Origin: Rhodocyclaceae bacterium
Lineage (GTDB): Bacteria; Pseudomonadota; Gammaproteobacteria; Burkholderiales; Rhodocyclaceae
Assembly (NCBI GenBank): GCA_006218025.1
Contig: VBWA01000031.1
Location: forward strand, 1-35,452
Length of the DNA stretch: 35,452 nt
Reading direction: 5' to 3'
Part shown: piece after piece, positions 1 to 35,452 of the stretch
Layout of the letters: each line of letters opens with the position of its first letter
Numbering within the stretch: position 1 is the first letter of the stretch
Notes under the pieces: generated by a model
What the model saw: only the letters and a program-made list of their open reading frames with translations
Told to the model about the DNA's origin: nothing
Databases searched by the model: none
Translations under genes and position numbers: made by a program

Positions 1-2331
1 ACAGGGACAACCAAGCTCAATCTCACCGGCAACGCACTGGCCAACACGCTTACCGGCAATGCCGCCGACAACATCATCCGGGGCGGCGACGGGCCGGATA
101 TTCTTCGCGGCGGCTTGGGCAACGATACCCTGAATGGTGGCCCGCAGACGGGCGGCCAGTTCAAAGGCTACGACTGGGCGGACTATTCGGACGCAGCGAA
201 TGCGATAACCGTAAATTTGGTCTTGGGAACGGCCACCGGCGAGGGCAACGATACCTTGATCGACATCGAGGCGGTCGCCGGCAGCGCCTTCGACGACAGC
301 ATCACTGGCGACGACGCGGACAACGTCCTGATGGGCGGCCTGGGCAACGACACGCTTAACGGCGGTAGGCAGGTCCTTTACGACCACGCCAATTATTCGC
401 TGGCGAACGGTGCGGTGCAGGTCAATCTGGGCGATGGCGACGGCACTGCCACGGGCGCCGACGGTAACGACATCCTGATCTCGATCGAAGGTGTGCGCGG
501 TTCGGCCTTTGCTGACACGCTGACAGGCGACAACAGGAACAACTGGATGACGGGTGGTGGCGGCGACGACTTGATTAATGGCGGCGGCAATTTTGACTGG
601 GCCGACTATCGGGATGCTTCTGGCGCGGTGACGGTCAATCTCGCCACGGGCTTGGCAAGCGGCGCAGATGGCAACGATGTTCTCGCCGGCATAGAAGCCC
701 TACGTGGTTCGACCTATGACGACACCTTTACTGGAGACGGTGGCGACAACTGGCTGCGTGGCGGCGGCGGCAACGATGTGTTGAACGGCGGGGCTGGCTC
801 CGACTACGCAGACTACAAGGATGCGGCCGGCGCGATAATGGTCGACCTCGCCACCGGGACAGCCCGCGGCGCTGACGGTAACGACACACTGGCGAATATT
901 GAGAATGTGCGCGGCTCGGCTTACGCCGACACTCTGACGGGCGGCAGTGGCGACAACTGGCTACGTGGCGGCGGCGGCAACGATGTGCTCAACGGCGGGG
1001 CTGGCTCCGACTACGCAGACTACAAGGATGCGGCCGGTGCGGTAACGGTCAATCTCGCCACCGGAACCGCCAGCGGCGCGGACGGCAACGACAGGCTGGC
1101 GAGTATCGAGCATGTGCGCGGCTCGGCTTACGCCGACACGCTGACGGGCAATAGCGGGACAAACTTCCTGCGCGGCGGCGCCGGTAACGATAGGCTGGAC
1201 GGAGGCGCGGGTTCGGACTGGGCCGCGTATTGGGACGCCACCGGCGGGGTTACGGTCGATCTCGCCGCCCACACATCGAGCGGCGCTGACGGCAACGACA
1301 CGCTCATCGGAATCGAGAACGTCACGGGTTCCGCCTACGCCGACACCCTGAAGGGTGATGCCGGCAGCAACTGGCTGCGTGGCAACGGCGGCAACGATAC
1401 GATCAATGGCGATACAGGGTACGACTGGGCAGATTACTGGAATGCCAGCGGCAGCGTTACCGTCAATCTCGCCGCGGGTACCGCCAGCGGTGCCGACGGC
1501 AACGACACACTGAGCAGCATCGAGGCCGTGGCTGGTTCATATTATTACAGCGACGCACTGACGGGTGATGACGGCGACAACTGGCTGGACGGGCGAGGCG
1601 GCAACGATACGCTCGATGGCGGGGCGGGTGCCGACTGGGCAAACTACTACTATGCCGCCAGCGCGGTAACGGTCGATCTTTCTGCCGGAAACGCCAGTGG
1701 CGCCGACGGCAACGATGTACTCATCAGCATTGAAAGCATCTCCGGTTCCAACTACGCGGACACCCTGACGGGCGACGGCGGGAATAACACACTGCGGGGC
1801 AATGCCGGCGACGACACGCTAAACGGCGGCGACGGGAGCGACGTACTGGACGGCGGCGCCGGCAATGACGTGCTCGACGGCGGGTACGGAGCGGACGCGC
1901 TTGCCGGGGGAACTGGCAACGACACCTACCGCACTGGCATCGCCGATGCGATCAGCGAAGCAAGTGGTTTGGTACTCGGCAGCGGTACGGATATTCTGGA
2001 AATCCGTGCCGCCACGGCAGGCCTATCGGAGGCGCTCTCTGCCGCCTTCGACAGCTTCAGCCAAGACATGAAGTTTAGCCGGGTCAATGGGGGCAAGGAC
2101 CTGCGCATCGACCTGGCGATGAACGGCGGCGCGTCCGCCGGCGCGATCACCGTGGCCGGCATGAATAGCGTACAAACGATGGTCGAGACGCTACGGCTTT
2201 ACGATGTGAATGGCCAGCAAGTTGCAGGGGATATCGACCTGACGTCGGTCTGGGCTGCCTCGGGCACCACTGCGAAGGCGCTCGCTCTCACGGGCGGCAG
2301 CGGCACGTACGGGGCGCTGGCCCATGGGTGA
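1..2331 (+). CDS. RTX-type calcium-binding repeat protein (5' partial)
   Basis: The frame is open from base 1 to the stop at 2329-2331, so the N-terminus lies outside the window; a methionine at base 115 is internal to the repeats and not a credible start. The protein is built of about nine units of roughly 69 residues. Each unit has a beta-rich part (ADY...AVTVNLATG, IENVRGSAYADTLTG) followed by glycine/aspartate nonapeptides of the GGxGND(x)L type, which bind Ca2+ in RTX proteins. A denser run of nonapeptides at about 1800-1920 precedes a non-repetitive C-terminal region of about 135 residues (1921-2328), where type I secretion substrates carry their uncleaved signal. Family knowledge suggests an exported or surface protein such as an adhesin or exoenzyme. 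No catalytic domain is visible and no type I secretion genes are in the window. Function beyond RTX repeats is unknown. Confidence 0.9.
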   Translation, partial: TGTTKLNLTGNALANTLTGNAADNIIRGGDGPDILRGGLGNDTLNGGPQTGGQFKGYDWADYSDAANAITVNLVLGTATGEGNDTLIDIEAVAGSAFDDSITGDDADNVLMGGLGNDTLNGGRQVLYDHANYSLANGAVQVNLGDGDGTATGADGNDILISIEGVRGSAFADTLTGDNRNNWMTGGGGDDLINGGGNFDWADYRDASGAVTVNLATGLASGADGNDVLAGIEALRGSTYDDTFTGDGGDNWLRGGGGNDVLNGGAGSDYADYKDAAGAIMVDLATGTARGADGNDTLANIENVRGSAYADTLTGGSGDNWLRGGGGNDVLNGGAGSDYADYKDAAGAVTVNLATGTASGADGNDRLASIEHVRGSAYADTLTGNSGTNFLRGGAGNDRLDGGAGSDWAAYWDATGGVTVDLAAHTSSGADGNDTLIGIENVTGSAYADTLKGDAGSNWLRGNGGNDTINGDTGYDWADYWNASGSVTVNLAAGTASGADGNDTLSSIEAVAGSYYYSDALTGDDGDNWLDGRGGNDTLDGGAGADWANYYYAASAVTVDLSAGNASGADGNDVLISIESISGSNYADTLTGDGGNNTLRGNAGDDTLNGGDGSDVLDGGAGNDVLDGGYGADALAGGTGNDTYRTGIADAISEASGLVLGSGTDILEIRAATAGLSEALSAAFDSFSQDMKFSRVNGGKDLRIDLAMNGGASAGAITVAGMNSVQTMVETLRLYDVNGQQVAGDIDLTSVWAASGTTAKALALTGGSGTYGALAHG
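73..1857 (+). repeat. Tandem repeat, about 207-bp period, inside RTX gene
   Basis: Equivalent hinge codons (N-x-L-x-GG) fall at 73, 325, 544, 751, 958, 1165, 1372, 1582 and 1789. The spacings are 252, 219, 207, 207, 207, 207, 210 and 207 bases, all multiples of three. The units beginning at 751 and 958 are nearly identical over their first 80 or so bases, which suggests recent duplication or gene conversion. The 210-base unit carries one extra residue in a tyrosine-rich stretch near 1540-1550. Confidence 0.85.
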
Positions 2332-2516
2332 GCGGGCCGGGCAAGCCGTGATGGACAGGAGATTCGTCAGGTAGCGGTCAATCAATTAAATGGACAGGTG
2401 CCGGGTGCGGGAAAAACAACAACCGTAATGACAACGGGGCCGGAAAATAGACATGTGTACTGCTTGGTGGTGCTCCGGACCGGCAAGGGGCCTTGGACCT
2501 TCATTTGGAGATAGTC

Positions 2517-3077
2517 ATGCTTCAAGCGTTTATCGTATTCCTTGTTTATCTCTTCCCGGCACTTACTTTCGGGCAAGTGCCGTTTCCACAACTGCCACAG
2601 CCGACAACAACCTTCTCCTTCGAAGATAAGGATTGGGGTGTCGAAGCAATAACGACACCAAAAAGGGCGCCATACCATGCACCCACACCCACCTCCATTC
2701 CAGGCGCACGAGTGATCAAGACGCTCGAACTCAAAGCACTTCTCGAATCAAACCACAACGTGATCGTTGTCGATGTCCTCGATTCAAAAACTCGAAAATC
2801 GATTCCTGGGGCCTTATGGATGCCCGGCGCCGGCGATGGCCAATTTTTCGCCGCTGAGAAGAGCAGATTCTCGACAGCGCTGGAAAGACTTACGAGTAGA
2901 GACAAGACCCGCCCAATAGTCTTTCTTTGTTTCAACTCCGAATGTTGGCTTTCTTATAACGCCTCACTGCACGCACTTGAAGCCGGATATAAAGATGTCA
3001 TTTGGTATCGTGGCGGTACCAACTCTTGGACAGGTGCGAGTCTCGAATGGAAGAATCCCGAGACCGTCAGCTGGTAG
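2517..3077 (+). CDS. Exported rhodanese-like protein with CxxxCW loop
   Basis: The start at 2517 is chosen because GGAG sits 7-10 bases upstream; an earlier in-frame ATG at 2493 lacks this. The first 20 residues form a hydrophobic signal peptide (MLQAFIVFLVYLFPALTFG), so the 186-aa product is probably periplasmic. The rhodanese fold is supported by an IVVDVLD strand near residue 85, IPGALW near 97, and an active-site-like loop LCFNSECWLSYN with cysteines at about 138 and 143. WYRGGT near residue 163 resembles the fold's C-terminal part. The CxxxCW loop is known from exported rhodanese-like proteins, some tied to PQQ-dependent catabolism. The likely role is persulfide handling or thiol redox chemistry outside the cytoplasm; substrate unknown. 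The gene stands alone and is visibly less GC-rich than the fatty-acid genes to its right. Confidence 0.75.
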   Translation: MLQAFIVFLVYLFPALTFGQVPFPQLPQPTTTFSFEDKDWGVEAITTPKRAPYHAPTPTSIPGARVIKTLELKALLESNHNVIVVDVLDSKTRKSIPGALWMPGAGDGQFFAAEKSRFSTALERLTSRDKTRPIVFLCFNSECWLSYNASLHALEAGYKDVIWYRGGTNSWTGASLEWKNPETVSW

Positions 3078-3160
3078 CCATTATCTCCAGATCAGGCTGA
3101 TCCGAAAATCCCAGAGTAGGTCAAACTCGCTGGCTCCCATTTGTTAACGCGGAACTTTTT

Positions 3161-4951
3161 TCAGAACATGGCTTCGTCGAGGGCCAATGCGCTGGCTCCG
3201 CCCTGCACCACTTCCTGCGCGAGGCCGGCCGCCGAGGCCATGACGTGATCGGCATAGAAATGCGCCGTGGCGATTTTTGCAGGGAAGAAGGGATCGGCAT
3301 CGCCGCCGGCAATCTTGCCCTGCGCCACGAGTGCAGCACGCGCCATCATCCAGCCGCCCGAAACGACGCCCATCAGCCGCAGGAAAGGCACGGCGCCGGC
3401 CGCCACCGCACGCACGTCCTTGCCGTAGTTGGCCACGATGTAGTCGGTCGCCTGCTGCAGGGCCTCGATGCCGCGACCCAGCGCAGCAGCGATGGCGACA
3501 AACTCGGCCCCCGTCTGCTGCGCCAGTTCGCTGCGGGTCTGTTGCATCGTGCCGAGCACGGCCTTGATCGTGGCACCGCCCTCGCGGGCAATCTTGCGTC
3601 CCATCAGGTCGTTGGCCTGGATGCCCGTGGTGCCTTCGTAGATCGTCGTGATGCGCGCATCGCGCATGTACTGCGCAGCGCCGGTCTCCTCGATGAAGCC
3701 CATGCCACCATGCACCTGCACACCCAGATACGCCATCTCGTTGCCCGTCTCGGTGCTCCAGCCCTTGACCACCGGAATCATCAGGTCGACATAGGCCTGG
3801 TTCTGCTCACGCTTGGCCGCGTCGGGATGACGCGCGGCGGCATCGTGCGCGGAGGCGACCGAATAGGCCAGCGCACGCATGGCTTCAACATTCGCGCGCA
3901 TCAGCATTAGCATGCGGCGGATGTCCGGATGCTTGATGATCGCCACGCCGCTCGCCGAGCCTTCGATGGCCCGGCCCTGCACGCGGTCGCGCGCGTAGGC
4001 CACGGCGTGCTGGTAGGCACGCTCGGCGATCGCCAGGCCTTCGAGGCCGACCGCAAAGCGTGCCGCGTTCATCATGACGAACATGTACTTGAGGCCCTGG
4101 TTCTCCTGGCCCACCAAGGTGCCGATCGCGCCGCCGTTGTCGCCCAGCGCCATGACGCAGGTCGGGCTGGCGTGGATGCCGAGCTTGTGTTCGATGGAGA
4201 CGCAATACGCATCGTTGCGCGCGCCCAGCGAGCCGTCCGGGTTCACCAGGAACTTGGGCACCACGAACAGCGAAATTCCCTTGACGCCCTCTGGCGCATC
4301 GGGCGTGCGCGCGAGCACGAGGTGGATGGTGTTCTCCGCCATGTCGTGGTCGCCGTAGGTGATGAAGATCTTCTGGCCGAAGATGCGATAGGTGCCGTCA
4401 CCCTGCGGCACGGCCCGCGAGCGGATCGCCGCGAGGTCGGAGCCGGCCTGCGGCTCGGTGATGTTCATGGTGCCGGTCCAGTTGCCGGAAATCATGTTGG
4501 GCAGGTACATCGCCTTCTGCTGGTCGTTGCCGGCCAGTTCCAGCGCCTCGATCGCGCCGAGCGTCAGCAGCGGACACAGCGAGAAGGAGATGTTGGCGGA
4601 CTTCCACATTTCCTGCACCGCGGCCGAAACCACCTTGGGCAGGCCCTGGCCGCCATGCTCGGGATTGCCCGAGAGCGCGTTCCAGCCGTTATCGACGAAC
4701 TGCCGGTAGGCCTCCTTGAAGCCCTTGGGCATGGTCACGGACCTGTCGGCCCATTTCGCGCCTTCCTGATCGCCGCTGTAGTTCAGCGGGTCCAGCACGC
4801 CGCCGGTGAACTTCGCGGATTCGTCGAGAATCGCTCCGACCACGTCTTCGGTCGCCTCCTCGTAGCCCGGCAATGCGGCCACCTTGTCGAGGCCGGCCAG
4901 TTCGGTCAAAACGAAATGCATGTCCTTCAAAGGGGCGGCATAGCTGCTCAT
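3161..4951 (-). CDS. Acyl-CoA dehydrogenase, long-form C-terminal-domain family
   Basis: This 596-aa FAD enzyme should introduce the alpha,beta double bond into an acyl-CoA and pass electrons to ETF. The N-terminus (YAAPLKDMHFVLTEL) is the extension typical of the long acyl-CoA dehydrogenases of beta/gammaproteobacteria. It is followed by the N-terminal helical, middle beta (MNITEPQAGSDLAAIRS, IFITYGDHDMAENTIHLVL) and C-terminal helical domains. IYEGTTGIQANDL carries the glutamate expected as catalytic base. The C-terminal 150 residues form the extra helical domain of this subfamily. It is the last gene of the etfB-etfA-membrane protein operon, 15 bases after the membrane gene. It is the same length as, and paralogous to, the enzyme at 18487-20277. 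Chain-length or aryl substrate specificity cannot be read from the sequence. Confidence 0.92.
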   Translation of the reverse strand: MSSYAAPLKDMHFVLTELAGLDKVAALPGYEEATEDVVGAILDESAKFTGGVLDPLNYSGDQEGAKWADRSVTMPKGFKEAYRQFVDNGWNALSGNPEHGGQGLPKVVSAAVQEMWKSANISFSLCPLLTLGAIEALELAGNDQQKAMYLPNMISGNWTGTMNITEPQAGSDLAAIRSRAVPQGDGTYRIFGQKIFITYGDHDMAENTIHLVLARTPDAPEGVKGISLFVVPKFLVNPDGSLGARNDAYCVSIEHKLGIHASPTCVMALGDNGGAIGTLVGQENQGLKYMFVMMNAARFAVGLEGLAIAERAYQHAVAYARDRVQGRAIEGSASGVAIIKHPDIRRMLMLMRANVEAMRALAYSVASAHDAAARHPDAAKREQNQAYVDLMIPVVKGWSTETGNEMAYLGVQVHGGMGFIEETGAAQYMRDARITTIYEGTTGIQANDLMGRKIAREGGATIKAVLGTMQQTRSELAQQTGAEFVAIAAALGRGIEALQQATDYIVANYGKDVRAVAAGAVPFLRLMGVVSGGWMMARAALVAQGKIAGGDADPFFPAKIATAHFYADHVMASAAGLAQEVVQGGASALALDEAMF

Positions 4952-4966
4952 GTTATTGCTCCGTGA

Positions 4967-5644
4967 TCACTTGTTCAAAAGATAGCGCCGGTCGTCGAAG
5001 CTGCCGACCCAGTGCGGCACATAGACCACCATCAGGGTCACCATGGCGCCGTTGAGCCAGGCCTCGGCAAAGCCCAGCAAGAAATAGTACGGCAGGTAGT
5101 CATCCACCAAAGTCGGCGCTGGATAGACGGCGGCCAGCCACAGCAGGGCGCTCGCCAGCAGGCCGGTGGCCATCACCGTCGCCGCCGCGCCGAAGAAGCC
5201 CGTGACGAATACATAGACGAAGAAATTGTTCGGCAGCGACCGCTCCACGCCGCGCCGGATCGAGTCCGCCAGCAAGGGCGGGAACACCGCCAGCACCAGC
5301 GCATTGAGTCCATACGCCAGCCAGCCCGCGTGCCCCTGGAGTTCGCCGTTCAACGTCACGCCTGCCAGCACGATCGACAGGCCGATGATCGCCAGCTGCC
5401 GGCCGAACATCAGGGCGAACATCGTGGCGCCGAGGAGGTGAAGGTTGAGGCCGGGCTGGACTCCGGCCTTCATGCTCCAGACCAGCACCAGCATCACCAC
5501 GGTGCCGAGCCAGACATTCATCTGCGCTGAATCGGTCAGGCGTCGCCACGGCGCGGTCCAGAAGCACCACAGCCATATCGCCAGCAGGGGAAGAAACGCC
5601 CCGACCGCCCAGGCTTGCGGAAACAGGGCGTCGGGGAAGTTCAT
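4967..5644 (-). CDS. CbiM-like integral membrane protein (ECF-permease-type)
   Basis: This 225-aa, very hydrophobic protein has about six or seven predicted membrane segments. Conserved-looking motifs are GLNLHLLGATMFALMFG (around residue 65) and YLPYYFLLGFAEAWLNGA (around residue 185). The pattern resembles the CbiM/energy-coupling-factor permease family (PF01891), whose classical members take up Co2+ or Ni2+ as the substrate component of an ECF transporter. No ATPase or CbiQ-like partner is nearby. It sits between etfA (12 bases away) and the acyl-CoA dehydrogenase (15 bases away) in one operon. This suggests a role tied to electron transfer from ETF or to the membrane rather than plain metal uptake, but that is inference. 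Family assignment is moderate; membrane location is firm. Confidence 0.7.
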   Translation of the reverse strand: MNFPDALFPQAWAVGAFLPLLAIWLWCFWTAPWRRLTDSAQMNVWLGTVVMLVLVWSMKAGVQPGLNLHLLGATMFALMFGRQLAIIGLSIVLAGVTLNGELQGHAGWLAYGLNALVLAVFPPLLADSIRRGVERSLPNNFFVYVFVTGFFGAAATVMATGLLASALLWLAAVYPAPTLVDDYLPYYFLLGFAEAWLNGAMVTLMVVYVPHWVGSFDDRRYLLNK

Positions 5645-5656
5645 GGCGGCTGCGCC

Positions 5657-6589
5657 TTAGAGTGCGGCCGTCAGTTCCGGTACGGCGGCGAACAGATCGG
5701 CGACAAGGCCGTAATCGGCAACCTGGAAGATCGGCGCATCGGGGTCCTTGTTGATCGCCACGATCACCTTCGAATCCTTCATGCCGGCCAGATGCTGGAT
5801 CGCCCCCGAGATGCCGATCGCGATGTAGAGCTGCGGGGCGACGATCTTGCCGGTCTGGCCCACCTGATAGTCGTTGGGCACGAAGCCCGCATCGACCGCC
5901 GCACGGCTGGCGCCGAGTGCCGCTCCCAGCTTGTCGGCCAGGGGTTCCAGGAGCGCGTGGTAGTTCTCGCCGTTGCCCATGCCGCGCCCCCCCGACACGA
6001 TGATCTTCGCCGCCGCGAGTTCCGGACGGGCCGACTTGGTCAGCTCCCGGCTCATCAGCTTCGATTGCCCCAGATCGGGGCCGGCCGCGACGGCTTCGAT
6101 GGCGGCACTGCCGCCCGAATTTGCGGCGGCATCGAAGCCCGTGGTGCGCACCGTGATGACCTTGGTCGCATCGCTCGACTTGACCGTCGCCAGCGCATTG
6201 CCGGCATAGATCGGACGGACGAAGGTATCGGCATCGACCACGCTGATGATTTCCGAGATCTGCGCCACATCGAGCAGCGCCGCCACGCGCGGCAGGGTGT
6301 TCTTGCCGTTGCTGGTGGCTGCGGCAATGATGTGGCTGTAGCCCGCTGCATTGGCCACGATCAGGGCGGCGAGGTTCTCCGCGGTCTGGTCGCCGTAATG
6401 GGCGGCATCGGCCAGCTTGACCTTGGCCACGCCGGCGACCTTGGCGGCCTGTTCGGCAACCGCGCCGCAACCAGCGCCGGCGACGAGGATATGAATTTCG
6501 CCGCCGATCTTTGCCGCAGCAGTGACGGCGTTGAGGGTCGCGGCCTTGAGGATGGCGTTGTCGTGTTCTGCGATGACGAGGGGGCTCAT
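5657..6589 (-). CDS. etfA: Electron transfer flavoprotein alpha subunit
   Basis: This 310-aa protein is the FAD-binding alpha subunit of the ETF heterodimer, which takes electrons from acyl-CoA dehydrogenases to ETF:ubiquinone oxidoreductase. The N-terminal domain begins [19 protein letters not shown]. The C-terminal FAD domain shows [13 protein letters not shown] and the [25 protein letters not shown] segment split across the usual FAD-contact loop, followed by [20 protein letters not shown]. The length is usual for the family. Its start overlaps the etfB stop by four bases (ATGA), indicating coupled translation. Two acyl-CoA dehydrogenases in the window are natural electron donors. Confidence 0.96.
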
Positions 6590-7338
6590 GCGATCACCTT
6601 GGCTTCGTTCTTGAGTTTGTCGATCAGGGTCGCGATGTCGGCGACCTTGATGCCGGCGCTGCGCTTGGGCGGCTCACTGACGCTGACGGTGGCCAGACGC
6701 GGGGCGACATCGACGCCGAGGTCGGCGGGCTTGACCACTTCCATCGGCTTCTTCTTCGCCTTCATGATGTTGGGTAGCGTGGCGTAGCGCGGCTCGTTCA
6801 GGCGCAGGTCGGTGGTGACGATGGCCGGCAGGCTGACTTCGATGGTTTCCAGGCCGCCATCGACTTCGCGGGTGACGGTGGCCTTGCCGTCGGCGACGAC
6901 GACCTTGGAGGCGAAGGTGGCTTGCGACCAGCCCAGCAGCGCGGCCAGCATCTGGCCGGTCTGGTTGGCGTCGTCGTCGATGGCCTGCTTGCCGAGGATG
7001 ATCAGTTGCGGCGCTTCTTTCTTCGCCACGGCGGCGAGCAGCTTGGCCACGGCCAGCGGCTGCAGTTCGACATCGGACTCGACCAGGATCGAGCGGTCGG
7101 CGCCGATGGCCATCGCGGTGCGCAGGGTTTCCTGGCAGGCAGTGACGCCACAGGAGACGGCGATCACTTCGGTGGCCTTGCCGGCTTCCTTGAGACGCAT
7201 GGCTTCTTCGACCGCGATTTCGTCGAAGGGATTCATCGACATTTTCACATTCGCCAGATCGACACCACTGCCGTCTGCCTTGACGCGAACCTTGACGTTG
7301 TAGTCAATCACGCGCTTGACCGGGACGAGGATTTTCAA
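6586..7338 (-). CDS. etfB: Electron transfer flavoprotein beta subunit (TTG start)
   Basis: This 250-aa beta subunit of ETF begins [20 protein letters not shown], typical of the family, and carries the AMP-binding region ([24 protein letters not shown]). The C-terminal segment with the family pattern [20 protein letters not shown] contains the recognition-loop region that docks with dehydrogenases. The start is a TTG at 7338, not an upstream ATG. AAGGAG lies six bases before it, and the family N-terminus begins exactly there. It heads the operon etfB-etfA-membrane protein-acyl-CoA dehydrogenase. The divergent TetR gene starts 131 bases away, with an inverted repeat in the gap, so repression by that regulator is plausible. 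Confidence 0.95.
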
Positions 7339-7399
7339 GCGAGTCTCCTTGATGTTGGCTGAGCTAAGAAAGTTCATTCTAACGACTATTCGGAGCTGC

Positions 7400-7477
7400 G
7401 TTTCCATACGCTTAGGTATGGAGTATGAGATACTACCGCAGTCCGAACCAGAACTCAATACCCTACCGTATGGAAAC
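7400..7477. promoter_or_regulatory. Inverted repeat between etfB and tetR-type gene
   Basis: GTTTCCATACG at 7400-7410 is a perfect reverse complement of CGTATGGAAAC at 7467-7477, which overlaps the regulator's start codon. A second dyad, CCATAC (7404-7409) with GTATGG (7416-7421), overlaps the left arm. Repeated CCATAC/GTATGG half-sites between divergent genes are what is expected of an operator for a TetR-type repressor controlling both itself and the etf operon. Binding is inferred from position and symmetry only. Confidence 0.6.
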
Positions 7478-8045
7478 AAAAACCGCCAAGACACCGCGCG
7501 CCATGCTGGATCGCGACGCCTGGATCAAGGGCGCGATCGCCATCCTCGCCGAGCACGGCGCCGAACGCCTGCGCGTGGAAGTCCTGGCCAAGCGCCTCGG
7601 CGTGACCAAGGGCAGCTTCTACTGGCATTTCAAGGACAGGCGCGACCTGCTCGATGCGGTGCTCAACCTGTGGAAGGAAGGCCGCATCCGCGACATCCGC
7701 AAGCAGACCCAGGCCCAGCCCGGCGGCGAAGCCGCCGCCCTGCTCCACACCATCGAGGTCTACGCCTCGGCGCGCAACCGCAAGGGCATCGCCATCGAAG
7801 CCGCGGTGCGCGACTGGGCGCGCCGCGACCCGCAGGCGGTGGCCGTCGTGGAGGAGGTCGACGCCGAACGCCTGGCCTGCGCCTGCCGGCTGTTCCTCGC
7901 CTGCGGCATCAAGGAAGAAGAAGCGCAGGCGCGCAGCCTGATGCTCTATGCCTACGTCTTCGGCGTCAGCCTGATGCGCTGCGGCGGATTCACCAGCAAC
8001 ATCGAAGCGCTGAAAGCCTGGATCGCCGAACGCATCGCCCGCTGA
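7470..8045 (+). CDS. TetR-family transcriptional regulator
   Basis: This 191-aa protein has an N-terminal helix-turn-helix (residues about 14-60; [20 protein letters not shown] then [13 protein letters not shown]), the signature of TetR regulators. A helical ligand-binding domain follows. The start at 7470 gives the usual short lead before the DNA-binding domain; a longer frame to 7425 is possible but would run across the dyad. It is divergent from etfB. Family and position suggest that it senses an acyl-CoA or related metabolite and represses the etf/acyl-CoA dehydrogenase operon. The ligand is unknown. Between its stop and 8240 I see no gene, only the convergent end of the lipoprotein gene. 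Confidence 0.9.
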
Positions 8046-8240
8046 TAGCGGGAGCGTGCGCAGCGCAGGAGTCGGCGGTGGCAATACGGCGGTAGAAGGA
8101 GAGGCTGCGCCGTGACGCTGCTTTACCGCGTGACGGCCGGCGTACCCCCCTCAGCGCCGCCTCATGGGGCGCCAGTCGGGAAGGTGCCAGCTTTGCTTAG
8201 GAGCACTAGCCAACTTGGTGCCAAACTTGTCGGGCTTAGC

Positions 8241-11189
8241 TCAGGGCTTAGCGACCTGCTTGGCTGCCCGCTTGGTCACCGGCTTGGCTACAACCTTCCC
8301 GGTCTTCGCCTCAGGTGTGGGCACCGCATTAGCTTCTTCCTTCTGTGTGATCTTGATGGTGTCTGGGCTTAGGGGAATCGGCTTTCCCTTGGCCATCACT
8401 TTCACCGTGTATTCCACAGCGGCTTCCGGCTCCGTATCGAAGGTGACCTTGAACTCGCACTGGTCGACAGTCTTTTTCGTGGAATCCCTCGTGCAAGAGG
8501 TTCCCTTCGCTGCCGGGCCCTTTCCTCCCTTCACCTCAAGCACCACGTCCAGCTTCTCGGCGTCGCTGCCGGGATAGGCGACAGCCGCTTTGACGGGAAA
8601 CGACACCGTAAACACCGAGTCCTTGAGCGCCTTCAGGGTGAGTTGCGCGGGCTGCAACTTGGCCTTGGAATCTTCGTCCGTCTTGTAATAGATCGCCGTA
8701 ATCGGTCCCCCGAAAGGCTGCGGCGGACGAATGTCCGGCGCAGCCTTGACAGCCACCTGTACCAGCAGCTCATCACCCGATTTCATCTTCGGGAAAGTTG
8801 GCGTCTTGACGGAGGCGCCCGCCCCGGAGTTGAGCAGGTTGGTGATATCTTCGGTCTTGTGCTCCGCGGTACCGAGACTGCCGAAGAAAACGGTCATGCC
8901 GAAGAAACTCTTCTGCGGCGGCGCCAAGTTGATTTCGACCATTTGGCCGCCAATCGCGGCGTTGCTGGCCAGCGTCGCCTTCGGATCGGGCGCCGCCGGC
9001 GGCGCGACCTTCGCCGGATTGATCTTGACGAGCGCCGCATCGGCATGGCCTTCGGAGGTCCAGACGACGAGCAGATCCTTCTCCGTGGACCCTTTGGGCC
9101 GCTGAAGCTTGATCTCCTTGAACTTGGCCACGAGGCCGCGCATGTCCGGAAGGACGGTGACCTCGTCCGCCTGTTGGCTACCGAGGAGGACGACTGGATT
9201 GCGCCAGAGATTCTGCCCGGGAATCACGATGGTGGCCGCGGCGCCTTCCTCGAACTCCAGGGCTTGCCGGGTAAAGGGCCGCGGCTCGCGAATCGCTTCC
9301 TGCGCGAGCACGTCGGTAATTGTCGTGAAGTCGGGATTCAGGCGCACCGGCATGGTCTTCTCGACGGGCTTCGCCGGAACGAAACCGTCGTCGTTCACCC
9401 ATTGCGTCCTGACCCTGAAATCCACCTCGTTCAGCCATCCAGGCAGCGAGATCACTCCGGACAGCGAGTTGAACGCCACGGTGTGGCGGTAGTGGCTGCC
9501 GCTGCCGTCGTTCTTGATTGCAAAACGCGGTCCGAGTATCCACCCGAATGACGTGCAACGCTCGACCGGTTCGGTCTGCGCCTTAAGGTCGCATGGCATC
9601 TTGCCATCGGCCTTTTCGGCAATATCCGTCTTGTAGGTTCCCTTGCTGAAACCAACGACGAGCGGCTGGCGGTGAATGGCCTGAAAGATGCCTTCGCTGA
9701 CTTTCATGTAGTCGGTGTACAGCTTGCCCGCGGCGGAATTGCCGGCGAGAAAGCTCAGCGCAAGCATGAACTCGCTCACGTTGCGGCGGCTCGCGACCTC
9801 GGAGATACGCTGCACCGATTCCTTCGGTGTGGATGCGTAGGCGAATATCTCCGCCTTATCATGCAGTTCCGCACAGAATTCCTCGGCCCTCATTTGCGCT
9901 TCGGCTTTGTCCTCGTTGCCAGTGGCTTTCTCGTCCGCTCCTTTTACATTCTTGAGTACCCTGAGTGTTCTGCCGTCGCTCTGGAAGCCGGCATTCACGT
10001 ACTTGGGTAGCAGACGTGTCAGCAGGCGTTGGTGGGCGGCGGAGATCTCGATGTATATCTGCTGCCTGAGTTCCTCGCGATCAGGTGTCTGTTTCCTGAC
10101 GTGCCGACGCGCGCGTTCCATTACGATTTCCGACGAAGTCCTATAAGACTCGCTCTTGTCAAGCCAATCGCGCTGGATCTCGAGCAATACGTAGTCGGGA
10201 AGAAACGCCACCATGCCCGCGATGAAGGCCGCGTCCTTCTCAGCCTGCGAGGCCTTTGGTCCCTTTTCAGCCTCTGCCGCACGGCCCGCCTCGAAGCCGC
10301 GCCTCATCAGGAGCAATGTTCGTTCGCGCAGGTCCATGCCGACGTGACTCACCCATCTGCCATACAGGTCTTGGGCGAGGCATGCCTTTTCCCATTTTCT
10401 TGTGTCGACTTCAACCGTGATGATCGCCCAGGCGCTCGTGTCGTCATCCGGGCGCACCGCCGCGTCGACATCGAACCTCAGCAGCGTGTTTCCCTTGAGA
10501 TCGTGCCGGTCGTCAAGCGCGTTCTCGAGCATCTCCGTGCGGATCAGGCCGCGGTACTCCAGCTTGTCGCGCAATACCTCCTGGGGCGAGGGTTTCAGCT
10601 TGTCCGGAAATTTCAGGGTGGACGGATCGATAGTGAACTTGCCGACGTCGTCCTTCAGCTTGCGCACGTCTTCAACGACCGTGGGGCTGGTGGGCACCGC
10701 AGTTGTAGGCGACGCGTCCGGCTTGCCTGTCGGCGGCGTGAACGCAAAGGCGGACGACGACTGCTGCGCCATTGCTTCCATCTGGCGCTGCTTGTACTGA
10801 CGCAGCAGCTGGTTATCCAGCTCCGCCTGCTCCTGCTGCCTGCGCCCCGCATCGGCCGATTGAGCCGCCTGCGCCCGGTACTGGGCGATCTCGACCTGGT
10901 TGGCGTTCGCCTCGAGCCGCGTGCTGGAGCCGACGAAGCTGCGCAGGTCGGCGGCGCCTTGAAAGCCGAATTCCTGCTGGTCGCTGCGCCTCAGCTCGTC
11001 CTTGAGCCAGGCGTCCTGCGTGAGCCTGTCATTGACCAGCCTCTCACGACTGGAGACGCGCGCGTCGCCCACCGTGATGTCGCCGTAGGTCGTTCCCTTG
11101 GTATGCTTGAAGATGTCGGTACTGCAGCCGCCGACCGAGAAACCCAGGATGAGCGCAAGAGCATGAAAATGCCGACCGGATGTACGCAT
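8241..11189 (-). CDS. Large lipoprotein of unknown function (982 aa)
   Basis: The start at 11189 is preceded by a GAGGGAGGGG purine run. The N-terminus has a short basic head, a hydrophobic stretch (ALALILGF) and a lipobox SVGGC with cysteine 22, so export and lipid attachment are expected. Residues about 95-150 are glutamine-rich and probably coiled coil (QQEQAELDNQLLRQYKQRQM). A Pro/Thr/Ser linker follows, then a mostly mixed-fold region with helical parts, a beta-rich second half (about 560-940), and a low-complexity Lys/Ala/Pro tail. I do not recognise the family. It follows the TPR and kinase genes in the same direction, 255 bases downstream of the TPR stop. It could be an envelope partner or target of that kinase system, but that rests on position only. 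Confidence 0.8.
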   Translation of the reverse strand: MRTSGRHFHALALILGFSVGGCSTDIFKHTKGTTYGDITVGDARVSSRERLVNDRLTQDAWLKDELRRSDQQEFGFQGAADLRSFVGSSTRLEANANQVEIAQYRAQAAQSADAGRRQQEQAELDNQLLRQYKQRQMEAMAQQSSSAFAFTPPTGKPDASPTTAVPTSPTVVEDVRKLKDDVGKFTIDPSTLKFPDKLKPSPQEVLRDKLEYRGLIRTEMLENALDDRHDLKGNTLLRFDVDAAVRPDDDTSAWAIITVEVDTRKWEKACLAQDLYGRWVSHVGMDLRERTLLLMRRGFEAGRAAEAEKGPKASQAEKDAAFIAGMVAFLPDYVLLEIQRDWLDKSESYRTSSEIVMERARRHVRKQTPDREELRQQIYIEISAAHQRLLTRLLPKYVNAGFQSDGRTLRVLKNVKGADEKATGNEDKAEAQMRAEEFCAELHDKAEIFAYASTPKESVQRISEVASRRNVSEFMLALSFLAGNSAAGKLYTDYMKVSEGIFQAIHRQPLVVGFSKGTYKTDIAEKADGKMPCDLKAQTEPVERCTSFGWILGPRFAIKNDGSGSHYRHTVAFNSLSGVISLPGWLNEVDFRVRTQWVNDDGFVPAKPVEKTMPVRLNPDFTTITDVLAQEAIREPRPFTRQALEFEEGAAATIVIPGQNLWRNPVVLLGSQQADEVTVLPDMRGLVAKFKEIKLQRPKGSTEKDLLVVWTSEGHADAALVKINPAKVAPPAAPDPKATLASNAAIGGQMVEINLAPPQKSFFGMTVFFGSLGTAEHKTEDITNLLNSGAGASVKTPTFPKMKSGDELLVQVAVKAAPDIRPPQPFGGPITAIYYKTDEDSKAKLQPAQLTLKALKDSVFTVSFPVKAAVAYPGSDAEKLDVVLEVKGGKGPAAKGTSCTRDSTKKTVDQCEFKVTFDTEPEAAVEYTVKVMAKGKPIPLSPDTIKITQKEEANAVPTPEAKTGKVVAKPVTKRAAKQVAKP

Positions 11190-11444
11190 GAGAGCCCCTC
11201 CCTCAAAAAAAGCCTACTCCAAAAAACCCACCAATGGCAAGTGCGTCGCGCGATGTCCGCTGCGAATTCGTGATCTGTCCGGTTTTGTGGCACGCCTCCT
11301 TCTCTGGTTGTCATGATGCCCTGAAGAGCGTATCAGATGAGACGGACGAAAGTGCTGCAGGAGATCTGGAAGATGAACACACAACCATTGGCTAACATTA
11401 TCCGTACATCGACATTGCGTGTTGTGATTAGACGGGCAAGATGA
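11190..11444 (-). other. Upstream region of the lipoprotein gene
   Basis: This 255-base stretch lies between the TPR gene stop and the lipoprotein start. It is A/T-richer than the surrounding genome and has two runs of six or seven thymines on the minus strand shortly before the lipoprotein ribosome-binding site. No coding frame of note and no convincing terminator hairpin were seen. A separate promoter for the lipoprotein gene is likely but cannot be placed. Confidence 0.4.
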
Positions 11445-13271
11445 TTACGATTTCTTCAGCGTCATGAGCATCTCTTTGGCTCGATCTCGAATCTGCGGGA
11501 TGGGCTCATTCTCCTTCGCTGCCATCATCAAGCGCCGCCGGGCTTGCGACGTGTCCCCTCGATCCAGCATCGCGTAGCCGAGCTCAAGATTCATCTTCTG
11601 CGCGATGCGGCGCCGGTCGTGAGCATTCGGCGCTAACCGCAGAGCTTCCTCGTATAGCGCTTGCCCCTTATCCATGTGCCCTCGCTTAAAATTCAACAGG
11701 CCCAACGTTGCGGTAGTGTACGGATCAACGTGAACGTACCTTGATATTCTAGAAAGATACTGCTGAGCTTCATCGAGTCGCCCCATCTCAATCAGCAGAA
11801 ACGCCAAATTGTTATAAAGCATATGCCGACGAACGTCGTTCTGCTCAAGTTGTGTCAGCTTGTCCACCTCTTGCTGGCCAAGCTTCAGCGCTTCCTCAAA
11901 TCTCTCCGGAAACATCCCGTACTCTGCAACTAGATTGGCAGCCAACCATACTCGCAGGCCAGAAGCTGCTTTAGGAACCTCTTTGAGAATTTCCTTGGAC
12001 AGCCTTATGGCCTCTTTGCGCTCCCCCGTCCTAACCAACGCAGCGAAATAGAAAGCATAAATATCCGAGAAGACCGGATTGCTTGTCAGCGCGCGCTCGT
12101 GATCATCCTTGATCACTTGGGCCGCCATGGCCCTCGCTGTACGATATTCGTTCTCCGCGCATAAGACACAGATCAGGTTACGGATCGGCAGCAGGATTGC
12201 ATCGACGTTGCCACTCGGGGCCAAACTCATCGCGTGTCGGAAATACTGCATTGCCTTTTTTCGGTCGCCCAGTCTATCGTGCGCTACCCCAAGATTATTG
12301 AAGACAGCACTTGATTCTCGAACGCTCGCTTGCCTTTTTAGTGCATCAACAGCTTTTCGCTTCTGGCCGGAATCCAGCAATGCCCGCGCTAACCGCGCCC
12401 AGTTTCCTTCGCTCTTCTGCTCGAATTCGACCAAGCGCTCCAAGGGCCCGATTGCGATATCGTTTCGTTTCTCTAGAAACGCGAGGTCCGCCAACAACCC
12501 GACTGCATGCTCGTTATAAGGCTCAAGTGCTATGGCCTTACGGAGCGCAGTGAACGCCTTATCAGGGCGACGGATAAGCACATAACTGATGGCTAAGTTA
12601 GTGTAGGCAGCGACAGACTGGCGTTCCTCTAGCGCCAACTTAAAGTTCAGAATTGCCCTAGGAACCTCCTGTTTAGCCAGCGCAAGTGCACCACGAAATA
12701 GCCGTCCACCAAAATCGGTTGGTGAGATATTTAGTGCCCGCTCGACTGCAACAACCGCGTCATCGAGCCTATTGTTGCGGGCGGACAAATACGCCAGTCG
12801 GAGATTGGCATGAACGTCAGTACCGAGGTCCAATTGGCCGAACAGGGCAAGTGCTTCTTCTTGCTTCCCCATCGCGATGAAGTTGGCCCCGATACGATGC
12901 CGTAATGAAGGGCTTGTACTCAGATTGGCTGCCAATACCAATCTCGACTGAGCACTCTCAATCTCACCAAGCATTTCATGCAATTCAGCTAAGTGAGACT
13001 GAAATGTTGCAGATGCGGAAAATCTCTCTTCCTTTTCCAGCAACCTGTTCAGGTCATGCCTTATCCGGTCACATAGGCGCGCTTGGTTGTGGTCAGATAC
13101 CTGCTTAATGGAGAAGTTGCTAGCAGAGAGCATCGATATCTCGCGTAGCTCCTCTAGTGGAAGCATTATTGCACTTAGAACGTCATTCCCTTCCTCAGAG
13201 AGGATGACGCGCACCTGCGCCGGCTCCACCTCCAAGCGGCTATTCGCGACAGGTAGCTTCTGCTCTAGCAT
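11445..13271 (-). CDS. TPR-repeat protein, kinase-coupled
   Basis: This 608-aa protein is made almost wholly of paired helices with tetratricopeptide spacing. Clear units include AFTALRKAIALEPYNEHAVG, ESSAVFNNLGVAHDRLGDRK followed by AMQYFRHAMSLAPS, and LGLLNFKRGHMDKGQALYEE with ALRLAPN after it. The first 60 residues are not TPR-like. No signal peptide or membrane segment is seen, so it should be cytoplasmic and act as a protein-binding scaffold. Its ATG overlaps the kinase stop by one base (TAATG), implying translational coupling and a joint function. TPR proteins paired with Ser/Thr kinases commonly act as substrates or assembly platforms; the target here is unknown. Base composition is more A/T-rich than the flanking beta-oxidation genes, which hints at acquisition. 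Confidence 0.85.
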   Translation of the reverse strand: MLEQKLPVANSRLEVEPAQVRVILSEEGNDVLSAIMLPLEELREISMLSASNFSIKQVSDHNQARLCDRIRHDLNRLLEKEERFSASATFQSHLAELHEMLGEIESAQSRLVLAANLSTSPSLRHRIGANFIAMGKQEEALALFGQLDLGTDVHANLRLAYLSARNNRLDDAVVAVERALNISPTDFGGRLFRGALALAKQEVPRAILNFKLALEERQSVAAYTNLAISYVLIRRPDKAFTALRKAIALEPYNEHAVGLLADLAFLEKRNDIAIGPLERLVEFEQKSEGNWARLARALLDSGQKRKAVDALKRQASVRESSAVFNNLGVAHDRLGDRKKAMQYFRHAMSLAPSGNVDAILLPIRNLICVLCAENEYRTARAMAAQVIKDDHERALTSNPVFSDIYAFYFAALVRTGERKEAIRLSKEILKEVPKAASGLRVWLAANLVAEYGMFPERFEEALKLGQQEVDKLTQLEQNDVRRHMLYNNLAFLLIEMGRLDEAQQYLSRISRYVHVDPYTTATLGLLNFKRGHMDKGQALYEEALRLAPNAHDRRRIAQKMNLELGYAMLDRGDTSQARRRLMMAAKENEPIPQIRDRAKEMLMTLKKS

Positions 13272-14518
13272 TAATGCAATCCAGCGACAGGCATGGCCAG
13301 AAGTTTTGCCTCCCTGCGGCGAACCTTCTCCTCACGTGCTCGACGCAATTCTCTGGCCCGAGCTAGACGGAGTTGGTAGGCCTTTTCATTCTCGAGTGCC
13401 TTTATCGCTGACCATATCAGACGACGAATCTGCTCGAAGGGCTTGCGCCTACGAAAGTCAACAGCTACTAGATCGGCAAGAATGCGGTTAAGGAGAAATG
13501 CAATTCCTTCGGGCACCGATGATCCGACTCCATCGATAGGAGGGGTGACAATACTCTTCCCCAACTTGTGAATTTCCTTCTTCCATATCGCTATTCTCTG
13601 AGCGCGATCTGGCTCAGCGCCGATCTTGGAATACATCGCTCCGAGAAACATATCGTAATGAGCGTTAACGTTGCGTACAGCGATGAAGAAGTAATCCATG
13701 TTGAAAAGTTCGTAGAGCAAACAACCCAGAGCATAAACATCTGCGTGCGGTGCAATTTCTCGATCCCCGGCGAAAAAGCAAATCGCCTCGGGTGGAGCAT
13801 ACCCGCTTGCACCAACCTGTGAAGCGTACTCGTCAAGGGCAGGAGGTGAAGTCCATAGCGCAGCTGTCCCAAGGTCGATAGCAATCACGATCCGCTTTAA
13901 TGCACATATATCGGCGCGGAGATTATCCGCTTTGATGTCCCGATGGAACACAGTATGCCGGTGCAAGGCTTCGACTGCCAATACGACTTCGTTAAACAAC
14001 CGCAGCTTATCGACAGCGCTAAAGACGTGCTGTTCCTCGAAATAGTGATCGATCTGATTTTCCAGCCAATCGACGACAAAATATTCACAAGGGATGGTTA
14101 AACCTGGCGGAACTGTGAGTTCGTAGCTCTTGAGCGCTGATTGCAATTGCAGGCAACGTTCCTTGCCAAGAAGAGCCTGCAATACCAACTGCTCGCGCCT
14201 AAACGCTTCTTGGCGATACAACCGCCGAAGATTCTCAGGCGAGATATCGTAGAACTTAATGGCTACTTTTTTCTCTTCGATTACATCGAATGCACTAAAT
14301 ACAAGAGAAAAGCAGCCGCGCTTGATCCCCGTCGCACGATCAAAGCTAGCGGACCTTATTTCCTTATAACGACCGTCAAGAAGGGGCAGGGCTTCAAGCG
14401 CTTCGATAAGGAGGAGACTGTTCGAGCTGATCGGATCCATGCGATAGAGTGCGTCTTTCCCTGTAGGGGTAGATACGTTGCGGTTCGTTGAACTACTCTC
14501 CACTAATAACCAAGCCAT
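13271..14518 (-). CDS. Soluble Ser/Thr-type (Hanks-type) protein kinase
   Basis: This 415-aa protein has a complete eukaryotic-like kinase core. It shows a glycine-loop-like GIKRGCFSLVF (about 64-74), VAIK with lysine 88, a catalytic loop HRDIKADN (192-199, Asp 194, Lys 196, Asn 199), DLG in place of DFG (215-217), APPE (241-244) and DVYALG (260-265). All main catalytic residues are present, so it is probably active. No transmembrane segment or sensor domain is visible. The tail (about 375-410) is very Arg/Glu/Lys-rich and helical, perhaps a docking segment. The start is uncertain: ATG 14518 and ATG 14440 are both possible and neither has a strong ribosome-binding site. It is coupled to the TPR gene by a one-base overlap. 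Base composition is A/T-richer than its neighbours. Confidence 0.88.
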   Translation of the reverse strand: MAWLLVESSSTNRNVSTPTGKDALYRMDPISSNSLLLIEALEALPLLDGRYKEIRSASFDRATGIKRGCFSLVFSAFDVIEEKKVAIKFYDISPENLRRLYRQEAFRREQLVLQALLGKERCLQLQSALKSYELTVPPGLTIPCEYFVVDWLENQIDHYFEEQHVFSAVDKLRLFNEVVLAVEALHRHTVFHRDIKADNLRADICALKRIVIAIDLGTAALWTSPPALDEYASQVGASGYAPPEAICFFAGDREIAPHADVYALGCLLYELFNMDYFFIAVRNVNAHYDMFLGAMYSKIGAEPDRAQRIAIWKKEIHKLGKSIVTPPIDGVGSSVPEGIAFLLNRILADLVAVDFRRRKPFEQIRRLIWSAIKALENEKAYQLRLARARELRRAREEKVRRREAKLLAMPVAGLH

Positions 14519-14819
14519 CTATGTGGCATTCTACCTATGTGCCAATGGGTGGATGCGATTACTTGGATGGGTGGGTGGCATTTCTCAGCGAGCAGTGCCC
14601 GGACTGAGGTTTCCGGACTCTTCGGCAGTCCGGGACAAAGTGGCGGCAATACACACCACAGCTGACGCTCAAGGCGAATATCGTTAATGGCCGTTCTGGC
14701 GGAGCAACCGCCGTATCGCCAGCGCCGACTCTTGGCATTGGGCAAAACGACCGTTATGGACGGCGCTAACGGCAGCCTTCGCCTCATTCCACCAATCCAC
14801 TGCCTGCCGCGGCACAAAC
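14519..14819. other. Non-coding gap with inverted repeat
   Basis: No convincing gene is found here. CCCGGACTG (14598-14606) pairs with CAGTCCGGG (14626-14634), and within it CCGGACT (14613-14619) can pair alternatively with AGTCCGG (14627-14633). Neither hairpin is followed by a thymine tract on either strand. The gap must hold the kinase promoter, which I cannot place. It marks the boundary between the GC-rich beta-oxidation operon and the A/T-richer kinase block. Confidence 0.4.
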
Positions 14820-14858
14820 GAAAAAACGGCTGCCGCGCCGAACCCGGCGCAGCAGCCG
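14820..14858 (-). terminator. Rho-independent terminator of the beta-oxidation operon
   Basis: On the minus strand a 14-bp stem (arms 14845-14858 and 14827-14840, one G-T pair) closes a four-base loop at 14841-14844. It is followed by six thymines (14821-14826 read in reverse). It begins 11 bases after the thiolase stop codon and is a textbook intrinsic terminator. Confidence 0.93.
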
Positions 14859-14869
14859 CTTATCGCCGA

Positions 14870-16066
14870 TTACATGCGCTCGAAAATCCCCGCGGCGCCC
14901 ATGCCGGTGCCGACGCACATGGTGACCATGCCGTACTTGAGGTTGCGCCGGCGCAGGGCATGAATCACCGTGGCCGAGCGGATCGCGCCGGTGGCGCCGA
15001 GCGGATGACCGAGCGCAATGGCGCCGCCGATCGGGTTCACCTTGGCCGGATCGAGGCCGAGATCCTTGATCACCGCCAGCGACTGCGCGGCGAAGGCCTC
15101 GTTGAGTTCGATCCAGTCGAGCTGGTCCTGGGTGATGCCGGCCAGCCGGCAGGCCACCGGAATCGCTTCCTTGGGGCCGATGCCCATGATCTCGGGCGGC
15201 ACGCCGCGCACGGCAAAGGAGACGAAGCGCGCCAGCGGCGTCAAATTGAACTGCTTCAGTATCTTTTCGCTGACCAGGATCAGCGCGCCGGCGCCGTCGG
15301 AGGTTTGCGAACTGTTGCCGGCGGTCACCGAGCCCTTGGCGGCGAACACCGGCTTCAGCTTGGCCAGCGCCGCCAGATTGGAATCGGCGCGCGCGCCTTC
15401 GTCGCGGTTGACGCTGCGCTTCTTCAGATCGACCTCGCCGGTGGCAAGATTCGGCACGCGATCGATGATCTCGACCGGCGTCGTCTCGTTGTCGAACTCG
15501 CCCGCAGCTTGCCCGGCGATGGCCCGCTGGTGGGATTCCAGAGCGAACTGGTCCTGCATCTCGCGCGTGACCTTCCACTGGTTGGCCACCTTCTCGGCCG
15601 TGAGGCCCATGCCGTAGGCCATGCCGACGTTCTCGTCCTTGAACACGCCCATGTTGATCGAGGGATGGTTGCCGCCCATCGGCACCATGGACATCGACTC
15701 GGCGCCGCCCGCGATCATGACATTGGCCTGGCCGACACGGATGCGGTCGGCGGCCATCGCCACGGCGGTGATGCCCGAGGCGCAGAAGCGATTGACGGTG
15801 ACGCCGCCGACGGTATTGGGCAGGCCGGCCAGCAGCACGGCGTTGCGCGCCATGTTGAGTCCGGATTCGCCTTCGGGGAAGGAGCAGCCGATGATGGCGT
15901 CCTCGATCAGCTTCGGGTCGAGGCCCGGCACCTGGGCCATGGCGGACTGGATCGCGTACACCAGCAGGTCGTCGGGGCGCGTATTGCGGAACATGCCGCG
16001 CGGCGCCTTGCCGATCGGGGTGCGGGTGGCGGCAACGATGTAGGCGTCTTGAAGTTGTTTGCTCAT
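14870..16066 (-). CDS. fadA: Acetyl-CoA acyltransferase (thiolase)
   Basis: This 398-aa thiolase carries out the last beta-oxidation step, CoA-dependent cleavage of 3-ketoacyl-CoA to acetyl-CoA and a shortened acyl-CoA. The nucleophilic cysteine is Cys95 in VNRFCASG. GHPLGATG supplies His354, and CVGTGMGAAG supplies the second catalytic cysteine, Cys384. GAGGAG lies eight bases before the ATG. It is the last gene of the operon acyl-CoA dehydrogenase-FadB-thiolase, 21 bases after fadB, and is followed directly by a strong terminator. A degradative rather than biosynthetic role is inferred from the operon. Confidence 0.94.
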   Translation of the reverse strand: MSKQLQDAYIVAATRTPIGKAPRGMFRNTRPDDLLVYAIQSAMAQVPGLDPKLIEDAIIGCSFPEGESGLNMARNAVLLAGLPNTVGGVTVNRFCASGITAVAMAADRIRVGQANVMIAGGAESMSMVPMGGNHPSINMGVFKDENVGMAYGMGLTAEKVANQWKVTREMQDQFALESHQRAIAGQAAGEFDNETTPVEIIDRVPNLATGEVDLKKRSVNRDEGARADSNLAALAKLKPVFAAKGSVTAGNSSQTSDGAGALILVSEKILKQFNLTPLARFVSFAVRGVPPEIMGIGPKEAIPVACRLAGITQDQLDWIELNEAFAAQSLAVIKDLGLDPAKVNPIGGAIALGHPLGATGAIRSATVIHALRRRNLKYGMVTMCVGTGMGAAGIFERM

Positions 16067-16087
16067 TTCGATTCTCCTCTTTGCGCC

Positions 16088-18475
16088 TCAGTTACGTACA
16101 GGCTTGCCGGTCTGCATCATGCCCATGATGCGTTCCTGGGTCTTGGGATGGTTCAGCAGTTCCATGAAGGCCTTGCGCTCCAGGTCGAGCAGCCATTGCT
16201 CGCTGACCAGGCTGCCCTGATCGACGTCGCCGCCAGAGACCACCGTGGCGATCATCTGCCCCAGCTTGAAGTCGTGGGCGGAGATGAAGCCGCCGTCGCG
16301 CATGTTGACCAGTTGCATCATGATGGTGCCGATGGCATAGCGGCCGGCAACCGGCACCAGCTTCTGCAGCGGCGGACGGTAGCCGGCGTCGAACATGGCG
16401 CGCGCCTCCACCTTGGCGACGTGCAGCAGTTCGTAGGGGTTGAAGACGATCACGTCATCAGACTTGAGGTAGCCCATTTGCCGTGCCTCCAGCGCCGACT
16501 TTGAGACGACGGCGGTAGCGGCATTGATGAAGTTGTTCTTGAGGAACTGCAGCAGGTCGTTGCCCTTGGCATCGGCCGCGGCGCGCAGCGCCGCTTCCTT
16601 GAGGCCGCCGCCGGACGGAATCAGGCCGACGCCGACTTCGACCAGGCCGATGTAGGACTCGATTGAGGCGACGCGTTTCGCCGCGTGCAGCATCAGCTCG
16701 CAGCCGCCGCCGAGTGCCAGGCCGGCCACCGCGGCCACCACCGGCACGTTGGCGTACTTCATCGCCTGCAGGGCATTTTGCAGCTTGACGACTTCGGGTT
16801 CGATGGCCTTGACGCCGCCCGACATGAACAGCGGCAGCATCGACTGCAGATCGGCGCCGGCGGAGAAGGCGCCGCCTTCGGCCGCGTCCGCACCCCAGAT
16901 CACCAAGCCCTTGTAGTGTTGTTCCGCTTCCGCGATGGCCTTCGCCAGCCCGGCGATGACGCCGGCGCCGATGACGTGCATCTTGGTCTTCAGCGACAGG
17001 ATCAGCACACCGTCGTCCTCGTGCCAGATGCGCACCGATTCGTCCTCGAATAGCGTGATGCCGGCAGTCGTGCCGTCGACGGCTTCTTCGCCCAGCACCG
17101 GAGCGCGGAAGCGCTGGCGCAGATACACGGGCAGCGTCGAGCGGGCGACATTGGTCTTGCGCGCCGGCGACCAGGAACCGTCGGCGCCATGCACACCGTT
17201 GCGCCCGTCGAACACCCAGGCCGGCAGCGGCGCCGCGCACAGGGCCTTGCCGGCGTCGATGTCTTCCTTGACCCAGTTGGCGACCTGATGCCAGCCGGCG
17301 GCCTGCCAGGTCTCGAAGGGGCCGAGCTTCTGGCCGAAGCCCCAGCGCATGGCGAAATCGATGTCGCGCGCGTTGTCGGCGATGGCTTCCAGATGCACGG
17401 CGATGTAGTGGAAAGCATCGCGGAAAATCGCCCAGAGGAATTGCGCCTGCGGGTTGGTCGAATCGTGCAGCGCCTTCATGCGCTTGGCGGGGTCCTTTTC
17501 CTTGAGGATGCGCGCCACGAGGTCATCGGCCTTGCCGCCGCCGGCCACGTACTGGCCCGTGGCGAAATCGAGACGCTGAACTTCCTTGCCGACTTTCTTG
17601 TAGAAACCGGCGCCGGTCTTCTGCCCCAGGGCACCGGCGGCAACGAGTTTGGTCAGTACTTCCGGCGTCTTGTAAATAGCTGCGAAGGGATCGTTCGGCA
17701 GCGTGTCCTGCATGGTCTTGATGACGTGACCCATGGTGTCGAGGCCGACCACGTCTGCGGTGCGGAATGTGCCTGATTTGGCGCGACCCAACTTGGCGCC
17801 GGTCAGGTCGTCGACCACATCGCAGGAGAGGCCGAACTTCTCGGCCTCGTGGATCGTCGCCATCATGCTGAAGACGCCGACGCGGTTGGCAATGAAGTTG
17901 GGTGTGTCCTTGGCCCGCACCACGCCCTTGCCCAGCGTGGTGACGAGGAAGCCTTCGAGCTGGTCGAGAATCTCCGGCCGGGTTGTCGCGGTCGGGATCA
18001 GTTCGACCAGATGCATGTAGCGCGGCGGGTTGAAGAAATGCACGCCGCAGAAGCGCGCTTTCAGTGCGTCATCGAAACCATCGGACAGCGCGGTGATCGA
18101 CAGGCCCGAGGTATTCGAGGCGAATATCGCATTCGGCGCGATGAATGGGGCGACCTTCTTGTACAGGTCATGCTTCCAGTCCATGCGTTCGGCGATGGCC
18201 TCGATGATCAGGTCGCATCCCTTCAGCAGTTCGAGGTGGTCGTCGTAGTTGGCGACTTCGATGCAGGCCGCATCGTCCTTGTTGCCCAGCGGCGCCGGGC
18301 TGAGTTTCTTGAGTCCTTCGATGGCCTTCAGGACGATGCCGTTCTTGGGGCCCTCCTTTGCCGGCAGGTCGAACAACACCACGGGGACTTTGGCATTGAC
18401 GCAATGGGCGGCAATCTGCGCGCCCATCACACCGGCGCCGAGGACGGCGACTTTCCTGACGATGAAATTGCTCAT
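16088..18475 (-). CDS. fadB: Fused 3-hydroxyacyl-CoA dehydrogenase / enoyl-CoA hydratase
   Basis: This 795-aa bifunctional enzyme hydrates enoyl-CoA and oxidises the 3-hydroxyacyl-CoA with NAD+. The dehydrogenase part comes first: a dinucleotide loop VLGAGVMGAQIAAH (about 9-22), FCGVHFFNPPRYMHLVEL with the catalytic histidine, and a C-terminal helical domain at about 190-400. The hydratase/crotonase part follows at about 490-700 (FSAGADLQSM, LALGGGCELML, LVEVGVGLIPSGGG). This order is that of FadN-type proteins and the reverse of E. coli FadB, so the symbol marks function rather than orthology. GAGGAAATGTC precedes the ATG. It lies 11 bases after the acyl-CoA dehydrogenase. Confidence 0.93.
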   Translation of the reverse strand: MSNFIVRKVAVLGAGVMGAQIAAHCVNAKVPVVLFDLPAKEGPKNGIVLKAIEGLKKLSPAPLGNKDDAACIEVANYDDHLELLKGCDLIIEAIAERMDWKHDLYKKVAPFIAPNAIFASNTSGLSITALSDGFDDALKARFCGVHFFNPPRYMHLVELIPTATTRPEILDQLEGFLVTTLGKGVVRAKDTPNFIANRVGVFSMMATIHEAEKFGLSCDVVDDLTGAKLGRAKSGTFRTADVVGLDTMGHVIKTMQDTLPNDPFAAIYKTPEVLTKLVAAGALGQKTGAGFYKKVGKEVQRLDFATGQYVAGGGKADDLVARILKEKDPAKRMKALHDSTNPQAQFLWAIFRDAFHYIAVHLEAIADNARDIDFAMRWGFGQKLGPFETWQAAGWHQVANWVKEDIDAGKALCAAPLPAWVFDGRNGVHGADGSWSPARKTNVARSTLPVYLRQRFRAPVLGEEAVDGTTAGITLFEDESVRIWHEDDGVLILSLKTKMHVIGAGVIAGLAKAIAEAEQHYKGLVIWGADAAEGGAFSAGADLQSMLPLFMSGGVKAIEPEVVKLQNALQAMKYANVPVVAAVAGLALGGGCELMLHAAKRVASIESYIGLVEVGVGLIPSGGGLKEAALRAAADAKGNDLLQFLKNNFINAATAVVSKSALEARQMGYLKSDDVIVFNPYELLHVAKVEARAMFDAGYRPPLQKLVPVAGRYAIGTIMMQLVNMRDGGFISAHDFKLGQMIATVVSGGDVDQGSLVSEQWLLDLERKAFMELLNHPKTQERIMGMMQTGKPVRN

Positions 18476-18486
18476 GACATTTCCTC

Positions 18487-20277
18487 TTAGAACAGTTCGG
18501 CTTCGAGATCGAGCAGCGACTTGGCGCCGGAACGCGCCTGGCGTATCAGCATGGCCGTCTCGGGCAGCAGGCGGGCAAAGTAGAAACGCGCGGTGGCGAG
18601 CTTGGCCTTGTAGAACGTATCGCCGGAATCCTGCTTGGCCAGTGCGATCTTGGCCATGCGGGCGAAGAAGTAACTGTAGACCAAATGGCCGACCACGCGC
18701 AGGTAGGGCACCGCCGCCGCGCCGACCTCGTCCTGATTCTGCATGGCCTTCATGCCGATTTCCATGGTCAGCTTGGTCACCTTGTCGCCGAGATCGGCGA
18801 GCGGCGTGACGAACTCGCTCATGGCTTCATCGGTGCCGTTTTCCTCGACGAAGACCTGCACCAGCGCACCGAATTTCTTCAGCTTGGCGCCGTTGTCCAT
18901 CAGGATCTTGCGCCCGAGCAGGTCGAGCGACTGGATGGTGTTGGTGCCTTCGTAAATCATGTTGATGCGGGCGTCGCGCACATACTGCTCCATGCCGGTT
19001 TCGCGGATGAAGCCCATGCCGCCGAAAACCTGCAGGGCTTCCGAGGTGGAAATCCAGCCGTTGTCGGTCATGAAGGCCTTGACGATCGGCGTCAGCAGCG
19101 TGACGAGATCCCCGGCCTCCTTGCGCACGTCTTCGTCGGGATGATTCAGTTCTCGATCGATCTGCAGTGCGATGAAGGACGAAAAAGCACGGCCGCCTTC
19201 GGCATAGGCCTTGGCCGTCAGCAGCATGCGGCGCACGTCGGGATGGACGATGATCGGATCGGCGGGTTTGTCCGGCGCCTTGGGGCCGGACAGGCTGCGC
19301 ATCTGCAAGCGCTCCTTGGCATAGGCCAGCGCATTCTGGAAGGCGACCTCGGTCAGTCCCAAACCCTGCATGCCGACGCCGAGTCGCGCCGCATTCATCA
19401 TGACGAACATGGCATTGAGGCCCTTGTTCGGTTGGCCTATCAGCCAGCCGGTGGCCTCGTCCAGGTTCATCTGGCAGGTCGAGTTGCCATGGATGCCCAT
19501 CTTTTCCTCGAGCGCACCGCAGGTGATGGCGTTGCGCGCTCCGAGGGAGCCGTCGGCATTGGGGATGAATTTCGGCACGATGAACAGCGATATCCCCTTG
19601 GTGCCGACGGGAGCGTCGGGCAGGCGGGCCAGGACGAGGTGCACGATGTTCTCCGCCATGTCGTGCTCGCCGGCGGAAATGAAGATCTTGCCGCCGGTGA
19701 TCTTGCAGGAGCCGTCCGTCTGCGGCTCGGCCTTGGAGCGCAGCAGGCCGAGGTCGGTGCCGCAATGCGGCTCGGTCAGGCACATGGTGCCGGTCCATTG
19801 GCCGGAAACCAGCTTGGGCAGGTAGAGCGCCTTCTGCTCCGGCGTGCCGTGCTCGTGCAGGCATTCATAGGCACCGTGCGACAGGCCGGGATACATGTAC
19901 CAGGCTTGATTCGAGGAGTTCAGCATTTCCGAGAGCGGGTTATAGACCGCCACCGGGAGTCCCTGGCCGCCGTATTCCGGATCGCAGGTCAATGCCGGCC
20001 AACCGGCCTCGACGAACTGGCGATAGGCTTCCTTGAAGCCGGTCGGCGTCGTCACCTCGTGCGTGACGGGGTCGAGCTTGCAGCCCTCGATGTCGCCGAC
20101 ATGGTTGAGCGGAAACAGCACCTTGGAGGTGAACTTGGCGCCTTCTTCGAGGATCTGGTTGATGGTGTCGGCGTCGATGTCGGCGTATGCCGGCAGAGCC
20201 TTGAACTCGTTGGCCACGTCGAGCAGTTCGTGCAGCACGAAGTGCATGTCGCGCAGAGGGGCGTTGTATTGGCCCAT
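18487..20277 (-). CDS. Acyl-CoA dehydrogenase, first gene of beta-oxidation operon
   Basis: This 596-aa FAD enzyme belongs to the same long subfamily as the one at 3161-4951. It has an N-terminal extension (YNAPLRDMHFVLHELLD), middle domain motifs MCLTEPHCGTDLGLLRS and IFISAGEHDMAENIVHLVL, and the catalytic-base segment IYEGTNTIQSLDLLGR. The start at 20277 is set by AGGAGG six bases upstream; the frame extends further to 20337 but without a site. It heads the operon with fadB and thiolase and should catalyse the first oxidation step, giving electrons to ETF. A dyad lies some 45-70 bases upstream of the start. Substrate range is not readable. Confidence 0.94.
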   Translation of the reverse strand: MGQYNAPLRDMHFVLHELLDVANEFKALPAYADIDADTINQILEEGAKFTSKVLFPLNHVGDIEGCKLDPVTHEVTTPTGFKEAYRQFVEAGWPALTCDPEYGGQGLPVAVYNPLSEMLNSSNQAWYMYPGLSHGAYECLHEHGTPEQKALYLPKLVSGQWTGTMCLTEPHCGTDLGLLRSKAEPQTDGSCKITGGKIFISAGEHDMAENIVHLVLARLPDAPVGTKGISLFIVPKFIPNADGSLGARNAITCGALEEKMGIHGNSTCQMNLDEATGWLIGQPNKGLNAMFVMMNAARLGVGMQGLGLTEVAFQNALAYAKERLQMRSLSGPKAPDKPADPIIVHPDVRRMLLTAKAYAEGGRAFSSFIALQIDRELNHPDEDVRKEAGDLVTLLTPIVKAFMTDNGWISTSEALQVFGGMGFIRETGMEQYVRDARINMIYEGTNTIQSLDLLGRKILMDNGAKLKKFGALVQVFVEENGTDEAMSEFVTPLADLGDKVTKLTMEIGMKAMQNQDEVGAAAVPYLRVVGHLVYSYFFARMAKIALAKQDSGDTFYKAKLATARFYFARLLPETAMLIRQARSGAKSLLDLEAELF

Positions 20278-20321
20278 GGTGTCCTCCTGTGTCTTGTTGG
20301 CTAGCGTGGGCCGCACTGTGA

Positions 20322-20348
20322 CGAACGGCCGTTTCAAACAACCGTTCG
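20322..20348. promoter_or_regulatory. Dyad upstream of the beta-oxidation operon
   Basis: CGAACGG (20322-20328) and CCGTTCG (20342-20348) form a perfect 7-bp inverted repeat. A near-palindrome GAACGGCCGTTTC overlaps the left arm. Its place 45-71 bases before the acyl-CoA dehydrogenase start fits an operator, for instance for a fatty-acid-responsive TetR repressor. It does not match the CCATAC half-sites near etfB, so a different regulator is likely. Confidence 0.45.
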
Positions 20349-20446
20349 AATGATAGCGCAGTTTTTGCCCGCGTGTAGATGCGCGGCTCTAATTCCTGAG
20401 GTCCGGAAATTGCGCCGGAGCCCGAGCCTGCGGCCCGGGCCGCAGA

Positions 20447-20989
20447 TCAGCGCAGGAAGGTCCGGCTGATCTCGCGGAACACGTCGGAATCGGCCCGCCG
20501 CAGCCATTCGAAGGCCACCATCTCGCGGCTGACGATGCTGGCGCCGGCGTCGCGCATGCGCTGCAGCGCCAGCGCCTTGTCGGCATCGCGGCGCGAACCG
20601 ACGGCTTCATCGACGACGAATACCTGCTTGCCGCCAGCCAGCAGCTCGATCACCGTCTGCATCACGCAGACGTGGGTTTCCATGCCGCAGACCACGTACT
20701 GGCCGCGGCCGCCTGCCTGATCGAGGCCATGACAGGCTCCCGCCACGGCAGAAAAATGCAGCTTGCTCGCGATGCAGCCGGCCGGCAGTTCGGCTGCCAC
20801 CGCCGGATGGGTGGGGCCCAGGCCCTGCGGGTACTGCTCGCAGGCCAGGACAGGAACTTCCAGCCGGCGCGCGACGCGGATCAACCAGATGACATGATCC
20901 AGCAGCGCCTGCCAGCCGGCGACGGCCGGCACCAGCCTGCCCTGTACATCCACCACCAGCAGTGCGGAGTCGCGTGCGTCGATCAGCAT
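20447..20989 (-). CDS. Isochorismatase-family cysteine hydrolase
   Basis: This 180-aa protein of the isochorismatase-like fold has the catalytic triad in place. Asp14 lies in LLVVDVQGRLVP, lysine in SKLHFSA (about 76), and cysteine in GMETHVCVMQT (about 107). Members hydrolyse amides, N-carbamoyl compounds or isochorismate; short members like this one (YcaC-like) mostly have unknown substrates. GGGAGG sits five bases before the ATG. Its start overlaps the upstream exonuclease gene by seven bases, so the two are co-translated, although no functional link is evident. Confidence 0.88.
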   Translation of the reverse strand: MLIDARDSALLVVDVQGRLVPAVAGWQALLDHVIWLIRVARRLEVPVLACEQYPQGLGPTHPAVAAELPAGCIASKLHFSAVAGACHGLDQAGGRGQYVVCGMETHVCVMQTVIELLAGGKQVFVVDEAVGSRRDADKALALQRMRDAGASIVSREMVAFEWLRRADSDVFREISRTFLR

Positions 20990-21777
20990 GATGCCTCCCA
21001 GGCGGCTATGAATTCCTTCCAGTGCGGCAGGCCGGTCGCCGCCAGCGTGGATTTAACCAGCTCCAGTTCGATCTCGTGTTCGCTGGCCGTCAGCAGGCCG
21101 CGCATCAACTGGAAGCGCAGGAACACCAGCCAGGTATTGACCACGTCGGTTTCGCAATAGTCGCGAATTTCGTCGATGCGCCCCTCCAGCCACGCGCCCC
21201 AGACCGCGGAGCCGTCCATGCCGAGTTTGCCCGGCAGACCCATGAGACGCGCCAGCTGATCGAGCGGCGCGCTGCCGCGCGGCTGGTACATCGCCAGCAG
21301 GTCCATGAGGTCGAGATGGCGCGAGTGATAGCGGCTGATGTAGTTGTTCCACTTGAAATCCTTCGAGTCGCGGTAGTCGCCCTCGCCCATGTCCCAGTAG
21401 CGCGGCGCGGTGACGCGATGGATCAGGCCGCGATAATGCAGCACCGGCAGGTCGAAGCCGCCGCCGTTCCAGGACACGATCTGCGGCGTGAACTTCTCGA
21501 CGCCGTCGAAAAAGCGCTGGATGATTTCGCCCTCGGCCGATTTCGGCTCGGCCAGCGACCAGACGCGAAAGCCGTCATCACTGCGCAGCGCGCAGGAAAT
21601 CACCACCACTCGCTGCAGATGCAGCGGCAGGAAGTCGCTGCCGTTCTTCGCCCGCTGCCGCTGGAAGGCGAACTCCGCCACCTCGGCGTCGGCCAGCGTC
21701 GCCGGCAATTCGTGCAGGGTGCGCAGGCCGGCAATGTCCGGGATGGTCTCGATGTCGAAGACGAGAACGGGAGTCAT
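20983..21777 (-). CDS. Predicted PolB-like 3'-5' exonuclease
   Basis: This 264-aa DnaQ-fold protein matches the family described as predicted 3'-5' exonuclease related to that of DNA polymerase B. Exo I is FDIETIPD (Asp8, Glu10), Exo II is VSWNGGGFDLPVL with its aspartate near residue 110, and Exo III is the region YCETDVVNTWLV near 218. These acidic residues bind the two metal ions. No polymerase domain is attached. The role is probably nucleic-acid trimming or repair, but is not established for this family. It is divergent from the IclR gene with a 69-base gap, and its last seven bases overlap the hydrolase gene. Confidence 0.88.
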   Translation of the reverse strand: MTPVLVFDIETIPDIAGLRTLHELPATLADAEVAEFAFQRQRAKNGSDFLPLHLQRVVVISCALRSDDGFRVWSLAEPKSAEGEIIQRFFDGVEKFTPQIVSWNGGGFDLPVLHYRGLIHRVTAPRYWDMGEGDYRDSKDFKWNNYISRYHSRHLDLMDLLAMYQPRGSAPLDQLARLMGLPGKLGMDGSAVWGAWLEGRIDEIRDYCETDVVNTWLVFLRFQLMRGLLTASEHEIELELVKSTLAATGLPHWKEFIAAWEASC

Positions 21778-21846
21778 GGGCTGGGTTCCGGTGAAGAAAT
21801 GTGATAAGTCGGCGCTGGCAATGCGGCGATTCTATAATCCCGCTCC

Positions 21847-22656
21847 ATGTCAGGTGAAGAAAAAGACGAAGACGGTCGTCAGGGGATACAGTCCATCGAG
21901 GTTGGCGTACCGCTCTTGCGGGTGCTGGCCGATCATGGCGCGCCGATGATGCTGCGCGATCTCGCCCGGGAGGCCGGCATGCCGGCCGCCAAGGCCCACC
22001 GCTACCTGGTCAGCTTCGTGCGCACCGGACTGGCAACCCAGGACCCGCTCTCGGGCCGCTACGATCTCGGCCATTTTGCGCTGGACCTCGGGCTGGCCAG
22101 CCTCGCCCGGCTCGATGCCGTGCGCGTGGCGACCCCGGTGCTCGACGCCCTCGGCGACGAGATCGGGGAAACCGTGGCGCTCGCGGTGTGGGGCAACATG
22201 GGCCCGACCATCGTGCGCTGGGTCGACTCGAAGCGGCCGGTCACCGTCAATCTGCGCACCGGCGCGGTGATGCCGCTGCTGCATTCGGCGATCGGCCTGT
22301 GCTTTGTCGCATTCTTCGATTCACCGCTGCTGCAGCGCCGGATCGAGGAAGAACTGGAGATCAACGCGCGCGGCGGGGATACCCGGGCGCCGATCACCCG
22401 CGCCCAGCTCGATGCGCTGACCGCCGACATCCGCCAGCACGGCATGTCGCGTGCCGTGGGATCGGTGATTCCCGGCATCAACGCCTTCTGCGCGCCGGTG
22501 TTCGATCACGAGGGCAAGATGGCGCTGTCCATCACCGGCCTCGGCCCCGCCGGACTCTTCCCGCCGAACTGGAACAGCCCGACGGCAAAGGCGATTGGCG
22601 CCGCGGCCCTCAGCATCTCGCGCCAGTTGGGCTGGCGCCGCCCCGCTACGCGTTAG
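21847..22656 (+). CDS. IclR-family transcriptional regulator
   Basis: This 269-aa protein has an N-terminal winged helix-turn-helix (about 18-75: VPLLRVLADHGAPMMLRDLA, then AGMPAAKAHRYLVSFVRTGL). A C-terminal effector domain follows (about 85-260) with the family pattern GETVALAVWG...TIVRW, MPLLHSAIGLCFVAFF and PGINAFCAPVFDHEGKMALS. IclR proteins usually control aromatic or short-acid catabolism and respond to a small organic acid. The gene is divergent from the exonuclease/hydrolase pair and convergent with the small gene at 22682. The target is unknown; its neighbours or the nearby paa operon are possible. Confidence 0.92.
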   Translation: MSGEEKDEDGRQGIQSIEVGVPLLRVLADHGAPMMLRDLAREAGMPAAKAHRYLVSFVRTGLATQDPLSGRYDLGHFALDLGLASLARLDAVRVATPVLDALGDEIGETVALAVWGNMGPTIVRWVDSKRPVTVNLRTGAVMPLLHSAIGLCFVAFFDSPLLQRRIEEELEINARGGDTRAPITRAQLDALTADIRQHGMSRAVGSVIPGINAFCAPVFDHEGKMALSITGLGPAGLFPPNWNSPTAKAIGAAALSISRQLGWRRPATR

Positions 22657-22681
22657 GGCAAATCACTGCGCCAGCTGCGCC

Positions 22682-22960
22682 TCACGAGTGCCCGTGCCGG
22701 CCGTTCGCCTTCGGCGCCAATGTTTTCGCCGCAGGCGGCTCGGGATAGCGGATCACCTCGATCTGTTCTTCGGGCTCGAGCCAGAACTCCCCGTGCGGTC
22801 CCTTCAGATTGCCGGTGATCAACACGATCAGGCCGTCTTCCGATCGCACTTCGGTGACGGTTTCCCAGGCGAAGGTGGGATGGGCGTTGGTGCCGGTGCC
22901 GTTGTAGATGTGGTCGTTCACCCGCACCTCCGACGCCACCACGATGATCCTGCTGGTCAT
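22682..22960 (-). CDS. Conserved-looking small protein (92 aa)
   Basis: This 92-aa protein starts MTSRIIVVASEVRVNDHIYN after a purine-rich GGGAGAA site. It is beta-rich (ITGNLKGPHGEFWLEPEEQI) and ends in a basic, histidine-containing tail (NGRHGHS). No domain is recognised. It is last in a compact minus-strand group of four short genes, 27 bases after the 65-aa gene. Typical GC-rich codon use supports it as real. Confidence 0.6.
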   Translation of the reverse strand: MTSRIIVVASEVRVNDHIYNGTGTNAHPTFAWETVTEVRSEDGLIVLITGNLKGPHGEFWLEPEEQIEVIRYPEPPAAKTLAPKANGRHGHS

Positions 22961-22987
22961 GACCGGTTCTCCCTTGTGCCGCGTAGT

Positions 22988-23185
22988 CTATTTGTACTTC
23001 TTGAAGACCGCCTTCGCATCCTGGTGAGCGCGCTCCAGGGTGCAGATTGACGGATCGTCGTCGTGTCCGCTGAAGAAATCATCGGCCTGGGCGCGCATCA
23101 CCATCTGGATCGCTGCCGCGTCGCTCAAGCCATATTCCTCGGTAATCAGCGTGGTCACTTCGTCGAGATGTTCTTCGTAGGTCAT
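22988..23185 (-). CDS. Small acidic protein of unknown function (65 aa)
   Basis: This 65-aa, mostly helical acidic protein ([20 protein letters not shown], ending AVFKKYK) has its ATG overlapping the stop of the VF530-type gene by four bases. Tight coupling and sensible codon use make it credible. No family is recognised and no function is assigned. Confidence 0.65.
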
Positions 23186-23433
23186 GTTGAATCTCGCCCT
23201 TTCGCGTTGTCGCTCCGCCGCAGCATGGCAATGTACAGCGATTCCACCTGCTCCCGCGCCCAGGGAGTGCGGCGCAGAAACTTCAGGCTCGAGGCGACGC
23301 TCGGTTCGTGGTTGAAACAGCGTATCTCGATCTGCCGCCCCAATTTGTCCCAGCCGTAGAAAGCGACCAGTTCGTTCAGGATCATTTCCAGGGTGATGCC
23401 GTGCAGCGGATTGTCAGGCTGCGAATCCTTCAT
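23182..23433 (-). CDS. VF530-type DNA-binding protein (DUF2132)
   Basis: This 83-aa protein shows the family pattern [20 protein letters not shown], then [13 protein letters not shown] and [20 protein letters not shown] followed by ESLY. This is the small helical VF530 fold reported to bind DNA. It is coupled by four-base overlaps on both sides, to the YkgJ-like gene upstream and the 65-aa gene downstream. Its biological role is not established. Confidence 0.85.
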
Positions 23434-23756
23434 GCGTCTCCCGACGTCAAATCCCGAGTGAGATGCCGTGATCGCTCGATGATGCAGTCGCTGCCGCCCG
23501 TCGGATATTCAAGGCAGACGCCCGGCCGTCGCTCGTAGATCGTGCATTTCATGGTCTTGCGATCCAGGGCCGCGCACCAGCCGTCGTCGAGGCGGCGCAT
23601 CACCCATCCGCCCCAGCGGTCCTCGACCGTCAATTCCACCGGCACGTCGTCATCGCCCATGAGGATAACTTCCAGCCTGCAACAGCAGGCCTCGCAGGCG
23701 CTGCACGAAATGGTCGGGTCGCAGTCCGTGTCGTCGCTTTCGTCTCTTGCGCTCAT
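23430..23756 (-). CDS. YkgJ-type zinc/iron-chelating cysteine-cluster protein
   Basis: This 108-aa protein has [15 protein letters not shown] near its N-terminus and later cysteines in [19 protein letters not shown] and SDC. This is the cysteine layout of the YkgJ/PF03692 family thought to bind a metal or Fe-S cluster. The ATG at 23756 is chosen because the cluster then starts at a normal distance. There is no clear ribosome-binding site; instead an inverted repeat (23757-23762 with 23770-23775) lies directly upstream. It heads the four-gene group and is divergent from the DsrE-like gene, with 183 bases between. Confidence 0.85.
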
Positions 23757-23939
23757 TGTGGGGCATTGTCCCACAAGCCAACGTGTGGCTCTGCGGTCGC
23801 AAGTCGGAGATTGGACTTCAAAGTCGCCGACATCGAATTTCAAGTTCCCCATTCACAAAATTCGGCCGAAGGTAGTAGTCTGGCGAAACCGGGCCAATAA
23901 AAGGTTCGGACAGACAAAACCCACAACAGGAGAAAAAAC

Positions 23940-24449
23940 ATGAATACCAATTTCATCCGCTTGCCTCAGCTACTTGCAGCGCTCGCAATGGGAATGATGG
24001 CTTTCTGTTCGACGGGAGCCATGGCCGCCGACGACAGCGTTGCTCTCGCCGGAATCAAGGAGGGCAAGATTGCATTCGATATCCATGAAGGCAACCCCAA
24101 GCTGCTTCTGGCCAGGCTCAACGTCATCGACGAGACCCGGCAATCGCTGATCCAGCAGGGTGTGAAGCCGCATTTCATCCTGGCGTTCCGCGGGCCTGCG
24201 ACAAAACTGGTGCAGACCGACCAGGACAAGATCAAGCCTGAAGATCGTGACGGGGCCGCAAAAGTCGCCGCCCGGATCAAGGAAATGAGCAAGGCGCCCG
24301 GCGTCGAAGGATTCGAGCAGTGCGCAGTCGCATCCCGGACACAGGAAACCAAGACCGAACTCGTCCTGCCCGAGATCCGCGTTGTCGGCAATGGCTTCAT
24401 TTCGCTGATGGCGTACCAGTCCAGGGGCTACGCTTACATTGCGCCCTGA
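23940..24449 (+). CDS. Secreted DsrE/F-like protein
   Basis: This 169-aa protein has AGGAG seven bases before the ATG. A signal peptide spans residues 1-29 (cleavage likely after AMA), so the mature protein is periplasmic. The rest is a DsrE-like alpha/beta fold: KIAFDIHEGNPKLLLARLNV, VKPHFILAFRGPATKLV, and a cysteine (Cys128) in FEQCAVASRTQ at the usual position of the DsrE active site. DsrE proteins carry sulfur as persulfide; exported versions are less understood. It is followed by a strong hairpin, so it is probably transcribed alone. Its presence fits the sulfur-oxidation genes at the right end of the window. Confidence 0.78.
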   Translation: MNTNFIRLPQLLAALAMGMMAFCSTGAMAADDSVALAGIKEGKIAFDIHEGNPKLLLARLNVIDETRQSLIQQGVKPHFILAFRGPATKLVQTDQDKIKPEDRDGAAKVAARIKEMSKAPGVEGFEQCAVASRTQETKTELVLPEIRVVGNGFISLMAYQSRGYAYIAP

Positions 24450-24481
24450 GTCCTTGCTGCTATTCAGGCGCAAGATAGCTG

Positions 24482-24507
24482 ACGGCCGGCACCAAGGTGT
24501 CGGCCGT
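24482..24507 (+). terminator. Terminator-like hairpin after DsrE-like gene
   Basis: Arms 24482-24493 and 24496-24507 pair over 12 positions (one G-T pair) around a minimal loop. The hairpin starts 33 bases after the stop and is followed by only three thymines, so termination efficiency is uncertain. Confidence 0.65.
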
Positions 24508-24543
24508 TTAGCGCTCGCGCCGCGACCTCCACTGATTTCCTTC

Positions 24544-25413
24544 ATGCACCGTCTAGTCCACCGTTTCATCTTCGCCCTCGTCGCAGCCATGCTCCTGCAA
24601 GGCTGCAGCGCCGTGCGCCTCGGCTATGGCAATGCCGACAGCCTTGCCCGCTGGTGGATCGACCAGTACGTCGATATGTCGCCGGAGCAGGATGCGCTGG
24701 CGCGCGAGCGTCTGAGCCGCCTTCTTGCCTGGCACCGCAAGACCCAGTTGCCGGATTACGTTTCCATCCTGCGCCAGGGCCAGAAGTTCGTCGCCGGCCA
24801 GCCCACGGCCGGCGATGCCCTGGCGCTGGGCGACGCCGTGGTCCGCCGCGGCCGGGCGCTGGCGGACCAGGCGACGCCGGACATCGCCGAATTCCTGGCT
24901 ACCGTGACTCCGGCGCAGATAGAGCGCATGGCCGGACGCCAGGCCGAGAAAAATGCCGACTACGCCAAGGAGGCGCAGCTCGCGGATGGCGAAAGCGGGC
25001 AGCGCAAGGCGCGCTACAAGCGCCTGCTGGAACGGGCCGAGTACTGGTTCGACGACTTCAGCAGCGAGCAGAAGAGTGCCATGCGGCGGCTGATCGACGG
25101 CCAGGGCAGCGGCAGCCAGTTCTGGTACGAGGAACGGCTGCGACGCCAGCGCGAGTGGCTGGACCTGGTGCGCCTGGTGCAGCGCGAACGCCCGCCGCGC
25201 GAACGGGTCATGCAGATGCTGCGCGACTACGCAGCGCGTTTCGACCTGCCGGCGGATCCCGTGCGGCTGGCCCAGGCAACGGCCTTGCGTCGCTCCTCGG
25301 CAGAGCTTGCCGTGGCCATCCACGCCATGACGACACCAGCACAGCGCGCCCATGCCGAGCACAAGCTGGGCGATCTGATTCGCGATTTCACCGAGTTGTC
25401 GCAGGACCCGTAG
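24544..25413 (+). CDS. DUF6279-type lipoprotein
   Basis: This 289-aa protein starts at 24544. Residues 1-21 are a lipoprotein signal (MHRLVHRFIFALVAAMLLQG then Cys21). The mature part is helical and charged, with LGYGNADSLARWWIDQYVDM near its start, a pattern I associate with the DUF6279 lipoproteins. Function is unknown. No clear ribosome-binding site is seen. It lies between the DsrE-like gene's hairpin and YcaO, all on the plus strand. Confidence 0.8.
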   Translation: MHRLVHRFIFALVAAMLLQGCSAVRLGYGNADSLARWWIDQYVDMSPEQDALARERLSRLLAWHRKTQLPDYVSILRQGQKFVAGQPTAGDALALGDAVVRRGRALADQATPDIAEFLATVTPAQIERMAGRQAEKNADYAKEAQLADGESGQRKARYKRLLERAEYWFDDFSSEQKSAMRRLIDGQGSGSQFWYEERLRRQREWLDLVRLVQRERPPRERVMQMLRDYAARFDLPADPVRLAQATALRRSSAELAVAIHAMTTPAQRAHAEHKLGDLIRDFTELSQDP

Positions 25414-25548
25414 GCAAGACCGGCAAACTTCCAGCGCGGTGCGCCGATGGACAGGCGGCCGCCACATCGCTATGCTGCGCGCCACGCGCCGTGCATCACG
25501 GCCGCCGATTTCACCCCCCCCCTCAGCAGCACTCGAACGGACATTCCC

Positions 25549-27273
25549 ATGCAGACAGAAAGCTTCATCCCGGGCAAGGATGCATCGCTCGAATCGTCCA
25601 TCGCCACCATGCAGGGCAAGCTCGAGAGCCTTGGCTTCCATGTCGAGGAGCGCTCCTGGCTGAACCCGGTGGATGGTGTCTGGTCGGTCCATGTACGCGA
25701 CCGCGATTGCCCGCTGCTATTCACCAACGGCAAGGGAGCTTCCCGCCTGGCGGCGCTGGCAAGCGCGCTGGGCGAATTCTTCGAGCGCCTGTCCTGCAAC
25801 TATTTCTGGACGCATTACTACCTCGGCGACCAGTTCGCCCGGCGCAGTTTTGCCCACTACCCGCGCGAGCGCTGGTTTCAGCCGGGCGAGGATGGCTCGT
25901 GGCCGGAGGAGTTGCTGACCCCCGAGCTGCGCCAGCTTTACAACCCGGACGATTCGATCGACGCCAGCGACCTGGTGGATCTGAACTCTGGCGACTCCGA
26001 GCGCGGCATCTGCGCCCTGCCCTACGTGCGCCAGCGCGATGGCGAGACGGTCTGGTTCCCGGTAAATATCATCGGCAACCTGTATGTCAGCAACGGCATG
26101 TCGGCCGGCAACACCGCGATGGAGGCCCGCACCCAGGCCCTGTCGGAAATTTTCGAGCGCCACATCAAGTTTCGCATCATCAGCGAAGGGCTGTGCCTGC
26201 CGGACGTGCCGCAGCAGGTGATCGACCGCTATCCGGGCATCGCCGCGGGCGTTCGCGGCCTGCGCGAGGCGGGTTTCGGCATCCTGGTCAAGGACGCCTC
26301 GCTCGGCGGCGAATACCCGGTGATGAACGTCACCCTGCTTCACCCCGACGATCAGGGCTGCTTCTCCAGCTTCGGCGCCCATCCGCGCTTCGAGATCGCG
26401 CTCGAGCGTGCCCTCACCGAACTGCTCCAGGGCCGCGGTCTGGATGCACTCGCCGGCTTCCCCTCACCCGGTTTCGATCTGGACGAAATCGCCGCCTCGC
26501 CCAACATCGAGATCCATTTCGTCGATTCGAGCGGCATCATCAGCTGGAATTTCCTCGGCGATACGCCGGACTTCGAATTCTGCGACTGGAATTTCAGCAA
26601 CCCTGAGACAAACTCGACGGCCGAGGATTACCAGTGGCTGCTTGACCGCATGCATCGCTCCGGGCACGACATCTACATCGCCGATTTCGAGCACCTCGGC
26701 GTCTACGCCTGCCGCATCCTGGTGCCGGGCATGTCGGAAATCTACCCGCTCGACGATCTGGAATGGGAGAACAACAGCGTCGGCAATACGATCCGCGAGG
26801 CGGTCCTGCACCTGCCGGAACTCGACGACGACGAATGCGCCGACCTGCTCGATACGCTGAACGAACTCGACGTGCAGGACCAGCGACCCGTCGCCGCGCT
26901 GATCGGACTGGCCGCGGATGAGGGCTCGCTATGGAGCGACCTGCGAGTGGGCGAATTGAAGACCCTGCTGGCGCTCGCCATCGGCGACGAGGAGGCGATC
27001 CGCGAAGGCTGCGAATGGGTGCGCCACTTCGAACAGCTCGACGCCGGCCGGCGTCGCGTCTATCGCTGTATCGAAACCCTGCTGGACCTGGGCGGCGCCG
27101 ATGCGCACCGCACTGCGCTGGAACATCTCTACGGTGGCGACACCGTGGCTACGGCAGAAGCGATGCTGCGGCAGGAGCAGCGCTTCTTCGACATCGAGAC
27201 GCCCGGCATGGGCCTCAAGGGTTGCGATCTGCACCAGCGGCTGCTGGCGGCTTACGCCAAGGTGCGCCACTAG
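25549..27273 (+). CDS. ycaO: YcaO-domain protein, E. coli YcaO-like
   Basis: This 574-aa protein, close to the 586 aa of E. coli YcaO, starts at 25549 (MQTESFIPGKDASLESSIAT), matching the E. coli N-terminus. The ATP-grasping YcaO core shows ALGEFFERLSCNYF and TAMEARTQALSEIFERHIKF with the expected glutamates. The C-terminal third is helical, as in E. coli YcaO. YcaO enzymes phosphorylate a backbone amide to allow cyclisation or thioamidation. E. coli YcaO has been linked to beta-methylthiolation of ribosomal protein S12. No precursor peptide or RiPP partner is nearby, which favours the housekeeping type. It is convergent with paaE, with 22 bases between stops. Confidence 0.92.
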   Translation: MQTESFIPGKDASLESSIATMQGKLESLGFHVEERSWLNPVDGVWSVHVRDRDCPLLFTNGKGASRLAALASALGEFFERLSCNYFWTHYYLGDQFARRSFAHYPRERWFQPGEDGSWPEELLTPELRQLYNPDDSIDASDLVDLNSGDSERGICALPYVRQRDGETVWFPVNIIGNLYVSNGMSAGNTAMEARTQALSEIFERHIKFRIISEGLCLPDVPQQVIDRYPGIAAGVRGLREAGFGILVKDASLGGEYPVMNVTLLHPDDQGCFSSFGAHPRFEIALERALTELLQGRGLDALAGFPSPGFDLDEIAASPNIEIHFVDSSGIISWNFLGDTPDFEFCDWNFSNPETNSTAEDYQWLLDRMHRSGHDIYIADFEHLGVYACRILVPGMSEIYPLDDLEWENNSVGNTIREAVLHLPELDDDECADLLDTLNELDVQDQRPVAALIGLAADEGSLWSDLRVGELKTLLALAIGDEEAIREGCEWVRHFEQLDAGRRRVYRCIETLLDLGGADAHRTALEHLYGGDTVATAEAMLRQEQRFFDIETPGMGLKGCDLHQRLLAAYAKVRH

Positions 27274-27295
27274 GCTCCGGGCTTATCCTCGCGGG

Positions 27296-28381
27296 CTAGC
27301 GTTCGTCGAAGGACAGCACTACGCGCTCGGTAAGCGGATGGGCCTGGCAGGCCAGCACAAAGCCGTTGGCGACCTCGGCCTTGTCCAGCGCGAAATTGCG
27401 CTCCATGCGCACCTGGCCTTCGACCACCTTGCAGCGGCAGGTGCCGCAGACACCCGAAGTGCAGGAGAAGGGCACTTCCAGCCCGGCCGCCGAGGCGGCG
27501 TCGAGGATGCTCGGCTGGTCCTTGCGGAAGTCGATTTCGCGCCGCATGCCGTCGCGGATGATGACTACCTTGGCCTGCTCGGCATCGCCCGGCAAGGCTT
27601 CATGCACCACGGCGCCGACAGGCGCGCCGGCGGGAAGTGCTACGCCGAAGCGCTCGATGTGGATCGCGGCCTCGGGCACGCTGGCGGCCAGCAGTGCGGC
27701 CTCGGCCTCGTCGTTCATCTGGAAGGGGCCGCAGACGTAGACGTGGTCGATAGTCGGCGCTGGCACCACGGTGGCGAGGAACTCGCCGATCTTGTCGCGG
27801 TTCATCACGCCCATGTTGAGCGGCGAATCGGTCGGCTCGTCGGAGAACACATGCTGCAGGGACAGTCGCGTCATGTAACGGTTCTTCAGGTCTTCGAGTT
27901 CTTCCTTGAACATCGTCGAGCGCAGCATGCGGTTGCCGTAGATCAGCGTGAAGCGGCTCAGCGGTTCGCGCGCCAGCACGGTCTTCATGATCGAGAGTAT
28001 CGGCGTGATGCCGCTGCCGCCGGCGATGCCGACATGGTGGCGCTTCGCCTGCGGCTCGATGGGGACGAAGAAGCGCCCTTGCGGCGCCATGGCGCTGATG
28101 ATGTCGCCCGGGCGCAGGTGTTCGTTGATCCAGTTCGAGAACAGGCCGCCCTTGACGCGGCGCACGCCGACACGCAGCTCGCCATCATCGACGCCGGCGC
28201 AGATCGAGTAGGAGCGGCGCAGGTCCTGACCGTCGATGCTGGCGCGCAAGGTCAGGTACTGGCCCTGGGTGAAGCCGAACACCGAGCGCAGATCCGGCGG
28301 CACTTCGAAGGAAATGATAGAGGCTTCAGCGGTGTCGGGTTCGATGCTGCGCACGCGCAGTTCGTGGAAGAGAGTGCTCAT
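27296..28381 (-). CDS. paaE: Phenylacetyl-CoA epoxidase reductase subunit
   Basis: This 361-aa flavoprotein feeds electrons from NAD(P)H to the PaaA diiron site. The FAD domain shows LRRSYSICAG, the nucleotide domain GGSGITPILSIMKTVL, and the C-terminal plant-type ferredoxin domain has its cluster cysteines at 307, 312, 315 (CTSGVCGTC) and 345. The start at 28381 is chosen because it overlaps the paaD stop (ATGA) and gives the family's N-terminus. It is the last gene of paaABCDE. Confidence 0.95.
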   Translation of the reverse strand: MSTLFHELRVRSIEPDTAEASIISFEVPPDLRSVFGFTQGQYLTLRASIDGQDLRRSYSICAGVDDGELRVGVRRVKGGLFSNWINEHLRPGDIISAMAPQGRFFVPIEPQAKRHHVGIAGGSGITPILSIMKTVLAREPLSRFTLIYGNRMLRSTMFKEELEDLKNRYMTRLSLQHVFSDEPTDSPLNMGVMNRDKIGEFLATVVPAPTIDHVYVCGPFQMNDEAEAALLAASVPEAAIHIERFGVALPAGAPVGAVVHEALPGDAEQAKVVIIRDGMRREIDFRKDQPSILDAASAAGLEVPFSCTSGVCGTCRCKVVEGQVRMERNFALDKAEVANGFVLACQAHPLTERVVLSFDER

Positions 28382-28893
28382 ATCGGCTTGAAGTGTTCGA
28401 AAGGTTCGCGGCAATCGAGGCAGCGATGCAGCGACTTGCAGGCGGTGGAGCCGAAGGCGGACAGGCGCTCGGTATGCGCACTGCCGCAACGCGGACAAGG
28501 CACGGCGGCCTGGCGGCGACCGACGATGCGGATCGGCACGGCGCCATCGGCAAGCACCGGACCGGGTGGAGCGATGCCGTAGTCGAGCAACTTGCGTTTG
28601 CCCTCGGCACTGATCCAGTCGCTGCTCCAGGCGGGCGCCCGGCGCATCGTCACGCGCGCCGGACCGAGGCCGGCGGCATCGATGGCATCGATCACACTCT
28701 TCTCGATGACTTCGGTGGCCGGGCAGCCGCTGTAGGTCGGCGTCATCACGACCTCCAGGCCGTCGTCATGTTCGATGACTTCGCGCACCAGGCCCAGGTC
28801 GACCACGGAGAGCGCCGGCACCTCGGGGTCGAGTACCTCGTTGAGTGCGGCCCAGGCGCTGTCGATGCGCGAGGCGGCGGCAACTGTCACCAT
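28378..28893 (-). CDS. paaD: Phenylacetyl-CoA epoxidase accessory protein PaaD
   Basis: This 171-aa protein has an N-terminal MIP18/DUF59-type domain (WAALNEVLDPEVPALSVVDL, TPTYSGCPATEVIE). A C-terminal zinc-ribbon-like part follows with CPRCGS and CLDCREPF. PaaD is required for epoxidase activity and is thought to assist metal or Fe-S assembly. It overlaps paaC by seven bases and paaE by four. Confidence 0.94.
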   Translation of the reverse strand: MVTVAAASRIDSAWAALNEVLDPEVPALSVVDLGLVREVIEHDDGLEVVMTPTYSGCPATEVIEKSVIDAIDAAGLGPARVTMRRAPAWSSDWISAEGKRKLLDYGIAPPGPVLADGAVPIRIVGRRQAAVPCPRCGSAHTERLSAFGSTACKSLHRCLDCREPFEHFKPI

Positions 28894-29660
28894 GCGCCAC
28901 CCGGATAGGTACGCTGCAAGTATTGCATCTCGGCCAGCAGGTAACCCATATGCTCGCTGTGCAGCCCGCGCTTGCCGGTGCTGCGGAAAGCCGCCTCGCC
29001 GGGCATGGCCAGCTTGGCCTCGCCGAGGATTTCATTCATCTCGGCCAGCCACGGCTCCTGCAATTCCGACCAGGCGGGGCCGAGGCCGGCGGCCACAGCC
29101 GCGGAGTCGACTGCATCGGCCTCGAACAGCTCGGGCGTGTAGAGCCAGACCTGGGCCAGCGCGACCTCGCAGCGGCGGCGCGACTCGTCGGTACCGTCGC
29201 CGAGGCGCACCGCCCAGTCCGCGGCATGCTGCTGGTGGTAGCGTGCTTCCTTCAGGGCCTTGCCGGCGATGGCGGCGAGGTCGGCGTCGCTGGAATCGCG
29301 CAGCCGTTCCCACATCAGTTTGAGCCAGGTGGCGACGATGGTGTTGCGCAGCACGGTGAAGGCAAAATCACCGCGCGGCAATTCGGCCAGCGTCGGATTG
29401 CGGTAGTCGCCTTCGTCGCGCAGGAATGCGAGCTGGTCCTCGTCATAGCCCTCGCCGCTGCGCTGGCCCGCCAGAGTGAGAAGCGCGCGCGACTGACCGA
29501 TCAGGTCGAGCGCCATGTTGGACAGCGCGATGTCCTCTTCGAGGATCGGTGCGTGTCCGCACCACTCGCCGAGGCGCTGGCCGAGGATCAGGCAGGTGTC
29601 GGAGAGGCGCAGCAGATACTGCAATTCAGGCGCGGCGGGAATCCGGATTGAAGCGACCAT
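28887..29660 (-). CDS. paaC: Phenylacetyl-CoA epoxidase structural subunit PaaC
   Basis: This 257-aa helical ferritin-like subunit partners PaaA in the epoxidase core but lacks a working diiron site. Family segments include YLLRLSDTCLILGQRLGEWC, EEDIALSNMALDLIGQSRAL, and KEARYHQQHAADWAVRLGDG with TDES after it. It lies 12 bases after paaB and overlaps paaD by seven bases. Confidence 0.95.
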   Translation of the reverse strand: MVASIRIPAAPELQYLLRLSDTCLILGQRLGEWCGHAPILEEDIALSNMALDLIGQSRALLTLAGQRSGEGYDEDQLAFLRDEGDYRNPTLAELPRGDFAFTVLRNTIVATWLKLMWERLRDSSDADLAAIAGKALKEARYHQQHAADWAVRLGDGTDESRRRCEVALAQVWLYTPELFEADAVDSAAVAAGLGPAWSELQEPWLAEMNEILGEAKLAMPGEAAFRSTGKRGLHSEHMGYLLAEMQYLQRTYPGGAW

Positions 29661-29672
29661 GGTCTGTCTCCC

Positions 29673-29972
29673 TTACATGTGGTCTACCGAATCCGGCAGC
29701 TTGTAGAACGTGGGATGGCGATATACCTTGTCCTCGGCGGGATCGAAGTACATGTCCTTGTCGCCCGGGTCGCTGGCGACGATCTGGTCGGAGCGCACCA
29801 CCCAGACGCTGCTGCCTTCCTGGCGCCGGGTATACACGTCGCGTGCCATCTGCACCGCCATCTTCGGGTCGGCGGCGTGCAGGCTGCCACAGTGCTTGTG
29901 GTCGAGGCCGGCCTTGGTGCGCACGAACACTTCCCACAAGGGCCATTCGTTTTCAGTCGGGTTCGGGTTCAT
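29673..29972 (-). CDS. paaB: Phenylacetyl-CoA epoxidase subunit PaaB
   Basis: This 99-aa small subunit of the epoxidase has the family pattern [40 protein letters not shown] and [13 protein letters not shown]. The start at 29972 overlaps the paaA stop by four bases (ATGA); a longer frame to 30032 is not needed. PaaB is thought to help assemble or bridge PaaAC heterodimers. Confidence 0.95.
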
Positions 29973-30976
29973 GCTGCCTTCTCCTTCGTCGATTCCTTGC
30001 GCGCGTGGACCAGTGCCGCTTCGCGCACCCATTCACCCTCTTCCCATGCCTTGACCCGCGCCGCCAGCCGTTCGCGGTTGCAGGGGCCCTCGCCCCCCAC
30101 CACGCCCCAGAACTCGGACCAGTCGATGGTGCCGTAGTCCCAGTGCTGGGTTTCCTCGTTCCAGCGCAGGTCGGGATCGGGGAATGTGACGCCCAATACC
30201 TCCGCCTGCTGCACGGCGGCATCAACGAACTTCTGGCGCAGCGTGTCGTTGCTGACGCGCTTGATGCCCCAGCGCATGCCCTGCGCCGAATTCGGGCTCT
30301 GGTCGTCGGGCGGGCCGAACATCATCAGGCAGGGCCACCACCAGCGGTTCACCGCTTCCTGAACCATGGCTCTTTGCGCGTCGGTGCCGTCCTTCATCAT
30401 CACCAGCAGGCTGTCGAAGCCCTGGCGCTGGTGGAAGCTCTCCTCGCGGCAGATGCGAACCATGGCTCGCGCATATGGCGCGAAGGAGCAGCGGCAGATC
30501 GGCACCTGGTTCATGATCGCCGCGCCGTCGACCAGCCAGCCGATGGCGCCGACGTCGGCCCAGGTCAGCGTCGGGTAGTTGAAGATCGAGCTGTATTTGG
30601 CCTTGCCCGTATGCAGCGCGTCCAGCATCTGGTCGCGGCTGCTGCCGAGGGTCTCGGCCGCCGCATAGAGGTAGAGGCCGTGACCGCCCTCGTCCTGCAC
30701 CTTGGCCAGCAGGATGGACTTGCGCTTGAGAGTCGGCGCACGGGTGATCCAGTTGCCCTCGGGCAGCATGCCGACGATCTCGGAATGCGCGTGCTGGCTG
30801 ATCTGCCGCAACAGGGTCTTGCGGTAATTGTCCGGCATCCAGTCCTTGGCTTCGATGAAGTCGCCGGCGTCGATGCGATTGTCGAAGCGCTGCTGCAAAG
30901 CAGCTTCCTCGGCCGTGCGCAACGCGGGCTTGTCGCCGCCTTCGTCGCGCATCGTGTCCATGGCTTGTGTGTACAT
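29969..30976 (-). CDS. paaA: Phenylacetyl-CoA epoxidase catalytic subunit
   Basis: This 335-aa diiron oxygenase converts phenylacetyl-CoA to its ring 1,2-epoxide using O2. Diiron ligands are visible in QDEGGH (Glu96, His99) and CREESFH (Glu178 or 179, His182). The product matches full-length PaaA, ending with the conserved [20 protein letters not shown] region. A purine-rich site (AAGGAA) lies about eight bases before the ATG at 30976; an ATG five codons later is possible. It heads paaABCDE. Other paa genes (paaK, paaG, paaZ, paaJ) are not in the window. Confidence 0.96.
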
Positions 30977-31042
30977 GGCCTGCTTCCTTCTGCCTGCTGC
31001 TGTTGCGGGGCGCCTGCCGGCGGCGGAAGGCCGCTGCAGACG

Positions 31043-31097
31043 TGATACATTTTGATTAATATGTTTTAAGTTTAATGTATCATTTAATCGATGTCAA
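31043..31097 (-). promoter_or_regulatory. paa promoter with overlapping operator-like dyad
   Basis: On the minus strand TTGACA (31092-31097) lies 17 bases before TAAACT (31069-31074), a good sigma-70 spacing, about 95 bases from paaA. TGATACATT (31043-31051) and AATGTATCA (31074-31082) are perfect inverted repeats. One arm sits between -35 and -10 and the other just past the expected transcription start. This is the layout of a repressor operator, presumably for a phenylacetyl-CoA-responsive PaaR/PaaX-type regulator encoded elsewhere. Confidence 0.7.
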
Positions 31098-31204
31098 TCG
31101 AAACCCGAACGGACGCCGCGCGCAGGAGCAAACCGGCGCGAGGGCCTTGGGGTGCAAAGTGGTTGATTCCGGCGGCCGGGGCGGCCGGGTGCTGCACAGG
31201 CGAC

Positions 31205-32107
31205 TCAGCCGGCGGCCGGGGCGTCCCTGGGTGCGACGCGCTCGTGGTAGCGCGCCCGGTAGAGCAGGCGGCGCTTTTCAGGCGTCTCGGTGAAGCCGGA
31301 GCGGTCATGCAGCACGTTGTTGCAGACCAGGCCCATGCCCGGCTCCAGGCGTCCGTGCAGCGTCCAGGCCGTCGGCGTCGCGAGCAGGCGGGTCAAGGCG
31401 GCAACCGCCGCCTGCGTGGCGGCGTCCGTACGCCATTCGATGCTGATGGTGCGCGCCGTGTAGCGCATGTGCAGGTAGCCCTCGCCATCGACCGAGAACA
31501 CCGCCCCGGGCTGCGCGGCACGCGCGACGCCGCTGTCGTCCATGCGCGGTGGAATGATCATGGCATCGGCCTGCGACAGGGCGCGGATGTAGTCCGGGTT
31601 CTCGTCGCGCAGCAGGATGTAGGCGATCTCGTGGTCGAGCAACTGGTTCTCGCCACCCGAGGCGGCGCTCTGCACGCAATGCAGGATCAGGCCGCGCACC
31701 GTGCGTTCGGGCAGGTTGTAGTAGCCGTCGGTGTGCCACCGGATCGGTTTATCGGTATAGGGAATGAATTCCTTGCGCTCGCCGCGTTGTTCCGCACCGG
31801 TTACCGAGATCGGCGAAATCGCGTCGTCGTCGGTGAGCCAGTGGCTGTCGAGGCGATGCAGGCCAAGCTGGGTCCCCAGCCGGCGCGGTATCTCCTTGTC
31901 GGCGTTGCCCACGGTGTTGCTGGTGTAGACCGCCATGTTGGCAATCGAGCAGCGCTGCAGCAGGGCATCGAGCTCCGTAGCCGTCAGCGCGCGCGGATCG
32001 TCGAGCGGCACCAGGATGTCCTCGATGCGCCGCGGAGCGCCGTCGAGTTTCTTTTCACGCCACTGGCGATAGCTCGCAGGATCGTCGAGATCGAAGGGAC
32101 TGTGCAT
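31205..32107 (-). CDS. TauD/TfdA-type Fe(II)/2-oxoglutarate dioxygenase
   Basis: This 300-aa protein has the facial triad of the family: HxD in RWHTDGYY and a distal histidine in NNVLHDRSGF, followed by an arginine-rich RLLYRARYHERV that would bind 2-oxoglutarate. The middle part (NQLLDHEIAYILLRDENPDY) is typical of TauD-type folds. The start at 32107 overlaps the upstream gene's stop (TGATG), so the longer frame is rejected. Members oxidise taurine and other sulfonates (releasing sulfite), alkyl sulfates, or many unrelated compounds. A sulfonate-like substrate would suit the dsr neighbours but is only inference. It is the last gene of the six-gene cluster divergent from dsrA. Confidence 0.82.
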   Translation of the reverse strand: MHSPFDLDDPASYRQWREKKLDGAPRRIEDILVPLDDPRALTATELDALLQRCSIANMAVYTSNTVGNADKEIPRRLGTQLGLHRLDSHWLTDDDAISPISVTGAEQRGERKEFIPYTDKPIRWHTDGYYNLPERTVRGLILHCVQSAASGGENQLLDHEIAYILLRDENPDYIRALSQADAMIIPPRMDDSGVARAAQPGAVFSVDGEGYLHMRYTARTISIEWRTDAATQAAVAALTRLLATPTAWTLHGRLEPGMGLVCNNVLHDRSGFTETPEKRRLLYRARYHERVAPRDAPAAG

Positions 32108-32712
32108 CACTCGCCCGAAACGCCGTCTCGCGAGCGCCGACTTTTCGCTTCGGGATGGAACAGACCGGCCAGGGTCTTTTCCAGCGCCTTGATGGCCTCC
32201 GGCGACTCGATTTCCATGACCTGATCGACCGCCCAGAGCCGATCCTTTTCCGGCAGCACTTCCTTCAGGCAGGCGGCGAAGCAGCGCCGAAAACCGAAGT
32301 CGGGTCCGTTCTCGGTGTAGCCGTGGTCGCCATACTCGGGGCCGCGCCGGTTGAACAGATCGAGAAAATGCCCGTGGCACTTTCCCGGCGCCACGTCGTA
32401 CAGCAGCATTTCGCGATTGTCATCGACCGCCGCCGCCATGCGCTGCGCCAGCGCCGTGGTGAATTCCATGCGCTGCTCCGGCGTCAGTTCACGATAGGCG
32501 ATGCGATCCGCCGCCAGGGCGAGGAAGACCATGAACTCGCAAACGAAATCGAAATAGGCATCGCCGATATCGATGTCGTATTCGGCCTCGCGCATGCGCT
32601 TGATCGAATCGATCGCCAGCTTCCATCCCAGCACCGCGATCACGCCGGCGAGTTCCGTCATCGAGCGCGGCTTGCCGCCGGTGTGGAAAGTGGAGCGAAT
32701 CCTAACGGCCAT
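32107..32712 (-). CDS. Unknown helical protein coupled to TauD-type gene (201 aa)
   Basis: This 201-aa predicted cytoplasmic protein is mostly helical, with EYDIDIGDAYFDFVCEFMVF at about 44-63 and GHFLDLFNRRGPEYGDHGY in the second half, then PDFGFRRCFAACLKEVLPEK. Three histidines, several acidic residues and four cysteines could bind a ligand or metal, but no known motif is met. It is not recognised. It overlaps the dioxygenase start by one base, so the two are likely made together. Its start at 32712 has only a weak purine site; an ATG 17 codons later is an alternative. Confidence 0.75.
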   Translation of the reverse strand: MAVRIRSTFHTGGKPRSMTELAGVIAVLGWKLAIDSIKRMREAEYDIDIGDAYFDFVCEFMVFLALAADRIAYRELTPEQRMEFTTALAQRMAAAVDDNREMLLYDVAPGKCHGHFLDLFNRRGPEYGDHGYTENGPDFGFRRCFAACLKEVLPEKDRLWAVDQVMEIESPEAIKALEKTLAGLFHPEAKSRRSRDGVSGE

Positions 32713-32739
32713 GGTTCATCTCATTCGAGCGCAGCGAGC

Positions 32740-32788
32740 GAATCAGTCACCCCCGCCTGGGCGGGGGCTGGGGGGTGGGGGCGTCAAT
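32740..32788. repeat. Dispersed G-rich hairpin repeat, copy 1
   Basis: GAATCAGTCAC is followed by a hairpin, CCCCCGCC (32750-32757) with GGCGGGGG (32760-32767), then CTGGGGGGTGGGGG and TCAAT. The same order of parts recurs at 33169-33215 with different but still complementary stem arms, so the structure is kept. It lies between the DsrC-like gene and the 201-aa gene. A further dyad, ATTCG with CGAAT, sits directly to its left. Confidence 0.7.
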
Positions 32789-32796
32789 GGGGCAAC

Positions 32797-32839
32797 GCCG
32801 AAGGGAAAAGGAGGCTAATAGCCTCCTTTTCCCTTCGGC
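32797..32839. repeat. Perfect 21-bp inverted repeat at the DsrC-like C-terminus
   Basis: Arms 32797-32817 and 32819-32839 are perfect reverse complements around a single base at 32818. The right arm encodes the last six residues and the stop codon of the DsrC-like gene. The transcript would form a very stable hairpin across the stop. No thymine run follows on the minus strand, so it is not a standard intrinsic terminator. Confidence 0.9.
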
Positions 32840-33153
32840 TGCGGCAAGCCCGCGACCTTGCAGCCTTCCTTGGCGGCGCCGCCATCGGGGAACAGGTCGA
32901 ACAGCAGCGCGCTGTCGGCCTCGGGCATGTCGCCCTCTTCCTGCAGGGCCTTGATCAGGTTGCGCATGTTGGGGGTGTGGCCGTCTTCCTTGAACTTGGT
33001 GCGCAGGAAATTGACAATCTTCCAGTGCTGTTCGGTCATGGTGATGCCGCATTCAGCGGCGATGACCTGCACCGCTTCCTCGCTGAAATCGGGCTCCAGC
33101 AGGTAGCCGTAGTCGTCGACTTCTTTTTCAACGCCGTTGATCGTGTAACTCAT
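32815..33153 (-). CDS. DsrC/TusE-family protein lacking the penultimate cysteine
   Basis: This 112-aa protein has AGGAG seven bases before the ATG. Family features are MSYTINGVEKEVDDYGYLLE, TEQHWKIVNFLRTKFKEDGH and PNMRNLIKAL. Canonical DsrC has two C-terminal-arm cysteines: CysB, and 11 residues later the penultimate CysA that carries the trisulfide. Here CysB is present (Cys98 in EGCKVAGLPQP). The CysA position is Lys109, and the tail reads KGKGGY with three residues beyond it. It therefore cannot form the usual trisulfide and is not TusE, which keeps CysA; it is closer to the DsrC-like proteins considered regulatory. Downstream of the tandem TusA gene; flanked on both sides by hairpin repeats. 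Confidence 0.88.
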   Translation of the reverse strand: MSYTINGVEKEVDDYGYLLEPDFSEEAVQVIAAECGITMTEQHWKIVNFLRTKFKEDGHTPNMRNLIKALQEEGDMPEADSALLFDLFPDGGAAKEGCKVAGLPQPKGKGGY

Positions 33154-33168
33154 AAGTTTCTCCTCTCT

Positions 33169-33215
33169 GAATTAGTCACCCCTTCCCTCGGGAAGGGGCT
33201 GGGGGATGGGTCAAT
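33169..33215. repeat. Dispersed G-rich hairpin repeat, copy 2
   Basis: GAATTAGTCAC is followed by CCCCTTCCC (33179-33187) pairing with GGGAAGGGG (33190-33198), then CTGGGGGATGGG and TCAAT. It has the same architecture as the copy at 32740-32788, in the same orientation. The two copies bracket the DsrC-like gene. Confidence 0.7.
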
Positions 33216-33239
33216 CAAAAATCGATTTGAAGCAGGCCG

Positions 33240-33722
33240 TCAGGCCTTCTTCAAATAGAACTCGTGCACGCCGCGTCCGGACTCGTGCGAAAACACCAGT
33301 TCGGCGGCGCCGGCCTTGGCCCAGGACGTGATGTCGTCGGCCGAGCCGGGGCAATCGCTGACCAGTTGCAGCACCTCGCCGGGCTTCATGCCATCGAGCA
33401 GCTTCTTGGCCTGCACGATGGGGCCGGGGCAGGACACGCCGCGCATGTCCAGCGTCACGTGCGCGATCGGCGTGGCGTTGGCGCCGCCGGCACGCTGGAT
33501 CAGGTAGGCGCTCTTGTGGCCGGCCAGCTTCTCGCTGCCGAGCACGACATTGCCGGTGACCTTGGCCCAGGAAAATAGATCGTCCGCGGTACCAGGACAG
33601 TCGGAAATCAGGCGCAGGGTCTGGCCGGGTTGCAGGTCGTCGATAAGCTTCTTCGCGCCCAGGAGCGGCGCCGGACAGGGCAGGCCGCTGACATCGAGCG
33701 TCACGGTGGCAAGTTCAGACAT
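33240..33722 (-). CDS. Tandem two-domain TusA-like sulfur carrier
   Basis: This 160-aa protein is made of two TusA/SirA domains. The first (about 1-75) has LDVSGLPCPAPLLGAKKLID and the second (about 86-160) has LDMRGVSCPGPIVQAKKLLD. Both have the CPxP motif whose cysteine carries a persulfide, and both contain ISDCPGTADD or VSDCPGSADD, giving a second cysteine per domain. Single-domain TusA is about 80 aa, so this is a genuine duplication or fusion. A clear GAGGAG site precedes the ATG. TusA delivers sulfur to DsrE-type acceptors and DsrC in sulfur oxidisers. It lies 24 bases after the Cas6-like gene. Confidence 0.92.
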   Translation of the reverse strand: MSELATVTLDVSGLPCPAPLLGAKKLIDDLQPGQTLRLISDCPGTADDLFSWAKVTGNVVLGSEKLAGHKSAYLIQRAGGANATPIAHVTLDMRGVSCPGPIVQAKKLLDGMKPGEVLQLVSDCPGSADDITSWAKAGAAELVFSHESGRGVHEFYLKKA

Positions 33723-33746
33723 GAGGATCTCCTCGTGAATATCAGG

Positions 33747-34343
33747 TTATTCGCCGACGGCGACAACCGATTTATGCGGAATGAACAGACCGCATCCGAG
33801 CGCGCGATGCGCGCCAAGACCGGCCTCCTGCACAGCCAGGGAATCGGCGGCTCCCAAACCATGCAACATCAGGCTGAAACCACGCACCATGCCTTCTGCG
33901 GTGCGCAACTCGCGCGCCTTGCCGGTGACCAGTTGCGGCTTCAGGCCGCGCTCTGCGAGCGAGGACGTACAACGCTCAAGAAACACGATCTCGTCATCCG
34001 CGCCGACGCTGACGAAATGGGAATACACGACGCCACGCGCAGGAAACAGCGGCCGGACGCTGCTCGCGCCCACCGTCAGCACGGCGCCGTCCAGATCGAG
34101 CCGGGCGCCGGCCAGAGAGTCGGCGCTGGCGACACGGTGAATCGGCAGGCGCAAGGCCAACCGGCTGCGGCGACCGACAAAGCTCATGCCGTCATTGCCG
34201 CGCGCCAGGCCCGACAGCGGCAGGATGCCGGCCTCCGGCTCGTCATCGAACCAGGGCAAGGCACGGCGTACCGCGAGCGACAAGGCATAGACATGGTCGT
34301 CGCCCACGGTTCCGTCTTCAAACGAAAACACCACGTCGACCAT
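33747..34343 (-). CDS. Cas6/Cmx6-like protein (I-MYXAN type), no CRISPR nearby
   Basis: This 198-aa protein starts MVDVVFSFEDGTVGDDHVYA. It resembles the Cas6 variant called Cmx6 in motif order: ALPWFDDEPEAGILPLSG, the segment RRSRLALRLPIHRV, then VRPLFPARGVVYSHF, and a glycine-rich C-terminus HRALGCGLFIPHKSV with VQEAGLG before it. Cas6 proteins are RNA endonucleases that cut CRISPR repeats. No array or other cas gene is in the window, and the gene sits in an operon of sulfur carriers, so the annotation likely hides another function. The ATG at 34343 is chosen because the longer frame overlaps the 79-aa gene. The family call is from memory of the motif pattern. Confidence 0.7.
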   Translation of the reverse strand: MVDVVFSFEDGTVGDDHVYALSLAVRRALPWFDDEPEAGILPLSGLARGNDGMSFVGRRSRLALRLPIHRVASADSLAGARLDLDGAVLTVGASSVRPLFPARGVVYSHFVSVGADDEIVFLERCTSSLAERGLKPQLVTGKARELRTAEGMVRGFSLMLHGLGAADSLAVQEAGLGAHRALGCGLFIPHKSVVAVGE

Positions 34344-34372
34344 GACGGTGGAAGCCTCATCCGGCGCGTAAT

Positions 34373-34612
34373 TCAAACTGCTGCCCCTTCCTTGTCGGCC
34401 ACGCCCGGCTGCGCCGCGGCCCAGTCGCCGAGGACCTTGCCCCAACGCGCCGCGGTGACCGGATCGATGTCGAAAATGGTGAAGCGGCTGCCCTCGCGAA
34501 TGCGCGTGCGCAGCAGCGGCATGCCGCCGGCCTCGAAGACGAACTGTTGCAGTTCGATCTGCTGATTGCCGATGGGCACGCGAAACTTGTCGAGCGAGGT
34601 GACGGTATCCAA
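34373..34612 (-). CDS. Small unknown protein, TTG start (79 aa)
   Basis: This 79-aa protein begins at a TTG (34612) with AGGGA a few bases upstream; no ATG fits. The sequence DKFRVPIGNQQIELQQFVFE and REGSRFTIFDIDPVTAARWG suggests a small beta-rich fold ending in a helix. It is not recognised. It heads the six-gene cluster, 29 bases before the Cas6-like gene and 184 bases from dsrA on the other strand, so both operons share this control region. Confidence 0.75.
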   Translation of the reverse strand: MDTVTSLDKFRVPIGNQQIELQQFVFEAGGMPLLRTRIREGSRFTIFDIDPVTAARWGKVLGDWAAAQPGVADKEGAAV

Positions 34613-34704
34613 GGATTTCCCTTTTTGTGGAGGCGAACTATGGCACCAGCGACGGACAAACGACCATCACCGCGTGGGAGTGCAAGCATATAACCCTTTA
34701 GGGT

Positions 34705-34755
34705 AGGTAGAAATACCTTCCGGGAGTATGGTTTGTGCACCGCACAGACTCATAC
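34705..34755. promoter_or_regulatory. Nested dyads in the dsrA / sulfur-relay control region
   Basis: TGTGC (34734-34738) and GCACA (34742-34746) form a dyad with a three-base centre. It is nested in GTATG (34726-34730) and CATAC (34751-34755). A separate AGGTA (34705-34709) and TACCT (34714-34718) pair lies to the left. Symmetry between divergent operons suggests an operator. No -35/-10 pair could be placed with confidence. Confidence 0.5.
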
Positions 34756-34796
34756 CATCCTTCCATCGAGTTACCCCGACCACGAGGAGACAGACC

Positions 34797-35452
34797 ATGG
34801 CCAAGCCCATGCACCCAACACCGAACCTGGATCAACTGGAAAGCGGCCCCTGGCCGAGTTTTGTTACCGGCTTGAAGCGCCTGGCCAAGGACAAGGATTA
34901 CATGGTCGACGTTCTGGGCCATCTGGAACACTCCTACCAGACCCGCAAGGGCTACTGGAAGGGCGGCACCGTCGGCGTCATCGGCTACGGCGGCGGCGTG
35001 ATTCCGCGCTTCACCGAAATCAAGAATGAGAAAGGCGAAGCCGTCTTCAAGGATGCGGCCGAGTTCCACACCCTGCGCATCATGCCGCCCCCCGGCATGC
35101 ATTACGACACAGCCACCCTGCGCAAGTTCTGCGACATCTGGGACAAGCACGGTTCCGGCCTCATCGCGCTGCACGGCCAGTCCGGCGACATCATGATGCA
35201 GGGCTGCACCACCGAGAATGTACAGAAGGCCTGGGACGAAATCAACGAAATGGGCTTCGACATGGGCGGCGCCGGTCCGGCCGTGCGTACCTCGATGTCC
35301 TGCGTCGGCGCGGCGCGCTGCGAGCAGTCCTGCTACGACGAAGCCAAGGCGCACAAGAACGTGATCAACGCCTTCCTCGACGACATCCACCGCCCGGCCC
35401 TGCCCTACAAGTTCAAGTTCAAGTTCTCCGGCTGCGGCAACGACTGCATGAA
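34797..35452 (+). CDS. dsrA: Dissimilatory sulfite reductase alpha subunit (3' partial)
   Basis: The ATG at 34797 has GAGGAG nine bases upstream. The window holds the first 218 codons and the gene runs off the right edge. The product begins MAKPMHPTPNLDQLESGPWP and contains TRKGYWKGGTVGVIGYGGGV, HGQSGDIMMQGCTTENVQ and the segment SCVGAARCEQSCYDEAKAHK. It reaches YKFKFKFSGCGNDCM, the conserved region around the siroheme-linked [4Fe-4S] cluster. DsrAB in sulfur oxidisers runs in reverse, turning carrier-bound sulfur into sulfite. The reverse type is inferred from the betaproteobacterial setting and from neighbouring TusA/DsrC-like genes, not proved here. dsrB and the rest lie beyond the window. 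Confidence 0.93.
   Translation, partial: MAKPMHPTPNLDQLESGPWPSFVTGLKRLAKDKDYMVDVLGHLEHSYQTRKGYWKGGTVGVIGYGGGVIPRFTEIKNEKGEAVFKDAAEFHTLRIMPPPGMHYDTATLRKFCDIWDKHGSGLIALHGQSGDIMMQGCTTENVQKAWDEINEMGFDMGGAGPAVRTSMSCVGAARCEQSCYDEAKAHKNVINAFLDDIHRPALPYKFKFKFSGCGNDCM

Follow-up and report, generated by a model that had tools for sequence, protein, structure and literature searches.

Many betaproteobacteria keep beside dsrA a small gene set, one member of which is Cas6, formerly a protein of CRISPR. As judged from gene order and gene content, the association of this set with dsrA is firm, and the set is best read as a conserved accessory operon of reverse Dsr (rDsr) in betaproteobacteria, arranged with dsrA around one operator-like region. 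For the whole explanation, that is, the accessory operon together with the role suggested below for Cas6 and its partner DUF6967, our confidence is tentative and lies just under an even chance.

The window analysed here is the whole stretch of 35,452 nucleotides from a Rhodocyclaceae bacterium (contig VBWA01000031.1). The original prediction described a six-gene minus-strand cluster divergent from dsrA, and a check of the open reading frames in the window finds all six in their predicted places. The features are as follows.

31205..32107, minus strand: gene of a TauD-type Fe/2-oxoglutarate dioxygenase (PF02668, 3.4e-15)
32107..32712, minus strand: gene of a 201-aa protein, without Pfam family
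32797..32839, minus strand: hairpin across the stop codon of the DsrC paralogue, 21 bp, perfect, z -6.3
32815..33153, minus strand: DsrC paralogue gene (PF04358, 1e-29)
33222..33259, minus strand: hairpin across the TusA2 stop codon, 17 bp with 2 mismatches
33240..33722, minus strand: tandem TusA (TusA2) gene (PF01206, 5.8e-36, two stretches)
33747..34376 (TTG start) or 33747..34343 (ATG start), minus strand: Cas6L gene, in all likelihood a domesticated Cas6 (PF09559, 2e-47)
34373..34612, minus strand: DUF6967 gene, 79 aa, TTG start (PF22295, 3e-30)
34613..34796, no strand: divergent control region common to dsrA and DUF6967, with 32 invariant columns in a 30-sequence alignment
34702..34721, no strand: inverted repeat GGTAGGT-AGAAAT-ACCTTCC, a likely operator
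34726..34746, no strand: conserved block GTATGGTTTGTGCACCGCACA, identical in 30 of 99 regions
34797..35452, plus strand: first 218 codons of dsrA (TIGR02064, 2.4e-83), truncated at the contig end

The coordinates also bear out the claimed junctions of 24-29 bases and the one-base overlap: Cas6L and TusA2 are separated by 24 nt, the 201-aa gene and the TauD-like gene have one base in common, and the DUF6967-Cas6L junction is 29 nt from the ATG start or, from the TTG start, a 4-base overlap with the DUF6967 stop. The remaining junctions measure 86 nt (TusA2 to DsrC paralogue) and 102 nt (DsrC paralogue to 201-aa gene). A further dsrA piece, with a dsrB-like match, is found at the end of another contig (C60) of the same genome.

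When gene order near dsrA is compared, the set is found again beside dsrA in tens of genomes, more often than by chance. For two of the families, Cas6 and DUF6967, occurrence near dsrA was tested against chance, and the outcome gives strong support to the link to rDsr. Among 101 genomes of the family, PF09559 is present in 25 of 27 with dsrA and in 0 of 74 without it (Fisher 1e-21), DUF6967 in 26 of 27 and 0 of 74, respectively, and in 24 of the 25 carriers PF09559 adjoins dsrA on one contig; both co-occurrence with dsrA and adjacency to it, by which we recognise an rDsr accessory gene, are therefore found. In the phylum sample (398 genomes, 53 with dsrA, dsrA types pooled), 5 of 5 Cas6 genomes and 10 of 10 DUF6967 genomes fall among the dsrA carriers. 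On the other side, Cas6L is absent from 2 of the 27 dsrA genomes of the family, and Cas6L and DUF6967 are both absent from 43 of the 53 in the phylum sample with its pooled dsrA types, showing that Dsr as a whole does not require the Cas6L-DUF6967 unit. A relative is present on 387 genome contigs. The 80 loci retained all belong to Pseudomonadota, by title mostly to betaproteobacteria, and the set is kept across divergence to about 35-45% identity. All six genes are carried by the complete genome of Candidatus Desulfobacillus denitrificans (L138), and all but TusA2 by Sulfurisoma sediminicola BSN1 (L162). Outside the betaproteobacteria, DUF6967 and TauD also occur in some dsr loci that lack Cas6L, next to a siroheme synthase, so that a part in DsrAB maturation fits as well.

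The protein predicted to be Cas6/Cmx6-like proves to be a real Cas6 homologue. The window copy scores 132.6 bits with TIGR02807 (cut-off 98.85) and 162 with PF09559 (26.7), and the profile of alignment A1 matches a type I-B Cas6 (PDB 8fcj_B) at 1e-29. TIGR02807 matches each of the 24 proteins in the first alignment, and its cut-off is also exceeded by five more dsr-linked proteins and one fusion. In the tree the dsr-linked Cas6 proteins group in a single clade, and seven Cas6 proteins from cyanobacterial plasmids fall outside it (branch support 100/99). Their net charge has a median of -1 (n = 107 rows, 100 distinct), and that of the seven plasmid-borne relatives is +6 to +10. In the 107 rows most basic columns are gone, while W31, E118 and H190 are gained; position 17, which we take to be the catalytic His of Cas6, is H in 66 and Y in 37, the D-H pair being retained in part of the family, and columns 175, 177, 183 and 185 of the Gly-rich loop are invariant in all 107. 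As to CRISPR, cas1 occurs in 13 of 25 genomes with Cas6L and in 42 of 76 without (p 0.82, 101 genomes), and is not found (PF01867) in the source genome. No cas3, cas5, cas7 or cas8 neighbours are present in the window; sulfur genes stand there instead and recur across loci. The plasmid relatives (L217-L222) have cas genes nearby. Array-like repeats are not found in the dsr loci by a crude detector, which among the plasmid Cas6 loci picked up only 2 of 7. On viral contigs, a pattern biased to the dsr type gives 10 matches to Cas6L, with 0 confirmed. The linkage to dsrA and the independence of cas1 rule out Cas6L as a CRISPR component. The dsr-linked Cas6 has apparently given up antiviral defence for a role in sulfur metabolism, and its domestication into the dsr system is almost certain.

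The partner of Cas6 is DUF6967. Gene arrangement shows the two to be coupled, since they are adjacent, overlap if the TTG start is used, and are fused in frame in three genomes. For the predicted structure of DUF6967 (AF2 pLDDT 89.6), rows 1-19 of the Foldseek result are all Pur-alpha/PURA (prob 0.93-1.00, TMq 0.51-0.60) with a best E of only 0.1, and no sequence match to PUR proteins is found; this weak match suggests a PUR-like fold. Four Arg are kept in 65-70 of 70 sequences, and the protein is neutral overall (median net charge 0). The neutrality of DUF6967, together with the loss of basic charge in Cas6L, speaks against strong RNA binding.

The claimed sulfur-relay character of the cluster gains support from its carriers. 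Both domains of TusA2 have the C-P-x-P site that marks TusA, plus a second invariant Cys, and all four Cys are kept in 74 of 74. Among 100 loci, 70 have TusA2 only, 12 rhodanese only, 18 neither and 0 both; by gene content, some relatives are thus shown to have a tandem rhodanese in place of tandem TusA. The DsrC paralogue of the window ends in GCKVAGLPQPKGKGGY, and therefore lacks CysA and has CysB. The absence of CysA had been predicted for this copy and extends to the whole group, with CysA in 0 of 111 paralogues, CysB in 45 and a GKGGY end in 89. Without CysA the paralogue cannot form the CysA-CysB bond, and the C-terminal pair of CysA and CysB that marks a sulfur-carrying DsrC is missing from the paralogues.

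The proposal of a control region common with dsrA is supported by the invariant columns, the conserved block and the dyad. With at most 2 mismatches the dyad is present in 64 of 99 control regions and in 9 of 1980 mononucleotide shuffles; the block GTATGGTTTGTGCACCGCACA with at most 3 mismatches is present in 41 of 99, mostly nearer relatives. The gap between dsrA and DUF6967 was folded in the dsrA sense as a candidate structured leader RNA, which was rejected (23 predicted pairs, only 2 with any double change, covariation term -0.08), and the window has 0 matches to known RNA families at the gathering threshold. The hairpins predicted in two junctions are both present in the window, where the exact complement within the TusA2-stop hairpin's own arms is only 8 nt. 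Stems of at least 12 are found in 9 of 64 TusA2-DsrC and 11 of 73 DsrC-U201 (201-aa gene) junctions, mostly in Sulfuritalea-like relatives. Since only some of the nearer relatives have them, the hairpins do not characterise the cluster as a whole, and the same counts rule them out as general Cas6L sites. The G-rich junction repeat was likewise rejected as a genome-wide element, the genome having 3 copies, of which 2 lie at the cluster.

Two genes remain. The 201-aa protein has an all-helical AF2 model (pLDDT 87.0, pTM 0.83) and no PDB match below E 0.69, and the window copy falls in no Pfam family; Cse2-like and TetR/COQ9-like assignments were dropped, their matches being weak and scattered only. 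The TauD-like protein keeps H-x-D...H, presumably the Fe ligands, in 86, 86 and 85 of 86 sequences, and reaches none of the NCBIfam cut-offs. It is present in 66 of 80 loci, some of which are incomplete, and absent from some long loci such as L125. By type and by position divergent from dsrA, its gene corresponds to dsrQ, a name that PMC7596348 credits to Lenk et al. 2012 for the tauD-like gene divergent from the dsr genes. The members other than TusA and DsrC had been said to have no described role; this is wrong for the TauD-like gene, as the passages of PMC7596348 on dsrQ place it beside dsr. The same passages report a tusA-like gene replacing tauD in two deltaproteobacterial clusters, and speculation on sulfonate use for dsrQ.

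What does the set do? On the reading we favour, the Cas6-DUF6967 pair works with the sulfur carriers and would adjust dsr expression, or the loading of DsrAB, to the flow of sulfur. The pair would have retained RNA-type folds and lost crRNA processing, and would now bind nucleic acid or serve as a scaffold, in a state that may be governed by persulfide on TusA2 or rhodanese and by the CysA-less DsrC paralogue. The latter might engage DsrAB or sulfur donors without turnover, and dsr expression or DsrAB loading would then be matched to sulfur supply. We hold this sulfur-gated mechanism as a possibility short of probable. A more specific form is unlikely as it stands. In that form a crRNA endonuclease, captured perhaps once, would have gained a PUR-like partner, to which it is fused in one clade, and would have turned into a dsr regulator that binds nucleic acid under the control of sulfur, with persulfide on TusA2 or rhodanese and the non-reactive DsrC copy signalling sulfur flow to it.

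The same genes may be read as a module of supply or maturation, in which the task of TusA2 or rhodanese and of the DsrC paralogue is to load DsrAB, to protect it or to aid siroheme insertion, and Cas6L-DUF6967 is a mere protein scaffold off nucleic acid. The lost basic residues and charge of Cas6L, the neutral DUF6967, the siroheme synthase that other dsr loci have next to DUF6967 and TauD, and the exchange of carriers all suit this reading; however, Cas6 and PUR-like folds are both of nucleic-acid-binding type, the PUR-like match being weak, and the Gly-rich loop is invariant. We regard it as doubtful, though a serious candidate. A sulfonate-use operon, where DsrQ would free sulfite from sulfonates and the other genes would handle the product, regulation being secondary, draws on the conserved H-x-D...H and the speculation in PMC7596348, and is made improbable by the incomplete occurrence of TauD (66 of 80 loci, not all complete; none in long loci such as L125) and by an enzyme below every NCBIfam cut-off. 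Chance neighbours co-inherited in one lineage without joint function would agree with loci that are all from Pseudomonadota and mostly, by title, betaproteobacterial, but conservation to about 35-45% identity, carrier exchange in place, the DUF6967-Cas6 fusion and the conserved operator-like dyad make this very improbable. Least credible of all is a Cas6L still working as CRISPR RNA endonuclease for arrays elsewhere in the genome: its full-length homology, the partly kept D-H pair (H in 66 of 107) and cas1 in 13 of 25 carriers are opposed by the cas1 independence and its absence from the source genome, the linkage to dsrA, Y for H17 in 37 of 107 with basic residues mostly gone, and dsr loci in which the crude detector (2 of 7 plasmid Cas6 loci flagged) finds no array-like repeats.

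The sulfur-gated reading, if true, would be a metabolic use of Cas6. Exaptation of Cas6 into energy metabolism, if real, would mean that an RNA enzyme of CRISPR has entered the service of a housekeeping pathway, and the tuning of reverse Dsr becomes testable on a compact gene set. The NCBI model for the matched proteins reads 'type I-MYXAN CRISPR-associated protein Cas6/Cmx6', under which the Cas6L genes of sulfur oxidisers would get an antiviral-defence label. In the open-licence literature, among the matches listed that have words for both Cas6 and dsr, those read for 'cas6' hold ordinary CRISPR text, except the legend of Fig. 3B of PMC10989796 (mangrove MAGs), where cas6 is coloured in dsr gene maps without discussion. 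As here, a gene called cas6 stands in a dissimilatory sulfur gene map, known from the legend alone; the text of that paper has 'cas6' once and 'CRISPR' nowhere.

Compared with known systems, the TauD-like gene resembles dsrQ of PMC7596348 in being of TauD type and divergent from dsrA, but here it is the sixth and final gene of six, not the first, and Cas6, DUF6967, the DsrC paralogue and the 201-aa protein do not appear in that paper's passages on dsrQ. The siroheme synthase CysG of non-betaproteobacterial dsr loci also neighbours DUF6967 and TauD divergent from dsrA, but is not found among the gap genes read in betaproteobacterial loci. To PUR-domain proteins (Pur-alpha, and bacterial Bpur, PMC3764826) DUF6967 may be likened in its predicted fold and its four conserved Arg, though with no sequence similarity found and a weak fold E-value. 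TusA2 has the C-P-x-P site of TusA, but is a single two-domain chain with a second invariant Cys per domain and a tandem rhodanese as substitute in some relatives. The paralogues have the fold of the DsrC/TusE family (PF04358) and in 45 of 111 its CysB, yet CysA in none and GKGGY at the C-terminus in 89. Finally, Cas6L belongs to one family with type I-MYXAN Cas6/Cmx6 (TIGR02807, PF09559) and type I-B Cas6 8fcj, being homologous at full length with the Gly-rich loop; unlike them, it adjoins dsrA and not cas genes, is near-neutral, often has Tyr for the N-terminal His, and has the additional conserved W31, E118 and H190.

The six open frames that the original prediction placed at 31205-34612 of the window are all there, on the minus strand and divergent from dsrA. 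Five could be assigned by family scans, as DUF6967, Cas6, tandem TusA, DsrC-like and TauD-like; the same scans give no family for the 201-aa protein, U201. The window corresponds to contig C65, part of a 4.44-Mb genome, and its dsrA is truncated by the contig end; another contig, C60, carries a further dsrA piece and a dsrB-like match at its end. The minus-strand frames at 28887-30976 look by eye like phenylacetyl-CoA epoxidase subunits.

The expected co-occurrence with dsrA is borne out for Cas6 and DUF6967. In a family sample of 101 genomes, PF09559 (the Cas6/Cmx6 family) is present in 25 and DUF6967 in 26, that is, in 25 and 26 of the 27 dsrA genomes against none of the 74 others in each case (Fisher 1e-21 and 3e-23, where the trials are not independent because the genomes are related). 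The 27 consist of 25 genomes above the curated cut-off together with the window's genome and G071, in which the gene is split over contigs; weaker dsrA rows were taken as other sulfite or nitrite reductases and left out. PF09559 is missing from the dsrA genomes G004 and G076. In G076, the 20 kb around dsrA (locus L088) matches no cluster gene except dsrC on the dsrA strand. The Cas6-like protein of the set, Cas6L, and the start of dsrA share a contig in 24 of the 25 genomes, the contigs breaking between them in G084. Of 398 genomes sampled across the phylum, 53 carry dsrA, with oxidative and reductive types pooled and unsorted; Cas6 occurs in 5 and DUF6967 in 10, every one a dsrA genome, and 43 dsrA genomes of the pooled types have neither.

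Scanning 11.3 million genome contigs gave 387 Cas6L relatives, and the best 80 of these were analysed. A divergent dsrA match is present in all of the best 80, at 245-730 bases from Cas6L in 76 loci and 1.0-4.5 kb in four, these counts not being unbiased since only the best 80 were kept and the peptide pattern of the scan favours the dsr type. In the same 80 loci, some of them incomplete, DUF6967 and the DsrC paralogue are each found in 73, U201 in 72, TauD in 66 and tandem TusA (TusA2) in 54. The complete set is present in 59 of 108 Cas6L loci examined, which contain repeats; the 107 Cas6L rows used correspond to 100 distinct sequences.

The gap between dsrA and DUF6967 carries an inverted repeat, GGTAGGT-N2..8-ACCTACC, with at most two mismatches in 64 of 99 regions against 9 of 1980 mononucleotide shuffles, the arms having been picked after viewing the sequences and the 64 being inflated by close relatives; 2 of the 101 control regions, over 480 bases, were left out. 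As RNA covariation is absent from this gap folded in the dsrA sense, the repeat is read as a putative DNA operator. Within the set, the bases 3' of the DsrC-paralogue and TusA2 stops (window 32797-32839 and 33222-33259) are, in part of the relatives, an inverted copy of the gene's own end, with an exact complement to the own arm of at least 10 nt in 7/24 and 7/26 versus 24/552 and 22/650 cross-species pairs, and no stems of at least 12 occur at the DUF6967-Cas6L, Cas6L-TusA2 and U201-TauD junctions. A G-rich repeat, GGGGCTGGGGGNTGGG, at window 32759-32779 and 33190-33210 with one further genome copy, seems to accompany the hairpin inserts.

The sulfur carrier varies among relatives. Among 100 Cas6L loci with U201, 70 have tandem TusA, 12 tandem rhodanese (PF00581 in the one locus tested), 18 neither and none both. 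The rhodanese lies between the DsrC paralogue and U201 in loci without tandem TusA (L128, L134, L139, L141, L142, L166, L169, L172, L175-L177 and L179), all inside a 23-row clade of the Cas6L tree in which TusA2 loci occur as well. Two cysteines per TusA domain are invariant (74/74). The lack of CysA, one of the C-terminal cysteines, in the DsrC paralogue extends to all 111 paralogues, with CysB retained in 45; in contrast, CysA is present in 83 of the 85 DsrC proteins encoded on the dsrA strand in these loci, the exceptions being L077, with a paralogue-type tail, and L134, with an incomplete frame. The L077 gene (170-484, genome G003), whose product has the tail GKGGY, is outside the set, some 12 kb away from dsrA. 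The TauD-like protein conserves H-x-D...H (86, 86 and 85 of 86); a tauD-like gene divergent from the dsr genes is called dsrQ in PMC7596348.

DUF6967 has a confident predicted structure (pLDDT 89.6). The first 19 Foldseek matches are all Pur-alpha repeats, and a PUR-like fold is a lead, since E is 0.1 and above despite probabilities of 0.93-1.00. All 70 sequences share R35, E40, R43 and D50, with R37 kept in 65 and R39 in 68. In 3 of 103 neighbouring pairs (L075 in G080, L080 in G019, and L136) DUF6967 and Cas6L form a single open frame, joined by a linker of 25-27 residues; these three loci make up one clade of the Cas6L tree, and two come from genomes of one and three contigs. Such in-frame fusions are the best evidence that the two proteins work as a unit.

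DUF6967 occurs together with TauD in five loci belonging to other families in the phylum; both are divergent from dsrA in L223-L226, and dsrA is off the contig in L227. These non-betaproteobacterial loci suggest that the older core may have consisted of DUF6967 and TauD, with Cas6L a later joiner. In three distant loci (L164, L167, L168), TauD and Cas6L are separated by two other genes. Siroheme synthase is present in L225 by family, and in L223 and L226 by similar N-terminal sequence, judged by eye. Among the loci read, a small extra protein adjoins TauD in L223 and L226. Small proteins of this kind, with an LSE-x-x-I...DTP-x-NW-like core and no Pfam match above cut-off, lie near TauD in dsr loci of non-betaproteobacterial type, in L168 together with a larger neighbour:
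L168, 8961-9167: small protein
L168, 9232-9939: its larger neighbour, with a weak Cse2 match below cut-off (E 0.016)
L223, 10230-10493: small protein
L226, 10180-10428: small protein

Cas6L is very probably a Cas6 that has left CRISPR. A profile of 24 relatives matches the type I-B Cas6 of PDB 8fcj at 1e-29; cas1 is found in 13 of 25 Cas6L genomes versus 42 of 76 others (p 0.82), and is absent from the window's genome. A 114-row tree, 107 of whose rows are different, places the dsr type on one side of a branch with support 100/99, given a narrow comparison set and program warnings of long branches and of biased letter make-up in six of seven CRISPR rows. Eight plasmid records, all cyanobacterial, have a Cas6L relative, and six of the seven examined sit in cas operons. 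The other, annotated Cas6/Cmx6 (L216, 7974-8765; Gloeobacter morelensis plasmid pGMOR1), has no annotated cas neighbour in the 16.6 kb of sequence covered and adjoins a DNA methyltransferase gene and two genes of the PAPS-reductase family, possibly another non-CRISPR use. No arrays were found in dsr loci by a crude repeat finder, which flagged only 2 of 7 plasmid loci. In the accessible parts of the open-licence literature we found no description of the gene set and no proposed role for Cas6 there; PMC10989796 includes cas6 with the genes coloured in one figure, which maps dsr genes of mangrove MAGs, the part of its text available being silent on it.

A swappable carrier (TusA2 or rhodanese, exchangeable by function), a DsrC paralogue that could dock without turning over, and the nucleic-acid-type folds of the Cas6-DUF6967 pair would together suggest a unit reading or guiding sulfur flow into rDsr. 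Sulfur-gated tuning of dsr expression or DsrAB loading is our tentative reading, at somewhat less than an even chance. Only slightly less likely is a pure maturation scaffold, for which the loss of basic charge in Cas6L speaks: this loss makes tight RNA binding less likely and is the strongest point against sulfur-gated tuning. The loss appears on comparing 107 dsr-linked proteins with six cas-linked plasmid proteins, whose conserved basic columns are mostly lost in the former: R remains at column 109 in 8/107 and at column 127 in 28/107, column 113 is mostly a gap, and column 179 is no longer basic in most. Net charge has a median of -1 (range -6 to +6, n=107) in dsr-linked proteins, against +6 to +10 in the plasmid relatives (n=7, including Gloeobacter). 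Both groups share the Gly-rich loop (four Gly in 107/107 dsr-linked) and D16 (101/107, as in the six cas-linked), whereas position 17 varies among dsr-linked proteins (66 H, 37 Y, 4 other) and W31, E118 and H190 are gained in them, each in 106 of 107.
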